Below, in pieces: positions 1-64,000 of a DNA stretch of 64,000 bases (positions within the stretch are counted from its first letter, which is position 1; every line of letters starts with the position of its first letter). The notes below the pieces were generated by a model. It searched no databases. It was not told the origin of the DNA and saw only the letters and a list, made by a program, of their open reading frames with translations. The position numbers and the translations under genes were made by a program. The DNA is taken from the IMG/VR virus record IMGVR_UViG_3300025929_000015, positions 1-64,000 of that record; one strand, given 5' to 3'. The DNA comes from a virus.

Positions 1-1
1 C

Positions 2-172
2 GACATCGAGCTGCTGCTGCCGCGGATGCTTCCCGGCGCGATCATCGGGATGCATGACGGCGGCCCGCAGCATCCGTTCCGCGGCCAGCTGGGCGCGCTG
101 GAAGCCCGCGGCCTGGTCCGCGCGGTCACGCTGCGCACCCCGCGGGGCGTGTGCTTCGCGGAGGTCATGTGA
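2..172 (+). CDS. SAM-dependent methyltransferase, C-terminal fragment (gene enters from the left)
   Basis: The open frame runs off the left edge and ends at TGA 170-172. The visible 56 residues contain LLLPRMLPGAIIGMHDGG, the late beta-strand segment with an HD pair seen in Methyltransf_24-like class I methyltransferases. The complete gene at 1561-2022 has the matching segment ISPGGFIAFHDYG. The SAM-binding half lies outside the window, so the substrate is unknown. GTG of the next gene overlaps the stop. The family assignment is inferred from this short tail. Confidence 0.6.
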   Translation, partial: DIELLLPRMLPGAIIGMHDGGPQHPFRGQLGALEARGLVRAVTLRTPRGVCFAEVM

Positions 173-816
173 GACTGCGCCACTACTACCACGTGTACGC
201 GGCCGGGGCGTGGGCGCTGCCGGTCCGGGAGCACATCGCCGCGCTGGGCCGGGCGGGCTTTCCCGGTGAGATGATCGTGGGCCTGACCGGGCCGGAGCAG
301 GACCGGGCGCGGGCGCGGGAGATGATCGTGCTGCGGATGCGCGGCTGGGACCTGCCCGAGCCGGCCGGCTGGGAGCAGGCTGACGATGGCTTCGAGCAGG
401 TCACCCTGGCCCGGCTGCGCGCCGACCTGCACCAGGGCACAGACGACGCCGCGGTGCTGTACGCGCACACCAAGGGCGCGCGGGATAACTCGGACTGGAA
501 CGCGGACTGGCGCCGGTCGATGACCCGGCACGTGGTGGGCCGCTGGCGCGAGTGCGTGCAGCTGCTGGCGTCCGGCTATGACACCGCGGGCTGCCACTGG
601 CTGACCCGCGAAGAGCACCATGACCCGCCGGACCGCGTCGTGACCGTCCCGTTTTACGGCGGGAACTTCTGGTGGGCGACCGCGCGGTACCTGCGCACGC
701 TGCCCGAACCGCTGACCGACTACCGGCACCGTGCCGAGGAATGGCTGGGGACGGGCAGTCCGAAAGCCTACGACCTGCTGCCCGGCTGGCCGGTCCCGGA
801 GCTGCTGAACCGGTGA
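169..816 (+). CDS. Glycosyltransferase-associated protein of unknown function
   Basis: Start GTG 169 overlaps the previous stop (GTGA), giving a protein of about 215 residues. It shows the pattern of a family found in surface-polysaccharide loci: an N-terminal HYYHVYAAG, a central YAHTKGA, and a later GGNFWWATARYLRTL. I do not know a biochemical activity for this family. It is translationally coupled to the flanking methyltransferase and glycosyltransferase, suggesting one sugar-modification unit acting on virion or host glycan. Confidence 0.6.
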   Translation: MRLRHYYHVYAAGAWALPVREHIAALGRAGFPGEMIVGLTGPEQDRARAREMIVLRMRGWDLPEPAGWEQADDGFEQVTLARLRADLHQGTDDAAVLYAHTKGARDNSDWNADWRRSMTRHVVGRWRECVQLLASGYDTAGCHWLTREEHHDPPDRVVTVPFYGGNFWWATARYLRTLPEPLTDYRHRAEEWLGTGSPKAYDLLPGWPVPELLNR

Positions 817-1475
817 AGGCGTTCGTGATCTTCCGTGACCGGGTGACCTACGGGCGGCGTTGCGTGGCGGCCATGTTCCGCTCGGGCCTGGACCCGGTCG
901 TGGTAGATCACGGGAGCACCTGGCCGGACGCGGTGGACTGGCTGGACTGCCTGGCCTGCGACGAAATCCCGGTGCTGTACCGCGGCGGGGGGCACCCGCG
1001 GGAGCTGTGGGCGTGGCCGCCGTTCACCGCCGCGCGCGGCGATGACCCGTTCCTCGTGACCGACCCGGACGTGATCCCGGCCGCGGGCTGCCCGCTGGAC
1101 TGGCCGCAGCACCTGCTGCGGCTGCTGGAGGAGTACCCGGGGATGGCCAAGGCGGCGCTGGGGCTGCGGATCGACAACCTGCCCGCGCACTACTCGCGGC
1201 GGGACCAGGTGACCGCCTGGGAGGCGCAGTTCTGGACGAACCAGATCGGCCCGGGGGTGTACGGTGCCCCGGTGGACACCACGCTGGCGCTGTACCGGCC
1301 CGGGTCGGGGTTCGTGATGGACGCGATCCGCACCGGCCCGCCGTACGTGGCCGATCACCTGGCCTGGCACGAGAACCTGGAACATCCCACCGAGGAGAGC
1401 GACTATTACTACCGGCACGCCGAGCCCGGGATCTCCCACTGGGCCGCCCGCGGGCACAGCGCCTGGGGAAACTGA
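813..1475 (+). CDS. Putative glycosyltransferase
   Basis: GTG 813 overlaps the upstream stop and gives a 220-residue protein. It begins with a Rossmann-like KAFVIFRDRVTYGRR strand, and carries VTDPDVIPA near residues 80-90, which resembles the DxD metal/nucleotide-sugar motif of GT-A folds. A late ESDYYYRHAEPGISHW resembles the acceptor-side region. Neighbours are methyltransferases and other sugar genes. Donor and acceptor are not predictable from the sequence. Confidence 0.6.
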   Translation: MKAFVIFRDRVTYGRRCVAAMFRSGLDPVVVDHGSTWPDAVDWLDCLACDEIPVLYRGGGHPRELWAWPPFTAARGDDPFLVTDPDVIPAAGCPLDWPQHLLRLLEEYPGMAKAALGLRIDNLPAHYSRRDQVTAWEAQFWTNQIGPGVYGAPVDTTLALYRPGSGFVMDAIRTGPPYVADHLAWHENLEHPTEESDYYYRHAEPGISHWAARGHSAWGN

Positions 1476-1560
1476 CCGGCAGCTGATCCTGCCGGCGATC
1501 CCGTCCGCGGTCACCGCGAACGAGGCGGAAGCCCTCGCGGACCTGGCCCGCGGCACGGCC

Positions 1561-2022
1561 GTGCTGGAGCTGGGCGCCTGGTACGGGTTCTCCACCGTGG
1601 TGCTGGCCTCGGTCGCCGGCCGGGTCACCTCGGTGGACTGGCACCTGGGCGATGAGCACGCCGGCAGCACCGACACGTTCGCGATCTTCACCTCCTACCT
1701 GGAGCAGTACGCGGTGGCGGACCGGGTCGAGGTGATCCGGCAGCGGTTCGAGGACGCGCTGCCGGAGCTGGCCGCGCAGGGCCGCCGGTTCGGCGGCTGC
1801 TTCCTGGACGCGCACCACAGCGCCGAGTCGGTCAGCCGGGACCTGGGGCTGGCGCTGCCGCTGATCAGCCCGGGCGGGTTCATCGCGTTCCACGACTACG
1901 GGCGCGGCCCGGACAACGGCTTCCCCGGCTTCGGGGTCACCGAGGTCGCGGACCGGTTCGGGATCAGCGGCCGGACCGGGTTCCTGGCCTGGGGATACGT
2001 GACGGACAAGGTGGAGGGCTGA
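1561..2022 (+). CDS. Class I SAM-dependent methyltransferase
   Basis: Motif I VLELGAWYGFSTVVLA sits at the very N-terminus, followed by SVDWHLGD (motif II acidic residue), FLDAHHS and PGGFIAFHDYG, as in Methyltransf_24-like enzymes. The frame is open upstream and encodes the expected pre-motif helix (LILPAIPSAVTANEAEAL), but no in-frame ATG, GTG or TTG occurs between the preceding stop and GTG 1561. A CTG at 1483 is possible. The next gene's ATG overlaps the stop. Confidence 0.7.
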   Translation: MLELGAWYGFSTVVLASVAGRVTSVDWHLGDEHAGSTDTFAIFTSYLEQYAVADRVEVIRQRFEDALPELAAQGRRFGGCFLDAHHSAESVSRDLGLALPLISPGGFIAFHDYGRGPDNGFPGFGVTEVADRFGISGRTGFLAWGYVTDKVEG

Positions 2023-2462
2023 TGCGCAAAGTTCAGATGCTGGCCGGGATCAGCGGGACCCGCGCCAGCGGGGAACCGTGGCCCGCGGCGGGATACGCGC
2101 TGGTGGTGGAGGACTGGGAAGCCGAGCACCTGTACCGCGGGCAGATGGCCCGGCCGTGGCCCGGCGGGGATGACACGCCGGCGGAGCACGCGCCCGCCGC
2201 GCACAAGCCGGCGGAGCACAAGCCGGCCGAGCACAAGGCCGAGCACAAGCCGGCCGAGCACGCGGCGCACGCCGCGCACGCGCACGCCGCGGACCCGGCC
2301 AAGGCGGAGCCCGTTCACGCGGTGACCGCAGCGGAGGCGCCGAAGCCGGCCGCGCCGAAAGCCGACTGGGTCGAGTGGGCGATGGCCAACGGCGCGTCCG
2401 AGGACGAGGCGAACATGGCAACCAAGGCCCAGCTGATGGAAGCATACGGAGAGCGCGCATGA
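2022..2462 (+). CDS. Hypothetical protein with Ala/Glu/His/Lys-Pro repeats
   Basis: ATG overlaps the upstream TGA (TGATG). The N-terminal 50 residues look globular (MLAGISGTRASGEPWPAAGY). A low-complexity linker follows, built from PAEHK and AEHAAHAAHAH units, and then a C-terminal segment (WVEWAMANGASEDEANMATKAQLMEAYG) resembling a small SAP/Rho-N-like helical domain. Function unknown. It lies in the sugar-modification operon ahead of the structural genes. Confidence 0.65.
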   Translation: MRKVQMLAGISGTRASGEPWPAAGYALVVEDWEAEHLYRGQMARPWPGGDDTPAEHAPAAHKPAEHKPAEHKAEHKPAEHAAHAAHAHAADPAKAEPVHAVTAAEAPKPAAPKADWVEWAMANGASEDEANMATKAQLMEAYGERA

Positions 2463-2620
2463 CGGAGCTGCCGGAGGAGGAAACCCGCGGCGGGGAGTCC
2501 CCGGGGGACTGGAAGATCGCCACAGTGATCTGGCAGGGCCCGGCGGTCACGCAGCACACCTGGACGCCCGGCTGCGACGGGCACCACCCGCCCGGCCCGT
2601 GCCCGGACGGGGACAGCTGA
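2459..2620 (+). CDS. Small hypothetical protein
   Basis: A 53-residue product starting at an ATGA overlap with the gene before and ending in a TGATG overlap with the gene after, so it is embedded in a tightly coupled operon. It has an acidic N-terminus and a Cys/His-containing tail (TPGCDGHHPPGPCPDG) that might bind a metal. No family recognised. Confidence 0.55.
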   Translation: MTELPEEETRGGESPGDWKIATVIWQGPAVTQHTWTPGCDGHHPPGPCPDGDS

Positions 2621-3162
2621 TGACCACCGCGGCCGTCACCCGGGTCCGCGACCTGCTGCTGACCGTCCGCCAGCTGGAGCGCAGCTGGCAGAAGCGGGCC
2701 GACACCGGCGACGACCGGTACACCCCGTGGATGCCAAGCGATGTGGCCCAGTACCTGGTGCTGCTGATCGAGGCGATGACCGAGGCGCCGGGCGACCGGT
2801 TCCTGGAGGTGGGCTGCGGGCCGGGCACCAAGATGCTGCTGGCACGGGAGCTGTTCGGGCTGGACGTGCACGGGTTCGACCGGGTCCCGGAGTACGTCGC
2901 CGCGGCCCGCGAGCGCGGCCTGGACGTCATCTTGCACGACGCGCTGGCCTACCCGGGGTACGGCACGGCCGACATCGTGTTCCTGAACCGGCCCTGCCGG
3001 GACGCGGTGCTGGAACGTGAGGTGGAGCGGACGGTGTGGGCGCGGATGCGGCGCGGCGCGGTCCTGATCACGATGAACACCGAGATGCTGCCGCCGGAGA
3101 ACCGGTGGCTGGTGGTCAGCGAGGACCTGGACGTCAAGAGGGGGGTCTGGCTGAAGCTGTGA
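2620..3162 (+). CDS. Class I SAM-dependent methyltransferase
   Basis: A 180-residue protein with the clear SAM-binding motif I FLEVGCGPGTKMLLA (residues about 64-78), the acidic motif VHGFDRVPEY and a motif near DALAYPGYGTADIVFLNRP. The N-terminal helices (LLLTVRQLERSWQKR, TPWMPSDVAQYLVLLIEAM) look like a substrate cap. It ends the GT/MTase operon. Whether it methylates sugar, nucleotide or protein cannot be told from the sequence. Confidence 0.75.
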   Translation: MTTAAVTRVRDLLLTVRQLERSWQKRADTGDDRYTPWMPSDVAQYLVLLIEAMTEAPGDRFLEVGCGPGTKMLLARELFGLDVHGFDRVPEYVAAARERGLDVILHDALAYPGYGTADIVFLNRPCRDAVLEREVERTVWARMRRGAVLITMNTEMLPPENRWLVVSEDLDVKRGVWLKL

Positions 3163-3175
3163 GAGGAGACGCGCG

Positions 3176-3466
3176 TTGAGTGACTTCGACCTGGACAAGC
3201 TCCGCTCGATCGGGCACCTGACCCGGGGCCGCACCCGGTCGCGGAGCAAGTCGGGCCGGGAGCACCCGGAGTCCGGCGAGCCGTACCAGGTGACCCGGGA
3301 CGAGCTGGGCAACGACGTGACCGAGCACGGCAAGCGGGGGTCCGGGGTCTCGGACCGGCAGGACGTCAACATCCGCCCGGAACCGGTCCGGGTGGACCTG
3401 CGGGACACGGTGCGGGCGCGGGACGCAGAAACCGGCGGTACCGACGGGAACCTGAGGATGACCTGA
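3176..3466 (+). CDS. Hypothetical hydrophilic protein (TTG start)
   Basis: TTG 3176 is preceded by GAGAGGAG at a good distance, so it is the likely start of a 96-residue, highly charged protein without hydrophobic segments. It lies directly before a structural gene (2-base gap). No family recognised; a small virion-associated or scaffold-like role is possible but not shown. Confidence 0.6.
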   Translation: MSDFDLDKLRSIGHLTRGRTRSRSKSGREHPESGEPYQVTRDELGNDVTEHGKRGSGVSDRQDVNIRPEPVRVDLRDTVRARDAETGGTDGNLRMT

Positions 3467-3467
3467 T

Positions 3468-3965
3468 ATGGCCTGGACCGAGAGCGGCATCTACGGGCAG
3501 GTGCTGTACGGCAACCTGAGCCTGACCGCCGGCTACCCGAACTGGATCGGCACCACCGGGTACTACATGTACCTGACGAACAACTCCGATACCCCCAACT
3601 TCCAGAATTCCGCGGCCACGTCGGTCTACTCGGCTACCAACGAGGTGCACGACTCCTCGGCCTGGCCGGCCGGCGGGGTGCAGTTCACCACGCTGGGCGT
3701 GGGCGGCACGTCGATCGTGCCGAACTGGACGCTGACCGGGACCCCGCCGACGACGCTCATGCATTACAAGGCGTCCAACGTGTCGGTGGCGGCCACCACG
3801 CTGGCCTCACCCGGCACCTACGGCGGGTACTTCTACATCAATTCCGGCACCAAGTACCAGTGGATTGCCATCTACTTCGGCGGCACCGGGTACATCACCG
3901 CTGCCGGGACGTTCGCCATCACCTGGGCCGGCGGCGACGTGGCCACGTTCGCCCTGGCCTCGTGA
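3468..3965 (+). CDS. Putative virion structural protein, paralogue of 8911-9429
   Basis: 165 residues, rich in Gly/Ser/Thr/Tyr with alternating beta-type segments, and opening with MAWTESGIYGQVLYG. The protein at 8911 opens with MAWSASAIFQQAML and has a similar length and beta-rich ending (FAITWAGGDVATFAL against FTVIWATVGLTTAVF), so the two appear paralogous. The composition fits a decoration or fibre-type virion protein. The assignment is by style and context only. Confidence 0.55.
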   Translation: MAWTESGIYGQVLYGNLSLTAGYPNWIGTTGYYMYLTNNSDTPNFQNSAATSVYSATNEVHDSSAWPAGGVQFTTLGVGGTSIVPNWTLTGTPPTTLMHYKASNVSVAATTLASPGTYGGYFYINSGTKYQWIAIYFGGTGYITAAGTFAITWAGGDVATFALAS

Positions 3966-3991
3966 TTCATGCAGTGCGAGAGAGGTTACTC

Positions 3992-4672
3992 ATGGCGGCA
4001 GATAACGGCAGGTCGGGCGACGCGCTCGGCATCGCGGTGACCGAGCACCTGGGCCCCGGTGACGGGGGCCGGGAGACCGGCGCGCTGCGCATCGAGAAGT
4101 GGGACCTGGACCAGATCGCCTGGGCCCGGGGGCGGAACCGGGACTTCTTCGACCCGCGGCGCGAGCCCGATGCCCGCTGGTTCACCGAGTTCGGCGTCCG
4201 CCCGGTCGAGGTGGCCGAGTTCGCCGACACCAACCTGATCACCGGGGCCGGGTGGGCCCGGTGCCTGAACAACGGCGGCTGGCTCGGCACCGCCGCGACG
4301 CTGTTCAGCGCCACCGTGGGCCGGGTGGGCCTGGGCCAGGGCCTGACTGCCGCGACCTACTCCGACACGGCGCTGACCACGGCGTCGGGCTGGACGGGCG
4401 GCAACTGGCAGCTGAACGGCGCGACGCCCACGTACGCCACGGCGTCCGGCGGCACGGGCGCGACCATGATCTTCCTGTGCACGTTCGGCACGGGCGCGTT
4501 CTCCGCCAACCTGATCACCGAGTTCGCCGTCGACCAGGGCACCGCGGCCAGCGGCGCCAACGTGACGGCCAGCGTGGCGCCGATGGTCAACCACGGGGTG
4601 AACGCCTCGGGGTACGGGACCAAGACCAGCTCGCAGACCTGGAACATCACCGTCACCTTGACGTTCACCTGA
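3992..4672 (+). CDS. Putative virion structural protein
   Basis: ATG 3992 follows GAGAGAGG. The N-terminal third is charged (RIEKWDLDQIAWARGRNRDFFDPRREP) and the remainder is a Gly/Thr/Ala-rich beta-type domain ending SQTWNITVTLTFT. This two-part design, an anchoring N-terminus plus a beta-sandwich-like body, is common in phage fibre and decoration proteins. No specific family recognised. Confidence 0.5.
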   Translation: MAADNGRSGDALGIAVTEHLGPGDGGRETGALRIEKWDLDQIAWARGRNRDFFDPRREPDARWFTEFGVRPVEVAEFADTNLITGAGWARCLNNGGWLGTAATLFSATVGRVGLGQGLTAATYSDTALTTASGWTGGNWQLNGATPTYATASGGTGATMIFLCTFGTGAFSANLITEFAVDQGTAASGANVTASVAPMVNHGVNASGYGTKTSSQTWNITVTLTFT

Positions 4673-4709
4673 TCGCCGGCCCCGGCCGATAACGCAGAAG
4701 CGAGGCGCC

Positions 4710-6218
4710 ATGCCGCAGACCGGGCCTTTCTACGGGACCGCCGCCTCGAGCGGCGGCGGCGGGACCGGCACCTGGGCCAGCCCGACCAGCGCGGACGGCG
4801 CGCCGAACGGCCTCAACGCGGTCTGGGCCCCGGCCCCCACCCGGGCGGTGGCCCTGTCGAACGTCGCGTCCGCCTCGGACGTGATCGTCCCCGGGATCTC
4901 CGGCAGCCCCGGGAACCTGACGATCCTGAGCCCGTCCGTACTGCCCGGGGTCAACTACAGCCAGGCGTACCCCGGTATCACGCTGTACGCCTCCGGCGGC
5001 ACCGCGCCGTACACCTGGACGGTGGTCGGCGGGGCGATGCCCGCCGGGGTCGCGCTGGCCGGCAACGGCCGCCTGACCGGCGGGACGCTGAGCACCGGGG
5101 CCGGCACGTACAACTTCACCATCCAGTGCGCCGATTCCGCTGGGCACTCGCTGACCCAGGGCTGCTCCATCACCGTCACCAACGAGACCCTGCAGACCTC
5201 CTCCAACGACAACGGGTTCAGCGGGTTCAACTACTACGGGGTGAACGAATCGGCGTTCAACTCGGGGAACATGCAGGTCGTGCCCGACCTGCCCGAGGGC
5301 ACCGGCTGGCAGCCGAACGTCTCCGGGCAGGTGCTCCAGGTGTGCAACACCGCGTGCTACGACCCCGGGAACTGGTCCACCACCATCCAGACGACCGGAC
5401 CGCAGCAGTCCCCGGCCAACAGCGGCACGATCGTGGCCGGGCCGGAGACCCGCCAGGTCTGGTACTACGGCGGCTACGGGTACTCCTACGAGCCGCCGCT
5501 GACCTACTTCAACTCGATCACGACCAGCTACTCGTTCATCCCGCCAGCGCCGAACGGGATCACCTTCCCGAACGAGGGCGCGCAGCTGTACGAGTTCTGC
5601 TACGACATCTGGCTGAACCTGTTCGACACCGAGATCATGGTGTGGATGTGGACGCAGGGCCCGCGCTACCCGTGGGGCAGCTGGCCGAGCCCGAGCCAGT
5701 CCAACTTCCAGCCGGTCCCGCTGACCAACCCGGTCAACATCCCCTTCCCGGGCGGCTACAACCCGTTCTACGGCCAGATCGTCAACCTCCCGACCGGCCC
5801 GAACGGCTCCAACATGACCTACGGGTTCTGCTACAACGTGCAGTCCACCCAGGCCACCTGGCAGTCCGGCACCAGCTATCCAGTGCCGCGCGGGCCGTTC
5901 AACTTCATCCAGGTGAACAGTACCGGCACCGCCTTCAACAACACCGCCTCGGGGTTCATCAACTTGTGGGGGCCGAACGGCGCGTCCGGCAACGGGCTGA
6001 TCAACTGGCTGGTCAACAACCAGTTCGCGGGCGGGACGGCGGCGGCCGGGGTGGCCGGCGGGGTGGCGGCCTACACCCCGACGCTGGACAGCGTGAACTT
6101 CGGCGTCGAGGTCTGCTGCAGCGGCGGCACGGACTACCCGGCGAACCTGTACTCGTTCACCAGCTTCACCACCATCACCGACAAGACGTGGACCGCGCAG
6201 ACGGTGACACCGCATTGA
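4710..6218 (+). CDS. Ig-like (He_PIG) protein with GH12-like endoglucanase domain
   Basis: 502 residues. Residues about 80-160 form a He_PIG-type Ig domain (YASGGTAPYTWTVVGGAMPA, then GTYNFTIQCADSAG). The C-terminal 340 residues resemble glycoside hydrolase family 12: YDIWLN, then TEIMVWMW with Glu about 308 (nucleophile position), and VNFGVEVC with Glu about 467 (acid/base position). Both catalytic glutamates appear present. There is no signal peptide, so it is probably virion-borne and acts on beta-glucan. Homology to GH12 is my inference; the secreted protein at 38981 shares the same motifs. Confidence 0.6.
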   Translation: MPQTGPFYGTAASSGGGGTGTWASPTSADGAPNGLNAVWAPAPTRAVALSNVASASDVIVPGISGSPGNLTILSPSVLPGVNYSQAYPGITLYASGGTAPYTWTVVGGAMPAGVALAGNGRLTGGTLSTGAGTYNFTIQCADSAGHSLTQGCSITVTNETLQTSSNDNGFSGFNYYGVNESAFNSGNMQVVPDLPEGTGWQPNVSGQVLQVCNTACYDPGNWSTTIQTTGPQQSPANSGTIVAGPETRQVWYYGGYGYSYEPPLTYFNSITTSYSFIPPAPNGITFPNEGAQLYEFCYDIWLNLFDTEIMVWMWTQGPRYPWGSWPSPSQSNFQPVPLTNPVNIPFPGGYNPFYGQIVNLPTGPNGSNMTYGFCYNVQSTQATWQSGTSYPVPRGPFNFIQVNSTGTAFNNTASGFINLWGPNGASGNGLINWLVNNQFAGGTAAAGVAGGVAAYTPTLDSVNFGVEVCCSGGTDYPANLYSFTSFTTITDKTWTAQTVTPH

Positions 6219-6228
6219 GGGAGGGGCC

Positions 6229-6780
6229 GTGACCGTGATCCTGAAGCGCTCGGGCGCCTTCATCGGCGGCCCGCCGCACACCGCCAGCCGCTGGGTCTCC
6301 GCGGCCGTGGCGGCGTCCGGGATCCCGGCCTGGAACGCGCCCGGTCACCAGTTCCCCGGCTGGGCAGACCCGGCCGCGACCTACATCCGGCACCCGGTCA
6401 GCTGGCTCGGCTCGATGTACCGCAACCCGGTCGCGCTGACCCCGGCGATGGGCTGGTACGTGGACCGCCCGCGCGGCCAGCCGGTGGAGCAGTGGGTGAC
6501 CGCGGTGCTGGCCGTACCGGGTTCGGTGGGCCGGTTCTTCCGGCAGTGGGCGCTGCCCGGCATCCGGGTGGCCCGGTTCGAGTCGCTGCGCGCTGACCTG
6601 CGCGCCCTGCTGGAAGGATTCGGGGAGCAGCTGAGCGCGCACGCCCGGACGGTGATCGACCGGCTGGCCCCGATCGGGGCCGGGCCGCCGGGGCCACCCT
6701 GGCCGGCCGGGCTGGCGGACGCGGTGTGCGCGGCCGAGGAAGAGTTCGTCGCGGAGTTCTACCCGGAGGGCGCCCCGTGA
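6229..6780 (+). CDS. Sulfotransferase-like protein
   Basis: GTG 6229 follows GAGGGAGGGG. The 183-residue protein starts with a loop FIGGPPHTASRWVSAAV, in the place of the PAPS 5'-phosphosulfate loop, and has YIRHPVSWLGSMYR, which matches the 3'-phosphate binding pattern RxPxxxxxS. It is small for a sulfotransferase and the P-loop is degenerate, so activity is uncertain. Its location among sugar enzymes and fibres suggests glycan decoration. Confidence 0.5.
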   Translation: MTVILKRSGAFIGGPPHTASRWVSAAVAASGIPAWNAPGHQFPGWADPAATYIRHPVSWLGSMYRNPVALTPAMGWYVDRPRGQPVEQWVTAVLAVPGSVGRFFRQWALPGIRVARFESLRADLRALLEGFGEQLSAHARTVIDRLAPIGAGPPGPPWPAGLADAVCAAEEEFVAEFYPEGAP

Positions 6781-8024
6781 CGACGTTCACGGTCACCGCG
6801 ACCGACACGGCCGCGACGCTGGCCACGTTCGCGGCCCTGAAAGTCTTCGTCGTCACCTCCGTGTCCGCGGCCGGCGGCAACTCGGCCGGGTTCGCCGGGG
6901 GCTGGGGCGTGACCAACGACGTCATCACCCCCGCGCAGGCCGGCTCGCTGCTGCTGTTCGGCCTGGCCCAGACCGCCGGCACCTGGTCTGCCTACACCAC
7001 CGACGCGAACAACACGCTCGTCGACAACGCGCAGTACGCCGCGACCGGGTACGGGTACGCGGACGGGTACTACTCGGGGCCGGGCGGCAGCGGGCTGACC
7101 GTGGGCGCCAGCGGCCCTGCCGTCTGGACCGCAAGCGGGGTCTACGAGCTGGTCCCGCACAACGGCGCACCGGCGATCGACGGCAGCACCCCCGCGGTGG
7201 CGGTCACCGACGCGACCACCGCGCCGGTCACCGCGTCGTTCACCCCGCCGTCCGGATCGGTGCTGTGCGCCGTCCTGATGGCCAACAGCACCGGCACGCC
7301 CGTCATCGCGATGTCCGACACCAGCGGGCTCGGCCTGACCTGGACCCAGCAGCTGCAGTTCAGCGCGTCCTACGAGGGCACGGTCACTATCATGACCGCG
7401 ACCATGCCCGGCGGCGGCACCGCGATCGCGCTGGCCAGCGCCGGGACGGGCACTGAGGCGATCGCCGTCCCCGCGGTGAAGTCCCCGCCGCTGCAGGTTT
7501 CCGGGTTCGGCACGTTCCCCGCGGTGGGAGCCTCGGATACGATCAACTTCGTCCAGGTGTCGGTCACCGAGTACCAGTCCAGCGTGGCGATGCCGGCCTG
7601 CTCGTTCGAGCTGTGGGACAACGGCATCACCCAGATCGGCACCACCCAGACCGGGACCCGGTCGCAGACCCCGGGCAACGTCAGCACGGCCCAGTTCCGG
7701 CCGACCTACGCCCAGCTGGCCACCCTTCAGGTCCGGGTGTACGGCAACGCGCCCAGCGGGACCGGCGACACCGAGAACGTCGACGCGGTCGGGCTGGTCG
7801 TCGACTACACCCCGGCGTCGGGAACCTTCATCGCGCTGGCCGGGTCGGCGACGGGCACCGATACGCTCGGCGGGACCTCGTCCCTGCAGGTGCTGACCAC
7901 CAGCTTGCCCAACGCGATCGAGGGGACGGCCTACTCGGCCGGCCTGACCGCCACCGGCGGGACGCCGCCGTACACCTGGACCATCGTCTCCGGGGCGCTG
8001 CCGCCCTGGGCCACCCTGACCTGA
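6777..8024 (+). CDS. Virion-type beta-sandwich protein ending inside an Ig-like domain
   Basis: GTG overlaps the upstream stop. Residues 1-235 are a beta-rich domain (VVTSVSAAGGNSAG, LLLFGLAQTAGTWS). Residues about 240-345 form a module (VSGFGTFPAVGASDTINFV, ACSFELWDNGI, LATLQVRVYG) found twice more in the minor tail protein at 29343. The C-terminus enters a He_PIG Ig domain (GGTPPYTWTIVSGALPPWAT) and stops halfway. The missing second half is the N-terminus of the next gene in the +1 frame. Confidence 0.65.
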   Translation: MTTFTVTATDTAATLATFAALKVFVVTSVSAAGGNSAGFAGGWGVTNDVITPAQAGSLLLFGLAQTAGTWSAYTTDANNTLVDNAQYAATGYGYADGYYSGPGGSGLTVGASGPAVWTASGVYELVPHNGAPAIDGSTPAVAVTDATTAPVTASFTPPSGSVLCAVLMANSTGTPVIAMSDTSGLGLTWTQQLQFSASYEGTVTIMTATMPGGGTAIALASAGTGTEAIAVPAVKSPPLQVSGFGTFPAVGASDTINFVQVSVTEYQSSVAMPACSFELWDNGITQIGTTQTGTRSQTPGNVSTAQFRPTYAQLATLQVRVYGNAPSGTGDTENVDAVGLVVDYTPASGTFIALAGSATGTDTLGGTSSLQVLTTSLPNAIEGTAYSAGLTATGGTPPYTWTIVSGALPPWATLT

Positions 8025-8034
8025 GGGAGGGACC

Positions 8035-8454
8035 ATGGCGGGTACGATCTCCGGGCTGCCCGCAGCCCCGGCCGGGACCGCCAGCTTCACCGTCCAGGTC
8101 ACCGACAACCTCGGCGCCGTCAACACCGCCGCGCTGTCCATCGCCACCGTCCCCGCCCCGGTCGCGCTGGCCGACGGCGGCACGGCCAGCACCGTGCTGG
8201 CCGTCCCCGGGGGCGCGCTGGGCCTGATCACCGGGATGCCCGTCCCGCCCACCGGGACCGCCACCTTCACCGTCCAGGTCGCCGACATCACCGGGGCCCG
8301 GTCGGTCCACGTGCTGAGCATCGCCACGACGACCGGGTCGGGCCCGAACTACGGCACCGTGGAGACCGCGGGCACCGGCACCGGGACCTGGGTCAACCCG
8401 GCCTACGTGACCGGCGCCCCGGACTCGCTGGTCGCGACCTGGACCGCGCCGTGA
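8035..8454 (+). CDS. Ig-like domain protein, in-register continuation of the upstream gene
   Basis: 139 residues. It begins MAGTISGLPAAPAGTASFTV, the second half of a He_PIG domain whose first half ends gene 6777-8024, and continues with a second Ig-like unit (LITGMPVPPTGTATFTVQVA). ATG 8035 is preceded by GAGGGAGG, so independent initiation is possible. A +1 shift at ACC-TGA-G would instead fuse both genes. Function: fibre or adhesion-type domains. Confidence 0.6.
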   Translation: MAGTISGLPAAPAGTASFTVQVTDNLGAVNTAALSIATVPAPVALADGGTASTVLAVPGGALGLITGMPVPPTGTATFTVQVADITGARSVHVLSIATTTGSGPNYGTVETAGTGTGTWVNPAYVTGAPDSLVATWTAP

Positions 8455-8470
8455 CCCCTGCGGAAAGGAC

Positions 8471-8794
8471 ATGCCGGTGAGAGTGCCGCTGCTGGACCAG
8501 GTGACGCGCTGGTCATGCCCGAACTGCGACGTGACCGACGTCACCCGGGGCGCCATGGACCCGGGCTCCTCCCGGTTCCACACCTGCGCCGGGCTGCACA
8601 TGCTCACCGCGCCGCTGGTCCGGGACGGCACCCGGTGCAAGGTCGAGGCCGAGGAGCGCGCCGACTACCTCGGCCGGGAGGTCCAGGACCACGGCGATGA
8701 CGGCAAGCCGTACATGGCGGTCCGCACCACCCGGGACGACGGGGACGACGTGGCCGTGAACGCGGGCCTGGCCCAGGCCCGGCTGGAAGGATGA
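8471..8794 (+). CDS. Small zinc-binding-type hypothetical protein
   Basis: 107 residues with WSCPNCDVTDV and FHTCAGLHML, giving a CxxC plus HxxC/H set of potential zinc ligands in the first 45 residues, followed by an acidic tail (DDGDDVAVNAG). It sits inside the structural block and is ATGA-coupled to the next micro-gene. Function unknown. Confidence 0.55.
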   Translation: MPVRVPLLDQVTRWSCPNCDVTDVTRGAMDPGSSRFHTCAGLHMLTAPLVRDGTRCKVEAEERADYLGREVQDHGDDGKPYMAVRTTRDDGDDVAVNAGLAQARLEG

Positions 8795-8907
8795 CGCCAG
8801 TGAGTGAACCGGACCAGGCCCCCGCGGTCGTCGCGCATGCGGGCCTTGCCACCGCCCAGTGCTCAGGAACTGCTGAGCCGGAACCTGACAACGAGGAAGA
8901 GGACTGA
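8791..8907 (+). CDS. Small acidic hypothetical protein
   Basis: A 38-residue ORF starting in an ATGA overlap with the gene before it and ending EPEPDNEEED three bases before the next gene. The coupling and position support translation. No family recognised. Confidence 0.45.
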   Translation: MTPVSEPDQAPAVVAHAGLATAQCSGTAEPEPDNEEED

Positions 8908-8910
8908 GCC

Positions 8911-9429
8911 ATGGCATGGAGCGCCAGCGCCATTTTCCAGCAGGCGATGCTGAACCCGATCGCCCGGGGAGTCGCCGCGACCAGCGGCTTCCCGACCACC
9001 TACGCGGGCCTGGTCGCCGACGCGAACGTCAAGGCCGCCCTGTTCAACAACACCGGGACCCCGTCCAAGTCGGTGTCGCTGGCGAACTCGTGCTACGCGG
9101 TGGACCAGTGGGTGGTCGGCAACGAGGTCATCGACACGCTGAACACCAACTGGGTCGCAGGCGGCCGGGCGCTGGGCAGCAAGTCGTTCGCCATCGACAC
9201 GACCTCCAGCTCGCTGTGTTTTACTGCGGCGAACACCGCGGGCGCCGCCAACGTCACCATTACCAACGCCTACGGCTGCCTGGTCTACGACGGCACCATC
9301 ACCGTGACCGCCAACCAGGGCATGTGCTACAACTACTTCGGGGGATCACAGAACGTGACCAACGGCACATTCACGGTGATTTGGGCTACAGTAGGTCTCA
9401 CGACTGCCGTTTTCAACATTACCGTCTGA
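8911..9429 (+). CDS. Putative virion structural protein, paralogue of 3468-3965
   Basis: 172 residues with the MAWSASAIFQQAM opening shared in form with the 3468 protein, then a Gly/Thr/Asn-rich beta-type body. The segment VKAALFNNTGTPSKSVS resembles the beta-strand register of small capsid-decoration or fibre proteins. The two copies flank the Ig/GH12 cluster, consistent with duplication. Exact role unknown. Confidence 0.55.
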   Translation: MAWSASAIFQQAMLNPIARGVAATSGFPTTYAGLVADANVKAALFNNTGTPSKSVSLANSCYAVDQWVVGNEVIDTLNTNWVAGGRALGSKSFAIDTTSSSLCFTAANTAGAANVTITNAYGCLVYDGTITVTANQGMCYNYFGGSQNVTNGTFTVIWATVGLTTAVFNITV

Positions 9430-9495
9430 CCTGCATAAACTTACTCTTTAGGGATGCGCTAACCTGTGGGTCCCGACCTCGGAAGGTAGGAAGAA

Positions 9496-10104
9496 ATGCC
9501 TGGCACCCTATGGTCGGCTCCGGTCCCGGCCCTGAGCAACAACAGCCTCGTCATCTCCCCGGCGACGGGGACGCTGACGGACATCTCCCCGGCGCAGGTG
9601 ATCATCAACCCGCCGCAGCTCAACGTCGGCACCCGGGTGCGGCTGTTCTCGTCCGGCTCCTACATCGCCACCACCACGGCGTCGTCGATCACGCTGGGGT
9701 TCTACATGACCTCAGCGGCCGTCGCGACGACCGCGAACCCGCTGGTGGCCAGTTCGGCGGTGCTCGGCGTCGGGCCGTCCACGGCGGTCGGCGCGGTCAC
9801 GGCAGAGTGGATGGCGCAGTATTTCGGCGTGATCACGAAGATCTCCTCCCCGGTGATCGGGACGTCCAACGCGACGATCGTGGGCCACGGCATGGTGTTC
9901 TGGCAGACGGCGGTCGGCGGTAACTTCACCGTCCTCGCGATCCCGCAGACAGTGGCGGCCGCCACTGTCATCCAGACCGGCACGACAGCGTTCGGCATGG
10001 TCACCAACATCGCCCAGCTGGTCTCCATCGGCGCGACCGTCGCGGTCAACACCGGGCTGACCTCGATCACGTGCGACGAGCTGACCTGCGAACTGCTCGG
10101 TTAG
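9496..10104 (+). CDS. Putative virion structural protein
   Basis: 202 residues, preceded by GGAAGGTAGGAAG. Almost entirely Ala/Thr/Val/Ser-rich beta-type sequence without charge clusters (VRLFSSGSYIATTTASS, TVLAIPQTVAAATVIQTG). The C-terminus (LTSITCDELTCELLG) resembles endings of capsid-decoration proteins, which I infer only by general similarity. The 66-base gap before it shows no clear promoter. Confidence 0.5.
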   Translation: MPGTLWSAPVPALSNNSLVISPATGTLTDISPAQVIINPPQLNVGTRVRLFSSGSYIATTTASSITLGFYMTSAAVATTANPLVASSAVLGVGPSTAVGAVTAEWMAQYFGVITKISSPVIGTSNATIVGHGMVFWQTAVGGNFTVLAIPQTVAAATVIQTGTTAFGMVTNIAQLVSIGATVAVNTGLTSITCDELTCELLG

Positions 10105-10118
10105 TCCTGCCCGCCTGA

Positions 10119-10188
10119 CCCGGGAGGGCGTAAGCCGCGACCTGGACCGCGACCCCCGGGAGGGCGGTAAGCCGTGACCTGGACCGCG
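10119..10188 (+). repeat. Imperfect tandem duplication spanning RBS and start of the next gene
   Basis: Two copies of a 33-34 base unit (CCCGGGAGGGCG..TAAGCC then ACCTGGACCGCG) lie at 10119-10151 and 10155-10188. Copy 2 carries the working GGGAGGG ribosome site and GTG start at 10174. In copy 1 the equivalent start reads GCG. The duplication therefore leaves one dead and one live translation-initiation region. Confidence 0.75.
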
Positions 10189-12642
10189 CCGGGAGCCTGG
10201 CTCTTCGCGAACAGCACGGGCCTGACCGTCTCCAACCAGGCGATCGGGAACCTGCTGCTGGTCGGGGTCACTAACACCAGCAATAACACGGTGTGGTGTA
10301 CCGGGCTGAGCGGCGGCGGCGCGACCTGGGTGCTGGTCGGCACCAAGTTCGCCGGGACCGCCATCGCGGATTACTTCACCTTGTTCGCCGGGACGGTGAC
10401 CGCGACCGGGGCCGGGACGGTCACCCCGTCCTGGTCGGGTACCACCCCGGCCGGTTACCACCTGGACGGGCACGAGTTCAGTTCCAGCGTCGGCGCGTGG
10501 TCCCTGGACGTGCAGGGGACCGTGGACGCGGTGACGGGGAGCTGGGCGAGCCTGACTCCGGGCAGCAACGGGGAGCTGTACTTCGGGTTCGAGGACAACC
10601 TCGGCTCGGCTGGCGCCGGGAGCACCTCCGGGTACGTCTACAGCGTCAATGCCTCCTCGGCCGGGCGGGCGTACAACCTGTCCTGCCCGTCGGGCGTGGC
10701 GACCTTCCCGACGTGGACCGACAGCACCGACACCCGCAGCGGCATCATGGTGCTGATGCGGGAGGTCACGCCCGCGCCCGCGGCGCTGGCCCCGCTGTAC
10801 AAGCCGCTGCCCCCCGGCTGGTTCCCCGGCGCCGACCAGGTGACCACCTCGCCTGGCGCGGTCCCGTTCGGCCAGGTTCCCGCGCCCGCGGATCCGAGCC
10901 AGGTCATCCTCCCGCCGAACTTCCCCGAAGCGACCGGGTTCCTGCCTCCGGCGCTGCCCCCCGGCTGGTTCCCCGGTGCCGACAAGGCCACCACGGAGCC
11001 GGGCGGCATCCCGTTCTACGCCCAGCCGCAACCCGCGGTCAGCCCGCCGCCGCAGCCGCCCGCCCCGGATAACAACGGGGAAGTCCAGTGGCTGCCGTGG
11101 CCGCCGAACTACTTCCCCGGCAGCCAGGCGGTCACCGTCGACCCGGGCGGCGTCCCGTTCTACTCCCAGCCGCAGCCGCTGCTGGCGCCGCCCCCGCCGC
11201 TGGCGCCGCCGTGCATCTCCGGCCTGGCCGGTAAGCCGGGGCCCGGCTGGTTCACCGACCAGTACGGGAACCCGAAGCTGTGGGTGTGCGCCCAGCCGTG
11301 GGGGCTGGTCACCAACGCCGGGCGGTACGCCGGGACCACCGGCGGCACCTGGCAGCAGGACATCGACCGTTTCATCGCGACCCGGGCTGCCCAGGGCTGC
11401 ACCGCGATCCTGGTCTACCCGATCCAGAACACCGACAACGGCGGCGTCTTCGACAACGGGAACACGTGGGATAACGTGCCGCCGTTCAACACCGGCCAGG
11501 ACCCGGCGTCGGGGCTGAACAACACGTACTGGACCCGGATCGACTACATGTTGACCAGCGCGCAGAACGCCGGCCTGGCGCAGGTGGTCAACATCGACCC
11601 GGTCTACAACACCGCCGTAGGCCGGTGCTTCAACGGCTGGACCCTCACCCAGTGGCAGCAGTGGGCCGCCGCGCTCGGCGCCCGGTACGGCGGGCGGCCG
11701 GGGCTGCACTGGTGCTTCGGCGAGGACGGCGTCCCGGGCGGTTTCGACAGCCAGTATGACGCCTTCCTGACCGGCCTGGCCAGCGCCGGCGACACCCACT
11801 ACCTGTCGGCCATGTGGGCCGGGGAGTACACCAGCCGGTACGAGACCGACAACAACGCGAACGCCGCCTGGGGCACCGCGCACAGCGCGTTCAACTTCGT
11901 CTACACCTACAACTGCGGCTACTTCTGCATCGAGTACGCCTACAACGAGATCAGCCACGGCGCCAGCGTCCTGCTGCCGGTGGTCTGGGGGAACGGCTGG
12001 TACTACGCCGGCAGCGGCCTGGTCTACAGCAGCGCAGCCGACCGCCCGTGGCGGCAGGAAATCTGGTGGTGCCTGGCCTCCGGGGCACGCGGGTTCTGCG
12101 CGGAAAGCCACGAGCGGCTGTGGTCCTCCAGCGCGCCGGGGTCGGCCGCCACCCAGTGGTCGTTCGTCAACGCCCTGCCGAACATCGTCAGCACGTACAG
12201 CTCCTGGACGCAGTGGTACAACCTGCTGCCCGACCTGTCCTCCGCGCTGGTCACCGCCGGGCGGGGCACCCGGGTGGGCGGGCTGGTCGCGGGCGGGTCC
12301 GGCACCCCGTACGAGCCCGCGTTCACCAACAGCTACGTGGCAGCCTCCAAGACCCCCGACGGCACCCTGGCCGTGTGCTACCTGCCGAACAGCACCACCA
12401 TCACAGTGAACACGGCGCTGCTGGCGGGCGGCTGGACCGCCTCGTGGATCGACCCGATCTCGGGCGCCGCGTCTTCGGCCGGGGCCGGGCCGACGTTCAA
12501 CTCCACCGCGAAGGGCACCAACAGCCAGGGCGACCCGGACTGGGCGCTGGTGTTCCAGGCGCCGCCGGTCCGCGGGGCGACCCGCGCCCGGCAGATGCCG
12601 TCCGCCGATTCCGCCACCTCCGGCATGGCGACATTCACCTAA
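10174..12642 (+). CDS. Large virion-type protein with apiosidase-like (DUF4038) glycosidase domain
   Basis: 822 residues. An N-terminal beta-domain (about 1-200) is followed by three proline-rich repeats (LPPGWFPGADQ, LPPGWFPGADK, WPPNYFPGSQ, each followed by PG..PF). The body from about 350 resembles DUF4038/apiosidase-like TIM barrels: DQYGNPKLWVCAQPWGLV, FIATRAAQGCTAILVYPIQN, then HWCFGEDGVPGG with a likely catalytic acid. A C-terminal domain has ASWIDPISGAASSA. There is no signal peptide. It likely removes side chains from plant-like or capsular glycans; substrate is inferred from the family only. Confidence 0.65.
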   Translation: MTWTAPGAWLFANSTGLTVSNQAIGNLLLVGVTNTSNNTVWCTGLSGGGATWVLVGTKFAGTAIADYFTLFAGTVTATGAGTVTPSWSGTTPAGYHLDGHEFSSSVGAWSLDVQGTVDAVTGSWASLTPGSNGELYFGFEDNLGSAGAGSTSGYVYSVNASSAGRAYNLSCPSGVATFPTWTDSTDTRSGIMVLMREVTPAPAALAPLYKPLPPGWFPGADQVTTSPGAVPFGQVPAPADPSQVILPPNFPEATGFLPPALPPGWFPGADKATTEPGGIPFYAQPQPAVSPPPQPPAPDNNGEVQWLPWPPNYFPGSQAVTVDPGGVPFYSQPQPLLAPPPPLAPPCISGLAGKPGPGWFTDQYGNPKLWVCAQPWGLVTNAGRYAGTTGGTWQQDIDRFIATRAAQGCTAILVYPIQNTDNGGVFDNGNTWDNVPPFNTGQDPASGLNNTYWTRIDYMLTSAQNAGLAQVVNIDPVYNTAVGRCFNGWTLTQWQQWAAALGARYGGRPGLHWCFGEDGVPGGFDSQYDAFLTGLASAGDTHYLSAMWAGEYTSRYETDNNANAAWGTAHSAFNFVYTYNCGYFCIEYAYNEISHGASVLLPVVWGNGWYYAGSGLVYSSAADRPWRQEIWWCLASGARGFCAESHERLWSSSAPGSAATQWSFVNALPNIVSTYSSWTQWYNLLPDLSSALVTAGRGTRVGGLVAGGSGTPYEPAFTNSYVAASKTPDGTLAVCYLPNSTTITVNTALLAGGWTASWIDPISGAASSAGAGPTFNSTAKGTNSQGDPDWALVFQAPPVRGATRARQMPSADSATSGMATFT

Positions 12643-12657
12643 CACGGAAGGCGCCTG

Positions 12658-13176
12658 ATGTCCGAATACCGAGCCGGTCCGCGCGCGACCAGCACCCCGT
12701 TCGCGCCGGTGGTCGTGGCGCTGGCGGCCGCGACGACCAAGACGGTGCTGCAGGTGAACATCCCGTCCGGCCAGGACATCCGGCTGCTCGGCTGGGGCGT
12801 GTCGTTCGACGGCGCTTCCGGCACTGCGATCCCGGTGATCTGCGAGCTGACCGAGGGCGACGTGGCCGCCTCGGTCGGCACGTCGCTGACCCCGGACCAG
12901 TGGGGGAACGCGATCGCGCCCGCCTCGGTGTGCATCGGCGGGGCGGCGCTGACCGGGTACAACTTCGGCACCGAGGGCACCATGACCGTGGTCCGTCAGC
13001 TGGACTGCCAGCACGTGCACCCGCAGTCGGGCTACGGCCTGTTCTGGGGGTCCGGGGCGGAGCACCAGCCCAAATGCGGGGCGGGCGGCGCGGCCCGGTT
13101 CCTGCGGATCCGGTGCACCGCCCCGGCCATCGTGAACGTTCTGCCCTGGATCATCTGGGCGGAGCCCAGCATCTGA
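12658..13176 (+). CDS. Putative virion structural protein
   Basis: 172 residues preceded by GGAAGG. Beta-rich (VVVALAAATTKTVLQVNI, RLLGWGVSFDGASGT) with four cysteines in the second half (VRQLDCQHVH, HQPKCGAG, LRIRCTAPA). It resembles hypothetical proteins of actinobacteriophage structural regions. Position between the apiosidase-like and the repeat protein suggests a fibre or decoration role. Confidence 0.5.
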   Translation: MSEYRAGPRATSTPFAPVVVALAAATTKTVLQVNIPSGQDIRLLGWGVSFDGASGTAIPVICELTEGDVAASVGTSLTPDQWGNAIAPASVCIGGAALTGYNFGTEGTMTVVRQLDCQHVHPQSGYGLFWGSGAEHQPKCGAGGAARFLRIRCTAPAIVNVLPWIIWAEPSI

Positions 13177-13205
13177 CGGCTACCGGGCGGGAGGCGTGGT
13201 GAGTC

Positions 13206-14597
13206 ATGCCGCTTCGCGGTAGCACGAACGTACGGATCGGCCGTCCGGCGCCGGATCAAGGTTCCGCGGCGGGCACCGCCCCCGCGGGGCTGGCCACCGG
13301 CACCGGCCTGGCCCAGCCCGCCGAAGCGCAGGGATCGTGGCTGGCCACCGGAACCGCGACCGCGCAGACCGCGGAAGCGCAAGGGTCGTGGCTGGCCACC
13401 GGCACCGGTACCGCACCGGCCGCGCAGGGGCAGGGCTCGTGGCTGGCCAGCGGCACCGCGACCGCGCAGACCGCGGAAGCGCAAGGGTCGTGGCTGGCCA
13501 CCGGCACCGGTACCGCCCAGCCCGCTACGGCCGGTGCCAGCGCCGGGCTGGCCAGTGCCACCGCGACCGCCCAGACCGCGCAGGGGCAGGGGTCCTGGCT
13601 GGCCACCGGCACCGGCGCCGCCCAGGCTCCGGTTGCCGGGCTCGGCGCCAGCGCCGGGCTGGCCAGCGGAACGGGCACGGCCCCGCAGGCCGGCGGGCAG
13701 AACGTCCAGGCCGCGACCGCGGCCGGGGCCGCACCGCAGCCGACGGTGCAGACGTCCGGGAACACCAACGCCCCGGCCGCCGTTGCCACCGGCACCGGTG
13801 CCGCACCGGCCGCGCAGGGGCAGGGCTCGTGGCTGGCCAGCGGAACGGGCACGGCACCGGCCGCGCAGGCGCAGGGCTCGTGGCTGGCGACCGGCACCGG
13901 CGCCGCCCAGCCCGCGCAGGGGCAGGGGTCGTGGCTGGCCAGGGGGACCGGTACCGCCCAGGCCCCGGTCGCGGCGCTCGGCGTCAGCGCCGGGCTCGCC
14001 ACCGGCACTGGCACTGCCCAGCCCGCCGGAGCGCAGGGGTCGTGGCTGGCCAGCGGCACCGGCGCTGCGCTGCAGCCGTCGATACAGACATCGGGGAACG
14101 CGAACGCCCCCGCCACCGTCGCCACCGGCATCGGCACCGCCCAGCCCGCGGTCGTGGCGCTCGGCGTCTCCGCCGGGCTGGCCAGCGGCACCGGCACCGC
14201 ACCGGCCGCGCGGGGACAGGGGTCCTGGCCGGCCACCGGCGCCGGAACGGTCACCCCGGCGGGCATGGCGCGGGCCCAGCTGGCGTCCGGCACCGGCACC
14301 GGGCAGGCCGTGGTGTTCTCCTGCACTGCACTGGCCGGCCTGGCCGCGGCCACTAGCACGGCCAGCCAGCCCAGCGGCCACCAGGCGCAGCTGGCCACCG
14401 CGATCGCCGCCGCGCTGCGCGCGACCGGGCTGGGCCAGGCCGCCGCGCTGGACTTCATGTCCGTCGCGACAACCGGAGTCCGCGGGTCCGCGCTGGTCTC
14501 GGTGACCTCCCTGAGTGACACCGCCGTCCCGGGGCGGCAGACGCAAAGCTCCGTGACGGTCGGCAAGCTTTCCGGCGCGGGCGTGACCGTGTCATGA
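13206..14597 (+). CDS. Highly repetitive Gly/Ala/Thr protein with GSWLATGTGTA repeats
   Basis: 463 residues built from roughly 20 tandem units of 16-18 residues, consensus AxGQGSWLATGTGTAxPA, with variant inserts (LGASAGLASGTG; TVQTSGNTNAPA twice). A non-repeat C-terminus of about 60 residues follows (AALDFMSVATTGVRGSALV). The periodic pattern suggests a beta-solenoid or extended fibre. The nucleotide repeats (GGGTCGTGGCTGGCC-type) are imperfect, so the array is old or under selection. The long opposite-strand frame here is a compositional shadow. Confidence 0.65.
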   Translation: MPLRGSTNVRIGRPAPDQGSAAGTAPAGLATGTGLAQPAEAQGSWLATGTATAQTAEAQGSWLATGTGTAPAAQGQGSWLASGTATAQTAEAQGSWLATGTGTAQPATAGASAGLASATATAQTAQGQGSWLATGTGAAQAPVAGLGASAGLASGTGTAPQAGGQNVQAATAAGAAPQPTVQTSGNTNAPAAVATGTGAAPAAQGQGSWLASGTGTAPAAQAQGSWLATGTGAAQPAQGQGSWLARGTGTAQAPVAALGVSAGLATGTGTAQPAGAQGSWLASGTGAALQPSIQTSGNANAPATVATGIGTAQPAVVALGVSAGLASGTGTAPAARGQGSWPATGAGTVTPAGMARAQLASGTGTGQAVVFSCTALAGLAAATSTASQPSGHQAQLATAIAAALRATGLGQAAALDFMSVATTGVRGSALVSVTSLSDTAVPGRQTQSSVTVGKLSGAGVTVS

Positions 14598-14628
14598 CAG
14601 GACCGCCGACGCTCCCGGGAGACTGCGC

Positions 14629-14970
14629 ATGGCCGTGACCCTGTACCACACCGGAACCGAGTACACCTCCAACTCGATCACCTTGCTGCGCGGCTCGGTC
14701 TCCGACATCACCTCGGTCGGCGTCTACCACAACGTCAACCCGGCCTACATCCCGCTGATCACCGATTTCGTCACGGTCACGCTCGCCGACGGGACCACCA
14801 TCCCGCCGGCCGCGCTGGCCATCCCCGGCGAGATCGACGTGGTGGCGCTGATCGGCCCCAAAGCCGGCGCGCAGCTGACCCTGGCGGCCGGGACCTACCA
14901 GCGGTGGGTGCTGATCCGGACCGCCGCGGAAGACATCATCCGGGCCGCCGACACCATCATCGTGCTATGA
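14629..14970 (+). CDS. Hypothetical structural-region protein
   Basis: 113 residues beginning MAVTLYHTGTEYTSNS. The middle (YIPLITDFVTVTLADGTTIP) and C-terminus (YQRWVLIRTAAEDIIRAAD) read like a small beta-sandwich found just upstream of head-tail connectors in actinobacteriophages. ATGA-coupled to the next gene and part of the connector operon. Confidence 0.55.
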   Translation: MAVTLYHTGTEYTSNSITLLRGSVSDITSVGVYHNVNPAYIPLITDFVTVTLADGTTIPPAALAIPGEIDVVALIGPKAGAQLTLAAGTYQRWVLIRTAAEDIIRAADTIIVL

Positions 14971-15200
14971 ACGCGCGCTGGGAAGACGGCTGGCTGAAGA
15001 TCCCCTACAGCGGCCCGGAGAACGCGGTCATCGAGATCGGGCTGGGCCGGGTGTACCGGGCCGCGTACCGCGACTGGGACGCCGCCGGCACCCGGGTGGT
15101 GCAGATCCAGATCCCCGCCGGGCAGGTCCCGGCCCAGGTCACCATCCGGGTGAACGGCCAGCCGTACGGCAGTTACCTGGTGATGAGGAGCGCGCCATGA
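14967..15200 (+). CDS. Small hypothetical protein of the connector operon
   Basis: 77 residues starting in an ATGA overlap and ending in an ATGA overlap with the connector gene. The sequence alternates beta-type segments (AVIEIGLGRVYRAAYRDW, QVTIRVNGQPYGSYLVM). No family recognised; location implies virion assembly. Confidence 0.5.
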   Translation: MNARWEDGWLKIPYSGPENAVIEIGLGRVYRAAYRDWDAAGTRVVQIQIPAGQVPAQVTIRVNGQPYGSYLVMRSAP

Positions 15201-16135
15201 CCGCGGTGGTGTTCTACGACGGAGCAGCCGAGCAGGCGATCCTGAACGTCACGTTCACCGCGAACTTCGTCGAGACCGACCCCACTGCGGTGTCGTGCGT
15301 GGTCACCGACCCGTCCGGGACCGCGGTGACGCACACCTACGGCGGGGCGTCCCCCGCGGACATCGTGCGCCTGTCGACGGGGAACTTCCAGCTGGCCGTG
15401 TCCTGCTCCCCGGCCGTGGCGGGGGTGGACGGGCTGTGGGCCTTCACCTGGGTCGCGTCCGGCGCGGTCAGCGACATCCAGCCGGGCACCTGGCGGGTGC
15501 ACGCCACCAGCCAGTACACCTGGTACGTCGGCCCGGAGGAGCTGAAGGACCGGCTCGGCATCACCGACACCGCCGACGACTCGATCGTGGTGGACGTGTG
15601 CAGCGCCACCTCCCGCTGGATCGACGAGTTCTGCGGGCGGCACTTCTACCGGATCGCCGAGACCCGTACCTACCAGCCGGAGAACATCTGGCTGCTGGAC
15701 ACCGACGACCTGGTGTCGGTGACCGCGCTGAACATCGACCTGGACGGCGACGGGGTCTACGAGACCGCGTGGACGCAGAACACCGACTACATGCTCAAGA
15801 TCGGGGAGCGCCGGTTCAACCCCGGCGAGTACGGCGAGCCCCGCCCCTACACCCAGGTGCAGGTGCTGCACGGCGGCAGCACCTGGTTCCCGTTCACCTG
15901 GCCGTTCACCCACCTGGACCGGGTGCAGATCACCGGGGTGTTCGGCTGGCCGCGGGTCCCCCCGGCGGTGCACCAGGCCGCGCTGCTGATCGCCGCGGAC
16001 TGGGTGAAGCTGAAGGACGCGCCGTGGGGGGTCGCGGGGATCTCCGACGTGGGCATCGTGAAGACCAACCCGAATCCGTGGATCGCCGATCAGCTTCGCC
16101 CGTACGTCAGGGGCCGGGGCAAGGTCGGGGTGTGA
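15197..16135 (+). CDS. Head-tail connector protein (adaptor, gp6-like)
   Basis: 312 residues. The N-terminal 105 residues are a beta-sandwich (LNVTFTANFVETDPTAVSC). From about 112 comes the connector core: YVGPEELKDRLGITDTADDS, then SRWIDEFCGRHFY and the C-terminal helix HQAALLIAADWVKLKDAPWG, the standard Phage_connect_1/HK97 gp6-like pattern. It joins the portal to the tail. The portal itself is outside the window. The extra N-terminal domain makes it longer than usual connectors (about 100-200 residues). Confidence 0.8.
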   Translation: MTAVVFYDGAAEQAILNVTFTANFVETDPTAVSCVVTDPSGTAVTHTYGGASPADIVRLSTGNFQLAVSCSPAVAGVDGLWAFTWVASGAVSDIQPGTWRVHATSQYTWYVGPEELKDRLGITDTADDSIVVDVCSATSRWIDEFCGRHFYRIAETRTYQPENIWLLDTDDLVSVTALNIDLDGDGVYETAWTQNTDYMLKIGERRFNPGEYGEPRPYTQVQVLHGGSTWFPFTWPFTHLDRVQITGVFGWPRVPPAVHQAALLIAADWVKLKDAPWGVAGISDVGIVKTNPNPWIADQLRPYVRGRGKVGV

Positions 16136-16136
16136 G

Positions 16137-16883
16137 ATGAGCCGGCAGGCCAAGCATGGCCGCACCCGGGCGCAGGCCGCCGCGGCGTCGGCGTTCGCGG
16201 CGGCCGGCCGGGCTTCGCAGGCCCGGAAGCGGGCGGCGGCGATCGCCAAGACCGGCAAGCCGCCCCCGGTGAGCAAGAGGCGGCACCAGGCGGCGCTGAA
16301 GTGGGCGGCGGCCGGACGCGCGGCGCAGGCCCGGAAGCGGGCCGGTCTCAAGCCGCTCCCGGTGCACGTGCGGGCGCTGGCCGGCGACCCGGCCGTCTCG
16401 ACCATGGGCGGTGCCGTATCATACATGAGCCCGGCCGCCGGCGAGGGTTCCGTGCCGTGTGATGCTTGGCCTGCCGTAGGTCCCATGAGCACGGCTACCT
16501 ACCTCATGATACTCGCTGAGGCGAACAGGGACAGCCCGTGCTGCGCGGCCACGGCCATCGCCACCCACCTGTACCTGTTCCGCGGGATCATGGCCACCGC
16601 GGACGACATCCTGGCACTGCACGCCGCGGGCGGCGGGGACGGCACGCACGGCGCGCTCCTCCCCGACCTGCTCGAGCTGGCCAGCGGTGGTTTCGCCGGC
16701 ACCCGGATCGCCAGCTTCTTCCCCGTGGAGGACGACACGCTGCCGGGGCTTGTCACGGGGCTGCGGCTACCCGGCGGCGCGCACGCGGTCCTGTCCCTGG
16801 GCGGGGCCGCGTGCGTGTCCTGGGGCCAGGTCACGCCGGTCACCGGGCGTGACGGAGAGGCGTGGTGGGCCGAATGGGAATGA
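16137..16883 (+). CDS. Hypothetical protein: Ala/Arg/Lys repeats joined to a globular domain
   Basis: 248 residues. The N-terminus has two copies of a basic helix (AAGRASQARKRAAAIAK and AAGRAAQARKRAGLK). The middle (about 80-120) is encoded by two tandem CCGT-N8-TGGG repeat elements, and the C-terminal 120 residues form a conserved-looking domain (NRDSPCCAATAIATHLYLF, GGAHAVLSLGGAACVSWGQV). The Cys and His are reminiscent of papain-like folds, but I cannot assign it. ATGA-coupled downstream. Confidence 0.55.
   Translation: MSRQAKHGRTRAQAAAASAFAAAGRASQARKRAAAIAKTGKPPPVSKRRHQAALKWAAAGRAAQARKRAGLKPLPVHVRALAGDPAVSTMGGAVSYMSPAAGEGSVPCDAWPAVGPMSTATYLMILAEANRDSPCCAATAIATHLYLFRGIMATADDILALHAAGGGDGTHGALLPDLLELASGGFAGTRIASFFPVEDDTLPGLVTGLRLPGGAHAVLSLGGAACVSWGQVTPVTGRDGEAWWAEWE
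16380..16442 (+). repeat. Paired CCGT-N8-TGGG hairpin element, copy 1a (inside a gene)
   Basis: Outer arms of about 13 bases with 2 mismatches enclose CCGT-CTCGACCA-TGGG and CCGT-ATCATACA-TGAG. It lies in frame within gene 16137-16883, where it encodes a linker. Confidence 0.75.
16450..16494 (+). repeat. Paired CCGT-N8-TGGG hairpin element, copy 1b (inside a gene)
   Basis: Outer stem CCGTGC/GCACGG encloses CCGT-GTGATGCT-TGGC and CCGT-AGGTCCCA-TGAG. Tandem with copy 1a, in the coding sequence of the same gene. Confidence 0.75.
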
Positions 16884-17071
16884 GGAAAACCGGCGGCAAC
16901 GCCGGCCGCGCCGGCAACAAGACCAGCGACGCGATGAGCGTCCGGCCCTGGACCGCGAACCTCACCGCCGACCGGCCCGGCTGCCACCAGTGCACCTGGG
17001 TCCGGGTCGGCGCCGTGTGGAAGCTGAAGTTCGTCCACCGCGCCTGCCGCCAGCACAAGAACCTGGGGTGA
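16880..17071 (+). CDS. Small zinc-finger-like protein
   Basis: 63 residues from ATG 16880 (ATGA overlap; an in-frame GTG 16862 also exists). It contains CHQCTWV and HRACRQH, giving a CxxC...HxxCxxH pattern typical of small phage zinc proteins. Basic and Gly/Asn-rich N-terminus. Coupled to the VIT-like gene by a GTGA overlap. Confidence 0.6.
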   Translation: MRKTGGNAGRAGNKTSDAMSVRPWTANLTADRPGCHQCTWVRVGAVWKLKFVHRACRQHKNLG

Positions 17072-17529
17072 ACGCGCCCGGTTCCTGGCGGGACCTGTCA
17101 TCCAGCGCGCTGTTCGGCCTGATCGACGGGCTCAACGGGATGGTGGGCCTGGTGATCGGCCTGCTGCGGGTGCACGCCGTGGCCGCGGTGATCTTCGTCG
17201 CGCTGCTCGCCCGGGCCGGGTCCAGCTCGGTGTCCATGGCCGGCGCCCAGTACGAGTCCGCCGACCCCGGCGAGAGCCGGCGCCAGCGCTGGTCCCGGGT
17301 GGCCGCGATGGGCCTGGGCTACCTGGCCTCCGCGCTGACCCCCGGGCTGGGCTTCGCGGTCAGCACCCGGGCCGGGCTGATCGTGTTCATCCCGGTGACC
17401 GCGGCCATCCTGGCCGGGATCACCTGGTTCCGGTCCAGCACGGCCGGCTGGCTGCGCGCCGCCCTCACCACCGCGGTGATCTTCATCCTGGCGGTCGGTG
17501 CCGGGCTGGCCGCGTCCCTGGCCGGCTGA
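17068..17529 (+). CDS. VIT1/CCC1-like integral membrane protein
   Basis: 153 residues, GTG start overlapping the upstream stop. The pattern ALFGLIDGLNGMVGLVIGLL, then SSSVSMAGAQYESADPGESR, then three hydrophobic helices near the C-terminus, follows the VIT1/CCC1 metal-transporter plan (DG in helix 1; SMA.(G)xYxS after helix 2). It is shorter than cellular members (usually 200 or more) and lacks the cytoplasmic metal-binding insert, so transport is unproven. It opens a membrane-gene cassette with the next two genes. Confidence 0.6.
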   Translation: MNAPGSWRDLSSSALFGLIDGLNGMVGLVIGLLRVHAVAAVIFVALLARAGSSSVSMAGAQYESADPGESRRQRWSRVAAMGLGYLASALTPGLGFAVSTRAGLIVFIPVTAAILAGITWFRSSTAGWLRAALTTAVIFILAVGAGLAASLAG

Positions 17530-17541
17530 GAACGGAGTGCC

Positions 17542-17937
17542 GTGAAAAACCTGCGCTGGCTGGTCCTGGCCGCCGCCGCCGCGCTGGCGGCGTGGATCGG
17601 CCTGGCCCCGGGCGCCTGGCAGGACTGGCTCGGCTTCTCCCATGCCGCCTACTTCACCACCGGCCAGAACTACGCGTTCTTCTCCGGGTTCGGCGCCTGG
17701 CTGTCCTCCACCCTGGGCCTGTCCGCGATCATCCTCACGCTGTGGCACCACATCAACTGCCGCGCCGACGGGTGCCCGCGGATCGGGCACTACCCGGACA
17801 GCCGCGGGCTGAAGTGGTGCTGGCGTCACCACCCCGACCATCACGGCCGCAAGCCGACGACGGAGATGCTGCACCGGCTGCACTTCGAGCACAAGAACCG
17901 GACGGCGCCCCCGGGCCCGGCGGGCGATGAGCCGTAA
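17542..17937 (+). CDS. Two-helix membrane protein with His/Cys-rich cytoplasmic tail
   Basis: 131 residues, GTG start after GGAG. The first hydrophobic helix (LRWLVLAAAAALAAWIGL) and second (AWLSSTLGLSAIILTLW) are followed by a Cys/His-rich soluble tail (HHINCRADGCPRIGHY, WCWRHHPDHHGRK) that could bind metal. It overlaps the K+ channel gene by 11 bases. Function unknown; association with the channel or lysis is possible. Confidence 0.55.
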   Translation: MKNLRWLVLAAAAALAAWIGLAPGAWQDWLGFSHAAYFTTGQNYAFFSGFGAWLSSTLGLSAIILTLWHHINCRADGCPRIGHYPDSRGLKWCWRHHPDHHGRKPTTEMLHRLHFEHKNRTAPPGPAGDEP

Positions 17938-18316
17938 AGCCGCAGCTATCACCGTCGCCGCCGCGGCCGCACTGGACGCCGCGGGCGGGCTGGCTTTCGC
18001 CGCCGCCGAGCATGTCAGTGACGCCGCCGGGCTGTACTGGGCGGTCGCCACCGCCACCACCGTCGGCTACGGTGACGTTGCCCCGCGCACCCATGCCGGG
18101 CACGTCCTGGCCGTCGCGGTCATGCTCACCGTCATCCCGCTGTTCGGCGCGGCCTTCTCCCTGTTCACCTCCGGGCTGACCGCACTGCACATCCGCGGCC
18201 ACCTGCGCGACACCGAAGCCGGCATCAAGGCGCACCTGGCCGACAGCCTGCGCCGCCACCACGCCGACATCATCACCCAGCTGAACAGGACGGACAGGAC
18301 GGACGGTCATGGCTGA
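17927..18316 (+). CDS. Two-transmembrane potassium-channel-like protein
   Basis: 129 residues with the K+ selectivity-filter signature TATTVGYGD at residues 42-50, an upstream hydrophobic helix (about 5-27), a pore-helix segment (GLYWAVATATT) and a second helix (HVLAVAVMLTVIPLFGAAFSL). This is the minimal Kir/KcsA-like pore architecture (TM1-P-TM2). The charged C-terminus (HLRDTEAGIKAHLADSLRRH) may be a tetramerising coil. All filter residues are intact, so a working pore is plausible. It overlaps the tail terminator start by 8 bases. Confidence 0.75.
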   Translation: MSRKAAAITVAAAAALDAAGGLAFAAAEHVSDAAGLYWAVATATTVGYGDVAPRTHAGHVLAVAVMLTVIPLFGAAFSLFTSGLTALHIRGHLRDTEAGIKAHLADSLRRHHADIITQLNRTDRTDGHG

Positions 18317-18722
18317 CTTCGACGCTATGCGGAACGGCCTGGCCGCGCTGATCGGCGCGGCCACCGGGATCCGCGCCCACGCCGACGCATCCGGGGCGAT
18401 CTCCCCGCCGTGCGCGGTGGTGCTGCCCGGGCGCCCGGCCATCACCTACGGCAAGACGATGGACGACGAGGTGGATGTCAACCTGCTCGCCATCGTGCTG
18501 CTGTCCGCCGCCAACGAATCCTCCGGTCAGGTCAACCTGGACGCCTACGTGTCCAGCAGCGGGGCCAAGAGCATCAACGCCGCGGTGGCCACCGACCCGA
18601 GTCTCGGCGGGACCTGCGAATACGCGGTCGTGGTCGCTGTCCAGCAGTACGGGCTCATCGAATACGCTGCGCAGCAGTACATCGGCGCGACGTTCCTGAT
18701 CCAGGCCGGGGCACACGGGTAA
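18309..18722 (+). CDS. Tail terminator / head-tail joining protein
   Basis: 137 residues; the N-terminus MADFDAMRNGLAALIGAATG and the C-terminus QQYGLIEYAAQQYIGATFLI match the tail-terminator family that precedes the tail tube gene in actinobacterial siphoviruses. Its role is to cap the tail tube and dock it to the connector. Assignment rests on this pattern plus gene order (connector, terminator, tube). Confidence 0.7.
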   Translation: MADFDAMRNGLAALIGAATGIRAHADASGAISPPCAVVLPGRPAITYGKTMDDEVDVNLLAIVLLSAANESSGQVNLDAYVSSSGAKSINAAVATDPSLGGTCEYAVVVAVQQYGLIEYAAQQYIGATFLIQAGAHG

Positions 18723-18736
18723 TCAGGAGGTGTCAC

Positions 18737-18811
18737 ATGTACATAGGCGGCGGAGTCGTACTCCTGATCATCGTCATCATCATCGTCGTACTGCTGCTCA
18801 GGCGCAGGTAG
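18737..18811 (+). CDS. 24-residue single-span membrane peptide
   Basis: A perfect AGGAGG at 18725-18730 precedes ATG 18737. The product is MYIGGG, a run of about 15 Leu/Ile/Val, then RRR. Similar tiny peptides occur beside tail genes in many actinobacteriophages. Inner-membrane insertion with the basic end in the cytoplasm is likely. Function unknown. Confidence 0.65.
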   Translation: MYIGGGVVLLIIVIIIVVLLLRRR

Positions 18812-18823
18812 CACATCACGAGG

Positions 18824-19390
18824 CTAGATCACGTGATTCCACTTCTTGCGGGTTTTGATCAGGCTGATATTTGCCTGGGTGACTCCGTATTCAGCGGCGA
18901 GAGCCACCTGGGTCGCGGACCGGTCAGCGAGACGCTGGCGGATGAATCGGACGTCCTGCTCGGTGAGTTTGGCCATGCCATGCTCCTCGCCGCTGAGCGA
19001 ACGGTGAATGAAGGTGCCGTCCCGCTTCTTGTCCTGCTCGTTTTGAGCCCGGGTGCCGTAGCTCAGGTTTTGCGCTGAGTCGTCTCCGGTTCCTGCTGGC
19101 CCGTGCCTGACATCCAGGCCCGGCGGGCGAGGGCCTATAAAAGCCGCCGCGACCAGCGCGTAAACCTTGAACGTCTTGTACTTGCCTTCCCTGGAAAGCA
19201 TGACCTGGCGGTAACCGTGACCGTCTGGCTGAGGCTTCCGGAGCTGGCCGCCGCGCCACCCGGTACGGGTCAGCCGGGGTAGACTGCGGACGCGACCCCG
19301 ATCGCTGACTTCATAGAGCCCTTCGTATCCGGGGACTGGTCTCCATTCTTCGGAATGAGAGGAGGTGGTATGAGAATCTTGATTGTGCAT
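18824..19390 (-). CDS. HNH homing endonuclease with NUMOD4 domain
   Basis: Start chosen at ATG 19390 because the NUMOD4 motif follows soon after (EEWRPVPGYEGLYEVSDRGR). The HNH_3 motif is DVRHGPAGTG, then NLSYGTRAQNEQD. A C-terminal helix-turn-helix (SATQVALAAEYGVTQANISL) completes the standard homing-endonuclease layout for site recognition. It is inverted relative to the tail operon and overlaps the 5' end of the glycosyltransferase gene. GC is visibly lower than its surroundings, indicating recent arrival. Confidence 0.8.
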   Translation of the reverse strand: MHNQDSHTTSSHSEEWRPVPGYEGLYEVSDRGRVRSLPRLTRTGWRGGQLRKPQPDGHGYRQVMLSREGKYKTFKVYALVAAAFIGPRPPGLDVRHGPAGTGDDSAQNLSYGTRAQNEQDKKRDGTFIHRSLSGEEHGMAKLTEQDVRFIRQRLADRSATQVALAAEYGVTQANISLIKTRKKWNHVI

Positions 19391-20441
19391 CCTGGCCCGA
19401 ATTTCAGTGTTGCTGATGTTTTTGCTGGGTGGTCTGAGGCCCTGACAGGGCTCGGTTGTGAAGTCCAAAGCTACAATCTAGATGATTTAGGACCGCCTCT
19501 CTTTCTACGGGAGCTGTCTGCTGCCGACCGGGGAGGAAGACGACGAGGGGCGCCCGGAGATCCACAAGGCGCTGACCAACGACCAGGCCATCCACGCCGC
19601 GCTGCAGGGCATGTCCCACGCGCTGTACACCTACTGGCCGGACGTGGTGCTGTTCATCTCCGCGTTCTGGGTCACCCCCGCGCTGCTGCATGTCATCCGG
19701 CAGCGCCGCCACAAGATCGTCATCTTGCACACCGAATGCCCCTACCAGGACGACTCCCAGCTGGAACGGGCCCAGTTCGCCGACATCAACCTGCTCAACG
19801 ACCCGGTCAGCATCGACCGGTACGCCCGGCTGGACGGCGACGCGGTGTACATGCCGCACGCCTACCGGCCCGCCGTGCACCACCCCCGCCCGGCCGGGAC
19901 CGGCGCGGACCCCGCGCTGGCCGCGGACCTGGCGTTCATCGGGACCGGCTTCAAGTCCCGGGTTGAGTTCTTCGAGGCGATGGACCTGACCGGGCTGGAC
20001 GTGCTGCTCGGCGGGATGTGGATGGACCTGGCCGAGGACTCGCCGCTGCGCACCTACCTCGGCCACGACACCGAGCTGTGCGTGCACAACGACGAGACCG
20101 CCATGATCTACCGCAACGCCCGGTGCGGGATCAACTTCTACCGCCGCGAATGGGAAGAAGGCATGGCCCCGGCCGATGGCTGGGCGATGGGGCCGCGCGA
20201 GGTGGAGATGGCGGCCAGCGAGCTGTTCTTCCTGCGCGACCCGCGCGGCGAAGGCGACGAGCTGTTCAAGGGGATCCTGCCCACCTTCAGCGGGCCCGCC
20301 GAGGCGTCCGCGCTGCTGCGCTGGTGGCTGGCCCGGGACGGACTGCGCGCAACGCGGGCCGGTCAGGCGCGGGCAGCGGTCGCGGACCGGACGTTCGCGA
20401 ACCACGCCCGGCGGCTGCTGGCGATGCTGGACGACCGGTAG
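19370..20441 (+). pseudogene. CgeB/YkvP-like glycosyltransferase, frameshifted near codon 40
   Basis: ATG 19370 follows GGAGGTGGT. The first 40 codons (MRILIVHPGPNFSVADVFAG) read in one frame to YNLDDL. The rest of the protein (DRLSFYGSC, then MSHALYTYWPDVVLFISAFW, HTECPYQDD, RCGINFYRREW) continues in the +1 frame, which has a TAG at 19488-19490, so one frame cannot express the whole. The junction looks like a 7-base insertion near 19485-19491. The 5' segment is AT-rich with TTA/CTA codons, unlike the GC-rich remainder. The glycosyltransferase is probably inactive unless frameshifting or reinitiation at ATG 19611 rescues it. Confidence 0.75.
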
Positions 20442-20691
20442 CCTTCCGGAACTTCTCCGCCAGCGGGAGCAGGTCCGGGCGCTGCTCCCGCCAGACACCA
20501 TCCCGGCTGCGGAACAGCACCTGGGTGCCGTCCCGGCGGTGGATCAGCGACGGCTCCAGGCACACCACGCCCCACGGCCAGAACAGCCGCTGGTGCCACT
20601 CGAACGCGCTCGGCGACCCGAACGTCTGGTGACACTGCGCGCAGTGGCAGGTCCGCTTCCCGGTGAACGCGCACGTGCACATGCGCACCAT
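20287..20691 (-). CDS. Phage zinc-finger protein (FDXHR-like), tail overlapping the glycosyltransferase gene
   Basis: From ATG 20691: MCTCAF, then CHCAQCHQTFGSPSAFEWHQR and GVVCLEP, the CxxC...(F)D/ExHR...C layout of small phage zinc proteins. The likely natural part ends near AEKFRK (about 20445). No stop is present there, so the frame continues 150 bases antisense through the 3' end of the glycosyltransferase to TGA 20287. The C-terminal third is probably not conserved. Confidence 0.6.
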   Translation of the reverse strand: MVRMCTCAFTGKRTCHCAQCHQTFGSPSAFEWHQRLFWPWGVVCLEPSLIHRRDGTQVLFRSRDGVWREQRPDLLPLAEKFRKATGRPASPAAAGRGSRTSGPRPLPAPDRPALRAVRPGPATSAAARTPRRAR

Positions 20692-20799
20692 GATAAATGT
20701 CCGGGCCGCCGGCCTCCTAATGCGTCCGCGCGCGAGAGCGCCGGCGGTCAACACGGCCCTGAACGGGCTCCCATCACTCAAAGCAAGGAGTGGAATACT

Positions 20800-21570
20800 G
20801 TGAGTCGTATTCACGGTCTACACCAGCAGGCCGCCTGAGAGAGCGATCTTTCAGAGTAAACCGCGAGAATTGCTGGGACACCCGAGTCACCTGGCCAGGC
20901 CACAACGTGGGGCGAAAGCCCGGGCGTGACGGCTTGAGAACTGGCCAGCAGAGGGGCAATCAGCAGCCGAGCCCGCCTGGGTCCGCCCGACGGGAAGGTT
21001 CAGAGACTATGTACGTGGCACCCCACGCGGGTGAAGATATAGTCCGGTCTGCATGGAGACATGCAGAGGCAGGCGGAAACGACCTGCCCGCCCGTTTTCA
21101 GGTAGCGGAAACGGGAAGTAACAAATACGCGCAACGGAATCGCCTACGTCGCCGTCAACGGCCCAGGTGGGGGCGCCGCCACCGGCTCCGCCGTCGCCTC
21201 GCCGATGGCTTTTCTTACTGACTGGAGTATTAATTTCACCGTCGCTAAGGTGGATGTCACCGCGATGGGGGACTCGAACCTGATCTACGTGGCCGGCCTG
21301 CCGGACGCTTCGGGGGACTTCACCGGGTTCTACGACACCGCGACCGCGCAGACCTACGTGGCCGCGACGGACGGCCTGAGCCGCAACTTCTACCTGTACC
21401 CGTCCACGATCGGGGCCCAGGGTACCGCTCCTGGTCAGTACTTCTTCGGAACGATCATCCCTGACTACTCCCTGACGGGTGGTGTCGGGGCCGCGGTCAC
21501 CATGAAGTCAACCTGGAACGCTGCCACGATCATCTCGCGCTACCCGGCGTCTGGTATCGCGGGTACGTAA
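20800..21570 (+). CDS. Major tail tube protein, split by a group I intron
   Basis: Exon 1 is 20800-20817 (GTG start, encoding MSRIHG), preceded by AAGGAG. Exon 2 is 21130-21570, starting at codon 7 (RNGIAYVAVN). The spliced protein of 152 residues begins MSRIHGRNGIAYVAVNG and continues MAFLTDWSINFTVAKVDVTA, then ALVARIANT-like tube features such as GDSNLIYVAGLPDASGDFTG. This is the usual actinophage tail tube start. Neither exon makes a plausible tube protein alone: unspliced message stops at TGA 20836-20838. Confidence 0.75.
20818..21129 (+). ncRNA. Group I self-splicing intron in the tail tube gene
   Basis: 312 bases without an internal ORF. The 5' exon ends in T (GGT) and the intron ends in G, as group I splicing requires. 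A GCCG guide near 20831 can pair with the exon end CGGT (with G-U at the splice site) for P1. Core elements are recognisable: a P3/P4-P6 stretch with GGGGCAATCAGCAGCCGAGC, and P7 formed by GACTAT (in GTTCAGAGACTATG) with ATAGTC (in GAAGATATAGTCC), perfectly complementary. P8/P9 hairpins follow. Exact helix borders need folding. Confidence 0.85.
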
Positions 21571-21576
21571 CCTGGC

Positions 21577-21638
21577 GGCAGCACCCCGGCCGTATCAATT
21601 CTGGGTTTCCCGTGACCAGTCTGGGCCGGGGTGCTGCC
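21577..21638 (+). repeat. Paired CCGT-N8-TGGG hairpin element, copy 2
   Basis: A perfect 15-base outer stem (GGCAGCACCCCGGCC with its complement) encloses CCGT-ATCAATTC-TGGG and CCGT-GACCAGTC-TGGG. It follows the tail tube stop directly, where a transcript 3' end or processing site would be useful. Confidence 0.85.
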
Positions 21639-21655
21639 CCACGATCCGCTGTGCT

Positions 21656-21714
21656 GGCAGCACCCCGGCCGTTTCTCTCATGGAGGCCGTTCCCCTCTGG
21701 GCCAGGGTGCTGCC
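21656..21714 (+). repeat. Paired CCGT-N8-TGGG hairpin element, copy 3
   Basis: The same outer stem as copy 2 with one mismatch encloses CCGT-TTCTCTCA-TGGA and CCGT-TCCCCTC-TGGG (the only 7-base core seen). Tandem with copy 2 in the 197-base gap between tail tube and tail chaperone. Confidence 0.85.
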
Positions 21715-21767
21715 ATACCCGGTTGATGGGTTCTGTCAGGGTAACCCATGCGCGAAGTTAGGACAAG

Positions 21768-22337
21768 GTGAGCACAGACAGCTACGACCTGGATCTCGGG
21801 TCGGAACACGACGCGATCGTCGTGCAGGCCAGCTCCGACCGGGAGCTGGCCGGTGAGGTCATCACGCCCGGTGAGAGCATCACTCTCGCCGGGCGTTCTT
21901 TCCGTGTCGCGGAGAAGGTCGGCCTGATGCCGCTGCTCAAGTTTTCTCATGCGGCCGGGCTCAAGACGACCGATGAGCGGGCGTACGTGGCGATGTACCA
22001 GATCCTGCGGGACGTGATCCGCGGGGCGGACCCGGCCTGCGGCCGGTGCGAGGGATGCAAGGAGGCGGCCGGGGAGCCGACCGCGCGGGACTGCCTGACC
22101 GCGGACGGCGGGGACTGGGACGCGTTCGAGGACTGGGCGGTGGAATGCAAGGCGGACGCCGATGAGCTGCTGGACGTGGTGTCGGAGGCGGTCAAGGTGA
22201 TCACTGCCCGCCCTACCAAGCCAGCTTCCGGCTCCTCGCCTTCGTCGCCGCGAACTTCGCGGACCTCGACGGGCAGCAAGTCCGCACGTGCGGGCGGGGC
22301 CTCCGGGGGCTCACGCCGCGGGAAGCGTGCAACCTAG
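21768..22337 (+). CDS. Tail assembly chaperone, short form (gpG-like)
   Basis: GTG 21768 starts a 189-residue acidic protein (STDSYDLDLGSEHDAIVVQA, then FRVAEKVGLMPLLKFSHAAG, a typical chaperone helix) located between tail tube and tape measure. Four cysteines (CGRCEGC, then C) in the middle could bind zinc. The normal frame ends in a basic Ser/Arg-rich tail, which is compositionally what the -1 frame looks like out of register. Confidence 0.75.
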   Translation: MSTDSYDLDLGSEHDAIVVQASSDRELAGEVITPGESITLAGRSFRVAEKVGLMPLLKFSHAAGLKTTDERAYVAMYQILRDVIRGADPACGRCEGCKEAAGEPTARDCLTADGGDWDAFEDWAVECKADADELLDVVSEAVKVITARPTKPASGSSPSSPRTSRTSTGSKSARAGGASGGSRRGKRAT

Positions 22338-22519
22338 CCTGGTCGGTGCTGGCCGAGGGCAAGGACGGCGAGGAGCGCCAGATGCTGGCTGACGAGCTGT
22401 ACGCGGGCGGGCGCGGCGAGGCCAGCTCGCACGACTGGGCGCTGGATCAGCTGCGCCGGGACATGGCGGCGCGCGGGATGGACATGGAGGGCGGTCATGG
22501 CGCAGATCCGGCTGGATGA
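21768..22519 (+). CDS. Tail assembly chaperone, frameshifted long form (gpGT-like)
   Basis: After about 22190 the -1 frame carries protein-like sequence overlapping the end of the short form: YQASFRLLAFVAANFADLDG, CNLAWSVLAEGKDGEERQML and HDWALDQLRRDMAARG, ending at TGA 22517-22519. This is the expected gpT extension. No canonical X-XXY-YYZ heptamer is obvious between 22190 and 22240, so the slip site is undetermined. The long form would bind the tape measure protein during tail assembly. Confidence 0.65.
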
Positions 22520-23006
22520 GCTGGCGATCCGGGAGATCCTGGACGACCCGGGCGGGGAGGTGGCGCTGTGGCTGGAGGAGCTGGCGTCGCGGGCGGCCGG
22601 GGTGGCCCGGTCGACGGTGCGGGTGCGGACCGGGGAGACGCTCAGCTCGATCGCGACAGAGATGCATTACGGCCCGGATTACCTCTCCAGCGAGGTGCAC
22701 GCGAACTACGCGGTGTTCTTCCTGGAGAAGGGCACCAAGCGGCACACGATCCGGGCGCACGGCAAGTACTCGCTGGCGCACGACAAGCTGGACTACTTCG
22801 GCCCGGTGGTGGACCACCCGGGCCAGCCCCCGCATCCGTTCCTGACCACGGGGCTGTGGTCGCTGGCGGAGTTAGCCGCCGCCGCGGGCGCACCGGGTGC
22901 ACAGTACGCACCCGGGACGGGCCGGGTAGACCTTGCACCGCCGGCAGGTCACGATGCCGCCGGGGCGGGCTGCCAGCCGGGGAGCTGGTCGTGCTCGATG
23001 CTGTGA
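22497..23006 (+). CDS. HK97 gp10-like minor protein
   Basis: 169 residues from ATG 22497. The central part (VHANYAVFFLEKGTKRHTIR, then VDHPGQPPHPFLTTGL) matches the HK97-gp10 (head closure/minor capsid) pattern. Its place after the tail chaperone rather than before the tail tube is unusual. From about residue 125 the frame runs antisense through two small minus-strand genes (AAAAGAPGAQYAPG), so the last 45 residues may not be native. Confidence 0.55.
   Translation: MAQIRLDELAIREILDDPGGEVALWLEELASRAAGVARSTVRVRTGETLSSIATEMHYGPDYLSSEVHANYAVFFLEKGTKRHTIRAHGKYSLAHDKLDYFGPVVDHPGQPPHPFLTTGLWSLAELAAAAGAPGAQYAPGTGRVDLAPPAGHDAAGAGCQPGSWSCSML
22872..22952 (-). CDS. 26-residue zinc-ribbon peptide
   Basis: GTG 22952 overlaps the stop of the upstream minus gene (GTGA). 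The product carries VTCRRCKVY and CVLCTRCARGGG, two or three CxxC knuckles. The coupled arrangement supports translation. It lies antisense to the 3' part of gene 22497-23006. Confidence 0.45.
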   Translation of the reverse strand: MTCRRCKVYPARPGCVLCTRCARGGG

Positions 23007-23065
23007 TCGGCGAGTTCCTGCCAGGACTCGTGCGGGCCTGGCTGCCCGTTGACAAGCTTCTCCAC
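22949..23065 (-). CDS. Small hypothetical protein
   Basis: 38 residues from GTG 23065 preceded by AAGGGG (VEKLVNGQPGPHESWQELAD, ending PGWQPAPAAS). It is followed by a GTGA-coupled zinc peptide. Upstream on the minus strand is a TACAGT box at about 23140 that could be a -10 element. No family recognised. Confidence 0.45.
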   Translation of the reverse strand: MEKLVNGQPGPHESWQELADHSIEHDQLPGWQPAPAAS

Positions 23066-23166
23066 CGCTGCCCCTTCGCTGCATGAAAGCAGGCTGGGCC
23101 GGGGTCTGGAGTCCGCTGCTGTCCTTTTCCTGCTTTGACTGTACCCGAACCGGGAGGTGACCCGCC

Positions 23167-26100
23167 ATGGCGAAACGCCTAGCAGAGGCGTATGTCTCGA
23201 TCGAGGCGGACTCCCGGCTGTTCCGCGCCGAGGCGCTGGCCGGGCTGAAGAAGGCGCTGGCCGGGGTGGAGGCGAAGATCCCGCTGACCGCCGACACCAA
23301 GAGCGCGATCACCCAGATCGAGATCCTGAAGAAGCGGATGGAGGCACTCGGCAAGCAGCTGGCCGAGGTGAAGATCGGCGCGGACGGCAAGCCGCTCGAG
23401 GCGACGGTGCGGCGGCTGCAGCTGAAACTGCTGGAGGTCGCCAAGACGGTCGCGTCGGTGACCATCGGCGGGGACACCACCAAGATCGACGCGGCCATCG
23501 CCCGGTCGGAAGCCAGGCTGGTGGGGCTGTACCGGCAGGCGTCCGCGCTGAAGCTGGACGCGGACGAGAAGGCGCTGGCGGCGAAGATCGCCAAGGCGGA
23601 GGCAGAGCTGGCCGGGCTGGAGGCGCAGGCGTCCGGGCTGCAGCTGGACGCCGACGACAAGGCGCTGCAAGCGAAGCTTTTCAAAGAGTACGCGCAGCTC
23701 GAGACGCTGAACCGGAAGATGTCGAACCTGCAGCTGGACGCCGACGACAAGGCGCTGCTGTCGAAGATCGCCACGATGAAGGCGCAGATTGTCCATCTGG
23801 AAAACGCGATGGGCAAGATGAAGATCCCCATGGACATCGTCGCCGCGAAGCGGAAGGTCGATTCGCTGAAGGCCGATATCGCGGTGCTGAAGGACGAGGC
23901 GTCCAGGATCGAGCTGTCCGCCCACTACGAGGAGCTGCTCGCGGCGATCGACGCGTCTGAGGCGCGGATCGCGGTGCTGAAGTCGGATGCCGCCGACATC
24001 GAGCTGATCGCGAAGGCGGTCGCGCTGGACGCTGCGGTGGACGCGTCCCGGGCGAAGCTGAAGGTGCTGAAGGAAGACGGGCGGGTCGAGCTGGTCGCCC
24101 GGGCGGTCGAGCTGAACAAGACGATCGCCGTGGAAGAGGATCTGCTGCGGGGGCTGAAGCGGGAGGCGGCCGACATCAGGATCGCCGGGCCGGACACCGG
24201 CGAGCTGGCCGGCGCCGAGCTGTCCATGCTGCGGCTGGAGAAGGAGTTCGGGGACCTGCGCGGCAGTGCCGGGGCGCTGAACGTGGCACTGGTCACCGGC
24301 GGGCGGAACTTCGGCCGGTTCGGGCTGGGCGTGCTGACCGCGCGGGTGGCGCTGTTCGGCGGGCTGAGCGCGGTCTCGGGCTGGCACCTGGCGCTGGACG
24401 GGGTCGTGGAGACGCTGGCCGTGGTGGTCCCGGCGCTGGTGACCGCGGCCGCGGGCCTGGCCGCGTTCGGGATCGCGGGCGCCGACGCGGCCCGCGCGGT
24501 GTATCAGCGGCTGCAGAACATCCACACGGTCGCCGACGCGACCAACAAGACGATCGCGCCGATGACCGGGAACCTGGAGGCGCTGCACGCCCAGGTCCGC
24601 CCGCAGGTGTGGCAGCTGTACGGGGACGCGATCGCGATCGCGGGCACCAAGACGGGGCTGTTCAACCAGCTGGCGGTCAGCACCGGCGGGGTGATCGACC
24701 GGTTCGCCGCGAAGATCACCGTGCTGGCCACCACCAGCGGCACGGGGCTGTCGAACTTCCTGAAAGTGGGCCAGCGGGACCTGGCCGAGTTCGGGCGGAT
24801 CGCGGCGTCGCTGGGCAGCGCGTTCGGCAAGCTGATCCAGGTCACCCAGCAGACCCACATCGCCGAGTACCTGCTGAACATCGTCGGCGCGGCCGCGAAG
24901 GCGTTCGACATCTTCACCAGGCTGCCGCTGCCGCTGCTGGCCACGGTGGTGGCGATCCACGGCATCTACCTGTGGTCCGGGCTGGCAGCCTCGGGCATCA
25001 TCGGGCTGCTGCGCCCGCTGGAGCGGATGACCGCCGCGGCGGCCGGGGCGAAGCTGGCCGGCACCGCGGTCAAGGACCTGGCCGACGCGGGGAACGCCTC
25101 GAAGTTCCGGACGCTGGGCGCCACGCTCTCCGACCTGGGCACGAACCTCAAGGCGCTGCCGGGCCGGGTGGTGACGCTGGGCAAGGCGTTCCTCGGGCTG
25201 TTCGCGAACGGGTGGACGTGGGCGGTGGTCGGCGTGGTCCTGCTGGCCGGCCTGGCGATCGCGCTGTCGCGGACCAAGAGCGCCACCGACCGGTTCATCG
25301 ACTCGCTGAACACCATGGTCTCCCGCGCGTCGGTGTTCACGGTCATCAATACCCTCGGCGCGGGCCTGATCCAGACCAACACCCGGCTGGCCGCCGCGAA
25401 CTCGGCGGTCGCGGCCGGGCTGAAGGCGATGCAGGACCGGATGCACTCGGCGTCCTCCGAGGCCGTGCAGTACGGCTCCAACCAGAACCAGCTGGTCAAC
25501 GACACGCGCGCCCTGGCCGCCGAGCATGACAAGCTGGCCGGCCAGCTGACCTTGGTCACCGGGCGGCTGACGTACCTGACCCAGGCGTTCGGCACCCAGG
25601 GACTGACCGGGGCGATGGCGCTGGCGCACCTGGCCGGGGTGAACCTGAACCAGCTGCTGTCCACCGACAACAAGGTGTGGGCGGCAGCGGTCCAGCAGAT
25701 CGCCGGGGTGGTGCAGGGCTACGCCAACATGGGGCAGGGCGCTACCCAGCTCGCCAACGACATCAACGTGCTGACCGTCGTCCAGTCCGACCAGCTGAAA
25801 AACGTGCAGACGCTGAACAGCGCGTTCGACGAGTTCACCAAGATCGTGTCCGGGCCGGTCACCGGATTCCTGACCCTGGCCAACACGCTGAAGCGGTTCG
25901 GCTCCGACGCGTCCGTGGCCGGCGCGCAGATGTCCGGGCTGGGCACCGGGATGACCGGGGTGTCCAAGAAGGTCACCGACGCGTCGCTGCAGCTGCAGAC
26001 CGACTTCCAGGACACGTTCAGCGCGGCCACCCAGATGGCCGACGCGATGCGGCTGACCGGGACCGCCTCGGCCCAGCAGGTGTCCGCCATCAGGAACGTC

Positions 26101-29100
26101 GTGCAGGTGATGATCCCGATGGCGGGGTCCAACAAGGCGGCCGCGGCGGAGGTCTCCGCGCTGGCGCAGGAGGCCGGCGGCCCTGCCACCACGAACCTGA
26201 AGGAACTCGCCAAGTGGGCCGGGCACACCAAGGACCCGCTGTCCGCGGCGCAGAAGGCGGCCCAGGACGCGGCCATCTCCTTCTACAACATGTCCCTGGA
26301 CGCGCAGAAGCTCGGCACCACCTTGTCGCAGGACCTGACCAAGGACATGGCGGCCGCGGTGGAGAACGCGGTCGGGCTGCAGGGCGCGATGAACAAGTTC
26401 GCGCTGGACCTGAAGAACGCGGGCACGTCGATCGTGACGACCAACAGCGACCGCAAGGCGCTGATCGCCGACCTGGCGCTGGTCGGCATCAAGGGCAAGC
26501 AGGCCGACGCGATCGTCAACGCGATCAGCGGGACGCTGAAAAGCTCCAAGGGCCCGGTCAGCGACGCGGCCGTGGCGTTCGAGAATTTCGCCATCCACGG
26601 GCTGGGGCTGAGCCAGGCCAAGGCCGATGCGCTGTGGAAGACGCTCGCGGCGTCGGACCTGCCCGCGCTGGCCGCCAAGGCGGACACCACCCGGGCGAAG
26701 TTCGACGACCTGGCGGTCAAGGGCCTGAACCTGACCCAGAACCAGGCCGACGCGCTGTGGAAGCACCTGCGGATGCAGTACCTGGACCAGATCGCCACCA
26801 AGACCGACACGTCCAAGACCAAGTTCGAGCAGCTCGCCAAGGACGGCCTGGACCTGACCAAGGGCGCCGCCGACGCGCTGTGGACCAAGCTGCGCCAGCA
26901 GTACCTGGACACGCTGGCGAACAAGTCCGACATGACCAAGGCCAAGTTCGAGCAGCTCGCCTCGCAGATGGGCATCACCCGGGGCGAGGCGGACAAGCTG
27001 TGGGCGTCGCTGCGCCGGGTCGCGTCCGGCAGCCCGTACGTGGCCAAGACGATCGTGGAGGCGTCCGGCAGCGGGCAGATCACCATCCAGGGCTCGGGGT
27101 GGGCGACCGGGTCGGGCAACGTCCGGTTCCACGCCGCGCGCGGCGCCTACATCAACGCCGGGTCCGGGCCGACCGCCGACGACGTGCCCGCGATGCTGTC
27201 CAAGGGGGAGCTGGTCGTCCCCACCCACATGGTCAAGGCCGGGGCGGTCGATCACCTGCGCGGCAAGCTGCCCGGGTTCGCCTCCGGCGGCCTGGTCGGC
27301 CTCGCGGACCAGGCCCCCGGCCTGCCCCCCCAGGCCACCAGGATCGCCGGGAACCTGGCCACCAAGGCGGTCAGCACCTTCATCAACAAGACGATGGCCG
27401 CGATCAAGGCCGAGGTGAACAGCAACGACGCGCTGGCCGGGTCCGGCCCGGCCGTGGTGTCCTACGCGCGCAGCTTCCTCGGCAAGATCCCGTACGTCTT
27501 CGGCGGTAACAGCCTGTCCAGCGGCATCGACTGCTCCGGGTTCACCCAGGCGGTGTACGGTCACTTCGGCATTCACGCGCCGCGCACGTCCGAGTCGCAG
27601 TTCGCCTGGGCGACCAAGTCCGCCCCGACCCCCGGCGGGCTGGCGTTCTACGTGAGCCCGGCGGGCGGGCCCCCGCCCGGTCACGTCGCCATCGTGCAGG
27701 ACGCCAAGAGCGTCATCTCCCAGGGCGGCGGGATGGGCCCGCAGATCGAGTCGCTGCGGTTCCTGCCGCTGATGGGTACCGGGGTGCCCAAGGGCGGCTT
27801 CCCGGCCGCCGCGGGCGGGGGCGGCAACCTCCCCATCGGGCCCGGGACCGGGGGGCGCTTTTCCTGGGGGCAGCTGGAGCAGCTGTGGGTCCGGGCCGGG
27901 GGCCGCGGCGGCGCCGCCGCGGCCATGGCCTCGATTGCCATCGCCGAGTCGGGGGGCGACCCGCGGGCGCGTAACCCCAGCGGGGCCAGCGGCCTCTGGC
28001 AGATCCTCGGGCTGCCGTTCCCCGGGAACCCGTTCGACCCGATGACCAACGCCCGGATGGCGGTCGCCAAGTACAACGCGAACGGGTTCTACCCGTGGAT
28101 CTCCGACCCGGTCGCGGCCCGGCTGATCGCCGCCGGCATTACCCGGGCCAAGGGCGGCCTGGTCGGGTACGCGGCCGGGGGGACGGCCGGCGGGCTGCGC
28201 GCCCAGCTGGCCGCCGAGCAGCGGGGCGAGCAGGCCAAGTACTTCGGGCTGGAGCACAGTTTCGCGATCGGGCCGGCTAAGTACCGCACCGCGCTGACCC
28301 GGCAGGAGCTGGCTACCCTGGCCCGCAACCAGCAGCTCGAGGTGGCCGCCTACCGGGGGCTGACCGGTCCGGGCCTGACCACCGCGGCGCTGCACCACCT
28401 GGGCGCGACCGCGCGGGCAGTGCAGCGGACCGCGTCGGACCAGGAGCTGTCCCGGCCGGCGTCCCAGGGCGGGCACCCGCTGTTCGCCGCGGACCTGCGC
28501 AAGTACCTGGGCCAGCTGTCCGCGACGGCCAGCGGCACCGTGCCCGCGGGCGGCGGCGGCACGGGCGGCGGCACGGGCGGCAGCGGCACGCCCGGCGGGA
28601 AGATCACCAGCGCCCGGCAGCTGCGCGCCCAGCTGGCCGCCGAGCAGCGGGGCGAGCAGGCCAAGTACTTCGGGCTGGAGCACAGTTTCGCGATCGGGCC
28701 GGCCAAGTACCGCACCAAGGCCGTCAAGGCGGAACTGGCCGCGCTGACCCGCAACCAGGCCGCCGAGCTGGCCGACTACGCCCGGGTGTCCGGGTCCGGC
28801 GAGCTGGCCGATAACGTCCGGCTGTCCGGGCTGAACATGGCGAACCTCAAGCACCTGTCCCGGACGGCGGACGCGGAATCGAAGACCGCGGCCGGCTTCT
28901 GGCTGTCGCACAAGCCCGGCGGTCACCCGCTGTTCGCGAAAGACCTGCGCAAGTTCCTGGCGCAGATCTCCGCGACCGTGGCAGCGGGCGTGACCGCCGC
29001 GGAGACCGGCGTCCCGGGCCTGGGCCTGCCGCCGGTCACCCACACTTACGGCGGCGACGTCGGCAACCGGATCGCCGCGTTCTTGTCCGCGGTGATGGCC

Positions 29101-29343
29101 CCGTTCGCCGGCGGCGGCCTGGTCAAGAGCTTCGACTCCGGCGGCTGGCTGTCCCCGGGGCTGACCATGGCCTATAACGGGACGGGCAAGGCCGAGCGGG
29201 TCGGCGGCCCGCAGGCCGTCACCGTGGTCTTCGACGTAACCCCGTCCGGGAGCGCCTTCGACCAGTTCCTGCTGGCGTGGCTCAAGAAGAACGTCAAGAT
29301 CCGGGGCGGCGGTAACGTGCAGACAGCGTTCGGAGCGCACTGA
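23167..29343 (+). CDS. Tape measure protein with NlpC/P60 and transglycosylase modules
   Basis: 2058 residues, ATG after GGGAGGTGA. The N-terminal 350 residues are a coiled coil made of repeats (LQLDADDKAL three times). Hydrophobic segments near 385-440 and 580-710 fit membrane insertion. A four-fold motif (LTQNQADALWKHLRMQYLD-type) lies at about 1140-1290. An NlpC/P60 domain carries SGIDCSGFTQ (Cys about 1456) and PGHVAIVQD. A transglycosylase-like domain has IAIAESGGDPRARNP and SGLWQILG (Glu about 1593). Two 140-residue repeats start QLAAEQRGEQAKYFGLEHSF. It sets tail length and probably opens peptidoglycan during DNA entry. Confidence 0.9.
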   Translation: MAKRLAEAYVSIEADSRLFRAEALAGLKKALAGVEAKIPLTADTKSAITQIEILKKRMEALGKQLAEVKIGADGKPLEATVRRLQLKLLEVAKTVASVTIGGDTTKIDAAIARSEARLVGLYRQASALKLDADEKALAAKIAKAEAELAGLEAQASGLQLDADDKALQAKLFKEYAQLETLNRKMSNLQLDADDKALLSKIATMKAQIVHLENAMGKMKIPMDIVAAKRKVDSLKADIAVLKDEASRIELSAHYEELLAAIDASEARIAVLKSDAADIELIAKAVALDAAVDASRAKLKVLKEDGRVELVARAVELNKTIAVEEDLLRGLKREAADIRIAGPDTGELAGAELSMLRLEKEFGDLRGSAGALNVALVTGGRNFGRFGLGVLTARVALFGGLSAVSGWHLALDGVVETLAVVVPALVTAAAGLAAFGIAGADAARAVYQRLQNIHTVADATNKTIAPMTGNLEALHAQVRPQVWQLYGDAIAIAGTKTGLFNQLAVSTGGVIDRFAAKITVLATTSGTGLSNFLKVGQRDLAEFGRIAASLGSAFGKLIQVTQQTHIAEYLLNIVGAAAKAFDIFTRLPLPLLATVVAIHGIYLWSGLAASGIIGLLRPLERMTAAAAGAKLAGTAVKDLADAGNASKFRTLGATLSDLGTNLKALPGRVVTLGKAFLGLFANGWTWAVVGVVLLAGLAIALSRTKSATDRFIDSLNTMVSRASVFTVINTLGAGLIQTNTRLAAANSAVAAGLKAMQDRMHSASSEAVQYGSNQNQLVNDTRALAAEHDKLAGQLTLVTGRLTYLTQAFGTQGLTGAMALAHLAGVNLNQLLSTDNKVWAAAVQQIAGVVQGYANMGQGATQLANDINVLTVVQSDQLKNVQTLNSAFDEFTKIVSGPVTGFLTLANTLKRFGSDASVAGAQMSGLGTGMTGVSKKVTDASLQLQTDFQDTFSAATQMADAMRLTGTASAQQVSAIRNVVQVMIPMAGSNKAAAAEVSALAQEAGGPATTNLKELAKWAGHTKDPLSAAQKAAQDAAISFYNMSLDAQKLGTTLSQDLTKDMAAAVENAVGLQGAMNKFALDLKNAGTSIVTTNSDRKALIADLALVGIKGKQADAIVNAISGTLKSSKGPVSDAAVAFENFAIHGLGLSQAKADALWKTLAASDLPALAAKADTTRAKFDDLAVKGLNLTQNQADALWKHLRMQYLDQIATKTDTSKTKFEQLAKDGLDLTKGAADALWTKLRQQYLDTLANKSDMTKAKFEQLASQMGITRGEADKLWASLRRVASGSPYVAKTIVEASGSGQITIQGSGWATGSGNVRFHAARGAYINAGSGPTADDVPAMLSKGELVVPTHMVKAGAVDHLRGKLPGFASGGLVGLADQAPGLPPQATRIAGNLATKAVSTFINKTMAAIKAEVNSNDALAGSGPAVVSYARSFLGKIPYVFGGNSLSSGIDCSGFTQAVYGHFGIHAPRTSESQFAWATKSAPTPGGLAFYVSPAGGPPPGHVAIVQDAKSVISQGGGMGPQIESLRFLPLMGTGVPKGGFPAAAGGGGNLPIGPGTGGRFSWGQLEQLWVRAGGRGGAAAAMASIAIAESGGDPRARNPSGASGLWQILGLPFPGNPFDPMTNARMAVAKYNANGFYPWISDPVAARLIAAGITRAKGGLVGYAAGGTAGGLRAQLAAEQRGEQAKYFGLEHSFAIGPAKYRTALTRQELATLARNQQLEVAAYRGLTGPGLTTAALHHLGATARAVQRTASDQELSRPASQGGHPLFAADLRKYLGQLSATASGTVPAGGGGTGGGTGGSGTPGGKITSARQLRAQLAAEQRGEQAKYFGLEHSFAIGPAKYRTKAVKAELAALTRNQAAELADYARVSGSGELADNVRLSGLNMANLKHLSRTADAESKTAAGFWLSHKPGGHPLFAKDLRKFLAQISATVAAGVTAAETGVPGLGLPPVTHTYGGDVGNRIAAFLSAVMAPFAGGGLVKSFDSGGWLSPGLTMAYNGTGKAERVGGPQAVTVVFDVTPSGSAFDQFLLAWLKKNVKIRGGGNVQTAFGAH

Positions 29344-32300
29344 TGGTCCAGCTGGTCAACGACTTCGCCGAGGGCACCAACGGCACCGCCCTGACGACCG
29401 GCAACACGGCCGGGTCCGGGGAGAACGCCTTCGACGTGGTCTCGGCCGGGGCCGGCACCACGCTGGCCTTCAGCAATACGGCCGTCGCGCACGGCACGCT
29501 GGCCGCCCAGGTCGCCACCGGCGGCACGGCGGCGGGCGCCTATATGGGCTGGTCTACCTCGCTCGGCGCGCAGGCCGTCCATTACGGGCGGATCTACGTC
29601 AACGTGTCGGGGACGCCCGCGGCCAGCGACGCGTTCGTCCAGTTCCAGTCCGGGTCGGGCGTCTTCGCCGGCGGGCTGCAGCTGACCACCGGCCGCCAGG
29701 TCGCCATCCAGCTGACCAGCCTCGCTATCCAGGCCACGATGTCCACGGTGCTGGCGGTCGGGACCTGGTACCGGATCGAGTGGAAGCTGGTGTCGTCGGC
29801 GTCCGGCGCCGGGCAGGTCACCGTCTCCCTCTACTCCGGTGATGCGGCGACCGCGACCGAGACCTACACCAGCGCGGCGACCCTGACGATAGGCGGGGCG
29901 GCCACCGACGCGGTGCTGGTCGGCTGGACCGGGGCGCACGCCGGCCAGCCCGCGGTCTACGTCGACGACGTGGCCCTGTCCACCACCGGGCCCCTGGGGC
30001 CCTGGTCCGGGCCGTCGGTGACCTCCCCGGTTATCGAGGTCTCCTCGTTCGGCACGTTCCCCGGGGTCAATCCCGGCGACATGATCAGCACCGTCACCGT
30101 GGCGGTCACCGAGCACCAGTCCAGCACCACCCAGCCGCCGTGCACGTTCGAGCTGTGGGACTACTCAGGCGGAACCCCGGCGCAGATCGGCTCGACCCAG
30201 AACGGAACCGCGTCTACCAGCCCGTCGAATGTGTCCAGCGCCGTGTTCACCGGGGTCACCTACCCGATGCTGGCGACCTTGCGGGTCCGGGTCTACGGCC
30301 ATTCCACCGCAACAGGCCAGTCCGAGTCGGTGGACAGCGTGTCGCTGCTGGTCAGCGCGGTGCCGCCGGAGACCTCCCCGTTCCTGGAGGTCTCCGCGTT
30401 CGGCACGTTCGCCGGGGTCCATCCCGGCGACACGATCAACTCGGTGACCGTCACGGTGACCGAGCACCAGTCCAGCATCGCCCAGCCGCCGTGCACGTTC
30501 GAGCTGTGGGATTACAGCGGCACCCCGGCCCAGATCGGCACCACCCAGACCGGCACCGCGTCCACCAGTGCCGGCAATGCCAGCACCGCGACCTTCACCG
30601 GGGTTACCTACCCCATGCTGGCCACGCTGCGGGTGCGGGTGTACGGCCACGGCTCCGCGGCGGGCCAGGTCGAGTCGGTGGACAGCGTGTCGCTGTCGGT
30701 CAGCGCCACGCCGGGGACGGGAGGGACCGCCACCCCGGCCACGCTGGCAGTCACCACCGCCCGGCCGGCCCCGGTCGTCACCGGCGGGAACGTCACCGCC
30801 GCCCCGGCCACGCTGGCGGTCACCACTGCCGAGCCGGTCCCGGCCGTCACCGGCGGCAACGTCGTCGTCACCCCGGCGACGCTGGCGGTCACCACCGCCG
30901 TGCCGCGCCCGGTCGTGACGGTGCCCGTCTTCGTGCCGACGTACTTCCCCGCGGTCGTGCTGGGCATCAAGGTGGAACTGCAGATCGCCGGGAACTGGAC
31001 CGACATCACCCGGTGGGCCTACCAGCGCAACCCGCTGCAGATCACCGGGATGGGCCGGGCGGACTGGACGTCCACCATGCAGGCGTCCCAGCTGACCATG
31101 ACGCTGAACAACCGGGACGGCCGGTTCACCCCGAAGAACAGCGCCGGGGCGTACTGGCCGAACATCACCCGGAACGTCCCGGTCCGGGTGTCGGTGACCA
31201 CCAAGTCCAGCACCGGGGTCACCTACAGCGGGTTCCGGTTCTTCGGGGAGGTCACCGAGTGGCCGCCGCGCTGGGACCCGTCGGGGCACGACGTCACCGT
31301 CGAGGTGGTGGCGTCGGGGATCTGGCGGCGGCTGTCCCAGCTGCAGACCACGCTGGGCTCGGCGTTCCGCCGGTACAACGTGAACACCGCGGCCGCCACC
31401 GGGATGCAGGCGTACTGGCCGTGCGAGGACGGGACCGGGTCGGGCCAGCTGGTCCCGTACGGGCCGCCGGCCGCGAACGCGGTCCAGCAGTTCGTCACCG
31501 GCCAGGCGGGCCTGTCGCTGACGGCCAACTCCGATTTCAGCGGCAGCGACGCGATCTGCGTGCTGAACGCCGCGGCCATCACCGCGACCGTCCCGGCCGG
31601 GGGGGTCGCGTCGAACAACGTCACCCGGTTCGTCATCTCGGTGCCCGCGGCCGGCGACTCGGCGTCCGGGACCACGAACTGGAACCTGATCGAGATCGAC
31701 TCAGGCGGCACGGTCGCGAAATTCGAGGTGTACCTGAACGCTACCGGGACGCTGCTGATGCAGCTGCGCAATTCCGCCGGGACCGTGATCGCGTCCGGGG
31801 TGACGACCACGAACGTCAAGGGCGTCCCGTACCTGGTCTCATGCGAGCTGACGCCCAGCGGCGGCAGCGTGGCGTTCGCGCTGCGGATCATCAAGCAGAA
31901 CGCCGGCGGGATCACCGAGAGCATGCTCGGCACGGTCGGCGGGCTGGTGGGCGCGGTCAGCAAGGTGGTGGTCTCCCGGGCGTTCGCGCTGAACGACACC
32001 GCGTTCGGGCACCTGTCGGTGTCCTACGGCGCGCCGACCTCGCTGGTCCAGGCAGCCGGGGCGCTGGCCGGCTACATCGGGGAGACGGCGATGGACCGGT
32101 TCACCCGGCTGTGCGGCGAGATGGGCATCGCCACCGAGACGATCGGGACGGCCGCCTCGACCGCGCCGCTGGGGCCGCAGGTGGACGACACCCTGGCGAA
32201 CGTGCTGCAGTCCATCGAGGACACCGACTGCGGGCTGCTGTATGAGTCGCGCAGCCAGTTCGGGCTGGGCTACCGGTCGAACGCGTCGATGGCGAACCAG

Positions 32301-34034
32301 GCCGCCGCGGTCGTGCTGAACTACACCGCGCCGGTGCTGGACTCCTCGCTGGCCCCGGTCTATGACGACCAGCTGACCCGCAACAACGTCACCGTGTCGA
32401 ACTGGACCGGGTACACCCAGCAGGCCATCTTGACGACCGGGCCGATGAGCGTGCTGAACCCGCCGGCCGGGGTCGGGAACGGGTACGCCTACCAGCGTGC
32501 CGTGACGGCCGCGGCCGACTCCCAGCTGCCCGGGATCGCGAATTTCCTGCTGAACCTCGGGTCGGCCGATGAGATCCGGTTCCCGGTCATCACCGTGAAG
32601 ATGGTCCGCACCCAGGCCGCGCCGCTGCTCGCGGCGATCCCCGCGCTGCGGATCGGGGACTACCTGCAGATCACCAACCCGCCGCCGTTCCTGCCCCAGA
32701 CCACGATCCGGCAGCTGGCCTGGGGGTATGCCGAGACGCTGAACGCCAAGGAGTGGACGTTCAGCTTCAACACGGTGCCCGAGTCGCCGTGGGAGGTCGG
32801 ATTCTCCCCCGGGACCATCCAGACCGCGCAGATCCCCGGGGGCAGCCCGGTCACCTCGCAGGCCCCCGGCAGCGGGTTCGGCTCGCTGGCGAACGGGTCG
32901 ATCACCCCGGCGATGCTCAACTCCGGCATCACCATCCACACCCTCGGCGGCAACGCGGTCACCATCTCGTTCACCGCGCCGGCCAACCCCAACACCGGCG
33001 ACATCTGGATCGCCGCGGCGACCGGGCTGCTGTCGCAGTGGAACGGCACGGCGTGGATCCCGTTCAAGTTCGACGGGTCGGTGACCATCCAGGGCAACAC
33101 GATCACCGCCGGCCAGATCGCCGCGGGGACCATCGTGGCGTCCAACATCGCGGCCGGGACGATCACCGCGGCGCTGCTGGCCGCGGGCATCATCGTCGCG
33201 GGCATCGTGGACGCCACCACCATCACCGGGTCGGTGGTGCAGACTGCCGCCGCGGCGCCGTGCGTCATCATGGACGGCACCCGCGACTCCATCTTCGGCT
33301 ACAACGCGGCCACCGGGCTGCTGTTCAGCCTGGCCGGGGCGGGCGGGACCGATTTCTTCGGCCACACCTACCCGCAGGGCCTGTACTCCCAGCAGATGAC
33401 CCTGGCCAACCAGGTTGTCGCGCCCGCCTCGTTCGGCAATGCCAGCGTGTTCTACTCCTCGGTGACCGGGCGTCCCCGCTACCTGAACTCGGCGGGCTCG
33501 GACGCGGTGCTGGAGCGGTCCTCGGTGAACACGGCGCAGTTCACGGTCGGCAACACGGCGACGCCCGGGCCGATCTCCGCGCTGATGAGCATCTTCCCCA
33601 ACGAGGGCGAGCAGTCCAGCGAGTACGAAATCGAGTGCTCCGGTTCGGCGCACTTCGGCACGGCGGCGAACCACAACCTGGACTTCCGGCTGTTCAAGGA
33701 CGGATCGGCGTACGCCCCGGGCGGCACGCAGCTGAACGCGATGACGCTGGACAACAGCATTGTCGGCACCGGGATCTCCATCGCGTACACGGTGACCTTC
33801 CGGGTGACCTACATCGGGTCCAGCCTGGCGAACCTGGAGGCAGTGGGGTTCTGGCGGGACCAGAACGCCACGACGCTGATGGCCAGCAACACCGGGACCA
33901 TGGGAGGTAATGCCCAGAACCTGGCCTGGGACCCCACGATCAGCCATACGCTGGAGATCCGGGCATCGTGGGGAACGACGCAGGCCGGGCAGACGCTGAC
34001 GACGTACCGGACCAAGATGGCAAGGAGAATGTGA
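29343..34034 (+). CDS. Giant minor tail protein
   Basis: 1563 residues; ATG overlaps the tape measure stop (TGATG). Order: a LamG-like N-terminal domain (about 1-220); two tandem beta modules (EVSSFGTFPGVNPGDMISTV and EVSAFGTFAGVHPGDTINSV, each with CTFELWDYSG) also present in gene 6777-8024; three TPATLAVTTA repeats (about 460-530); a baseplate-type domain (GIKVELQIAGNWTDITRWAY, LTMTLNNRDGRFTPKN) like tail-tip proteins; and a C-terminal beta-helical/fibre part (ITAGQIAAGTIVASNIAAG). It likely forms the tail tip and binds the host surface. Confidence 0.8.
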   Translation: MVQLVNDFAEGTNGTALTTGNTAGSGENAFDVVSAGAGTTLAFSNTAVAHGTLAAQVATGGTAAGAYMGWSTSLGAQAVHYGRIYVNVSGTPAASDAFVQFQSGSGVFAGGLQLTTGRQVAIQLTSLAIQATMSTVLAVGTWYRIEWKLVSSASGAGQVTVSLYSGDAATATETYTSAATLTIGGAATDAVLVGWTGAHAGQPAVYVDDVALSTTGPLGPWSGPSVTSPVIEVSSFGTFPGVNPGDMISTVTVAVTEHQSSTTQPPCTFELWDYSGGTPAQIGSTQNGTASTSPSNVSSAVFTGVTYPMLATLRVRVYGHSTATGQSESVDSVSLLVSAVPPETSPFLEVSAFGTFAGVHPGDTINSVTVTVTEHQSSIAQPPCTFELWDYSGTPAQIGTTQTGTASTSAGNASTATFTGVTYPMLATLRVRVYGHGSAAGQVESVDSVSLSVSATPGTGGTATPATLAVTTARPAPVVTGGNVTAAPATLAVTTAEPVPAVTGGNVVVTPATLAVTTAVPRPVVTVPVFVPTYFPAVVLGIKVELQIAGNWTDITRWAYQRNPLQITGMGRADWTSTMQASQLTMTLNNRDGRFTPKNSAGAYWPNITRNVPVRVSVTTKSSTGVTYSGFRFFGEVTEWPPRWDPSGHDVTVEVVASGIWRRLSQLQTTLGSAFRRYNVNTAAATGMQAYWPCEDGTGSGQLVPYGPPAANAVQQFVTGQAGLSLTANSDFSGSDAICVLNAAAITATVPAGGVASNNVTRFVISVPAAGDSASGTTNWNLIEIDSGGTVAKFEVYLNATGTLLMQLRNSAGTVIASGVTTTNVKGVPYLVSCELTPSGGSVAFALRIIKQNAGGITESMLGTVGGLVGAVSKVVVSRAFALNDTAFGHLSVSYGAPTSLVQAAGALAGYIGETAMDRFTRLCGEMGIATETIGTAASTAPLGPQVDDTLANVLQSIEDTDCGLLYESRSQFGLGYRSNASMANQAAAVVLNYTAPVLDSSLAPVYDDQLTRNNVTVSNWTGYTQQAILTTGPMSVLNPPAGVGNGYAYQRAVTAAADSQLPGIANFLLNLGSADEIRFPVITVKMVRTQAAPLLAAIPALRIGDYLQITNPPPFLPQTTIRQLAWGYAETLNAKEWTFSFNTVPESPWEVGFSPGTIQTAQIPGGSPVTSQAPGSGFGSLANGSITPAMLNSGITIHTLGGNAVTISFTAPANPNTGDIWIAAATGLLSQWNGTAWIPFKFDGSVTIQGNTITAGQIAAGTIVASNIAAGTITAALLAAGIIVAGIVDATTITGSVVQTAAAAPCVIMDGTRDSIFGYNAATGLLFSLAGAGGTDFFGHTYPQGLYSQQMTLANQVVAPASFGNASVFYSSVTGRPRYLNSAGSDAVLERSSVNTAQFTVGNTATPGPISALMSIFPNEGEQSSEYEIECSGSAHFGTAANHNLDFRLFKDGSAYAPGGTQLNAMTLDNSIVGTGISIAYTVTFRVTYIGSSLANLEAVGFWRDQNATTLMASNTGTMGGNAQNLAWDPTISHTLEIRASWGTTQAGQTLTTYRTKMARRM

Positions 34035-34037
34035 CCC

Positions 34038-34454
34038 GTGACCGCGAACCTGCCGGTGCTGGACTCCACCATGCACGTGGCCGGCGTCATGTACGCCTGC
34101 ACGTTCGGGCTGACCACGGCCAGCAGCGGCCTGGTCACGTTCCAGGTGCCGGCCCCGGTGCAGTTCGCGTTCACCTTCGACACCGGCCGCACCCAGCCGG
34201 ACCCGGCGGTGAGCGTATACGACGTCACCACGGACACGTCCTGGTTCAACCAGGCCGCGACCGAGGCCGCGATCAAGTCCGCGCTGGACACGATCTGCAC
34301 GCAGATCGCCGCGATGCTCGGCGTCACCCAGGCCGCAGTCCAGGCCACCGTCACGGTCAAGCGGGCGTGGCGGGTCGCAGCCAACCAGGAAGGGGACGCG
34401 GCGCCGGTGCAGGTCCCGCCGTTCATCTACTCCGAGGCCATGGCCTACCCGTAA
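34038..34454 (+). CDS. Minor tail-region protein
   Basis: 138 residues from GTG 34038, three bases after the minor tail stop region. A beta-rich first half (YACTFGLTTASSGLVTFQV) is followed by a helix (FNQAATEAAIKSALDTICTQIAAML). It probably belongs to the tail-tip operon. Its TAA at 34452-34454 marks the end of the rightward tail operon. Confidence 0.55.
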   Translation: MTANLPVLDSTMHVAGVMYACTFGLTTASSGLVTFQVPAPVQFAFTFDTGRTQPDPAVSVYDVTTDTSWFNQAATEAAIKSALDTICTQIAAMLGVTQAAVQATVTVKRAWRVAANQEGDAAPVQVPPFIYSEAMAYP

Positions 34455-35015
34455 CTTCTTCAGCACGAACGCGAGCACCGAGCCCAGCGCGATCAGCATC
34501 GAGGCGATCATGATGATCACGACAGCGGTCTGGCTGAACCGCTCCCGGGCGGTGCTCACGTCCCCGGCGTGCTCCTTGATCCCGCGGGTCAGCGACTCGA
34601 TCGCGGTCAGCCGGGTCCGCACGTCGTCGATCTTTCCGGTCATCGCGTCGTGCGCGGTGCTGTACTCGGCCCGGGGCAGGTACATCTTGGTCTGGTCGGT
34701 CAGCGCGGCCCGGAACTCGTTGACGCCCTCGAACCGTTTCTCGCTGGCGGTCTCGGCCTTGGTGACGGCCTTCTCCGCGGCCGCCAGGGCCGCGGTGACG
34801 GCACGGCCGGCGTCGTCCAGCCGCTGGTTGATCAGCCGGTCCAGCGCGTCGATCTTATCGCCGAGGATCCGGTCCAGCACGGCCAGCTCGCGCCGGTAGC
34901 TGACCGTGGCCTTGTCGACCGCTTCGGTGGTCAGCTTGGTGGGGTCCGGGCGGGGCACCAGGTCGGCGCGTTCCCAGCCGCCGGTACTGGTGCCGGCCGG
35001 CTCTGGCTGGGTCAC
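34455..35015 (-). CDS. Coiled-coil protein with C-terminal membrane anchor (stop lost at junction)
   Basis: GTG 35015 follows GGAGGGG. The product has a Pro-rich start, long heptad regions (LDRLINQRLDDAGRAVTAAL, AEKAVTKAETASEKRFEGV) and a single hydrophobic span (VVIIMIASMLIALGSVLAFV) before LKK. A natural end there is expected, but the frame has no stop and stays open antisense through the minor tail gene. I give the end at the junction with the opposing TAA. A holin-accessory or membrane-tether role is possible. Confidence 0.55.
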
Positions 35016-35054
35016 CCCTCCAGTTAACCATCCCCCGACTGCAGGAGAGCCCGT

Positions 35055-35963
35055 ATGCCCGACGATCCGAGGCTGGCCCCGCTCGGTAAGTTCACGCCCG
35101 AAGGTGTCCTGACGCCGGGATACGGCGAGAGCTACTTGTTTTTCGTGGGTCGCGATGATGTTCACCAGATCCTGCTGTACCTGATCACCCATGAAACCCG
35201 CCGGTTCCGCCTGAATATGTTCGGCTACGATGACGCTCCTCTTAATGCCGCGATTCTGGTGCTGATGAAGAACCCCAACGTAGCGGTGCAGTGCACCCTG
35301 GACAGGTCTCAGGCGGGCGGGGCGACTGAGGGGAAGATCCTCGCGGCGGACGTGGCGAACAACCCGGATTTCTATAACAGCTTCGCCGTCGGCATGTCGG
35401 CTACGCACCAGATCAGTCACACGAAGGGCGGGGTGCTGTCGGCGCAGGGCCTGTGGTTCGAGGGCAGTACCAACTGGTCGGCGTCGGGAGAGGGTACCGG
35501 CATCAAGCTCGACCCAAGGGCCGTTCCGGCGCCTGGTTTCCGGTCTCAGAACAATACACTGCTGGTCAGCGCTAACGCGGTCAACCTGATCCAGTTTTCC
35601 GACCGACTTGACGTGGAGCACTTGATCGCGATTCAGCAGCAGGCGGCGAGGGCGGCGAAAGAGGTCGCGGCGGCTAAGTTACCGGCTACGATAGCACCAC
35701 CGTGGTGCTATCGTAGTGTAATGAGTGACGACGAAACGCGCATGACGCTCCGATTGCCTGCCCGCATGCGTGAGCAGCTAGGGGCAACTGCTTCACAGAA
35801 TCGCCGTAGTGTCCACGCTCAGGTGCTCATCTACATCGAGCTGGGCCTGGCTATCGGCGACACCCGCGTTGAGCTGGAGCTGGCGGCATTGCACAATCCC
35901 GCGATCCGGGCAGCGGTGAAAGAAGCGAAGTCAGGCGGGGGAGCCGGTCCCCGCCCGCGATGA
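35055..35963 (+). CDS. PLD-superfamily nuclease fused in frame to a ribbon-helix-helix domain
   Basis: 302 residues, ATG after CAGGAGAG. Residues 25-190 form a single phospholipase-D-like domain with SHTKGGV (H122, K124) and WFEGSTNWSASGEG (N140), the HxK...GSxN signature of Nuc/BfiI-type nucleases. Residues 223-265 (ETRMTLRLPARMREQLGATA, then SVHAQVLIYIELGL) are an Arc/MetJ-like ribbon-helix-helix DNA binder starting at an internal in-frame ATG 35721. The linker is encoded by a 31-base palindrome. GC is lower than in tail genes. It could give two products, a fusion and a free repressor. Confidence 0.7.
   Translation: MPDDPRLAPLGKFTPEGVLTPGYGESYLFFVGRDDVHQILLYLITHETRRFRLNMFGYDDAPLNAAILVLMKNPNVAVQCTLDRSQAGGATEGKILAADVANNPDFYNSFAVGMSATHQISHTKGGVLSAQGLWFEGSTNWSASGEGTGIKLDPRAVPAPGFRSQNNTLLVSANAVNLIQFSDRLDVEHLIAIQQQAARAAKEVAAAKLPATIAPPWCYRSVMSDDETRMTLRLPARMREQLGATASQNRRSVHAQVLIYIELGLAIGDTRVELELAALHNPAIRAAVKEAKSGGGAGPRPR
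35686..35716. promoter_or_regulatory. 31-base perfect palindrome before the internal RHH start
   Basis: Two 15-base arms (CTACGATAGCACCAC and its exact complement) flank a single C. It ends four bases before ATG 35721 of the ribbon-helix-helix segment. Such proteins bind palindromes, so this is a likely autoregulatory operator; alternatively an mRNA hairpin. Inference only. Confidence 0.65.
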
Positions 35964-36451
35964 GCACGCCGGAAGCTCGCAGGAGAGCCCAGCAAGCGTT
36001 CCACGCGCGGAACCCAGGGTACCGGGCTGCACTGATGAAGAGGTACCGGGAGCGTAATCCTGAGAAGGCGCGCGAATCTACCGCAAAGTATGCAGCCAAG
36101 CCGGAAGTGAAGGCGGCCAAAGCGATCCGGATGAAGGCGTGGCGTGGAGCCAATCCTGAACGATCACGCCAGTACGTGCGGGATTATCAGCGACGCCGCC
36201 GGTCGACGGTGGTGGGTGACATCCGTGAAATCGAAGCATGGATGCGGGTACTCGAATGCGATCCCTGCGTGTACTGCGGCGGCCCTGGCGGCGAGATTGA
36301 TCACATCGTGGCCCTGGCCAGAGGCGGGAATCATTCTGTGGACAACCTGACGGGTGCGTGTAAGTCGTGTAATAGCAGTAAGCAGACGGCAGGACTCCTG
36401 CGCTTTATGCTCCGGCAGGCCCAGAATAATAAGCCCGCGGCCGCCACGTAA
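35960..36451 (+). CDS. HNH endonuclease
   Basis: 163 residues in an ATGA overlap with the PLD-RHH gene. A basic N-terminus has repeats of a RNPxxxRAxxxKxYxxRNPEKAR type. The C-terminal HNH core is CVYCGGPGGEIDHIVALARG, then NHSVDNLTGACKSCNSSK, with two zinc CxxC knuckles and the catalytic DH. It is probably a free-standing mobile nuclease co-transferred with the PLD gene. Confidence 0.8.
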   Translation: MSTPEARRRAQQAFHARNPGYRAALMKRYRERNPEKARESTAKYAAKPEVKAAKAIRMKAWRGANPERSRQYVRDYQRRRRSTVVGDIREIEAWMRVLECDPCVYCGGPGGEIDHIVALARGGNHSVDNLTGACKSCNSSKQTAGLLRFMLRQAQNNKPAAAT

Positions 36452-36504
36452 CGGCTGACTCCGCGCGCACCCGCGCGCACTTCCGCACCATCTCTGGAGG
36501 CCCC

Positions 36505-37404
36505 GTGCCCACGTTCACCGTCGACTACGAGCGGATCCCCGAGCTGCCCGGCGCGGGCCGGCTCGGCCGCCACTACCACCGCGACTCGCGCGCCGCCGCC
36601 TACCGGCACCGGCGTACCGCCCGGTCCGTCGCCGACGTCGCGTGGTTCCGGCACACGCCGGTCCTGGATCAGGGCCAGCTCGGCAGCTGCACCGGAAATG
36701 CGGAGACGGGGGCGCTGGGCTGCGACCCGCTGTTCGGCGCGCTGCCCGCCGGGTACCCGGCGCTGGACGAGGCGCTGGCGGTCAGCATCTACTCCGACGC
36801 GGAGAAGATCGACGGCGGGGCCGGCTACCCGCCCGAGGACCAGGGGTCGTCTGGCCAGTCAGTGTGCAAGGTGGCGCAGAACCGGGGGCTGATCTCCGGC
36901 TACACCTGGTGCCAGGACCTGGCCGACATGCTGGACGCGCTGCAGGCGGGCCCGGTGATCATCGGCATCAACTGGTATACCAGCTTCGACTCCCCGGACA
37001 GCGCCGGGATCGTCCAGCTGCCGCCCGGCGCGACCGTCCGCGGCGGCCACGAGGTCCTGGTCCGGCAGCTGGACACGGCCGGGAAGCTGATCTGGTGCGA
37101 CAACTCGTGGGGGCCGTCGTTCGGGCTGGCGGGCCGGTTCGCGCTGCCGTACGCGGTGATGACCCGGCTGTTCGCCGAGCAGGGCGACTGCGCGGCCCCC
37201 CAGCCCGCCTCCGCCCCGGCCCCCGTCCCCGTCCCGGTGCCCGTCCCGGTGCCGGTTCCGGTACCGGGCCCGCACATCGACGACGCGGACCGGGCGCTCG
37301 CCGGGGCGATCCCCGCCGGCTGGCTGACCGGGTCGCACACCGGCGGCAACAAGCGCGTCGCCGCCGCGGTCCGCACCTGGGAACGGGCCAAGGGGCTCCT
37401 GTAA
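36505..37404 (+). CDS. Papain-family (C1) cysteine peptidase with Pro-Val linker
   Basis: 299 residues from GTG 36505 (GGAGG upstream). Catalytic residues are visible: DQGQLGSCTGNAE (Cys62), GGHEVLV (His182) and WCDNSWGPSFG (Asn200). A PVPVPVPVPVP linker joins a short C-terminal domain (DADRALAGAIPAGWLTGSHT). There is no signal peptide. It lies just upstream of cell-wall enzymes, so it could be an endolysin component or a virion-processing peptidase. Confidence 0.75.
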   Translation: MPTFTVDYERIPELPGAGRLGRHYHRDSRAAAYRHRRTARSVADVAWFRHTPVLDQGQLGSCTGNAETGALGCDPLFGALPAGYPALDEALAVSIYSDAEKIDGGAGYPPEDQGSSGQSVCKVAQNRGLISGYTWCQDLADMLDALQAGPVIIGINWYTSFDSPDSAGIVQLPPGATVRGGHEVLVRQLDTAGKLIWCDNSWGPSFGLAGRFALPYAVMTRLFAEQGDCAAPQPASAPAPVPVPVPVPVPVPVPGPHIDDADRALAGAIPAGWLTGSHTGGNKRVAAAVRTWERAKGLL

Positions 37405-37488
37405 ATCCGGCCCGCCCCCGGCTGAATCACCGGCCGGGCGGTGGGATTCCTGGTCACGCCGTCACGGTGATGAACTCGTTACTTTCGC

Positions 37489-37528
37489 CGTGAATCACCG
37501 GGCGCGCAAAGAATCGGGGTGATTCACG
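37489..37528. promoter_or_regulatory. Inverted repeat upstream of the LysM/transglycosylase gene
   Basis: CGTGAATCACC and GGTGATTCACG are perfect 11-base arms separated by 18 bases; a third half-site CTGAATCACC lies near 37420. The spacing suits a dimeric regulator covering two helical turns. It sits about 60 bases before the start of gene 37589 in a 184-base gap that otherwise shows only a GC-rich hairpin near 37406-37440. Confidence 0.5.
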
Positions 37529-37588
37529 CGGCGGGACGCCGATCAGGTCTACTGTCCGTCTGGTACCCAACCAGACAAGGACAGCACA

Positions 37589-38518
37589 ATGAGATACACG
37601 CGATGGCCGGCCCTGCTGGCTGTCACTACCTCGGGCCTGCTGGCGTCCGCCCTGGCGGTCCCCTCCCCCGCGCACGCGCAGGTAAACACGCCGGTGACGG
37701 TCGCCACTGCGGTCGCGACCGACCCGGGCCTGCTGCCGGTGACGGCAGCGCTTGGTACGCTGACCGCAGCGGAGCCGGGACGTACCTCCGGCACGGCATC
37801 CACCCGGCAGGCCCCGGCTCCGCGGTCCTGGACCGTGCGGCCCGGTCAGACCCTGTCCGCGATCGCCGCCGCCGCGTACGGGAACGCGCAGCTATGGCCT
37901 GCCCTGTGGTGGGTGAACAAGGCGGCGGTGAAGAACCCGGACCTGATCCTGGCGGGCCAGGTGCTGCACCTGTCCGCGTGGCACCCGCAGGCCGCGTGGC
38001 TGTACCGGGCGGGCAAGGCCGCCGACGGCCCGCCCGGTGCGGGCCGCCAGGCGGTCCACCGGGCCATCCGGCGCGCGGTCCGGACCGGCGACGGCCGGAT
38101 CTGGGGCGTCACCTACGGGTACCCCAACTACTGCGGCGACGGCGACGGGGACGGCTGGGACGTGTCCTGCGGCCGCGCCGCCGCCCGGCATGCTGCCGGT
38201 GGCGCTGTAGCGCGCCCTGCGCGGCGCGCCGCCGTGACCTATGCCGGGTCCGGGGTCTACTCCTACGGGGCGCTGGAGGCGCTGTGGATCTCCGCCGGGG
38301 GGCCTGCCTGGGCAGCGTCCGCCGCGGCGGCCGTCGCCGAGTGCGAATCCGGCGGGCGGGTTGACGCCCACAACCCCTCGGGGGCGACCGGGCTGTGGCA
38401 GATCCTGGGCTCGGTTGTAGCCGGGAACCTGGACAACCCGTACGTCAACGCGCTCAACGCCGTGGCCAAGTTCAAGGCCAGCGGTGACTCCTGGGCGCAA
38501 TGGGTCTGCAAGCCGTGA
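37589..38518 (+). CDS. Secreted LysM plus lytic-transglycosylase-like protein
   Basis: 309 residues with a signal peptide (LLAVTTSGLLASALAVPSPA, cleavage near AHA-Q). A LysM domain follows at about 79-128 (SWTVRPGQTLSAIAAAAYGN, then NPDLILAGQVLHL) and a C-terminal transglycosylase-like domain (AVAECESGGRVDAHNP, SGATGLWQIL; Glu about 252). The second domain resembles the one inside the tape measure protein. It likely binds and cleaves peptidoglycan outside the membrane. GTGA-coupled to the NlpC/P60 gene. Confidence 0.8.
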   Translation: MRYTRWPALLAVTTSGLLASALAVPSPAHAQVNTPVTVATAVATDPGLLPVTAALGTLTAAEPGRTSGTASTRQAPAPRSWTVRPGQTLSAIAAAAYGNAQLWPALWWVNKAAVKNPDLILAGQVLHLSAWHPQAAWLYRAGKAADGPPGAGRQAVHRAIRRAVRTGDGRIWGVTYGYPNYCGDGDGDGWDVSCGRAAARHAAGGAVARPARRAAVTYAGSGVYSYGALEALWISAGGPAWAASAAAAVAECESGGRVDAHNPSGATGLWQILGSVVAGNLDNPYVNALNAVAKFKASGDSWAQWVCKP

Positions 38519-38967
38519 GGGCCCGCGTGCTGCCCGTGCTGGGCGTGCTGGCGTGCTTCGTGATCGCGCTGCTCGCCGTCACTGCGCGGCCGGCGGCCGC
38601 GTCAGAGTCGCTGGGCAACCGGATGCTGGACTGGGCCGAGGCCCACGCCTACGGGCACTGGTACGGCTGGGGCGGCACCGGACCGGCCGTCTTCGACTGC
38701 TCGGGACTGGTCTTCGCGGCCGCCCGGGCAGATGGGGTCGCCCTGCCGCGGACCACGTACGGCATGCTGGCCGGCTCCTCTCACCTGTACCGCATCCCCC
38801 TGTCGCAGGCGCGGCGGGGGGATCTCCTTTTTTACGGGTCCGGCCACGTCGAGTTCGACACCGCCTGGTACCACACCAGCTTCGGCGCGCACGCCAGCGG
38901 CCAGCGGGTGGGGTGGATCCAGTGGTCGTCCGGGTGGGCGCCGACGATGGCGATGCGGCTCCGCTAG
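38515..38967 (+). CDS. Secreted NlpC/P60 cysteine peptidase
   Basis: Start GTG 38515 overlaps the upstream stop and gives a clean signal peptide (LPVLGVLACFVIALLAVTAR, then PAAAS). An ATG 15 bases upstream is also in frame. The catalytic core is VFDCSGLVFAAAR with Cys, RRGDLLFYGSGHVEFDTA with His. About 150 residues. Probably cleaves stem peptides of the host wall together with the preceding transglycosylase. Confidence 0.8.
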   Translation: MRARVLPVLGVLACFVIALLAVTARPAAASESLGNRMLDWAEAHAYGHWYGWGGTGPAVFDCSGLVFAAARADGVALPRTTYGMLAGSSHLYRIPLSQARRGDLLFYGSGHVEFDTAWYHTSFGAHASGQRVGWIQWSSGWAPTMAMRLR

Positions 38968-38980
38968 CGAAAGGATCACC

Positions 38981-40255
38981 ATGACCAAGTTCCGCGCCGC
39001 GGCGATCATCGCGGCGATCACGCTGCTCGCGCCGGCCGGCGCGGCGGCCATAACGGGCCCCGCCCTGGCGGGCGCCCCGTACTCGTGCGACACCACGTCC
39101 CTGTCCGGGTCGTGCGGACCCTACACGTCCAACCCGGCCGTCCAGCTGGGCACCGCCGAGACGGCTAACGTCGTGCAGGACGCCTGGAACGCCGGGTACT
39201 CCGGCGGCACGATCAACAGCCAGGAGCTGCTGGCCAACAGCACTTCGGACTGGCAGATCAAGGCGAACGTGACTGGCGACGGGGCCGTCATGACCGGGCC
39301 GGAGGCCCAGGTCACCCCGGAGAACTGGACCGGTACCACTAACCTGCCGGTGCCGGTCGCGGACTACAGCTCCATCGCCAGCAGCTGGGACATCTCGATG
39401 CCCAGCCCGGGCGCGAGCGACGACTACGAGGCCGCCTACGACATCTGGCTGGCCGATGCTACCCAGCGGCAGTGGACCAATGACCAGGAGATCATGGTCT
39501 GGACGGACAACCACGGCCAGCAGCCGGCCGGCACCGACACCGGGAAGACCTGGACGGATGCCTCCACCGGCGCCGTCTACGAGATCTGGGTCCGCACCGG
39601 CACGTCCACGCTCGGACCTGATTCCACCGTGTCGTTCGCGGCGAAGGCCAACAGCGTCACCGGCAGTGTGGACCTGCTCGCCCTGTTCAGGTTCCTGCAG
39701 GCCAACGGCTACTCCACCGGGTCCGTGGGCATCGACCAGGTCAACTTCGGTTTCGAGCTGTGCAACACCAGCGGGCAGGCCGAGGACTTCACGGTCAATA
39801 ACTTCACGCTCACCGCGGCCGGTGACGGGCTGAACGGCGCCCCGGGCGGCGGCACCGGCGGAGGTGGCGGAGGTGGCGGCGGAGGCGGCGGCTCTGCGCA
39901 GGCCCCGGTGGTCACCACGGGCGCTGCCAGCGGGGTGACCAGCTCGGCGGCGACGCTGGCCGGGTCGGTCAACCCGGAGGGCGCGGATACGTCCTACCGG
40001 TTCGACTACGGGACCACCAGCTCCTACGGCAGCTCCACCGCAGCCGTCGATGCGGGCAGCGGCACCGCCGCGGTGGCGGTGTCCGCGAAACTGGCCGGAC
40101 TGCTCCCGTCCGCCACCTACCACTACCGGCTGGAGGCCACCAGCGCGAACGGGACCAGCGACGGCGCGGACCGGGTGTTCACCACGGCCCGCAAGCACCG
40201 GCACGCGGCCCGGGCCCGGGTGCGCCCGGCGGGTCCGCCGTGGTTCCGCTGGTAA
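38981..40255 (+). CDS. Secreted GH12-family beta-glucanase with fibronectin-III domain
   Basis: 424 residues. Signal peptide (FRAAAIIAAITLLAPAGAAA). The GH12 domain has YDIWLAD, then NDQEIMVWTDN (Glu170, nucleophile position) and VNFGFELCNTSG (Glu259, acid/base position), plus WDISMPSPG. A Gly-rich linker of about 14 Gly leads to a fibronectin-III-like domain (TTGAASGVTSSAATLAGSVN, YHYRLEATSANG). GH12 enzymes hydrolyse beta-1,4-glucan or xyloglucan. An unusual phage cargo immediately after the cell-wall enzymes. Confidence 0.75.
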   Translation: MTKFRAAAIIAAITLLAPAGAAAITGPALAGAPYSCDTTSLSGSCGPYTSNPAVQLGTAETANVVQDAWNAGYSGGTINSQELLANSTSDWQIKANVTGDGAVMTGPEAQVTPENWTGTTNLPVPVADYSSIASSWDISMPSPGASDDYEAAYDIWLADATQRQWTNDQEIMVWTDNHGQQPAGTDTGKTWTDASTGAVYEIWVRTGTSTLGPDSTVSFAAKANSVTGSVDLLALFRFLQANGYSTGSVGIDQVNFGFELCNTSGQAEDFTVNNFTLTAAGDGLNGAPGGGTGGGGGGGGGGGGSAQAPVVTTGAASGVTSSAATLAGSVNPEGADTSYRFDYGTTSSYGSSTAAVDAGSGTAAVAVSAKLAGLLPSATYHYRLEATSANGTSDGADRVFTTARKHRHAARARVRPAGPPWFRW

Positions 40256-40322
40256 CCTGGAGCTGACACAATCAGCGTCCGGTTTGCCGGGCCTGGTGTG
40301 ACGTTTCAGGTGATGACAGCCA

Positions 40323-40361
40323 GCACAGCCCCGGGCACCCGTCCATTGCCCGGGGCTGTGC
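40323..40361. terminator. Strong hairpin after the rightward operon
   Basis: A perfect 15-base stem (GCACAGCCCCGGGCA with its complement) has a 9-base loop, located 68 bases after the stop of gene 38981. No T-run follows, so it is a hairpin-type transcript end or RNA-stabilising structure rather than a textbook intrinsic terminator. Confidence 0.55.
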
Positions 40362-40368
40362 CATCCGG

Positions 40369-40424
40369 GGCCGGCCGCCGGCACTATGGGCCGGTTCCCC
40401 GGCCGTAGCCATTCTGGGCCGGCC
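40369..40424 (+). repeat. Paired CCGT-N8-TGGG hairpin element, copy 4
   Basis: Outer stem GGCCGGCC encloses CCGC-CGGCACTA-TGGG and CCGT-AGCCATTC-TGGG. It abuts the stop codon of the leftward gene 40425-40598, between convergent operons. Confidence 0.8.
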
Positions 40425-40598
40425 TCACCGACGGGGCGGGCGGGCTTTCTCCTGGAACTCGACCCGGTCGACGCGACGCTGGGGGGCGGGCGACAGCCAG
40501 GTCTGCATCGCCACTTCCAGGTCGACCCACTCGCCCTTGACCCCGTCGTCGTAGACGAACCGGACCTCGATCCGGCTGGCGGGCAGGCTCATGGCCAT
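40425..40598 (-). CDS. Small hypothetical protein
   Basis: 57 residues; ATG 40598 overlaps the stop of the GH5 gene (TGATG). Sequence ASRIEVRFVYDDGVKGEWVD, then EVAMQTWLSPAPQRR. No family recognised. Its coupling to GH5 suggests co-expression. Confidence 0.5.
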   Translation of the reverse strand: MAMSLPASRIEVRFVYDDGVKGEWVDLEVAMQTWLSPAPQRRVDRVEFQEKARPPRR

Positions 40599-41710
40599 CA
40601 GATGATGTCCTGGAGCAGCGCGATCATCTCGGCGTTGGTGCCTTTCCAGTCCTGGCCGCACATCAGCCCGAATCCTTCCCGGTTCCCGTCCGGGGCCTTG
40701 AGCACGCCGGTGCCGGGCTCGGTGCCGCGGACCGTCTGGGCGGACAGCGACCACCAGCACCAGCTGACCCCGCGGGCGCCGGCCCAGGCCAGGAAGTTCG
40801 CCATCCAGCCGCTGGTCATCGCCGCGCGGCTGGCCAGGTCCTGGCCGAACTCCCCGACCCAGACCGGCGCGGTCCCGGACAGCCGCAGGTAGCCGCCCTG
40901 GCGGTCCATCTGGTCGAAGTAGGCGGACGTCGCCTGCCCGCCCGGGTGGAACCAGGAGTAGTCGTGCAGGGACGCGACCACCCCGGGACCGGTGACCGGG
41001 TGCGCGGCCCAGCCGGTCAGGTCGGTGGCGTAGGACAGGCCCTCGCAGAACACCAGGCAGCCGGGGGCGGTGAACCGGATCCGGTCGGCGGTGGCCTGGT
41101 ACATCCGCCGGAAGTCGGTGGCGGGGTTGCCGTCTCCCCAGGTCGGGTGCACGGTGACCCCGCCGATCACCGCGCTGCGCGGCTCGTTGCGCAGGTCGTA
41201 GCCGACCCGCGGGTTGGCGCCGAACGCGGCGGCGACCGTGTCCCAGCAGGCGGTGAACACCGCGGCGGGCCAGTTGTCGTTATGCCACAAGCCGTTGACG
41301 TCGGCGTCGCTGCAGCACCAGCCCGGGTAGGACAGGTGGTTGTTGACGATGACGTACAGCCCGGCGGCGGTCATGTCGGCGACCAGCGCCTGCATCAGCT
41401 GCCACGGGGTCAGCCCGGCCAGGTCGGGGTTGGCCGCGACGCGGGCCAGCGGGACCGGGCTGGTGAACGGGGTGCCGTCGCGGTTGAGCAGGGTGCCGGT
41501 GGCGAACGGGAACCGGACGTGATTCATCCCCCAGCTCACGATCCGGCCGATGATCTCACTGCGCGGCAGCTTGTCCAGGCCCGCGGCGACACGGTTGTCC
41601 TGGTGCGCGCCGGGCCAGTTCACTCCGCACAGCCGGTACGGCTGCCCGTCGGCGCCGGTGATGGCGGCGCCGGAGACGGCCAGCGGGAACGCGCTCGCGG
41701 GGATGATCAT
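40598..41710 (-). CDS. Glycoside hydrolase family 5 (cellulase-like)
   Basis: 370 residues from ATG 41710, preceded by GGAGGAG. The TIM-barrel signature of GH5 is present: RLCGVNWPGAHQDN, WGMNHVRFPF, GLYVIVNNHLSYPGW, VGYDLRNEPRS (acid/base Glu176) and VWVGEFGQD (nucleophile Glu287), ending SWCWWSLSAQ. There is no signal peptide, so export would need a holin, lysis or packaging in the virion. Predicted substrate beta-1,4-glucan or related glycan. Confidence 0.8.
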   Translation of the reverse strand: MIIPASAFPLAVSGAAITGADGQPYRLCGVNWPGAHQDNRVAAGLDKLPRSEIIGRIVSWGMNHVRFPFATGTLLNRDGTPFTSPVPLARVAANPDLAGLTPWQLMQALVADMTAAGLYVIVNNHLSYPGWCCSDADVNGLWHNDNWPAAVFTACWDTVAAAFGANPRVGYDLRNEPRSAVIGGVTVHPTWGDGNPATDFRRMYQATADRIRFTAPGCLVFCEGLSYATDLTGWAAHPVTGPGVVASLHDYSWFHPGGQATSAYFDQMDRQGGYLRLSGTAPVWVGEFGQDLASRAAMTSGWMANFLAWAGARGVSWCWWSLSAQTVRGTEPGTGVLKAPDGNREGFGLMCGQDWKGTNAEMIALLQDII

Positions 41711-41732
41711 GACTCCTCCGTCTGCGCCGCCA

Positions 41733-41763
41733 GCCGCCGGGAGACGCCGCACGGCCCGGCGGC
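41733..41763. terminator. GC-rich hairpin between zinc gene and GH5 gene
   Basis: GCCGCCGGG and CCCGGCGGC are perfect 9-base arms with a 13-base loop, lying between the stop of gene 41799-41945 and the start of GH5 at 41710. No T-run. Possible attenuator or mRNA-stability element. Confidence 0.4.
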
Positions 41764-41798
41764 TGCCGGCTCGCTTATCGTATCACGCTGTCCAAGTG

Positions 41799-41945
41799 TC
41801 ACTGCACGATCCTCGCGCCGCACCGGCGGCACCGCCACACCTCGTAGGTGACCCCGCTCTTGGTCACCGTGCCGACTTTGGCCAGCTTCCTGCGCGGGTG
41901 CGGGCATTCTTCCTGCGCGGGCGGGGGCTTTTTCTTCTTCGGCAT
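41799..41945 (-). CDS. 48-residue zinc-ribbon protein
   Basis: Starts MPKKKKPPPAQEECPHPRRK, then YEVWRCRRCGARIVQ: CxH and CxxC pairs form a likely zinc ribbon with a lysine-rich N-terminus. Small zinc proteins with an MPKKKK-type start also occur at 62726-62959. Nucleic-acid binding is plausible. Confidence 0.6.
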   Translation of the reverse strand: MPKKKKPPPAQEECPHPRRKLAKVGTVTKSGVTYEVWRCRRCGARIVQ

Positions 41946-41958
41946 CAGCGTTCCTGCG

Positions 41959-42480
41959 CTAGGGGATGCGGACCAAGGTGGCGGTGCCGCAGCCGCCGCG
42001 GACCGGCGCGGTGATCGCGGTGACCGAACCGGTCAGGCTGCTGTACCGCACGCAGATGGTGAAGCTGCGCACCGGGCCGGGCGGGCCGGTGCGGCCGGGT
42101 GCCCCGGCCGGGCCGGGCAGCCCGCGCGCGACCAGCCCGCCGTTCGCGGCGGCCAGCAGGCCCGCGACCGCGCCGGCCAGCAGCAGTGTCACCACGACCA
42201 GCGCGGTCACCGCGACCGTGGCGTAAGAGTTCCGCGGTGGCAGCCGGTAGCGCGGCTCGTCGTCGTCGTCATAGGCGGCGGGCAGCAGGGCGTGCAGCCC
42301 GGACGGGGGAGTGGTGTCCATGGCGACCGTGTTCTCGGCAGGGGGGTCTTTCTTCATCCGGTCCAGGATGCGGACCACGGTGGCCTGGCTGGTCTGGACT
42401 TCCCCGGCGATCCGCCGGGTGGACCAGCCCAAGCGATGGTAAGACCAGACCAGGCCGTCAATGGGTGTCGGTGATGTCAC
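41959..42480 (-). CDS. Membrane-anchored helix-turn-helix protein with collagen-like segment
   Basis: 173 residues from GTG 42480. Residues 10-42 form a resolvase/sigma-type helix-turn-helix (LGWSTRRIAGEVQTSQATVV). An acidic linker (YDDDDEP), a hydrophobic helix (VAVTALVVVTLLLAGAVAGL) and a collagen-like GPAGAPGRTGPPGP stretch follow, then a short beta tail. The domain order implies a cytoplasmic DNA-binding head and an outside tail. Next to an XRE regulator. Function unknown. Confidence 0.6.
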   Translation of the reverse strand: MTSPTPIDGLVWSYHRLGWSTRRIAGEVQTSQATVVRILDRMKKDPPAENTVAMDTTPPSGLHALLPAAYDDDDEPRYRLPPRNSYATVAVTALVVVTLLLAGAVAGLLAAANGGLVARGLPGPAGAPGRTGPPGPVRSFTICVRYSSLTGSVTAITAPVRGGCGTATLVRIP

Positions 42481-42482
42481 GT

Positions 42483-42968
42483 TCAGCCTCCGGGCTGATC
42501 GTCCCCCGCGAGGCCGGGCGCGCCGCTAGCTCCATGGTGTCCGTCATCGCCTTGGGCGCGCCCGGCCCCGGTATCGGCGTAGAGGTCCTCCACGCCGATC
42601 ATGGCCCGGCCGCGCCGGGTCAGCTCCGTATTGAGGGTATCGATGAGGATCCGCAAGGTGGAGATCTTGGGGCGGAGCCGGTCCCCGTTCTCGATCTTGG
42701 CGATGGCGTCGCGGGAGATCCCGACGTGCCGGGGGAGCGCCACGCCCGCGTCGTGCAGCGTGGCGGTCAGCTGGGCTTCGCTCATCGTGGCGGAGCCGCC
42801 GATGTCGTTGGCGGCGGCGAGCTGGCGCAGCTCGGTGAGGCGGGTGAGCGCGGACAGGTCGATGCGCTCGAGCAGGGCCGCCTCACGCAGCGCCTTCAGC
42901 TTGTGCCGGTCGATGGCGATGCCGATGCCGGGCCGCCGGACGGGGGGTGCGGGGGGGGAGCGCTTCAT
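42483..42968 (-). CDS. XRE-family regulator with interrupted helix-turn-helix
   Basis: 161 residues from ATG 42968 (an in-frame ATG at 42998 is possible). The second half of a Cro/CI-type helix-turn-helix is clear (VGISRDAIAKIENGDRLRPK, then STLRILIDTL). The first helix (DRHKLKALREAALL) is separated from it by about 50 residues including SEAQLTATLHDAGVALPRHV. A disordered Gly/Asp tail follows. Divergent from genes at 43074 across a promoter region, the usual setting of a phage repressor. Confidence 0.6.
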   Translation of the reverse strand: MKRSPPAPPVRRPGIGIAIDRHKLKALREAALLERIDLSALTRLTELRQLAAANDIGGSATMSEAQLTATLHDAGVALPRHVGISRDAIAKIENGDRLRPKISTLRILIDTLNTELTRRGRAMIGVEDLYADTGAGRAQGDDGHHGASGAPGLAGDDQPGG

Positions 42969-43016
42969 AGAAGTCCATGATACCGAATAGGACGGCATGA
43001 GCACCCGCCAGTGCAG

Positions 43017-43046
43017 TTGCCACCGTCTCAGACGCAGTGATACACT
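43017..43046 (+). promoter_or_regulatory. Sigma-70-type promoter for the rightward early genes
   Basis: TTGCCA at 43017-43022 and TACACT at 43041-43046 are separated by 18 bases, 25 bases upstream of the AGGAGGG ribosome site of gene 43074. It lies in the divergent gap next to the XRE regulator, so repression by that protein is plausible. Confidence 0.55.
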
Positions 43047-43073
43047 AAAAGCTCCTCTGTTCCAGGAGGGATG

Positions 43074-43337
43074 ATGAGCACCCTGACCCTGACCCCCATG
43101 CTGAAGTTCCGCGTGCAGGTGGCGCTGCGCCAGAAGCGGATCCGCCGCGCCGACTACACGTCCGCCATGCTCGCCTTCACCCTGACCGACGGGACCGTGC
43201 TGAAACTGACCAGCGAACCCGAGGTCCTCATCGCGCTGCGCTGCCTGACCTCCGCCGCCCACGCGGGCATGACCCCGTTCGAGGCCCGCGCGGCCGAGCG
43301 GTCCGCCACCGCCGAGGCCGGCCCGGCGGCGACATGA
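43074..43337 (+). CDS. Small hypothetical protein downstream of the regulator-linked promoter
   Basis: About 87 residues; two consecutive ATGs (43071, 43074) follow AGGAGGG, the second having better spacing. Contains a basic helix (FRVQVALRQKRIRRADYTSA) and a beta segment (LAFTLTDGTVLKLTSEPEVL). ATGA-coupled to the next gene. Function unknown; early-gene position. Confidence 0.55.
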   Translation: MSTLTLTPMLKFRVQVALRQKRIRRADYTSAMLAFTLTDGTVLKLTSEPEVLIALRCLTSAAHAGMTPFEARAAERSATAEAGPAAT

Positions 43338-43582
43338 CCGCGCCGAAGACGCCGCCCCCGCCCAGCATGCCCACGGAATCTCCCAAAGTTCCTACGGCGG
43401 GGGCGGGCGGGCCGCGGCTGCCCACGTTCGGCAAGCTGCCCCGCCCGTTCGAGCCGAACCTGACCGCGGCGCACGCCCCGGCGCACTGCCTGTGCACCTG
43501 GACCTGGACCCCGGCGCTCGGCGGGCCGGACCGGCCGTTCGCGATGAAGTTCAGGAACAGGGCCTGCCCGGTCCGGCACTAG
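43334..43582 (+). CDS. Small Pro-rich protein carrying an in-frame repeat element
   Basis: 82 residues. The first 30 residues (PKTPPPPSMPTESPKVPTAG) are encoded by a CCGT-N8-TGGG element in reverse orientation. The C-terminal part (HAPAHCLCTWTWTPALGG, FAMKFRNRACPVRH) has conserved-looking Trp and Cys. Its TAG overlaps the opposing TAG as CTAG. Confidence 0.5.
   Translation: MTAPKTPPPPSMPTESPKVPTAGAGGPRLPTFGKLPRPFEPNLTAAHAPAHCLCTWTWTPALGGPDRPFAMKFRNRACPVRH
43352..43406 (-). repeat. Paired CCGT-N8-TGGG hairpin element, copy 5 (inside a gene, reversed)
   Basis: Read on the minus strand: CCGT-AGGAACTT-TGGG and CCGT-GGGCATGC-TGGG inside a CCGCCCCCGCC-type stem of 11 or so bases. It encodes the Pro-rich start of gene 43334-43582. 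Confidence 0.8.
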
Positions 43583-43731
43583 CTGGGGAACCGGCGGGTG
43601 ACGTGTCCTTCCCCGCCGCATTCGGTGCACCGGGCCTTGACCCCCCATTTGGTGGGATGCGGCACCCACCCTCTATCGCACCGGGCCGGGCAGCGGATCA
43701 CCCGGGTCACGCCCTTTTTCGCCCTGGCCAT
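43579..43731 (-). CDS. 50-residue zinc protein
   Basis: Sequence MARAKKGVTRVIRCPARCDR, then KARCTECGGEGHVTRRF, with CPARC and CTECGGEGH zinc-type knuckles. Convergent with gene 43334, sharing a CTAG stop overlap. Likely nucleic-acid or protein binding; function unknown. Confidence 0.55.
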   Translation of the reverse strand: MARAKKGVTRVIRCPARCDRGWVPHPTKWGVKARCTECGGEGHVTRRFPS

Positions 43732-43742
43732 CCCTCAGTGTA

Positions 43743-44060
43743 TCATGGCGTATCTGGCTGCCAGATCTCGACGCTGCCGTCCTCCCGCAGCAAGATGGGC
43801 CCGGCCGGCCACACCGCATGCTGGACCGGGACCAGCGCCGGGTCGGCGGAGCGCAGCACCACCCAGCCCTGCGCGCCGGCCTGCTCCGGGTGGGCGTGGC
43901 ACCAGCGGTGGCAGGACGCGCACAGCGTCACCCGGTTCGCCGCCGACTCATCACTGCCGCCCGACCGCGGCATCCGGTGGTGGATGTGCAGGTCCGCGGT
44001 GCTGGCACAGCGGGCGCACTTGAACCCGTCCCGTTCCCGGATTTCCGCGTCGGTCAGCAT
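43743..44060 (-). CDS. HNH endonuclease
   Basis: 105 residues. The HNH core near the N-terminus is FKCARCASTADLHIHHRMP, then SAANRVTLCASCHRWCHAHP, with two CxxC pairs and the catalytic HH. A C-terminal 40-residue domain follows (GWVVLRSADPALVPVQH). This compact form is common in actinobacteriophages, some acting with terminase. Here it lies far from packaging genes. Confidence 0.75.
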   Translation of the reverse strand: MLTDAEIRERDGFKCARCASTADLHIHHRMPRSGGSDESAANRVTLCASCHRWCHAHPEQAGAQGWVVLRSADPALVPVQHAVWPAGPILLREDGSVEIWQPDTP

Positions 44061-44443
44061 TCCGCGCTACCGCCGGATCCCGCCCGCAGGACCCTGGCCC
44101 GCGCCTTGGCGAACGCAGCCGACACAACCTCCCATGTCCGGTCCGTGTCCTTCGTCAGGTGCTGGATGGCGCAGATCCCGGCCGACACGGTGTCGCCCAG
44201 CTCGCCGAGCAGCTCGTCCAGCGTGCCGCAGGCGCCCTTGCGGAGGTTCTCCCCGGTGTACTTGCTGAGGGCAGCCCAGACCTCTCCGGATTCCTCGCAG
44301 ACCTTCGTGACCCTCGCCCAGTCTGCGGCGAGCGGCTGAGCCAGGAACTCCGGTGCGGCGTTCGCGTCAAGGTGCGCATCCACGATCTCGGCGACCTCGA
44401 GCAGGCCGGCCAGCGTCATGGCGGCGGTCTCGGTGGCGCTCAC
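44054..44443 (-). CDS. MazG-like nucleotide pyrophosphohydrolase
   Basis: Start GTG 44443 is chosen because AGGAGGGA precedes it with 8-base spacing. The core (VTKVCEESGEVWAALSKYTG, then TLDELLGELGDTVSAGICAI) has the EExxE and ExxxD metal ligands of all-alpha NTP pyrophosphatases. About 129 residues. Possible role in nucleotide-pool sanitising or lowering (p)ppGpp during infection. Confidence 0.7.
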   Translation of the reverse strand: MSATETAAMTLAGLLEVAEIVDAHLDANAAPEFLAQPLAADWARVTKVCEESGEVWAALSKYTGENLRKGACGTLDELLGELGDTVSAGICAIQHLTKDTDRTWEVVSAAFAKARARVLRAGSGGSAEC

Positions 44444-44463
44444 TAGTTCGTTCCCTCCTGGAG

Positions 44464-44823
44464 TCAGCACTCATATCTCCGCACCGGGATCCCCGCCTGC
44501 CGGGCCGCCTGCGCGCAGTGCGACGCGCCGCGCGAGCCGTCCCGGATGAACGCCAGGCACACATCCGCACCTAGCTTCACCATCAGGCTGTTACGGCGGA
44601 ACCCGGCACCTCGTCCGGTAGCCCAGTCGGCGGGATGCCGTTCCACCGTCCAGCCCATCCGGCGGCCGATGCGGTCCGCGATCTCATCCGCACCGCGCGG
44701 GCAGGCGCCGTGCGCGATGACGAACTCCTCCCCCGGCGCGGTCACCGCGAACGCCTCACGCAGCGCGGTGCGGATCACCGCCTCGTCGTCCCAGGTCCGC
44801 GACCCGGTCACCAGTACTCTCAC
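44464..44823 (-). CDS. SLOG-domain protein (YspA/DUF2493-like)
   Basis: GTG 44823 overlaps the previous gene's stop (GTGA), fixing the start. It has VRVLVTGSRTWDDE, IAHGACPRGADEIADRIGRR and GADVCLAFIRDGSRGASHC, the Rossmann-like SLOG pattern (GSR, GGxRGAD). About 119 residues. The family is thought to bind nucleotide-derived ligands; function in the phage is unknown. Confidence 0.7.
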   Translation of the reverse strand: MRVLVTGSRTWDDEAVIRTALREAFAVTAPGEEFVIAHGACPRGADEIADRIGRRMGWTVERHPADWATGRGAGFRRNSLMVKLGADVCLAFIRDGSRGASHCAQAARQAGIPVRRYEC

Positions 44824-45059
44824 CGCCGCGGCCAGCCGCACGACCGCGGATCCCACCAGCAGGTCCATTCCTGCCCGCACACCGCGCAGCGGTACCCGGC
44901 GCGCACGCTGCCCCGGTCGTCACTGACGCGGTACGGGTAGGTGGCCGGGTAGTCGCCGGGGAAGTGCTCCTGGCAGGCGTCTCCCAGCCCGGCCAGCAGC
45001 GCATCCAGCCGGTTGTTGCCGTAGGCGAAGCCCGCCGGGGCGGGCATCTGGTCAGTCAT
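44820..45059 (-). CDS. Small hypothetical protein with CxxC motif
   Basis: 79 residues (GFAYGNNRLDALLAGLGDAC, YRCAVCGQEWTCWWDPR). One CxxC plus a further Cys may bind zinc. It overlaps the primase-helicase stop by 8 bases and is coupled to the SLOG gene. Confidence 0.55.
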   Translation of the reverse strand: MTDQMPAPAGFAYGNNRLDALLAGLGDACQEHFPGDYPATYPYRVSDDRGSVRAGYRCAVCGQEWTCWWDPRSCGWPRR

Positions 45060-46662
45060 CGCGTCCTCCGTACAGGGTGCGGTCCCAGGTCTGGTGGCCG
45101 TTCACGGCATCTTTGACTACCCAGGGGAAATCGGACGGACGGGTGCCCCAGGTCAGCTCCCGCGGCCAGTCGTACTCATCCCGCGGCCCGCGCCACGCAT
45201 CCACCCGTACGTCCCGTTTCTTCGCCGGGTCCGGCTTGAAGATGCCGTAACCGAAATCAGGCCATCCCATGAACAAGCTCGAACCGCGGGGGCGCAACGT
45301 CCGCGGCGTGCCGTGCGGCGAATGCGCCTCCACGATCAGCGCCGGCTCGCAGATCTCCAGCGCCAGGTCCAGCACGTGCACGATAGCGCGGGCGGCCAGC
45401 TCCTCATTCGCGTCGATGGCGTGCAGCTTGTACAGCGGCCCGACCACCAGCAGGTCCGGCCGGTAGGCGCTGACCCGCTCGAAGACGAACTCGGCGTCCT
45501 CGCCGGACAGCAGGTTCATCCCGCCGGGACGGTGCACGATCCGGAACCCGCCCGGGGGCAGCGGGCGGTGCTGCAGCTCGCACGCCCGGACCAGCTCGCG
45601 GAACTTGCGCCGGGACCGCTTCACCCGGTTCTCGCAGTCCAGGAACAGCACCCGCTGCGGCGGCAGGTGGTTGAGCTTGAACGGGTGCAGGCCCGCCGCC
45701 GCGGCCACCGCGATCTGCCGGGTCACGGTCGTCTTGCCCAGCCCCTCCTCCCCGGTCCAGATCAGCCGGTCGCCCCGCTCGAGCAGGTCCTTGATCACCC
45801 AGTTGTCCGGGGGGTCGGGCTGGGTGACGAACGCCAGCAGGTCCATCGCCAGCTCCGGCTCGCGGTCGGCGTCCTGCTCGCTGGTCACCTCCAGCTCCGC
45901 CAGCGTGCGCCCCGCGCCCAGGTGGTCCGAGACGTCCTTGCCGACCGCGGGCTCGCGGATCTCCGCCGCCGCGGCCACCCCGTCCAGGCTCCGCGCGATC
46001 GCACGGGCGTGCTGGCGGCCGGGCTTGTCCGCGTCGGCGACGATCACCACGATCGCGTCACGCAGGCACTCGGAGTACTCCGGGCGCCACTTGCCCGCCC
46101 CGCCCGGGTTGCAGGTCGCCACCACCCCGGCGCGTTCCAGCGCGTGCACGTCCTTCTCGCCCTCGGCCACCCAGATCAGCTCGCCCGCGTCGATCGCGGG
46201 CCGCAGCCGGGGCAGCCGGTACAGCACCCGCCGGGTGTCCCCCAGCCGCCAGCGCCACCCGCTGGCCGCCAGCGGGTCCGGCACCCGGACCGGGAACTGC
46301 TTCTTGCCGCCAGGTGGGGGCGGCACCCGCAGCACCTGGTACAGCACCGTGCCCTGCTCGTCGGCGTAGGAGTACACCTCGGTGGCCGTCCCGTACGGCG
46401 TCCACAGCTCCCGGTCCGCCGGCGCCGCGGCGTCCCGGTCGGCGCTGATGTCGGCCAGCGTCAGCCCGACCGCGGCCAGCACGCCGGCCGTGTCGCAGCC
46501 GGCCCGGCAGATCATCACCACGGGCTGGTCCAGGCCGGGCTTGATGTCCAGGCTGGGGGTGGTGTCCTCGTGCGCCGGGCAGCGTGCCATCCAGTAGCCG
46601 TGCTGCGGGCGCACGTCCTCCAGCCGCTGCAGCACACGGTCCAGGATCTCCTGGCCCTCCAT
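45052..46662 (-). CDS. Bifunctional primase-helicase
   Basis: ATG 46662 overlaps the upstream TGA (TGATG); GTG 46671 is an alternative. About 536 residues. Order: CHC2-type zinc finger (YWMARCPAHEDTTPSLDI, then ICRAGCD), TOPRIM (WVAEGEKDVHALERAG, VVIVADADKPGRQHA), and a RepA/DnaB-like ATPase with Walker A IWTGEEGLGKTTVT and Walker B RVLFLDCEN. This combination primes and unwinds at the phage origin. Adjacent to the initiator gene. Confidence 0.85.
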   Translation of the reverse strand: MEGQEILDRVLQRLEDVRPQHGYWMARCPAHEDTTPSLDIKPGLDQPVVMICRAGCDTAGVLAAVGLTLADISADRDAAAPADRELWTPYGTATEVYSYADEQGTVLYQVLRVPPPPGGKKQFPVRVPDPLAASGWRWRLGDTRRVLYRLPRLRPAIDAGELIWVAEGEKDVHALERAGVVATCNPGGAGKWRPEYSECLRDAIVVIVADADKPGRQHARAIARSLDGVAAAAEIREPAVGKDVSDHLGAGRTLAELEVTSEQDADREPELAMDLLAFVTQPDPPDNWVIKDLLERGDRLIWTGEEGLGKTTVTRQIAVAAAAGLHPFKLNHLPPQRVLFLDCENRVKRSRRKFRELVRACELQHRPLPPGGFRIVHRPGGMNLLSGEDAEFVFERVSAYRPDLLVVGPLYKLHAIDANEELAARAIVHVLDLALEICEPALIVEAHSPHGTPRTLRPRGSSLFMGWPDFGYGIFKPDPAKKRDVRVDAWRGPRDEYDWPRELTWGTRPSDFPWVVKDAVNGHQTWDRTLYGGRDD

Positions 46663-47819
46663 CAGTCCCACAACCCGGACCGCGGTACGAGCGGGTCGGC
46701 GGCGGAGGTGCCCGGGCGCCGCCGGGCGGCTGCCTGCAGGACCACGTATTTCTCGCGCAGCTTGCTCATCGACAAGATGTTCGGACGCCAGAACTCATCG
46801 TCCTGGCACCAGTCGATCGCGGCATGGACCCGGTCCTCGCAGAGCCCGTCGATGTCCAGCAGGTAGCGGGCGGACTGCCGCCACAGCTTGCCGATGTGCG
46901 GTCGCCGGCCGCTCTGCTGCTCGATCCGGTCCGCGAGGTGCTGGCAGAGCCGGTCCACGTCGGGCCGCACCCCGGGCTCATCCCGGCCGCCGTCAGCCAG
47001 CTCGCCGAGTTGCTCAGTGGTGATCTTGCCGTCCGCCAGCTCGGCTAGATGATCCTTGGTGGACCGGCGCGCCACCGTCGCCGTCACCCCGTGCGCCGTC
47101 GCCCACGTCACCCACACGGCCTTGGTGGCGCTCACCGCGGGACGCCGAACCGGATCATCATCACCGTCCGAACCGTTGACTTTCGGTTCGGACGAAGAAC
47201 AAGAACTACGTAGTAGTTCTTGTAGGTCTTTAGGTGAGGTGAGGTGAGGTGAGGTGTTAGGCATAAAACGAGCATTGCTTGCAGCATGGATTTGCTGGGA
47301 CGATGCAGCACTGATAGTTGAACTTTCAGTTACTTCCGGCTCCTCGGCATGCTGAAGAGCCGTCATTTCATGCGACCCGTTTCTGAGCATCGTTTGAGCA
47401 TTGCTCGCAGCATCGATTTGCTGGGACGATGTGCCGGGAGCATTGCTCGGGGCATCGGTTTCCTGGGACGATGCGTCCCACCGCTTGCGTGCGGCCCGGA
47501 CCGCCCGGTCGGAACGACTGGCCCACCGGCCGAGCTGCTGCCAGTGCGCGAAGTCGTGGATGATCCACCCGTCCCCGGTGGCCTGCCACAGCCCGACGGC
47601 CACGAGCAGCCGGGCCAGCTCGGCGCTGCCGCCCAGCCGCCGGGGCAGCGACGCGGGGATGTGCCCCGCCTCGTCGGGCACGTGCGGGTCGGCGTGCCGC
47701 TTGGCCCAGCCGAGCGCCAGCGCCCACAGCCCGATGGCGGCCAGCCCGCCGTCATGCTCCAGCAGGGCCAGCACCTTGGGGTGATCGTAGAACTGGTCAT
47801 CGACCAGCGCCCAGGTCAT
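46662..47819 (-). CDS. Replication initiation protein (DnaD/lambda O-like) containing iterons
   Basis: 385 residues. The N-terminal winged-helix part (DDQFYDHPKVLALLEHDGGL, then DGWIIHDFAHWQQLGR) is typical of phage initiators. A low-complexity middle (ASSQQIDAASNA three times) is encoded by 36-base DNA repeats, and a C-terminal domain (DRLCQHLADRIEQQSGRRPH, then YLLDIDGLCEDRVHAAIDW) likely contacts the helicase. The layout resembles lambda O, whose iterons lie inside its own gene. Confidence 0.75.
   Translation of the reverse strand: MTWALVDDQFYDHPKVLALLEHDGGLAAIGLWALALGWAKRHADPHVPDEAGHIPASLPRRLGGSAELARLLVAVGLWQATGDGWIIHDFAHWQQLGRWASRSDRAVRAARKRWDASSQETDAPSNAPGTSSQQIDAASNAQTMLRNGSHEMTALQHAEEPEVTESSTISAASSQQIHAASNARFMPNTSPHLTSPKDLQELLRSSCSSSEPKVNGSDGDDDPVRRPAVSATKAVWVTWATAHGVTATVARRSTKDHLAELADGKITTEQLGELADGGRDEPGVRPDVDRLCQHLADRIEQQSGRRPHIGKLWRQSARYLLDIDGLCEDRVHAAIDWCQDDEFWRPNILSMSKLREKYVVLQAAARRRPGTSAADPLVPRSGLWD
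47270..47473. other. Candidate replication origin: three 36-base iterons
   Basis: Copies at 47270-47305, 47396-47431 and 47438-47473 share GAGCATTGCT, then GCAT, then TGCTGGGACGATG (consensus about 36 bases, 2-8 differences). An extra GAGCATCGTTT half-copy lies at 47385. Just to the left are four GAGGT repeats (47234-47256) and an AT-rich stretch (TTAGGCATAAAAC), suitable for duplex opening. Inside the initiator gene, as in lambda ori. Confidence 0.65.
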
Positions 47820-47825
47820 GGCCGC

Positions 47826-48134
47826 CTACTCGCCGTCGTAGTCCGGCGCGAAGACCCAGCAGCCCTCGCGGTGGGCCGGGTGCAGCGGGCAGGGATTGCG
47901 GTGGTACCAGTCCACGTCGCCTGGGCGCACGGCCTCGATGAGCCCGCGCTCGAAGTCCGCGACGAACACGGCCTCCAGCTCCGACCGGGGGTCGCGCCAG
48001 CTGACGGCATCAAGATGGGTCGCGATGGGCGTGCTGCTGGTGCACCCGGGGTGCTTTACAGCCCCCGGGCTGGTCGTTATCATGTGGCTTGACAGCGATC
48101 CCCCGCTGCCCCGGGGACGTGTGTCTCTTGACAT
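47826..48134 (-). CDS. Hypothetical protein with start codon in a hairpin
   Basis: 102 residues from ATG 48134, whose AGAAGGGA ribosome site lies in the loop of an inverted repeat. Conserved-looking core (RSELEAVFVADFERGLIEAV, WYHRNPCPLHPAHREGCWVF) has Cys/His residues. First gene of the leftward replication operon. Function unknown. Confidence 0.6.
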   Translation of the reverse strand: MSRDTRPRGSGGSLSSHMITTSPGAVKHPGCTSSTPIATHLDAVSWRDPRSELEAVFVADFERGLIEAVRPGDVDWYHRNPCPLHPAHREGCWVFAPDYDGE

Positions 48135-48159
48135 GAAGATTTCCCTTCTCTCATGTCAA
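48128..48159. promoter_or_regulatory. Inverted repeat burying the start codon of gene 47826-48134
   Basis: TTGACATGA (48128-48136) and TCATGTCAA (48151-48159) are perfect 9-base arms around a 14-base loop. In the leftward mRNA the AUG lies in the 3' arm and the Shine-Dalgarno in the loop. Both arms also contain TTGACA, the ideal -35 sequence, but I see no matching -10 at 16-18 bases. Confidence 0.6.
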
Positions 48160-48241
48160 ACGGTGCGGGTGCCGGCTTGTCCTTTCCCCGGCATCCGAGG
48201 GGAGAGGGGACGGGCAGCTGGCTTGTCCCCTCAACCTACGG

Positions 48242-48282
48242 CCGCCCCCTGGGGACCACAATCCCCGGGGGGCGGGTTTTTT
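48242..48282 (+). terminator. Intrinsic terminator (rightward)
   Basis: Stem CCGCCCCCTGGGGA pairs with TCCCCGGGGGGCGG over a 6-base loop and is followed by TTTTTT. It is the best Rho-independent terminator in the window. No plus-strand gene lies directly upstream, so it either ends an unseen short transcript or insulates the rightward genes at 48315. Confidence 0.75.
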
Positions 48283-48314
48283 GTTACCCCCCCGGACCCA
48301 TAGACAGGACCGAT

Positions 48315-48500
48315 ATGTTGGGCACCCCGCCGGAACGCGACGCCGCGACCTTGCGCGCCGCCGCGTGGATCCTGCACCGCCGGGCGGGGTGCCGACCCCG
48401 GCTGGGCCTGCGCGTCGTCATCACGGTGCTGCGCCAGTCCGCGCGGCGGATCGAAGCCGAGAATAAGTCCCCGGACCGATTGAAGAGATTGATCAGTTGA
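48315..48500 (+). CDS. Small hypothetical protein
   Basis: 61 residues, ATG after CAGGA, helix-rich and basic (RDAATLRAAAWILHRRAGCR, RVVITVLRQSARRIEAENKS). Ends in a TTGA overlap with the next gene. First gene of a short rightward operon. Function unknown. Confidence 0.5.
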   Translation: MLGTPPERDAATLRAAAWILHRRAGCRPRLGLRVVITVLRQSARRIEAENKSPDRLKRLIS

Positions 48501-48874
48501 CCGTTCAATCACCGGCCCGGGCGGCCTACGCCGCGGCCCGCACGCGCGCCCGGCGGTCCGCCGACCCCCAGCGGATCACCGGCGGGCCGGCCGCGCTGGC
48601 CGCGGTCGCGGCGATGACACGGCGCTGCCGCTGCGGCCACATGGTCCTGCTGCACGAGATCACCCCGCGCGGGGTCCGCAGCTGGTGCAGCTACGCCAGC
48701 CAGGCCGGGCGCTGCCCCTGTACCGCCTGCGAGATCGCGGCGTACAGTGAGGCGGTGCCCAAGAAGCCGCGCGACCTGGAGCTGCAGAAGAAGTCCTGCC
48801 CGACCTGCAAGGGAAGCGGCCTGTACCGGGGCGGTGTGTGCCCGGACTGCGAGGGGGACGGGGACCGGAAGTAA
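48497..48874 (+). CDS. Zinc protein with DnaJ-type knuckles
   Basis: 125 residues from TTG 48497, which overlaps the upstream stop. It contains RRCRCGHMVLLHE, GRCPCTACEIAAYSEAVPKK, and CPTCKGSGLYRGGVCPDCEG, the CxxCxGxG pair of DnaJ-type zinc fingers. The first part resembles zinc domains common in actinophage accessory genes. Function unknown. Confidence 0.6.
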   Translation: MTVQSPARAAYAAARTRARRSADPQRITGGPAALAAVAAMTRRCRCGHMVLLHEITPRGVRSWCSYASQAGRCPCTACEIAAYSEAVPKKPRDLELQKKSCPTCKGSGLYRGGVCPDCEGDGDRK

Positions 48875-48899
48875 CGGTGTCCGTGATACGGTAACGGAC

Positions 48900-49226
48900 A
48901 TGAGCTGCATCCATGCACGCGGCGGCTGGCTGCTGTACTCCGGCCAGCTCGGCGTGATCGCCGCGGACGTCCTGGACGCGGACATGTCCATGCGCTCCCG
49001 TAGCCTGGACGTGACCAGCATCGTGAGCCCGGTGCGCCAGCTGGTCTACGGCCCGCCCGACATCACCTTCACCGCCCAGCTAGGGCGGAAAATCGACTGG
49101 AACCAGGCAGCCGCAGCCGGGGAGCCCCCGGACCTGAACGCGCTCCTGGCGCTGGCCCGCCGCCACCCGGACGAATACCAGCGCTGGCACGAGGCCGAGA
49201 CGGTCCTGAAAGCGCTCGGCGGATGA
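48900..49226 (+). CDS. Hypothetical protein
   Basis: 108 residues from ATG 48900 (MSCIHARGGWLLYSGQLGVI, then QLVYGPPDITFTAQLGRKID). ATGA-coupled to the next gene. The 25-base gap before it contains a short GATACGGTAACGGAC stretch with no certain signal. No family recognised. Confidence 0.5.
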   Translation: MSCIHARGGWLLYSGQLGVIAADVLDADMSMRSRSLDVTSIVSPVRQLVYGPPDITFTAQLGRKIDWNQAAAAGEPPDLNALLALARRHPDEYQRWHEAETVLKALGG

Positions 49227-49621
49227 CCCCGGAATCGCCCTGGTGGGAGACCGGCCCGGCCGAGATCACCCCTACCGCCGACGGGACCACCCTGGACTGC
49301 GGCGGCGACCGCCAGACCTGGGGCTGCGGCTGCCCGGCCTGCCTGCCCCGGCAGCACCCGCTGGACCTGATGGCCCGGGTCAGCGCCGCCCAGCTGGCCC
49401 AGTGGGCGCAAGCCCGGGCGAAACTGAGCGCCCAGCCGCGCACCCGCGGATCGTGCTACTGCGGCCAGCCCGGGCGGCTGTACGCCGGCGGGTTCCGCTG
49501 CGACACCCACGTCCGCCAGGCCCCCGGGCCGCTGTCAGCAGCCACCCGGGACGCCATCGGCAGCTACGTCCGGGAGCACGGGACCACACCGTGGCCGCGG
49601 AAACAGAAAAAGGACTCATGA
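49223..49621 (+). CDS. Hypothetical Cys-rich protein
   Basis: 132 residues in ATGA overlaps at both ends. Two Cys clusters (GCGCPACLPRQH and GSCYCGQPGRLYAGGFRCDTH) suggest zinc binding. Part of the same small-protein operon. Function unknown. Confidence 0.5.
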   Translation: MTPESPWWETGPAEITPTADGTTLDCGGDRQTWGCGCPACLPRQHPLDLMARVSAAQLAQWAQARAKLSAQPRTRGSCYCGQPGRLYAGGFRCDTHVRQAPGPLSAATRDAIGSYVREHGTTPWPRKQKKDS

Positions 49622-49836
49622 ATGCAATAGCGGAATGGCTCGCCACCGAGGAAGGACTGCACTGGGCACTGCACCACTTCTACGACGCCACCGAGTTCCA
49701 CCCCCTCATCGAGATCATCGACGAAGACTGCTACACCGGCGACCACCCGGACCTCCCCGCCCAGACCATTTTCGACCACCTCCGCGAACGGCCCCCGTGG
49801 CAGGACCTGACCTGGACTCCTGATGAGCCGCCGTGA
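49618..49836 (+). CDS. Small acidic hypothetical protein
   Basis: 72 residues (MNAIAEWLATEEGLHWALHH, FHPLIEIIDEDCYTGDHPDL). ATGA-coupled. Ends just before the tRNA. Acidic and aromatic-rich; no family recognised. Confidence 0.5.
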   Translation: MNAIAEWLATEEGLHWALHHFYDATEFHPLIEIIDEDCYTGDHPDLPAQTIFDHLRERPPWQDLTWTPDEPP

Positions 49837-49863
49837 TAGGTTATACTGAGTGTGTTACTACGC

Positions 49864-49938
49864 CGCGGGGTCGCCTAGCTCGGTATGGCATTGGGCTCAT
49901 AACCCAAAATAACGCGGGTTCGAATCCCGCCCCCGCTT
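49864..49938 (+). tRNA. tRNA with CAT anticodon (tRNA-Met type)
   Basis: Cloverleaf visible: acceptor GCGGGG/CCCCGC (6 pairs, end position C-T unpaired), D arm GCC..GGC, anticodon arm TTGGG-CTCATAA-CCCAA, and T arm GCGGG-TTCGAAT-CCCGC. The CCA end is not encoded. The mismatched first pair is reminiscent of initiator tRNAs, but GGG/CCC anticodon-stem pairs are not present in the initiator position order with certainty, so initiator, elongator or lysidine-modified Ile2 remains open. Confidence 0.85.
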
Positions 49939-49940
49939 CT

Positions 49941-50324
49941 ATGATGAGCGTTGAGTGGCACCGCGAATACCAGCGCAACCGCCGTATCGAGCGGCTGGCA
50001 CTAGCGCGCGAGCGCCTCGGCGGTCGGTGCGTGCGGTGCGGTGCGACCGAGGACCTGGATTTCGACCACATCGATGCGGGGACCAAGGTACGGAACATCT
50101 CCGAGGCAACCAACTGGGCACTGGCCAGGTTCTTGGAAGAAGTAGACAAATGCCAGCTCCTGTGCCGACACCATCACCACGAGAAGTCAGCCGAGGCCGG
50201 GGATGTCAGGATCGTAGAGCACGGCGGTGGCGTCAAAGGCAAGCACAACTGCCCGTGCACTCTATGTAAGACTGCACGTCGGGAGAATATGCGGCAGCGC
50301 CGGGCGCGGGCGGCCTCGGTCTAG
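49941..50324 (+). CDS. HNH endonuclease next to the tRNA
   Basis: ATG 49941 lies two bases after the tRNA end. 127 residues: basic N-terminal helices (WHREYQRNRRIERLALARER), GGRCVRCGATEDLDFDHID, and CQLLCRHHHHEKSAEAGD, followed by NCPCTLCKTARREN. HNH core with CxxC and DH...HHHH. A free-standing homing-type nuclease is likely. It has no obvious own ribosome site, as the tRNA T arm lies there. Confidence 0.75.
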   Translation: MMSVEWHREYQRNRRIERLALARERLGGRCVRCGATEDLDFDHIDAGTKVRNISEATNWALARFLEEVDKCQLLCRHHHHEKSAEAGDVRIVEHGGGVKGKHNCPCTLCKTARRENMRQRRARAASV

Positions 50325-50330
50325 TACACG

Positions 50331-50666
50331 TCACAGCTTCCTGGTGATCGCCCGGAGCTGGCGGGCGACGTGCGCCCGCCCGCGCTCGGTGTCCAGGTCG
50401 GCCTCGATCACGGCGTCGGCGACCTTGCGCAGCCGGGCGGGGATCACTGCCCCGGGCTGCACGATCAAGATGATCGGCTTGTCCAGCATCAGCGCCATGC
50501 CCAGCTCGACGGCGTATTTCACGTCGAAATTACCGCCGTCGGGGTACAGGCTGGCCACGTACGCCGACTCCGCCATCGCCTGGACGGTGTGCTCCCGCTG
50601 GTGCTGCACGAACCGGTCCCATTCGGCCCGCTCCGACGGGGACAGGCCCTCCACCCAGTCGCTCAC
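50331..50666 (-). CDS. Nucleoside 2-deoxyribosyltransferase-like protein
   Basis: 111 residues with YVASLYPDGGNFDVKYAVEL and GMALMLDKPIILIVQPG, the pattern of NDT/SLOG-like folds (ELGxAxxxxKPIIxVxxPG) common in actinobacteriophages. A catalytic Glu may be in VELGMA. Enzymatic role unproven. ATGA-coupled to the gene upstream. Confidence 0.6.
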   Translation of the reverse strand: MSDWVEGLSPSERAEWDRFVQHQREHTVQAMAESAYVASLYPDGGNFDVKYAVELGMALMLDKPIILIVQPGAVIPARLRKVADAVIEADLDTERGRAHVARQLRAITRKL

Positions 50667-51139
50667 AGCTCCTCCTGTCCCGTGTCCCCGGGCCGGCCGC
50701 CGTACCCGGTGCCCCGGCCGTGCTGCTGCTCGGCGGCGGCCAGGAAATCGTAAAGTTCCCGGTTCTGCACGTACATCTTCCGGCCTTCAAACATCATGCC
50801 AGGGGCGACCTTGCGGAGGGTTTCCGGGTCGTCCACCCACCAGGCTCCGACGGGTTCGATGCCATCGGGGATGGGGCCGAGGTCTTCCTTCACGGTCACG
50901 GTGCCGTACGGGGGGCCATTGTCCCAGTCGTCTTCGGTGAACAGGTACAGCGAGCCGAATTTCTCCCGGATCCCGATGAACCCGCCGTTCCCGTCATAGA
51001 CCCCGTAGGGCAGGTTCCGCGAAACGATCCGGTACAGGTGCCCCCTGATCAGGGTGAATTCTTTATTGCGCGGCCCGTTATCCGGCTTGAGTTTTTCCTG
51101 TGCTTCGGCGATCCGCTGTTCCAGTGGTTTGCTGTCCAT
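50663..51139 (-). CDS. Hypothetical protein
   Basis: 158 residues: an N-terminal charged helix (PLEQRIAEAQEKLKPDNGPR) and a beta-rich middle (LYRIVSRNLPYGVYDGNGGF, GSLYLFTEDDWDNGPPYG). No family recognised. Directly follows the exonuclease in the recombination operon. Lower GC than its neighbours at the 5' end. Confidence 0.55.
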   Translation of the reverse strand: MDSKPLEQRIAEAQEKLKPDNGPRNKEFTLIRGHLYRIVSRNLPYGVYDGNGGFIGIREKFGSLYLFTEDDWDNGPPYGTVTVKEDLGPIPDGIEPVGAWWVDDPETLRKVAPGMMFEGRKMYVQNRELYDFLAAAEQQHGRGTGYGGRPGDTGQEEL

Positions 51140-52123
51140 TTATTCACCCTCTTTCGGTGCTACCAATTCCAACTTGACGCTCTCACCCTCGCGCAGCGGC
51201 GGCCGGGCCCCAGCCCGGGCATAGTCTTCGCGGACCTGTTCAGTGTCCAGGGACCGGCGACTGGAGACGGTCCAGCGCAAGACGTACGGGAAGTTCTCAA
51301 GCTGGACCTCGCCGCGTCCGCTGGTGTTGGGCCGCAGCGCGTCCAGCGCCCCCTTGGCCAGGGCTTCCTCGGCTTCGGCCTGCTTCTTGGCCTCCCGCGC
51401 GGCCGCCAGCCGCTTGGCCCATCCGGCCGCGTCCTGGTCCTCGACCAGCAGGACCGACCGCTCGTCCCGGTCGATCACATGGCCTTCCCAGCAGGTGCCC
51501 GAGAACGGGCAGTTCCGGCATTGCGCCGAGTCGGGGGCGAAGTCGCGGGCCAGCCATTCCAGCGGGGTTTCGCGGACCTGCTCCAGCCACTGCATCGCCT
51601 CGGTGACGGCGGCGTAGTCGAACGGCCCGGACCACATCCACGTGTTCCCGGAGTCGCGGACCAGGTAGTCCAGCTGGACCTGCTCCACGTCCAGGCCGCG
51701 GACGATCAGCGCCGCCGCATAGACTTGCACCTGCCAGAGGTGGCGGCGCGGCGGGCCGTTCAGCCGGTAGTTCGCCACCTGCATGTCGTAGCCGACGGTC
51801 TTGACGTCCCGCAGCACCGGCCGGACGTACAGGTCGGGGTGGCCGAGCACCCCGCCGAACTGCACTTCCTCGTTGATCACCGAGTCGGCGGGGATCAGGC
51901 CCTCGTCCCGCATCCGCAGCAGCGCCCGGTCCACCGCGTCGTGCACGGCGGTGCCGATCACCGCCTGCACGCTACCGCTGGGCTTCTCCGGCGGATACCC
52001 GTGGACGGTGTAGCCCGCCCGGCGCCGGCACCCACCGAGGTCCGATACGCCGAGGGCGCGCTGGCGGCTCCGCGGCCGTTCCCAGTCGGCCTTGAGTAGC
52101 AACTCCGCAGTAGACGGAATCAT
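51140..52123 (-). CDS. PD-(D/E)XK exonuclease (RecB/Cas4-like), RecT partner
   Basis: 327 residues from ATG 52123. Motifs: VIGTAVHDAVDRAL (His), GHPDLYVRPVLRDVKTVG (D...DxK catalytic core), HLWQVQVYAAAL (QxxxY) and CRNCPFSGTCW (Fe-S-type cysteines). It would produce single-stranded ends for the RecT annealing protein encoded upstream. Three repeat elements sit immediately before its start codon, where no clear Shine-Dalgarno is visible. Confidence 0.75.
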   Translation of the reverse strand: MIPSTAELLLKADWERPRSRQRALGVSDLGGCRRRAGYTVHGYPPEKPSGSVQAVIGTAVHDAVDRALLRMRDEGLIPADSVINEEVQFGGVLGHPDLYVRPVLRDVKTVGYDMQVANYRLNGPPRRHLWQVQVYAAALIVRGLDVEQVQLDYLVRDSGNTWMWSGPFDYAAVTEAMQWLEQVRETPLEWLARDFAPDSAQCRNCPFSGTCWEGHVIDRDERSVLLVEDQDAAGWAKRLAAAREAKKQAEAEEALAKGALDALRPNTSGRGEVQLENFPYVLRWTVSSRRSLDTEQVREDYARAGARPPLREGESVKLELVAPKEGE

Positions 52124-52184
52124 GGGGCACTCCGGCCGCGCTCCCCATGGGCAGCGCCGTGAGATCCATGAGCCGGAGTGCCCC
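52124..52184 (+). repeat. Paired CCGT-N8-TGGG hairpin element, copy 6
   Basis: Stem GGGGCACTCCGG and its complement enclose CCGC-GCTCCCCA-TGGG and CCGT-GAGATCCA-TGAG. It abuts the exonuclease start codon. Confidence 0.85.
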
Positions 52185-52186
52185 AC

Positions 52187-52247
52187 GCGGCACCCCGTCC
52201 GTGTGATCTATGGGCCGGGCCGTAGCGTGCATGGGACGGGGACCCGC
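52187..52247 (+). repeat. Paired CCGT-N8-TGGG hairpin element, copy 7
   Basis: Stem GCGG-CACCCCGT with ACGGGG-ACCCGC (one or two bulges) encloses CCGT-GTGATCTA-TGGG and CCGT-AGCGTGCA-TGGG. Confidence 0.85.
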
Positions 52248-52249
52248 AG

Positions 52250-52307
52250 GCGGCACCCCGGCCGTACCCGCACTGGATACCGTATCTCAGATGGGCCGGG
52301 GTGCCGC
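52250..52307 (+). repeat. Paired CCGT-N8-TGGG hairpin element, copy 8
   Basis: A perfect stem GCGGCACCCCGGCC with its complement encloses CCGT-ACCCGCAC-TGGA and CCGT-ATCTCAGA-TGGG. Third of three tandem copies filling the 187-base gap. Confidence 0.85.
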
Positions 52308-52310
52308 GGC

Positions 52311-52574
52311 TCACCAGTGGCGCGCTTTCGGGTGCCGCCGCGGCTTGACCGGGGCGGGCGGCTTGGCGTCCATGTCCGGGTACTTGTACCAGCGCAGCGT
52401 GCCGTTCTCGTTCTTCTTGTGCGGGCAGGCGACCGGGCCGGCCTCGAACTGGATCATCCCGCACCACGGGCAGCACCACAGGGTGCAGTGCCCGGCGCGG
52501 CAGTACCGCCGGACGGGCTCGGCGTCCCCCCGGTCCTCGCACAGGCACGACTTGCAGTCCTTCAGCTTGGTCAC
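52311..52574 (-). CDS. Small zinc protein
   Basis: 87 residues from GTG 52574. Cysteine pairs CKSCLCED, YCRAGHC, CCPWCGMIQF and CPHKKNENG form at least two zinc sites; basic C-terminus. Sits between RecT-side genes and the triple repeat. Function unknown. Confidence 0.6.
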   Translation of the reverse strand: MTKLKDCKSCLCEDRGDAEPVRRYCRAGHCTLWCCPWCGMIQFEAGPVACPHKKNENGTLRWYKYPDMDAKPPAPVKPRRHPKARHW

Positions 52575-52591
52575 GTCTTACCTCCCGCAGT

Positions 52592-52834
52592 TCAGGACAG
52601 CGCGGCCCGGCGCCGGCGTTCCTCGTCGACCTCGGCCATGGCGAGGTCCAGCATCATGGCGACGTGCCGCAGGTCCTCGGTGGAGGTGATCAGCCGCCCG
52701 CCGGGGTCGCCGCCTTCTTCGCGTACCGCGACCACCACCGCGAACCCGATGGTGCGCTCGCGCGGGACCCCGCTCAGCGCGGCCAGCACTTCGGCGAGCG
52801 GCTCCAGGTCGTCTTCACGTTTCCTCATCAGCAT
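52592..52834 (-). CDS. Small hypothetical protein
   Basis: About 78-80 residues; ATG 52834 or 52828. It overlaps the RecT C-terminus by 20 bases. Sequence EDDLEPLAEVLAALSGVPRE, then IGFAVVVAVREEGGDP and a helical tail. No family recognised. Confidence 0.5.
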   Translation of the reverse strand: MLMRKREDDLEPLAEVLAALSGVPRERTIGFAVVVAVREEGGDPGGRLITSTEDLRHVAMMLDLAMAEVDEERRRRAALS

Positions 52835-53984
52835 CCTGCCCGGGTTCCTCGATGGTTTTCAGGTAGCGGTCCAGCGCCTGGCGGCGGGCCCCGGAGGAGG
52901 CGTGCCCGCCTGCCACCCGGGTCACCGTATCGTGGATGATGAACACCTCACCTTTGGACAGCTCGTTCATGCCGGACAGCTCGCGGTGGGCCAGCACGGC
53001 GCACAACCGGACCTGGGCGGGGCCGCTGACCCCGCAGCGGCGCAGCAGTTCGTGCAGCTCGGGCAGCCCCGGCGGCTCAGCGCGGACCGTCCCGGCCGTT
53101 TCACCTGTGGTCGCCGTTTCGACGTTGGGCCGGGACGACCCGCTGACCTCGTAGTCCGCCGAAGCCGCCGTCTCTGATGTGGGTTCCGTAGTCGTCATGG
53201 GCGGCCCCGGCGGGACCGCCGCCCCCGCCGTAGCTGGTTTGGGTTCCGTCGCCTCTGTGGGCGGGGGCGGATGCTCGGTGCCGGCGGCGTGCTGGCGGTC
53301 CAGCTGGGCCAGCTTGTCGCGCACGTCCTGCACGCCCGGCGCGGGCTGGGGGGCGGGGACGACCTCGGCCAGGACGGTGCTGCCGTCGTTGCCGTCCCCG
53401 ATCCCGGCCAGGTCAAATCCAAAGATCAACTCAGGGCAGCCGCGGGCGGCGCCGCGGGCGACCGCCCGCCATTGGAGCATGTCTTTCCGGTAGCTCTCCC
53501 AGGGCAGGGGCTGGCCGCTGCTGGACCGGGCGACGAGCTTGCCGTCGTGCCTCTTGACCAGGCCCGCGGCCTGCGCGTCCTGCACGGTAAACCGGCCGGT
53601 GTATTTAATCTTGAATTCCTCGTCTTTGCGAGTGATCACAAACTCGCAGGAATCCTCGGACTCGACGAAGTCGTACCTATGGCCGGCGGCGCGGATCCGG
53701 GCCAGCAGCAGCGCGCCGCGCAGGCCCGGCTGGCCAGACGGCAGCACGTAGATGCCCCGGATCGCCTGGATCCAGCTCAAGCCCAGCTCCCGGCCCAGCA
53801 GCATGGTAATGAGGCAGTTCTGCGGCGAGCCGCGGAGCGCCTGCGGGACCATGGACGACTGGGCCAGCATGGTGGCCAGCCGGAACGCCTGGTCCAGGTC
53901 GGACAGCGGGTCGTTCAGATCGACGGCAATCCGCTGCTGCTCCGTCCGGGCGAGCGCCGTGCCCGGCTCGTCAGGCTGCGTCAT
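52815..53984 (-). CDS. recT: RecT-family single-strand annealing protein
   Basis: 389 residues. The N-terminal 200 residues match RecT: LDQAFRLATMLAQSSMVP, CLITMLLGRELGLSWIQAI, YVLPSGQPGLRGALLLAR and LPWESYRKDMLQWRAVARGA. A 90-residue low-complexity linker (about 235-300) is encoded by three in-frame repeat elements. A C-terminal domain (LHELLRRCGVSGPAQVRLCA) is unusual for RecT. It pairs with the exonuclease downstream for phage recombination. Confidence 0.8.
   Translation of the reverse strand: MTQPDEPGTALARTEQQRIAVDLNDPLSDLDQAFRLATMLAQSSMVPQALRGSPQNCLITMLLGRELGLSWIQAIRGIYVLPSGQPGLRGALLLARIRAAGHRYDFVESEDSCEFVITRKDEEFKIKYTGRFTVQDAQAAGLVKRHDGKLVARSSSGQPLPWESYRKDMLQWRAVARGAARGCPELIFGFDLAGIGDGNDGSTVLAEVVPAPQPAPGVQDVRDKLAQLDRQHAAGTEHPPPPTEATEPKPATAGAAVPPGPPMTTTEPTSETAASADYEVSGSSRPNVETATTGETAGTVRAEPPGLPELHELLRRCGVSGPAQVRLCAVLAHRELSGMNELSKGEVFIIHDTVTRVAGGHASSGARRQALDRYLKTIEEPGQDADEET
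53089..53136 (+). repeat. Paired CCGT-N8-TGGG hairpin element, copy 9 (inside recT)
   Basis: Stem GTCCCGG and CCGGGAC encloses CCGT-TTCACCTG-TGGT and CCGT-TTCGACGT-TGGG. Antisense to the recT mRNA, in its linker. Confidence 0.8.
53164..53205 (+). repeat. Paired CCGT-N8-TGGG hairpin element, copy 10 (inside recT)
   Basis: Short stem GCCGCC/GGCGGC encloses CCGT-CTCTGATG-TGGG and CCGT-AGTCGTCA-TGGG. In the recT linker. Confidence 0.8.
53219..53270 (+). repeat. Paired CCGT-N8-TGGG hairpin element, copy 11 (inside recT)
   Basis: Stem CCGCCCCCGCC with its complement encloses CCGT-AGCTGGTT-TGGG and CCGT-CGCCTCTG-TGGG. In the recT linker. Confidence 0.8.
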
Positions 53985-54000
53985 GGTGTTCCTCCCGTGG

Positions 54001-54057
54001 GCGGGGAGGTGCCGTAGGTAGCATGGGTGAAACCGCTACGGCCCTGGGCACCTCCGC
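54001..54057 (+). repeat. Paired CCGT-N8-TGGG hairpin element, copy 12
   Basis: Stem GGAGGTGCC with its complement encloses CCGT-AGGTAGCA-TGGG and CCGC-TACGGCCC-TGGG. Located in the divergent gap between recT and gene 54152, overlapping the expected recT leader. Confidence 0.8.
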
Positions 54058-54100
54058 ACGTCCATTGTACCCTGGTTGTCTCTGGCTGTCTTCCATGCTA

Positions 54101-54145
54101 GCGTGGGGGTACGACAAAACGGAGCGTGGGTACGGCAAAACGGGA
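54101..54145. promoter_or_regulatory. Two tandem 22-base direct repeats before gene 54152
   Basis: GCGTGGG(GG)TACGACAAAACGG and GCGTGGGTACGGCAAAACGG lie head to tail 7 bases before the ATG of gene 54152, in the divergent recT gap. Tandem sites of this size and position suggest a regulator-binding pair. No clear -35/-10 is visible. Confidence 0.45.
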
Positions 54146-54151
54146 GCCCGC

Positions 54152-54829
54152 ATGACCATCAGCCTGATGTACGACGCCACCCATGACAACATCGGCCACC
54201 TGCCGCCGCACGCCACCTACGCGGGCTACACCACCGGCAGCGGCGGCATCGCCTGGACCGCGGCGGACTGGAAGAAGTTCCCCGACGCGGTGCGGATCGA
54301 CCAGGACGCCAGCGCCGCCGACCCGTCCGCCGACATCCTGGACGTGGAGAACGGCGCGGCCACCCCGGCGGAATGCCCCGGCTGGGCCCGGCGGGCGCTG
54401 GCCAGCTTCGCCAGCGCCGCCCGGCCCGGGCAGCGTTCCCCCGCCATCTACGCCGGCGCCGCCGCCATCACCACCGTGGCCAACGCGCTGACCGCGGGCG
54501 GCGTCACGTCCGGTGTCGGGCTGTGGGTGGCGAACTGGAACCTGACCGACTCGGAGGCGGTCGCGGCCGTGACCGCGGCGTCCGGGCCGTTCCCGGTCAT
54601 CGCGGTGCAGTTCCGCAACGCCGGCCCGTACGATATCAGCGTGGTATCGACCAGCTGGCTGACCCGCCGGTCGGCGCCGCCGGTGACCGCGCACGTCCCG
54701 CCCGGGCAGTGGCTGGACCCTGCCGCGTGGACGTGGCAGACGGCGCGGCTGTCCGGCACCGGGCTGGACGGGAACACGCACGAGTGGGATTACCACCCCG
54801 GCACGGGGCAGTGGTCGCGGGCCACGTAG
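54152..54829 (+). CDS. GH25-like / DUF1906-type glycoside hydrolase-like protein
   Basis: 225 residues from ATG 54152. It begins LMYDATHDNIGHLPPHATYA, with GIAWTAADWKKFPDAVRIDQ, ADILDVENGAATPAECPGWA and SGVGLWVANWNLTDSEAV, the TIM-barrel pattern of DUF1906/GH25-like lysozymes in actinobacteria and their phages (DVE acid pair). A short C-terminal segment (WLDPAAWTWQTARLSG) follows. Likely wall hydrolase. No signal peptide. Confidence 0.65.
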   Translation: MTISLMYDATHDNIGHLPPHATYAGYTTGSGGIAWTAADWKKFPDAVRIDQDASAADPSADILDVENGAATPAECPGWARRALASFASAARPGQRSPAIYAGAAAITTVANALTAGGVTSGVGLWVANWNLTDSEAVAAVTAASGPFPVIAVQFRNAGPYDISVVSTSWLTRRSAPPVTAHVPPGQWLDPAAWTWQTARLSGTGLDGNTHEWDYHPGTGQWSRAT

Positions 54830-54831
54830 GC

Positions 54832-55098
54832 ATGCCCGCGCCCGCCCCGGAAGTAGTGCTGGCCCGCTGCGCGGTCTGCCGGTTCCGGATGGACCCGGTG
54901 CTGCCGCTGCACGGGTACCGCACCCACCCGTGCTGCCAGCCCGGCGAGGTATCCCCGCGCTGGGAACCCGGCGACACCCCGCTGCGCGGGCCCAAGAGGA
55001 AAACGGCCCACCGGGCCCAAAGAGCCAACGGCCCGCCGCCCACAACGGGTACGGAACCAGCCAGGGTGATAACGGCGGCGGGTACAGTAGCGGGATGA
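54832..55098 (+). CDS. Small Cys-containing hypothetical protein
   Basis: 88 residues; three bases after the preceding stop. CAVCRFRMDPVLPLHGYRTH, then CCQPGE, suggests a zinc site (CxxC...H..CC). The C-terminal half is basic and disordered. Its stop abuts a 15-base-pair hairpin. Confidence 0.5.
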   Translation: MPAPAPEVVLARCAVCRFRMDPVLPLHGYRTHPCCQPGEVSPRWEPGDTPLRGPKRKTAHRAQRANGPPPTTGTEPARVITAAGTVAG

Positions 55099-55153
55099 CA
55101 GGCAGCCCCGGCCCAGGGACCAACCCCACAAAGATGACGGCCGGGGCTGCCTG
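55099..55153. promoter_or_regulatory. Perfect 15-base-pair hairpin filling an intergenic gap
   Basis: CAGGCAGCCCCGGCC and its exact complement enclose a 25-base loop. The hairpin begins directly after one stop codon and ends one base before ATG 55154, leaving no free ribosome site. Candidate translational control or transcript-processing element. Confidence 0.6.
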
Positions 55154-56272
55154 ATGCGTGACCTGGCGGAGGCGTGCGAGGAGCTGCTCACCCAGCTCCA
55201 GGTGTTCGACCTCGGCGCGGCTGACGACGACCGGGCCGACGCGGGCCTGGTCACGGTAACGTGCCTGATCGCCGAGGCGGACACCGACCCGGGGCTGCGC
55301 CGCTCCGGGCTGCTGGAATCCCGTCCGCCGTGGAACGCCAACGTGGCCGGCGCCTACCTGTCCGCCCACCAGCTGGTGCGCCGCCTGGAGGCGTCGCTGC
55401 GGCTGGCGGTGGCCGGGCACCCGGGCCGGGCGCGCGGCGGGTCGGATGCGAATACCGCCGAGGCCATCCGGGCGATCGCCCGGATGGCCACCGCGGCCAG
55501 CGTGATCCCCACCGCCGAGCCGGTCTCCCGGTCCGACCCGGACGGGCGCAAGCTGACCGTGGCGGAACTGGCCGCGATCGTGCTGGACCGCGCGATCCGC
55601 GTCATCGGCCAGCTGCCCGCCATCGACGAGTTCCCCAAGTGGGAGAAGATCCGGGCCGGCCCGGACGGGCTGCCGCCGCGCTGCCCGAACTGCGGTACGT
55701 TCTCGCTGCGGGTCGCGGTGCAGTCCGGGGTGGTGGTGTGCGTGCTGCCGTCCTGCGCCGACCTGGACGGGAACAGTCCCCCGCAGGCGCACCTGGACGT
55801 CTCGCGGCTGGACGGCAGCCCGGCGCTGGTGTGGCGGGACGGCACCGTGCAGTGCCCGCCGGCCGCGTTACGGCAGGTCCCGGAGCGGGATCCAGCCGTC
55901 TGGGTAGTCACCCCGGCTGATGGCCTGGGCCAGGCAGATGGCCGCGAACGGCCTGTACCCGCGCGCCCGGCCCGTGACTACCGCCAGGGCCTCGTCCGGA
56001 TCTTCGTCCAGTTCCAGGAGAGGGTCTTTCATGAGTTCTCGAATTCGATGTCGTCGATCATGTTCTGCCTTTCCCTTTCGTCACGGATTACCTCCCCAGA
56101 GTTTCCTGCTGAGCACAGGAACGCATTCCTTGCAGACCTGGAACTGGCACCACCATTTCAATTTCTTCCCGCAGTTCAGGCATCGCCCGGTCATTTCCTG
56201 CGCCGCCGTGCGGCGATACCCCTGGCGATCATCCGTAGCTTCTCCTCGAAGCAGGGTGTACACAGGCCATGA
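55154..56272 (+). CDS. Hypothetical protein with zinc motif; 3' part antisense to small genes
   Basis: The reliable part is about residues 1-238 (LAEACEELLTQLQVFDLGAA, LSAHQLVRRLEASLRLAVAG, AELAAIVLDRAIRVIGQLPA, PPRCPNCGTFSLRVAVQSG with a CxxC...C site, ending DGTVQCPPAA). Helical N-terminus plus a zinc-ribbon C-terminus. No stop occurs where the opposing gene ends at 55868, so the frame continues antisense across four small minus-strand genes to 56272; that extension is doubtful. Confidence 0.55.
   Translation: MRDLAEACEELLTQLQVFDLGAADDDRADAGLVTVTCLIAEADTDPGLRRSGLLESRPPWNANVAGAYLSAHQLVRRLEASLRLAVAGHPGRARGGSDANTAEAIRAIARMATAASVIPTAEPVSRSDPDGRKLTVAELAAIVLDRAIRVIGQLPAIDEFPKWEKIRAGPDGLPPRCPNCGTFSLRVAVQSGVVVCVLPSCADLDGNSPPQAHLDVSRLDGSPALVWRDGTVQCPPAALRQVPERDPAVWVVTPADGLGQADGRERPVPARPARDYRQGLVRIFVQFQERVFHEFSNSMSSIMFCLSLSSRITSPEFPAEHRNAFLADLELAPPFQFLPAVQASPGHFLRRRAAIPLAIIRSFSSKQGVHRP
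55868..56032 (-). CDS. Small hypothetical protein
   Basis: 54 residues (MKDPLLELDEDPDEALAVVT, YRPFAAICLAQAISRGDYPD, GWIPLRDLP). ATG 56032 is ATGA-coupled to a 10-codon ORF upstream. Acidic N-terminus, globular remainder. No family recognised. Confidence 0.55.
   Translation of the reverse strand: MKDPLLELDEDPDEALAVVTGRARGYRPFAAICLAQAISRGDYPDGWIPLRDLP
56029..56061 (-). CDS. 10-codon coupled leader ORF
   Basis: MIDDIEFENS, with AAAGG upstream and its TGA overlapping the next ATG. Either a true micro-protein or a translational-coupling leader for gene 55868-56032. Too short to test by composition. Confidence 0.35.
   Translation of the reverse strand: MIDDIEFENS
56081..56194 (-). CDS. 37-residue zinc-ribbon protein
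   Basis: MTGRCLNCGKKLKWWCQFQV, then CKECVPVLSRKLW: four to five cysteines in CxxC pairs. ATGA-coupled to the gene upstream. Lower GC than phage average. Confidence 0.55.
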   Translation of the reverse strand: MTGRCLNCGKKLKWWCQFQVCKECVPVLSRKLWGGNP

Positions 56273-56346
56273 TTGCGGTTGGCCACCTGAGGCGTGATCT
56301 CGTTCTCGCATCCTGCGGTCTTGCACTGCACCGTGCCCTTGCCCAT
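56191..56346 (-). CDS. 51-residue zinc-finger protein
   Basis: ATG 56346 after GGAGAAA. KGTVQCKTAGCENEITPQVA, NHGLCTPCFEEKLRMIARGI: CxxxxC and CxxC pairs. Basic C-terminus ARRRRK. One of a run of small zinc proteins in this leftward cluster. Confidence 0.55.
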   Translation of the reverse strand: MGKGTVQCKTAGCENEITPQVANRNHGLCTPCFEEKLRMIARGIAARRRRK

Positions 56347-56354
56347 GATTTCTC

Positions 56355-56603
56355 CTAATTTCCTTCCCGCTGCCGCCGTATCTCGGCGAGACCTTCCGGG
56401 GTGAGCAGCCAGCCGACGCACCGGCCCGTGCGGTTGCTGAGGTACCAGTCGCGGTGGCATCTGCCGCAGTGCTGGGCGGTAAGCCACCGCCCTTCATGTG
56501 CGGCATACGTGAGCGTGAAGAGGTCGAGAGGGCAGAGCCCGACCTGGAGGGCGCCGCCCCACAAGATCCAGTTGGCCTCACCGAGCGTCATGTACTCCGT
56601 CAT
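56355..56603 (-). CDS. Hypothetical protein
   Basis: 82 residues from ATG 56603 (AGAGGTCAG upstream). GEANWILWGGALQVGLCPLD, then QHCGRCHRDWYLSNRTGRCV and a C-terminal helix LLTPEGLAEIRRQREG. Zinc site likely (CxxCH...C). Function unknown. Confidence 0.55.
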   Translation of the reverse strand: MTEYMTLGEANWILWGGALQVGLCPLDLFTLTYAAHEGRWLTAQHCGRCHRDWYLSNRTGRCVGWLLTPEGLAEIRRQREGN

Positions 56604-56644
56604 CTGACCTCTTTTCCTTTCATGCGTCACCCGGCCCCCGAGGC

Positions 56645-56705
56645 CCTGCTCAAGCCCACCTGCGAACGTGGTTCCCGGCTGCCCGGAACCGTAGGTTTGA
56701 GCAGG
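56645..56705. terminator. Compound hairpin between small minus-strand genes
   Basis: CCTGCTCAA and TTGAGCAGG form the outer stem; inside, TTCC.GG pairs with CCGGAA. No T-run. It differs from the CCGT-N8-TGGG family though it also has inner helices. Possible transcript-end or processing element. Confidence 0.45.
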
Positions 56706-56719
56706 ACCTCCGCGGTCAG

Positions 56720-56890
56720 CTACTTCTTCTTGGCCTTGGTCTTGCGGTACCTGTTCAGGTCCCTATTCGCCTGGACCAGCGCGGCGGTAAGCCCGAAGTG
56801 GTCCGGATCTCCCCGCCTGAGCTGTCTCAGCGCATCTGCTATGTCGTTGCAGATGTCAATGAGCCGCTGCTCTTCCTGGTCTGCGGCCAT
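56720..56890 (-). CDS. Small helical hypothetical protein
   Basis: 56 residues, strongly helical and charged (MAADQEEQRLIDICNDIADA, QLRRGDPDHFGLTAALVQAN, basic KTKAKKK tail). Follows gene 56893 after two bases. Function unknown. Confidence 0.55.
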   Translation of the reverse strand: MAADQEEQRLIDICNDIADALRQLRRGDPDHFGLTAALVQANRDLNRYRKTKAKKK

Positions 56891-56892
56891 CG

Positions 56893-57036
56893 TTACGGTT
56901 CGATCGGGCCGCAGAACGGCTGGGTCATGTGCGGGGCGATCAGCCGGCAGGCCAGCACGTGGTGGCCGGGCCGGCAGTGCGGCCGGAGCGGGTTCGCACG
57001 GTAGGCGGCGACTGCCCAGCGGATGATCGTGGTCAT
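56893..57036 (-). CDS. Small hypothetical protein
   Basis: 47 residues (MTTIIRWAVAAYRANPLRPH, CRPGHHVLACRLIAPHMTQP). Cys/His spacing could bind metal. ATG 57036 lies in an ATGA overlap with the gene upstream. Confidence 0.5.
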   Translation of the reverse strand: MTTIIRWAVAAYRANPLRPHCRPGHHVLACRLIAPHMTQPFCGPIEP

Positions 57037-57272
57037 GGTTTTCCTTCTTCCTTCTCGGTGAATGACCGGGAATACTGGTCGTCGGGAGTGTAGGACGGGT
57101 AGTATTTCGCGTCGATCCAGGGATGCGTGCCCGGGTCGGGCACGAAGACGACCAGGCCGAACCACGGGGTCCGCAGGTACAGTGAGCAGTTCCCGTACTC
57201 GTCCCCGCCGTGCCCGGCGTACCAGCCGGTGGACGGGCCCTCCAGCAGGAGCCGCCTACCGAGGCTTCGCAT
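57033..57272 (-). CDS. Hypothetical protein
   Basis: 79 residues (LLLEGPSTGWYAGHGGDEYG, WFGLVVFVPDPGTHPWIDAK). Aromatic-rich, with a charged tail (SFTEKEEGKP). It overlaps the previous gene's end by 17 bases. No family recognised. Confidence 0.5.
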   Translation of the reverse strand: MRSLGRRLLLEGPSTGWYAGHGGDEYGNCSLYLRTPWFGLVVFVPDPGTHPWIDAKYYPSYTPDDQYSRSFTEKEEGKP

Positions 57273-57789
57273 GGCCGTCCCCTTTCGCTCGCCGGATCCT
57301 GGCCTTGGCGGCCAGGAACCGGACCGTATCGGCGAAACGGCCGCCTACCTGGATCTCACCCGAGGCGCTGAAGTACTCGGCGATCTCGCCTGGGCGGTCC
57401 CGCCGCTTCTCGCAGGCCCACAGCCGGCCGTCGATATCAGCACACACGGCGACGGCGATCTCGATCCGGTCCGGCCGCAGGCTGGGCCGCGGTCCGGGGC
57501 CTTCCGCGGCCCACCCTTCGATCTGGAGGAGATACGCGTACGGCGGTTCGCCCGGGTGCTCCTCCAGGTGCTGCCCGGCCAGCCCGGCCAGCATCATCGG
57601 GTACTGGTCCGGATCGACCGCCGGGTCGATGCCGGCCAGTACCCGGCAGCTGACTTGCTGGCCGTCCCAGCCCAGGATCATGAACTGGTGCAGCGAATCC
57701 CACTGGTCGTGCTGCTCGATGACGCCGCGGGTGTAGGCGGCCATGACTTCTTCCGGCGCGGATTTCTTGATCTGTTCGTTCTCATCCAT
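57256..57789 (-). CDS. Hypothetical protein
   Basis: 177 residues from ATG 57789. Sequence APEEVMAAYTRGVIEQHDQW, then FMILGWDGQQVSCRVLAGID, a beta core RIEIAVAVCADIDGRLWACE and a C-terminal helix DTVRFLAAKARIRRAKG. First gene of a leftward operon whose promoter must lie in the divergent gap to gene 57893. Function unknown. Confidence 0.55.
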   Translation of the reverse strand: MDENEQIKKSAPEEVMAAYTRGVIEQHDQWDSLHQFMILGWDGQQVSCRVLAGIDPAVDPDQYPMMLAGLAGQHLEEHPGEPPYAYLLQIEGWAAEGPGPRPSLRPDRIEIAVAVCADIDGRLWACEKRRDRPGEIAEYFSASGEIQVGGRFADTVRFLAAKARIRRAKGDGHAKPR

Positions 57790-57892
57790 AGATCTCACCG
57801 ATCGGTCGGTGTCTCCTTTTCTCGTTGTGGTCCGTTCCGGTTTCGCACTTTCGCACTGCTCTCCTTTCCGTCTTGGGTATACGCTGAGGTTC

Positions 57893-58465
57893 ATGAATGT
57901 GGATGTCAGCCAGCTCCAGCCCGGCGTCTTCGGCGTCTCGCATGGCGGCGGCCTGGCCGGAGAGCTTATCCGCCACGCGACTGGCTCCTGGGCCGGGCAC
58001 GCGTTCCTCTACCTCGGCGGCGGGCGGCTGGTCCAGGGCCAGCCGCCCGCCGCCGCGCTCGCGCCCGCGGACAGCCACGGCGACGCGATCTGGGCCTGGC
58101 GGATGTGGGACCAGCTGCGCGCCGTGACCGGCTGGACCGCGGACCAGGTGACCGCCGCGCAGCGGCGGGTGGTGGCCCGCGGACACGCCCTGACCGGCTG
58201 CCGGTACGACTTCGAGGCGTACGCGGGCTTTTCCCTGGAAGTGCTCAAGCTAGTCAACGCCGGCCAGCTCGACCCGGTGTTCAGCAGCGACAGCTACCGG
58301 GTATGCAGCGCACTGGTGGACGACGCGGAGGTCTTCGGCGGGGTGCCGATGACCTACGTGCCCGCCGACGGGCCGGGCGTGGCCCCGGGCGGGGCGATGA
58401 TCGCCGCCAACCTGGTCGCGCCCGGCATGCTGCTCGGACTGGCCGAACGCAGTGAGTGGATCTAG
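57893..58465 (+). CDS. Permuted NlpC/P60 (YiiX-like) cysteine hydrolase
   Basis: 190 residues from ATG 57893. GELIRHATGSWAGHAFLYLG (His early), ALTGCRYDFEAYAGFSLEVL, then SDSYRVCSALVDDAEVFG (Cys late) is the circularly permuted NlpC/P60 order, His before Cys. Likely acts on peptide or lipid-linked wall substrates. Its TAG overlaps the opposing TAG as CTAG. The upstream gap has a palindromic GTATAC near 57878 that could serve both directions. Confidence 0.65.
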   Translation: MNVDVSQLQPGVFGVSHGGGLAGELIRHATGSWAGHAFLYLGGGRLVQGQPPAAALAPADSHGDAIWAWRMWDQLRAVTGWTADQVTAAQRRVVARGHALTGCRYDFEAYAGFSLEVLKLVNAGQLDPVFSSDSYRVCSALVDDAEVFGGVPMTYVPADGPGVAPGGAMIAANLVAPGMLLGLAERSEWI

Positions 58466-58611
58466 CCGTCAGCCTCCGGCCGGCCGATGTTGTAGCCGGC
58501 CTCAGCTTCGGCGGCCCAGGCTTCCAGCTCCGCCTCGGTGATCACCTTTCCGGTCTTCGTGACCGGCGGATGGCAGATCAGGCAGCCGGGATCGCCGCAT
58601 TCCTTCCTCAC
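58462..58611 (-). CDS. 49-residue hypothetical protein
   Basis: GTG 58611 overlaps the upstream stop (GTGA). VRKECGDPGCLICHPPVTKT, then EAELEAWAAEAEAGYNIGRP. The CGDPGCxxCH N-terminus and EAWAAEAExGY tail recur in small actinophage proteins as I recall them. Function unknown. Confidence 0.6.
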   Translation of the reverse strand: MRKECGDPGCLICHPPVTKTGKVITEAELEAWAAEAEAGYNIGRPEADG

Positions 58612-59096
58612 GTGCTGATCCCCGCCGCGCGGGCCCGCGCCTCGGTGGCGGCCGCCTTGGCATCGGCGAACTGCCGCGCTTCGGTGAACTCCTTCCGCGC
58701 CTTCTCGGCGTCCTCGCGGGCCCGGGTCAGCCGGGACAGCTCAGCGCGGTCTGCGTCGCTCAGCCGGGGCATCGCCCCGTCCAGGCGGTACCAGGCTTCC
58801 TGCGTGCGCTTGCCGGTGTCCTTCCATAGCACCAGCGCGTTGCCGCTGCCCGCGTGGAACCCGGTGATCACCGCATCGCGGCCGTCCCGGGTGGTGACGG
58901 GCAGCTCGAACCGCACGTCCTTGAACTCGCGGGCCTTGTTCTCCAGCCCGTAGAAGCTGGGATCGGACAGCTCCTGGCCGTCACCCAGGTCCACCCGGAA
59001 TTTCACCCTGTTGATGTAGTCACTGCTGTTCTCGGCCAGCTCGACCGGGTAGTCCCGGCCGAGCACCGACACGGTCAGGCCGGTGTACCTGTTCAT
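58608..59096 (-). CDS. Hypothetical protein with C-terminal coiled coil
   Basis: 162 residues from ATG 59096 (GAGGAGAGAA upstream). A beta-rich N-terminal domain (TVSVLGRDYPVELAENSSDY, DVRFELPVTTRDGRDAVITG) and a C-terminal coiled coil (DADRAELSRLTRAREDAEKA, RKEFTEARQFADAKAAATEA). No family recognised. Confidence 0.55.
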   Translation of the reverse strand: MNRYTGLTVSVLGRDYPVELAENSSDYINRVKFRVDLGDGQELSDPSFYGLENKAREFKDVRFELPVTTRDGRDAVITGFHAGSGNALVLWKDTGKRTQEAWYRLDGAMPRLSDADRAELSRLTRAREDAEKARKEFTEARQFADAKAAATEARARAAGIST

Positions 59097-59314
59097 TTCT
59101 CTCCTCTCGTTGTTTCGCTGACGTCGCCATCGGCCCATTCGATCCGGACGCTGACGGGCCGCCCGGCGTTGATGTCGCCTTTGCTGGGGACATGCAGCGC
59201 CCCCGGGCCGGTGACGACGGTGCGCCAGCATTCGTCCCCCGTCCCGGCATCGGCCAGGATCACGGTAAACGGGAAGCAGCTGGCGGGCAGGTCGTGAAAC
59301 GGGATGCTGCCCAC
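59093..59314 (-). CDS. Small hypothetical protein
   Basis: 73 residues (SIPFHDLPASCFPFTVILAD, VSVRIEWADGDVSETTRGEK), beta-rich, ATGA-coupled to the next gene. Lies just downstream of the terminator that closes the GH16 operon. Confidence 0.5.
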   Translation of the reverse strand: MGSIPFHDLPASCFPFTVILADAGTGDECWRTVVTGPGALHVPSKGDINAGRPVSVRIEWADGDVSETTRGEK

Positions 59315-59354
59315 TGGCGTCCTCCTTCCTGCTTGCTTCCTGGCAAGCAGAACA

Positions 59355-59381
59355 ACGCCCGGACCCCAGGGGTCCGGGCGT
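59355..59381 (-). terminator. Hairpin terminator after the GH16 gene
   Basis: A 12-base-pair stem (ACGCCCGGACCC with its complement) has a 3-base loop. On the minus strand it is followed by TGTTCTGCTT, moderately T-rich. It sits 19 bases after the GH16 stop, so the GT2-GH16 operon probably ends here. Confidence 0.7.
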
Positions 59382-59399
59382 GTTCCTCCTGGCAGGATG

Positions 59400-60506
59400 C
59401 TACGGCTGGGTGTAGCTGAACGCAGGCAGCGGCACGGCCACTGCCGGGTCCCCGGGCGGTGGCGCCCCGTTGGGGCACCACAGGTTGACGATCACCTGCT
59501 GCTTGCCGGTGGCGGGGACGGCGACCGTGCCGCTGAACTGGTTCCCGCCGTACAGCTGGGTGTAGCTGTACTTCTGCCCCTGGACGGCGGTCACCTCGGC
59601 CAGCACGGTCCCGTCCGCGGCGGACAGCCGCCATCGCAGGGAGCCGGGCAGCCAGGTGAACTCGGCGGTCAGGCTGCCATGCCCCGCCGGGATGGCGAAC
59701 TGGCTGCCCGGTACCAGCACGTGCCCGGGCGGGGTGCCCTGCACCGAGCTGAGCTGGTCGGCGTAGTAGCCGAACTGGACGAACGCCGGGGCGCCGGCGA
59801 TAGTCCCGGCCGAGTAGAACTCGATGTCGATTTCCTTCTGCCCGCCGGGGCCGCCCTTGCTGGCTGCCCAGTAGGTGAACAGTCCCAGGCACAGCCCGGG
59901 CGGCAGTGCGGTCAGGTCGGCGCCGATGCTCCACCGGTAGGTGCCGTACCCCCAGGTCGAGGCGTTCGCCGCGATCCCCTGGTCACCCCGGGCGGAGTCC
60001 GCCTCCGCCCCGGCATACAAGCCGGGTGACAGCTGCGCGGCGTGCAGCGTCAGGACCTGACCCAGCGCGTCCACGGTCACGTTGGCCGCCTTAGGCTGGC
60101 CGGGCGCGGTGCCCCAGTCCTCCAGCTCCCACAGGTGATTGCCCCAGGACACCGCGTTCCCCGCCTGGGAGGCAGGCGGCTCGGCCCCGCCGTAGCCGGA
60201 GACGATGGCCTTGCCGGCTGACGGGGCGGCCCCGGCCAGCAGCGCGGTGCCGTTGGCGTTGGACTGCAGCGCGTACGACCCGCCCTGGTCATCGGTCAGC
60301 GCCACCACCGCGGCCGGGGTCCCGGACGGGGTCACCGTGTAGCTGGTGGTCGCGGTGGCGATCTCCCCGGTCGCCGGGTCCTGCGCGGTCCCGGTCAGGT
60401 TGACAGTGAACACCGCCGCCCGGTCCGCGTAGTTCGCCGTCACCTTCACCGCCTCCCCCGGGGCGTAATTCGTCTTGTCGGTGGACAGGGACAGGCTCAG
60501 GGTCAT
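59400..60506 (-). CDS. GH16-family beta-glucanase with N-terminal Ig-like domain
   Basis: 368 residues from ATG 60506 (GGAGG upstream; ATGA overlap with the gene before). The N-terminal 85 residues are Ig-like (TDKTNYAPGEAVKVTANYAD). The GH16 jelly-roll follows: WELEDWGTAP, YGTYRWSIGADLTALPPG and GQKEIDIEFYSAG with the catalytic ExDxE (E225, D227, E229), ending YSYTQLYGGNQFSG. GH16 enzymes cut beta-1,3/1,4-glucans or galactans. There is no signal peptide, so location is open. It is operonic with a processive GT2. Confidence 0.75.
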   Translation of the reverse strand: MTLSLSLSTDKTNYAPGEAVKVTANYADRAAVFTVNLTGTAQDPATGEIATATTSYTVTPSGTPAAVVALTDDQGGSYALQSNANGTALLAGAAPSAGKAIVSGYGGAEPPASQAGNAVSWGNHLWELEDWGTAPGQPKAANVTVDALGQVLTLHAAQLSPGLYAGAEADSARGDQGIAANASTWGYGTYRWSIGADLTALPPGLCLGLFTYWAASKGGPGGQKEIDIEFYSAGTIAGAPAFVQFGYYADQLSSVQGTPPGHVLVPGSQFAIPAGHGSLTAEFTWLPGSLRWRLSAADGTVLAEVTAVQGQKYSYTQLYGGNQFSGTVAVPATGKQQVIVNLWCPNGAPPPGDPAVAVPLPAFSYTQP

Positions 60507-60649
60507 GGTCGACGCCTCCTTCGCGGGGTCAGCCGGACCCGGGGCCGCAGCCGGGTGGCCGCAAGTACCGCGTAGACCAGGGTCACCCCGCTGATCACGT
60601 ACGTGCCCAGGAAATGGTACATGGGCATGTACCAGCCGTAATTCTGCAT
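60503..60649 (-). CDS. 48-residue single-span membrane protein
   Basis: ATG 60649 with GGGGGAAA upstream. MYHFLGTYVISGVTLVYAVL is the membrane helix, and the tail is strongly basic (RLRPRVRLTPRRRRRP). It lies between the GT2 and GH16 genes with overlaps, suggesting an accessory subunit of the glycan machinery. Inference only. Confidence 0.6.
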   Translation of the reverse strand: MQNYGWYMPMYHFLGTYVISGVTLVYAVLAATRLRPRVRLTPRRRRRP

Positions 60650-60666
60650 GATATTTCCCCCTCGGG

Positions 60667-61785
60667 TCAGATGGACGTACCGGCACCCCAGCTGGAGCTG
60701 CGCTTGCGCAGCATCCGGTACAGCGCGCGGATGTAAACGAACTGGCGGGCGACCGAGTAGAACAGGTCGGGGACGATCAGCAGCGTCGCCACGATGGCGA
60801 CGATCCCGGCCTTGCGCGCCTGCCAGGTCTGCTCGATGATGATGAACAGCAGGCACAGCGCGTACAGCTTCGCGTTCAGCGGGTTGATGCCCTGCCAGCC
60901 GAACAGCGCGAACGACCAGGACAGGTAGAACGCGGTCAGCGGCAGCGCCAGCATCCCCAGGTAGGTGGCGGACTGCCGGACGATCATCCCGCGCGTCTCG
61001 TGCCCCCACCCGTACCGGACCAGCTCGGCCAGCGTGCCGTGCTGCCAGCGCAGCCGCTGGCTCACCCAGTCCCGGACGGTCTCCATCACGTCGGTCAGCA
61101 CCCGGCAATTCCCCGGCGCCAGCACCGGGATCCGCAGCCGTTTCAGCGCCAAGGTCAGCTCGTAGTCCTCGACCAGGCTGTGCACGTCGTACACCTGGCC
61201 GTCCGGGCGGGTCGCGGCCACCGCCCACAGCACGCACACCCGCATCCCCCACCCGGTGCCGGACAGCACGTCGGCCCGCGGGCGGCGGTTCTGGTGCTGG
61301 GCGAACCGGGCGAACTCGGCCCGCTGCAGCGCGCCGAGCAGGCCGCCGCCGGGGCGGCCGTGGAACGTCGCGCCGACGCTGCCGTAGCCTTTCTCCAGCC
61401 ACCGGATCGTGTTGGCGATGAAGTCGGGGTCCGGCACGGAGTCCGCGTCGAACCCCATCACGATGTCGGTGTCATCCAGCCGGGGCAAGATGTGCGCCAG
61501 CCCGATGTTCAGGTTGCCGGCCTTGCGGTGCGGGTTGACCGCCGTCTGGGTGATGCTCACCCCGTACGGCGCGACCTCGGCTGCGATCCGGTTGGCCAGC
61601 TCGCGGTCGGCTGTGTTGTCGAGCAGGACATACAGCTCGTCCGGGGGCCTGGTCTGGCCGAGCACCGCCTCCACGGTCCGGCTGATCGTCCCGGTCTCGT
61701 TGTGGGTGGGGATCACGACGACCACCCGGTCGGCCGGGTCGGTCAGCAGCGGACCGAAATCCCTTCCTCGTCTTGAATGGTTCAA
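60667..61785 (-). CDS. Processive GT2 glycosyltransferase (cellulose-synthase-like)
   Basis: 372 residues from TTG 61785 (AAAGGAG six bases upstream). GT-A motifs: VVVVIPTHNE, GFDADS (D113/D115), SGTGWGMR, LVEDYELT (E206/D207) and QRLRW (243-247), the D,D,D,QxxRW set of processive synthases. Hydrophobic helices follow (YLGMLALPLTAFYLSWSFAL, LYALCLLFIIIEQTW, AGIVAIVATLLIVPDLFYS). It would make and extrude a beta-linked polysaccharide. It lacks a PilZ domain. In a phage this is exceptional. Heads the GH16 operon. Confidence 0.8.
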   Translation of the reverse strand: MNHSRRGRDFGPLLTDPADRVVVVIPTHNETGTISRTVEAVLGQTRPPDELYVLLDNTADRELANRIAAEVAPYGVSITQTAVNPHRKAGNLNIGLAHILPRLDDTDIVMGFDADSVPDPDFIANTIRWLEKGYGSVGATFHGRPGGGLLGALQRAEFARFAQHQNRRPRADVLSGTGWGMRVCVLWAVAATRPDGQVYDVHSLVEDYELTLALKRLRIPVLAPGNCRVLTDVMETVRDWVSQRLRWQHGTLAELVRYGWGHETRGMIVRQSATYLGMLALPLTAFYLSWSFALFGWQGINPLNAKLYALCLLFIIIEQTWQARKAGIVAIVATLLIVPDLFYSVARQFVYIRALYRMLRKRSSSWGAGTSI

Positions 61786-61823
61786 AATTTCTCCTTTCGC
61801 AGCGGAACGTGGCCGTTCCCCGC

Positions 61824-61847
61824 GGCGCCCGCCCGCAAGCGGGCGCC
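61824..61847. terminator. GC hairpin upstream of the GT2 gene
   Basis: GGCGCCCGC and GCGGGCGCC are 9-base perfect arms with a 6-base loop in the 154-base gap between gene 61940 and the GT2 start. No T-run. It may end the upstream leftward transcript. The rest of the gap shows nothing clear. Confidence 0.45.
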
Positions 61848-61939
61848 ACGGCCAGCGGCCTCAACCCAGGTGTCACCAAAGCAGGAACACTATTTTTCCC
61901 CGCCTGCCCCGCGGGGGCCAGCCCTGACTTCGGTGACCT

Positions 61940-62722
61940 TTACGGCTGACCCGACGATTCCTCCTGCCCTTTCAGGTAGCGCAGCGCCCGGTGCTCATCC
62001 CAGCCGAACGTCTCGTGCAGCCCGGCGGCCAGCATCTCCTGGTATGCCGGGGCGGGCGCCAGCGGTTCGACGTCGGCCATCCGCCACGGCGCGCCGAACG
62101 TGACCACCGGGTGCCCGCGGAGCCTGCCCACGCAGCTGACGGTCTCGTAATGGCCGGGCCCGGCGGACAGCTGTGCCCCCGGGGTGAGCGGCAGGTCCCA
62201 GTCCGTCCCGGGGACCTGCTTCATCTCCTGGGCCATGATGTCACAGAGCTGTGCCGGGGCGATCAGCCAGGCCCGGGCCGCGGTGATGCCGGCTGCGTGA
62301 GGGTCATACAGGGCCCGGCCGCCGCCCCAGAACGCCGACCGGGTGGCGAAGTACATCCGGCCGGGCAGCCAGGCAGCCGTCGTGTCGACCGGATCGGCCG
62401 GGTCGCGGGCCCCGTGGTGGACCCGGCCGGTCTCGGCCAGCACACCGCCGTGCAGGTAGTACCGGAACCGGCGCCAGGTCATGTTCGACCCGTAGGCCGC
62501 ATACCAGACCAGGCTCGTGTCCTTTCCTGTTCCCATGGTTAACTCCTTTTCTCCGCTGCCGCGCTTGCGCCGTTTCTCGGCGGTATCAGCGCACCTGTCG
62601 CTGCAGAACCTGCTGCGCGCCAGCACTGCGAAATATGGCTTCCCGCAGCACTCGCATCTCTTCTCGATAAGTTTCTTACGGCGGGTATATGTCGCGCCTT
62701 TCTGAGGCCCGCGTTTTCCCAT
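61940..62722 (-). CDS. Gamma-glutamylcyclotransferase-like protein with N-terminal zinc ribbon
   Basis: 260 residues as one frame. Residues 1-60 are a basic zinc ribbon (KRCECCGKPYFAVLARSRFC, then SDRCADTAEKRRKR). From residue 63 a new ATG (62536) with AAAAGGAG begins VWYAAYGSNMTWRRFRYYLH, the BtrG/GGCT-like fold start, continuing GRALYDPHAAGITAARAWLI. No stop separates them, so either a fusion or two overlapping products. Enzymatic activity is not established for this phage family. Confidence 0.65.
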   Translation of the reverse strand: MGKRGPQKGATYTRRKKLIEKRCECCGKPYFAVLARSRFCSDRCADTAEKRRKRGSGEKELTMGTGKDTSLVWYAAYGSNMTWRRFRYYLHGGVLAETGRVHHGARDPADPVDTTAAWLPGRMYFATRSAFWGGGRALYDPHAAGITAARAWLIAPAQLCDIMAQEMKQVPGTDWDLPLTPGAQLSAGPGHYETVSCVGRLRGHPVVTFGAPWRMADVEPLAPAPAYQEMLAAGLHETFGWDEHRALRYLKGQEESSGQP

Positions 62723-62725
62723 GGG

Positions 62726-62959
62726 TCACCAGCTCCCTAGATACTTCCGGCACTTCGGGCAGCGGTACAGCGTCGTGCCGTTCTTGTTTTTCTTTATTGG
62801 CCGGGGATTGTGCGGCGGGCAGCGCTCGCTGTAGTTCTTGGCCGGCCGGGGGACCGGAGCCGGGTTCGGCCGACGCCTCTTACTCGCCTTAGAACACGTG
62901 GGATCGTGCGGATCGCCGCCCTTAGCCCCGCATTCCGCGCACGGCGGCTTCTTCGGCAT
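62726..62959 (-). CDS. Small zinc protein
   Basis: 77 residues (MPKKPPCAECGAKGGDPHDP, TLYRCPKCRKYLGSW) with two CxxC knuckles and a Lys/Pro-rich linker. Similar in form to the protein at 41799-41945. Three bases before the next gene. Function unknown. Confidence 0.6.
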   Translation of the reverse strand: MPKKPPCAECGAKGGDPHDPTCSKASKRRRPNPAPVPRPAKNYSERCPPHNPRPIKKNKNGTTLYRCPKCRKYLGSW

Positions 62960-62963
62960 CGCG

Positions 62964-63020
62964 CTAACGCCGCGAATTGAATACGTCCGCCCAGTAATCG
63001 GCGGTCATGACGTTATCCAT
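62964..63020 (-). CDS. 18-residue micro-protein
   Basis: MDNVMTADYWADVFNSRR, with GAAGGAAGGAAAC directly upstream of ATG 63020 and four bases before the next gene's start. The strong ribosome site supports translation. No family recognised. Confidence 0.4.
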   Translation of the reverse strand: MDNVMTADYWADVFNSRR

Positions 63021-63037
63021 GTTTCCTTCCTTCTTTC

Positions 63038-63487
63038 TCACAGCGGGATGTGGCCTTTCGGCCAGCCATCCTCGCGGATTTTCCCGTCCGCCAGCATGGC
63101 CAGGTGCTCCAGTGTGCCCGGTTCGTACCGGCGGACCGGCGCGGTGGTCCGGGCGATCTGCCGGGCCACCCGCCGGGCGAACCGGGCCTTGCGCCAGGCC
63201 GCCCGGGCGGCGGCGGTCTTGACCCGTCCGGTCAGCGGCGTGTAGACGTAGGCGTCTTCGATGTGCACCCCGGACACGGTGCCGTCCCCGTCGAACCAGA
63301 CCTCGCCGGTCAGCTCGTGCCGGGCGACCGTCAGCGCGGACAGGTCCACCTTGCACTGCCCGTCCGGCCAGAAGTCGACGTCGGTGCCGTCGGCCAGGTG
63401 CACGGTGAGCCGCACGGCCGGCCGGCGTCTCATGGCCGGCTCAGCTGTCTGCCGCAGCGGCAGCAGCATCCATCTCGGTCCGGTCAT
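63038..63487 (-). CDS. Hypothetical protein
   Basis: 149 residues from ATG 63487 (ATGA overlap). A beta-rich half (VRLTVHLADGTDVDFWPDGQ, TGEVWFDGDGTVSGVHIEDA) is followed by basic helices (AAARAAWRKARFARRVARQI). No family recognised. Confidence 0.5.
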   Translation of the reverse strand: MTGPRWMLLPLRQTAEPAMRRRPAVRLTVHLADGTDVDFWPDGQCKVDLSALTVARHELTGEVWFDGDGTVSGVHIEDAYVYTPLTGRVKTAAARAAWRKARFARRVARQIARTTAPVRRYEPGTLEHLAMLADGKIREDGWPKGHIPL

Positions 63488-63780
63488 CGCACTGCCCGGC
63501 CGGCGATCCGGTCCCGGCTGGTCCAGCCGTTGACGTGCCCGTGGTTGTTGGAGATCTGCACCCGCTGCCCGTCGATCGCGGTGATCTTATGCAGGTAGAT
63601 GCGGCCGCGGACGCGGGCCAGCACGATGTCCCCGGCTTCGAGCGTGTCATCGTCGCGCAGCCGCCGGATGGTCACCCGCTCCCGGTCGCAGATCAGCGGT
63701 TCCATGGAGTGGCCGCGCGGCCGGATCGTGACCTGCTCCGCACCGTCACGGAGCTGGTGATAAGCCCAGGTCTCGGTCAC
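63484..63780 (-). CDS. S24/S26-like peptidase domain protein
   Basis: 98 residues from GTG 63780. PRGHSMEPLICDRERVTIRR carries the SM nucleophile motif, EAGDIVLARVRGRIYLHKI the general-base region, then NHGHVNGWTSRDRIAGRAV. This is the bare LexA/signal-peptidase-like fold without a helix-turn-helix. Lys in LHKI could be the base, though the usual residue is part of a VHR/VKR stretch. Role in processing or anti-repression is speculative. Confidence 0.6.
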   Translation of the reverse strand: MTETWAYHQLRDGAEQVTIRPRGHSMEPLICDRERVTIRRLRDDDTLEAGDIVLARVRGRIYLHKITAIDGQRVQISNNHGHVNGWTSRDRIAGRAVR

Positions 63781-63940
63781 CGTTCCTCCCTTGCACGAAT
63801 ACCTTCAGGGTCCGCTGGTCGTCCTGTAGCTGCACCTGCACCTCCAGGTGATACCGGACATACACCCGCCCGTCTTCGTCGATGACCTCGAACCTGGTGA
63901 CCTGATCGAACATGGCGCTCAGATCGATGCTGTTGCTCAC
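63746..63940 (-). CDS. Small hypothetical protein
   Basis: 64 residues from GTG 63940 (GTGA overlap). VTRFEVIDEDGRVYVRYHLE, then VQVQLQDDQRTLKVFVQGRN, a beta-rich core. Overlaps the S24-like gene by 35 bases. No family recognised. Confidence 0.5.
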   Translation of the reverse strand: MSNSIDLSAMFDQVTRFEVIDEDGRVYVRYHLEVQVQLQDDQRTLKVFVQGRNGDRDLGLSPAP

Positions 63941-64000
63941 CTGTTCTCCTCCTTCTCTTCCAGCAGGTACGGCGTCCGTGGCCGGGCGGACGATGATTTC
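63937..64000 (-). CDS. C-terminal fragment of a gene entering from the right
   Basis: The frame ends RPRTPYLLEEKEENR at TGA 63937-63939, overlapping the next GTG. About 20 residues are visible. Identity unknown. Confidence 0.45.
   Translation of the reverse strand, partial: KSSSARPRTPYLLEEKEENR

Follow-up and report, generated by a model that had tools for sequence, protein, structure and literature searches.

The question raised by this locus is what kind of protein is built from short degenerate repeats in an uncultured tailed phage and where such a protein would act. The DNA that was analysed (the window) is a stretch of 64,000 nucleotides from the IMG/VR virus record IMGVR_UViG_3300025929_000015. 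An earlier note on this DNA had described about 20 repeats at 13206-14597 that form a whole protein of the virion region and had suggested an extended fibre, a beta-solenoid, or an ice- or glycan-binding surface. The features of the window that bear on the question are listed in Table 1.

The repeat gene is a real gene. The sequence GGGAGG is located at 13189-13194, 11 nt 5' of its ATG. The mean codon log-likelihood of the annotated frame is 0.242 and that of the remaining five frames ranges from -0.97 to -0.05. The differences between relatives peak at codon position 3 in all four pairs compared (49/45/117 for L012 and L003). The annotated frame is taken as the coding frame because of this codon usage and the third-position excess of differences against relatives. 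The nine 17-residue units that were compared also differ most at position 3 (66/102/194).

The array of the 463-aa protein is far above chance. Its lag-17 self-identity is 0.309, compared with a mean of 0.138, an SD of 0.016, and a maximum of 0.195 when its residues were shuffled 10,000 times. The array is also detected by Tandem Repeats Finder. The coordinates given in the earlier note are exact, and the repeats, which it had counted approximately, are parsed into 20 units. The array covers residues 30-396, but the first 29 and the last 67 residues are non-repeat and the protein is therefore not repeats from end to end. The units have lengths of 17 (13 units), 18 (one unit), 20 (four units), and 24 residues (two units); the reported range of 16-18 residues fits the first two lengths but not the others. 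Position 1 of the unit is Ala in 20/20, positions 3 and 5 are Gly in 17/20 and 16/20, and positions 2, 4, and 6 are Thr or Ser in 18/20, 17/20, and 14/20. A core Thr is conserved in 17/20 units and the last residue is Leu in 16/20. The Trp residues, which had been called regularly spaced, are 17 residues apart within runs, but spacings of 35, 37, 61, and 78 also occur, and only 10/20 units have Trp before the last Leu/Pro. Six of the 367 residues of the array are charged, and the composition is of low complexity (Ala 0.26 and Gly 0.17). The two 24-residue units, which contain TVQTSGNTNAPA or IQTSGNANAPA, are 112 residues apart. A higher-order duplication had been suspected from these two blocks and is supported because each of them ends a matching 20-17-24 super-block of 61 residues, of which 41 are identical (DNA identity of 73%).

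Table 1. Coordinates of the repeat gene, its parts, and the neighbouring genes in the window.
Feature	Position	Strand	Evidence or remark
Glycan-island gene, unnamed family, similarity from residue 48	672..1475	+	53% identity to G001 and G003 insert genes
Methyltransferase-like gene, end of glycan island	1561..2022	+	phrog_2675 E 7.8e-9; 54-60% identity to G003 and G001 insert genes
Methyltransferase gene, end of glycan island	2599..3162	+	PF13649 E 2.3e-6; 60% identity to G001 and G003 insert genes
822-aa protein, apiosidase-like glycoside hydrolase with Collagen_bind_2	10174..12642	+	PF13204 E 1.8e-11; PF12904 E 7.8e-6
172-aa protein, unnamed family, directly 5' of repeat gene	12658..13176	+	No Pfam or PHROG match
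Repeat protein gene	13206..14597	+	463 aa; ATG start; homologues in IMG/VR
Array, 20 units (residues 30-396)	13293..14393	+	ATGTGTAQ core and variable-length loop; unit parse
Super-block 1 (units 20, 17, 24; residues 133-193)	13602..13784	+	41/61 residues identical to super-block 2
Super-block 2 (units 20, 17, 24; residues 245-305)	13938..14120	+	
Non-repeat C-terminal tail, 67 aa, putative anchor	14394..14594	+	
113-aa protein between repeat gene and adaptor	14629..14970	+	No family over cut-off (Pfam, PHROG, NCBIfam)
77-aa protein between repeat gene and adaptor	14967..15200	+	
Head-tail adaptor, extra N-terminal region of ~100 residues	15197..16135	+	phrog_442 E 5.7e-27

The repeat gene of the window is separated from the head-tail adaptor gene by two small genes. 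The adaptor (phrog_442) was used as an independent anchor for a survey of the locus. The adaptor alignment search of IMG/VR identified 64 loci, and 65 loci were considered when the window was included. The 25 loci with less than 2.4 kb of upstream sequence were dropped and the other 40 were grouped into 27 clusters. An ORF with a repeat z-score of at least 6 was found within 6 kb upstream of the adaptor in 24/27 clusters. The downstream control gave 4/22, as five of the 27 clusters have too little downstream sequence. The three clusters without a strong array are L031 (z 4.3), L037 (1.3), and L043 (1.8). In some clusters the array is 1-4 kb away from the adaptor and does not adjoin it, and L056 and L064, which count as two of the 27 clusters, have almost the same upstream DNA (0.996). 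This dereplicated count replaces an earlier count over 58 loci. A codon-filtered variant gave 17/27. The model of the codon filter was derived from the GC-rich window, and the filter was dropped from the final count because it rejected the long repeat frames of several phages (e.g., L011, L015, L020, L021, and L029). The unfiltered count scores the longest forward frame. For L048 and L053 this is probably not the true repeat frame but one that overlaps it in the same DNA; the codon-filtered run places the repeat of both in a frame that passes the filter. The description of the protein as belonging to the virion region agrees with its position near the head-tail adaptor, but the product itself is predicted from sequence.

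The extra N-terminal region of the window adaptor is encoded at window:15197-15510, and the matches of this adaptor to seven phage records start at query residues 86-139. The 172-aa protein has 52% identity to L007 6410-6904, a match assigned by coordinates to ORF 6242-6913 that is itself directly 5' of a repeat gene, and a similar protein was seen by eye in L012. By eye, L043, L051, L053, and L056 also encode a small protein like the 113-aa protein close to the adaptor. Two other genes of the locus were noted by eye. An HNH-type endonuclease-like gene is located between the repeat gene and the adaptor gene at L005:9282-9968 (same contig as L023:5291-5977) and is absent from L003, L004, L006, and L012. 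The adaptor ORF at L069:3721-4926 is seemingly interrupted in frame by an intein-like insert that ends in ...ASHNC.

The repeat protein of the window has no match in Pfam, PHROG, and NCBIfam, and no chain at E <= 1 among the PDB sequences. The tblastn search of the phage collection with the repeat protein gave no match, which is not evidence of absence because the program masks low-complexity sequence. The phage collection also gave no match by tblastn with the hydrolase, gp12658, and the L075 protein, or by blastn with 8 kb of the window, L041, and L028. No match to window 10300-12600 was found among plasmids by blastn, and no description of such a repeat family was found among the open-access papers listed. 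Two scans of IMG/VR identified relatives of the repeat protein in ten contigs, so the homologous proteins, the lack of which the earlier note would have counted against its reading, are present. The fragment in L002 is identical to the window protein over residues 220-463, and the remaining relatives have 38-59% identity over the best segment. The repeat gene is immediately 5' of the adaptor gene in L003, L004, L006, and L012. Long N-terminal regions are fused to the array in L004-L006 and are absent from L012 and the window.

The arrays at the adaptor locus were sorted by eye into the classes LATGTGTAQQPTVAIGVSAG, ATLSGAGSLSTAVTQLAP, LAESGAGTDALAVTAAVP, and GIPTATGTAPQPVVAEAV, and a Pro/Arg-rich class with a lag of 34-37 (L010, L011, and L020). 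The Pro/Arg-rich class looks unrelated to the other arrays, and the slot next to the adaptor may therefore hold non-homologous repeat proteins. The adaptor-proximal proteins range from 80 aa (L038) to 1940 codons or more (L036), a lower bound since the L036 frame has no stop codon before the retrieved sequence ends. The 80-aa protein of L038 lacks the repeats and retains the Val-Thr rich tail at the same locus. A C-terminal segment rich in Val-Thr/Ser was seen by eye in many adaptor-proximal proteins. A second tail type, also identified by eye, is found in L051, L056, and L058, each with a gp14629-like small gene downstream. The curated Ca-binding repeat model (NCBIfam Ca_rpt_SMc04171) does not match the window protein, which has 0 NCBIfam matches; only the L051 class scores, at 71.7 bits against a cut-off of 625 bits. 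The repeat family is fast-changing, and its repeat class, repeat number, and fused domains vary widely. None of the curated libraries searched (Pfam, PHROGs, and NCBIfam) has an entry that matches the window protein, yet similar proteins recur beside a single gene across a group of uncultured phages.

Two pairs of contigs illustrate how the locus may change. The 3.3 kb upstream of the adaptor align between L027 and L028 with a rounded identity of 1.000, except for a single 162-bp gap in the array that corresponds to three 54-bp units; the two copies of the gene differ in at least one more base. A comparison of repeat number, as the earlier note had proposed, thus gives a difference of 3 x 54 bp between near-identical contigs, but this difference could be an assembly collapse. 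The adaptors of L045 and L049 are 99% identical and their upstream DNA is only 76% identical, a pattern that suggests exchange of the module next to the adaptor.

Some of the repeat arrays are linked to carbohydrate enzymes. The 822-aa protein of the window, whose gene is separate and two genes upstream of the repeat gene, consists of an N-terminal region, Pro-rich linkers, the hydrolase domain, and Collagen_bind_2, and both of its Pfam matches are over the cut-off. The apiosidase domain was found in 5/13 long records searched and the other 8/13 are without it. In G006, G009, G011, and G012 the apiosidase is in the same open frame (1200-1788 aa) as the repeat array. The fusion was assigned in G006, G009, and G012 from domain coordinates that fall inside the array-bearing ORF, and the frame of G011 was read directly. 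This 1397-aa frame of G011 shows by eye an N-terminal region like that of the window hydrolase, an enzyme region, and repeats. Because domain and array share a frame in these four records, the window splits into two genes what is one chain there. An esterase-like domain is fused to a short array in L056; its Pfam match (E 2.6e-4) falls slightly short of the curated cut-off. An array fused to or located beside an enzyme or binding module is thus found both in the window, with a separate gene, and in the four fused records. The link to glycans that the earlier note had raised gains indirect support from the adjacent or fused hydrolase and the nearby glycosyltransferase island.

The major capsid gene (PF05065) was identified in 10/13 long records and not in the record of the window, which appears to be cut off at its left end. 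No obvious capsid gene was seen by eye among the ORFs at 80-99 kb of that record. The capsid protein of Jflix2 as query matched 0/13 long records, an uninformative result, and phrog_2 matched 0/13 long records against 13/14 control genomes and was a poor choice of model. The distance between capsid and adaptor genes is 19.3-43.1 kb in nine of the ten capsid-bearing records; G008, in which the two genes are far apart across the record ends, was omitted. The nine colinear records represent eight clusters since G002 and G003 are near copies. The repeat locus is located at the adaptor end of this 19-43 kb insert. A GT2 domain and a conserved GT4-like gene are inside the capsid-adaptor interval in 9/9 records (8 clusters), and GT17 in 4/9 records. 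The insert of G003 also carries an epimerase/GDP-mannose-dehydratase-like gene, a C-methyltransferase, a radical SAM protein, and further methyltransferases. The first 3 kb of the window match the end of this island (gp672, gp1561, and gp2599, 53-60% identity). GT2 domains are also found outside the insert in some records.

Several other features of these phages were observed. The conserved GT4-like gene has one in-frame TAG at G010:C1:164355-165353, and at G006:C1:79209-81350 it matches in two pieces within a 735-aa frame, as if it carried an in-frame insert. A second glycosyltransferase of the window (61225-61719, minus strand, GT2 domain E 1.6e-19, 397-aa frame) is far from the structural region. 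A 123-bp tandem repeat of 2.1 copies (window:26698-26961) is part of the 2058-aa gene, identified by its size and place as the tape measure gene, and two further tandem arrays with periods of 348 and 69 bp (window:30011-30916) are in the 1563-aa protein downstream of it. A protein that resembles the DNA-end-binding protein Ku by eye is encoded at L083:5119-5952 (positions 85119-85952 of the window record, minus strand, outside the window).

The structures of the window protein and of L012 were predicted using AlphaFold2 from eight and nine aligned sequences, respectively. The model of the window protein has a mean pLDDT of 51 and all-beta repeats; its pLDDT, taken in 10-residue blocks, is 60-73 over residues 21-140, and almost every residue beyond 327 has a value below 50. 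The model of the L012 query has a mean pLDDT of 55, reaches 64-77 over residues 21-110, and likewise falls below 50 in its C-terminal part. The remaining four models of each prediction were poorer, with minima of 36 (window protein) and 28 (L012). Both models are all-beta and exhibit two strands per unit, one longer and one short, in the better-modelled N-terminal part. The protein hence combines 20 tandem short units with a regular strand-turn pattern in those that are better modelled.

No match at E <= 0.001 was found by Foldseek for either model, and the best rows of the viral library (E from 0.008) are uncharacterised phage proteins. The weak candidates of Foldseek were re-aligned by VIA-align. 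Its rows contain solenoid-type chains in 8/8 cases for the window protein and in most of 20 for L012, and the PDB entries aligned are what we take to be solenoid-type folds. The best alignments of L012 are to CsgA curli (Z 23.0, rmsd 8.3, 301 aligned), RsaA (Z 13.8, rmsd 5.0, 279), and the tail fibre of phage 7-7-1 (Z 8.0, rmsd 4.3, 206). Those of the window protein are to CsgA (Z 13.1, rmsd 12.1, 279), RsaA (Z 10.9, rmsd 5.3, 251), the Pam1 tailspike (Z 10.7, rmsd 9.5, 295), and HxuA (Z 10.5, rmsd 3.1, 147). The CsgA alignments have the top Z despite an rmsd of 8-12. A beta-solenoid fold of the repeat protein is likely from these models. The extended fibre or beta-solenoid of the earlier note is the likeliest of its readings on the strength of the all-beta models, but the mean pLDDT values are low and Foldseek found nothing at its threshold.

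The explanation that we favour, and hold to be slightly on the probable side, is that the repeat protein forms a beta-solenoid stalk or fibre on the virion, close to the head or neck, with an adjustable length and holding carbohydrate-active modules. Each unit of 17-24 residues would form one solenoid turn, in which the xLATGTGT stretch makes up the longer strand and a short strand leads back. Stacked on each other, the turns would give a thin and almost uncharged rod, with the number of units setting its length. The C-terminal tail would anchor the rod near the head-tail junction, a location suggested by gene order, and the rod would present carbohydrate-active or carbohydrate-binding modules, either in the same chain as in the relatives or encoded separately just upstream as in the window. 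Gain, loss, and exchange of units or modules would retune reach and specificity. The gene, its repeats and homologues, the recurring position, the fusions of arrays to hydrolases, and the unit-sized length difference are observed; the fold, the presence of the protein in the virion, its place at the head or neck, its anchoring by the tail, a function in reaching or processing surface sugars, and a glycosylation of the stalk are inferred. A stronger version, which we consider rather unlikely, has length-adjustable beta-solenoid spikes at the head-neck junction that are tipped with or bound to glycoside hydrolases and coated with glycans from the sugar island that the phage encodes in the 19-43 kb insert of its morphogenesis operon, with unit gain and loss and the swapping of whole arrays acting as a surface-variation system. 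Tailed phages are not known to carry their main adhesion device at the head-neck junction.

The same array could instead serve as a glycan carrier, in which the Thr/Ser-rich repeats are the acceptor for phage glycosyltransferases and form a mucin-like coat that hides the virion or binds lectin-like host surfaces; the rod would then be a scaffold for sugars and not a device for reach. The GT2 and GT4-like genes in all nine capsid-adaptor intervals (eight clusters), GT17 in four of them, the epimerase/GDP-mannose-dehydratase-like gene and C-methyltransferase of G003, and an array of 22% Ser+Thr with Thr on alternate positions are consistent with this explanation. However, the Ser+Thr content of the array (0.22) is not above that of its five upstream neighbours (0.20-0.24), although it is above that of the adaptor (0.14) and the tape measure (0.13); apart from the five neighbours, the seven proteins in the comparison have 0.08-0.21. 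The repeat classes of L010 and L011 have only 13%. The mycobacteriophage Thibault has glycosyltransferases but no annotated long repeat protein, and the acceptor may therefore be the capsid or another protein. GT2 is also found outside the insert (e.g., window 61225-61719). No GT4-like match was obtained in G011 or in the record of the window, although both may be cut off at the capsid end because neither shows a capsid gene. We regard the glycan carrier as unlikely on this evidence. A spacer of Ala/Gly/Thr/Pro without a fixed fold, acting as a flexible tether between modules like the Pro/Thr linkers, would account for the low pLDDT (above all towards the C-terminus), the low-complexity composition (Ala 0.26 and Gly 0.17), and the much change that is tolerated in unit length and sequence. 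The strict alternation and strong conservation of the core exceed what a tether needs and the models have regular predicted strands, which makes such a spacer quite unlikely.

The rod could also be a trimeric fibre shaft, as a triple beta-spiral or similar, and not a single-chain solenoid. Trimeric fibre shafts have short repeats with Gly turns, as does this array, and modelling of a single chain cannot reveal a trimer. The monomer models align best to solenoids, which is a weak point against a trimer, and the window protein has no sequence match in the PDB to the adenovirus-type triple beta-spiral; we consider the trimeric shaft improbable. An ice-binding or general hydration surface formed by a Thr ladder was also considered, since most units carry Thr-Gly-Thr-Gly-Thr on alternate positions and a Thr ladder of this kind is found in some insect antifreeze proteins. 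Other arrays at the locus carry SGAGS, ESGAGTD, or VKPLQGPV instead, and the Thr ladder is therefore not the conserved feature. The ice-binding surface of the earlier note is thus not upheld, as the flat Thr ladder is absent from other repeat classes at the locus, and we rate it as extremely improbable. If the proteins are virion stalks as we favour, they would link repeat-number evolution, virion carbohydrate-active enzymes, and phage-made glycans, which are usually studied separately, and an adhesion or glycan module would be located between the capsid and neck genes and not after the tape measure.

The solenoid rods CsgA (8c50), RsaA (6p5t and 5n8p), the tail fibre of phage 7-7-1 (9rkv), and the Pam1 tailspike (7eea) resemble the window models in their short-period beta repeats, although their gene context differs from that of the window and the likeness is drawn from low-confidence models. 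No sequence homology of the window protein to curli CsgA or to a curli model was found in Pfam, NCBIfam, or the PDB sequences. The adaptor is homologous to those of the Rhodococcus phages REQ1, Jflix2, Madraxi, and Shagrat (29-31% identity over 55-69% of the query), and REQ1, Jflix2, and Shagrat are placed in Cluster CF (PMC13313380). The capsid gene is less than 0.6 kb from the adaptor in REQ1, Jflix2, and Madraxi, which are without a large insert. Two scans of the genome collection with the adaptor alignments found no relative. An actinobacterial host is our guess for the window phage because of a GC content near 0.7 and the Rhodococcus-phage adaptors.

Omega-type (Cluster J) mycobacteriophages are described as having 8-10 genes inserted between the major capsid and head-tail connector genes, including several glycosyltransferases and methyltransferases (PMC3706429). 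The Thibault record (JN201525) has four annotated glycosyltransferases between the capsid and adaptor genes. The likeness to the Omega-type phages and Thibault lies in glycosyltransferases and methyltransferases between capsid and connector genes, but the Thibault insert is 6.3 kb against 19-43 kb in the relatives of the window, and its annotated genes are all below 280 aa with no annotated long repeat or hydrolase protein. The Pontimonas phage phiPsal1 has two glycosyltransferases and one methyltransferase between its capsid and connector genes. Phage-encoded glycosyltransferases have been linked to virion glycans in the mycobacteriophages Che8 and Rita; the glycan acceptor named in the passages concerned is the major capsid protein, and a repeat stalk is not mentioned there (PMC11256854). 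The capsid-adaptor sugar island is of a known kind, because a smaller insert is found in the Omega-type mycobacteriophages and genes of this type occur at that place in phiPsal1; the novelty lies in the long repeat proteins located where the island adjoins the adaptor.

Follow-up and report, generated by a model that had tools for sequence, protein, structure and literature searches.

A phage operon combining a hyaluronan synthase-like GT2 glycosyltransferase, a small membrane protein and a GH16-type protein as a candidate surface-polysaccharide cassette

The locus described here raises the question of why a phage would carry, in one short run of genes, a glycosyltransferase that resembles polysaccharide synthases and a putative glycan hydrolase. 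It is part of the virus record IMGVR_UViG_3300025929_000015 (99,376 bp), of which bases 1-64000 were analysed as one stretch of 64,000 nucleotides, here called the window. The assignment of the virus as a tailed phage is supported by a protein of tape-measure length that matches a minor-tail PHROG.

Gene order and boundaries of the operon

Three genes on the minus strand make up the locus. The first encodes a GT2 glycosyltransferase (60667-61785, 372 aa) and has a TTG start codon preceded by AAAGGAG. It is followed by a gene for a small basic single-helix protein (60503-60649, 48 aa, ATG start) and by a gene for a GH16-type protein (59400-60506, 368 aa, ATG start). The stop codon of the GT2 gene is separated from the ATG of the small gene by a gap of 17 nt, and the ATG of the GH16-type gene overlaps the stop of the small gene by 4 nt. 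Just 3' of the GH16-type stop codon, a terminator-like hairpin with 12 pairs and a weak T tail is located on the same strand (59355-59381); this stretch folds much more stably than shuffled sequences (z -7.1). The original prediction, which had described a GT2, a 48-residue basic membrane protein and a GH16 that are joined by short gaps or overlaps and end at a terminator, was thereby confirmed. From this layout, the three genes are predicted to be a single transcription unit.

The operon lies within a block of minus-strand genes, away from the plus-strand tail genes. Between the GT2 gene and the gene upstream of it (61940-62722) lies a leader (61786-61939, minus strand) that contains strong hairpins followed by the AAAGGAG ribosome-binding site, and no sigma-70-type promoter was found in this leader. 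The hairpins are long and GC-rich and stand immediately 5' of the ribosome-binding site; they may be regulatory. The arrangement is not due to chance, since the order of GT2 gene, small gene and a further gene is kept in two related phage contigs (L012 and L013).

Some further features were observed in the record. A lone plus-strand gene near the operon (57893-58465), which interrupts the minus-strand block, possibly encodes an NlpC/P60- or YiiX-like protein as judged by eye, with no Pfam match; an ORF resembling it is located after the cassette of a related phage (L020, 9089-9664). A single tRNA-Met (CAT) gene is present in the window (49864-49939, plus strand). The remaining part of the record encodes a Ku protein (85119-85907, L011:4120-4908, minus strand; PF02735, 5e-36) and a ParB-like protein (82979-83845, L011:1980-2846, minus strand; PHROG 6218, 1.4e-24).

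The GT2 enzyme and its small membrane partner

The GT2 protein consists of a cytoplasmic GT-A domain (residues ~20-258) and C-terminal membrane or interface helices (265-359). It carries no N-terminal transmembrane helix and the GT-A domain begins directly, whereas class I hyaluronan synthases have two N-terminal transmembrane helices. Matches above the cut-off were obtained for PF13641 (2.7e-19) and PF00535 (1.7e-17). All motifs of processive synthases are kept, namely D56/D60, DAD (113-115), ED (206-207) and QRLRW (243-247). In a 51-member alignment, DxD, ED and the Q, R and W of QxxRW are identical in 51/51 GT2 relatives.

To this comparison we added an AlphaFold (AF2) model of the GT2 protein (pLDDT 91, pTM 0.89), which was searched against the PDB with Foldseek. 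The top match was the viral (Chlorella virus) hyaluronan synthase 7sp7 (E 2e-13, TMq 0.69-0.71), followed by the archaeal mannosyltransferase PcManGT in second place and by BcsA, Xenopus XlHAS1 and yeast Chs1. The alignments to these top matches span ~400 columns and include the membrane helices. A closer similarity to dolichol-phosphate-type transferases, which the original prediction had named as grounds for its rejection, was not observed: viral HAS ranks first with cellulose synthase slightly below, and no DPMS/GtrB (dolichol-/undecaprenyl-phosphate-type) structure is among the top 50 PDB folds. Judged by its modelled structure, the GT2 is best filed in the HAS/BcsA/PgaC fold group and is assigned to no single product family. 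As a statement of membership, the label 'cellulose-synthase-like' did not hold, as the GT2 scores 30.8 bits with the CelA model, which has a cut-off of 699, slightly less than the highest NCBIfam score, which was obtained with the PgaC/IcaA model (42.7 bits, cut-off 422). The predicted beta-glucan product is not supported either; the product is not readable from the sequence, and cellulose is just one of several possible products. PF03721 (UDP-GlcA supply) is absent from the 99-kb record and no sugar-nucleotide gene was identified there, so the substrates must come from the host. Hyaluronan was also considered as a product in view of the annotated UDP-glucose dehydrogenase of Metamorphoovirus phages, but this was not used further since PF03721 matched neither those phages nor the record.

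Two bacterial systems share parts of this architecture. PgaC/IcaA and PgaD/IcaD combine a processive GT2 with a small membrane partner and one or more glycan-modifying enzymes, and the window operon has a candidate counterpart for each. However, the partner in the window has one helix and 48 aa, the GT2 scores far under the PgaC/IcaA equivalog cut-off, and in contrast to PNAG systems the operon has no deacetylase, although two related phages (L018 and L147) carry one. BcsA shares the fold and QxxRW with the GT2, and bcs operons include a hydrolase, BcsZ. On the other hand, no BcsB is present in the window operon, its hydrolase is of the GH16 and not of the GH8 type, and at 372 aa the GT2 is too short to carry a PilZ domain behind its helices.

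It is unlikely, although the idea deserves weight, that the GT2 is no polymerase and instead transfers a single sugar or very few to an acceptor, either a lipid or the wall, as a GT21-like glycolipid synthase or a receptor-masking transferase would, with the small protein serving as acceptor or chaperone. QxxRW is found in non-processive GT21-type enzymes too, and weak matches to GT21 (Pfam, E 0.0066) and to the GtrB-like O-antigen conversion family phrog_841 (E 1.5e-4) point in the same direction, as does PcManGT as the second-best fold. Against this, the best folds are polymer synthases that align through the membrane region, and an adjoining glycan hydrolase or deacetylase would be hard to explain without a polymer. 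By its likeness to these synthases, the GT2 would act processively and its product would be a polysaccharide.

The 48-aa protein has a short Tyr-rich N-terminus, one hydrophobic helix (hydropathy peak 1.86) and an RLRP...RRRRR tail, and its predicted topology is N-out/C-in. The basic RLRP tail and the position of the gene are common to the window and its two nearest phages, L012 and L013. In a wider set, a hydrophobic ORF of 35-100 aa was found directly 3' of the GT2 gene in 77/100 related loci, compared to 66/1736 long control ORFs from the same DNA. GT2 relatives with such a partner occur in six GenBank actinophages, in many metagenomic phages and in actinobacterial chromosomes. This recurrence argues that the GT2 and the small gene are an old unit and not an accident of one contig. 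The small protein was also considered as a mere stand-in for the N-terminal helices that the GT2 lacks, but this idea was abandoned, since chromosomal GT2s with hydrophobic N-terminal segments keep the partner too. The record of the Streptococcus satellite phage Javan622 (L008) ends with a full-length gene for a GT2 of this family, and no mini partner was found adjoining it.

In many relatives, the small protein consists entirely of a cell-wall sorting signal that begins with MY(N/G)... and continues with LAxTG, one helix and a basic end. Such genes of ~50 aa directly follow HAS-like GT2 genes in phages and in actinobacterial chromosomes (L002-L007, L014, L015, L142-L146, L149-L151, L157, L158, L164). 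The sortase motif L[AP]xTG was found in 27/100 GT2 loci compared to 9/1736 controls. LAXTG is used by Actinobacteria class E sortases (PMC5148588). Three low-GC phages (L157, L158 and L164) carry LPQTG instead, which is the class A form, so the motif seems to track the type of host; two higher-GC phages with LPxTG (L015 and L151) are exceptions. N-terminal Met-Tyr is common in these mini-sortase-type proteins, and Tyr2 could serve as a glycan acceptor. In the 48-aa protein of the window, the L[AP]xTG motif is absent, and sortase anchoring was rejected for this protein.

Presence of the sortase motif and presence of a hydrolase seem to alternate. The 'glycosyltransferases' of Microbacterium, Arthrobacter and Brevibacterium phages belong to the same GT2 family (28-36% identity) and have a small membrane gene directly 3'. 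Their small gene carries LAxTG and is followed by no hydrolase, whereas the window phage shows the reverse. Among the phages with a sortase-type partner (18 distinct ones), not one cassette contains a hydrolase or deacetylase that could be recognised (downstream genes were partly judged by eye), compared to 5/9 motif-less phages by family match or profile and 7/9 when beta-helix-like and deacetylase-like proteins are added. Fisher's test gives a post-hoc p of 0.0016 (4e-5 counting 7) for these related phages. Because the pattern was spotted in the same data, includes calls made by eye and comes from related phages, we treat it as a hypothesis.

The GH16-type protein and the recurrence of the cassette

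The GH16-type protein comprises an unassigned N-terminal region (~1-100) and a GH16 domain (~104-368), in which the catalytic motif ExDxE is present as EIDIEF at position 225 (E225-I-D227-I-E229). Searches with this protein gave no match in Pfam (none to PF00722 at E<=1), PHROG (structural families included), NCBIfam or PDB sequences, and nothing meaningful was matched when the profile of the GH16 domain was run against the PDB. Relatives were found in phage L012 (45% identity over the GH16 domain) and in a bacterium (L111). When a profile of these three members was compared with actinobacterial PF00722 proteins by hhalign, a match with a probability of 95.8, an E of 7.7e-9 and a score of 65.4 was obtained, in which the catalytic ExDxE is aligned. 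By comparison, the window protein on its own reached 51.6, and neither the reversed profile nor any of 100 column-shuffled versions exceeded 20.9. An AlphaFold model of the window protein that was built on a two-row alignment had a pLDDT of 41, and the Foldseek list from that model was disregarded. In its catalytic motif and profile match the protein is like GH16 enzymes (lichenase/XTH-like); it differs from typical members in lying under Pfam detection and in having no export signal, and its L012 relative in being fused to a virion domain.

Neither a signal peptide nor an N-terminal hydrophobic stretch is present in the window protein. In the L012 homologue (L012:6310-7641), the N-terminal part is a virion-structural domain (PHROG 3758, E 1.3e-16) to which the GH16 is fused, and this protein is likely a virion-borne GH16 depolymerase. 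In light of the missing export signal and of the virion domain of this relative, the window enzyme is more likely to act from the virion or after lysis than as a secreted trimming enzyme. A second hydrolase in the window, a GH5 cellulase-family protein (40598-41710, minus strand; PF00150, 5.8e-33), has both catalytic Glu motifs and is distant from the GT2; it has no signal peptide, and no comparable match was found in 24 other phages carrying a related GT2.

Single-sequence scans of viral contigs with the GT2 and the GH16-type protein gave no matches, and family alignments were required to find related cassettes. Phage L012 carries the same triad with a GT2 that is 59% identical to that of the window. 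In L013 (GT2 63% identical), a protein that looks beta-helix-like by eye and has no Pfam or PHROG match replaces the GH16. Behind the GT2 of L018, a small gene, a GH26 and a polysaccharide deacetylase (PF01522) are found; in L147, a short hydrophobic gene, a PF01522 deacetylase and a GH16; in L020, a deacetylase-like protein (motif only, no Pfam match) and a GH16. Across 28 phage records, PF01522 and PF00722 together gave four matches, and every one of them lies within a GT2 cassette. In a tree of 59 GT2 members, 4 changes of label are needed to account for the phages with a hydrolase, and well-supported branches force at least 2 of them. Hydrolases were thus probably recruited next to related phage GT2s more than once. 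The same tree nests some phage GT2s inside clades of chromosomal genes (L144 among those of Streptomyces, Tyrumbra and Count among those of Microbacterium and Herbiconiux), a pattern that points to more than one capture from hosts. In chromosomes, a GH16 near a related GT2 was seen in 2/50 loci, which is a weak signal.

These findings bear on a second alternative, in which the GH16 works as a conventional virion depolymerase on a beta-glycan of the host or the environment and is merely co-transcribed with a GT2 of separate function. The absence of a signal peptide, the virion domain of the L012 relative and the presence of a GH5 apart from the GT2 in the same phage are in line with this. We nevertheless regard it as rather improbable: different hydrolase families adjoin related GT2s in several separate phage lineages, and the gene order is kept between the window and L012, with GT2s that are 59% identical. 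The combination put forward in the original prediction, in which a synthase of processive type is accompanied by a hydrolase and a small membrane partner, is supported by the motifs, the fold, the conservation of the partner and the GH16 profile.

Proposed function and implications

We give a probability of about one half to a reading of the operon as a cassette by which the phage makes a surface polysaccharide and also supplies the depolymerase for it. The membrane-embedded GT2 would polymerise a host nucleotide sugar in the cytoplasm and extrude the chain via its own helices. The 48-aa protein would be a dedicated membrane partner, probably packed at the synthase channel like PgaD/IcaD or the anchor helix of BcsB. 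As the position of its gene suggests, the GH16 would cut the glycan made by the GT2. It would most likely do so from the virion or at or after lysis, and would thereby free the progeny from the coat or let them through. The coat would shield the infected cell against competing phages during infection.

Many temperate phages carry surface-modifying glycosyltransferases, and the operon might instead serve lysogenic conversion, with a prophage altering the biofilm or surface of its host. This role, also raised in the original prediction, found no support and is very improbable, because neither a tyrosine integrase nor a serine recombinase was found in the 99-kb record and because a lytic lifestyle is described for phages that carry related GT2s (PMC7302621, PMC12614000), among them the GT2-bearing Microbacterium cluster EC phages (PMC7302621).

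The surface-polysaccharide cassette is best filed as the phage form of virus-encoded polysaccharide synthesis that is already known from chloroviruses. These viruses encode HAS or chitin synthase and coat the infected cells, and many of them encode chitinases and chitosanases (PMC5408694). Like the window phage, many chloroviruses combine a virus-encoded GT2 (PBCV-1 A098R and relatives), which shares its fold with that of the window, with polymer-cutting enzymes (PMC5408694). However, chlorovirus genes are scattered in a virus of eukaryotic algae, whereas the phage genes form an operon. Chlorovirus HAS also has N-terminal membrane helices and no described small partner, the opposite of the window GT2 on both points, and the identity is ~15%. 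On coated algal cells, further virus attachment is inhibited, although the review doubts that exclusion is the purpose there (PMC5408694). By analogy, superinfection exclusion by a coat is plausible for the phage.

Taking the related loci together, we tentatively propose that Gram-positive phages may carry an unrecognised surface-glycan machine, made up of a HAS-like GT2 and a one-helix partner, in two branches. In a make-and-anchor branch, the MY..LAxTG/LPxTG..helix..KR partner could act as a primer or holder of the glycan and link it to the host wall by a covalent bond. In a make-and-cut branch, to which the window would belong, the sortase signal is absent and a phage hydrolase, here apparently of virion type, would remove the phage-made coat. 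If this is true, both branches solve one problem, which is to coat the infected cell and not to trap the progeny.

The surface polysaccharide of chloroviruses is well documented, but its purpose has not been settled, and according to a review reverse genetics was not available for those viruses (PMC5408694). The same review asks if a pilot protein guides the polysaccharide chain through the wall (PMC5408694). Relatives of the cassette are present in phage isolates of Microbacterium, Arthrobacter and Brevibacterium that are lytic, which makes the question of the coat testable by deletion of single genes. Additionally, soil viruses carry genes for GH16 enzymes and deacetylases that are usually labelled as carbon-degrading auxiliary genes (e.g. 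PMC6460857); in the phages described here these genes belong to a synthase operon, which changes that reading. The mini-sortase partner of the relatives suggests a new route for the attachment of a glycan to the wall. Our data suggest that some bacterial viruses may build a coat on the cells that they infect, anchor it and also take it off again.
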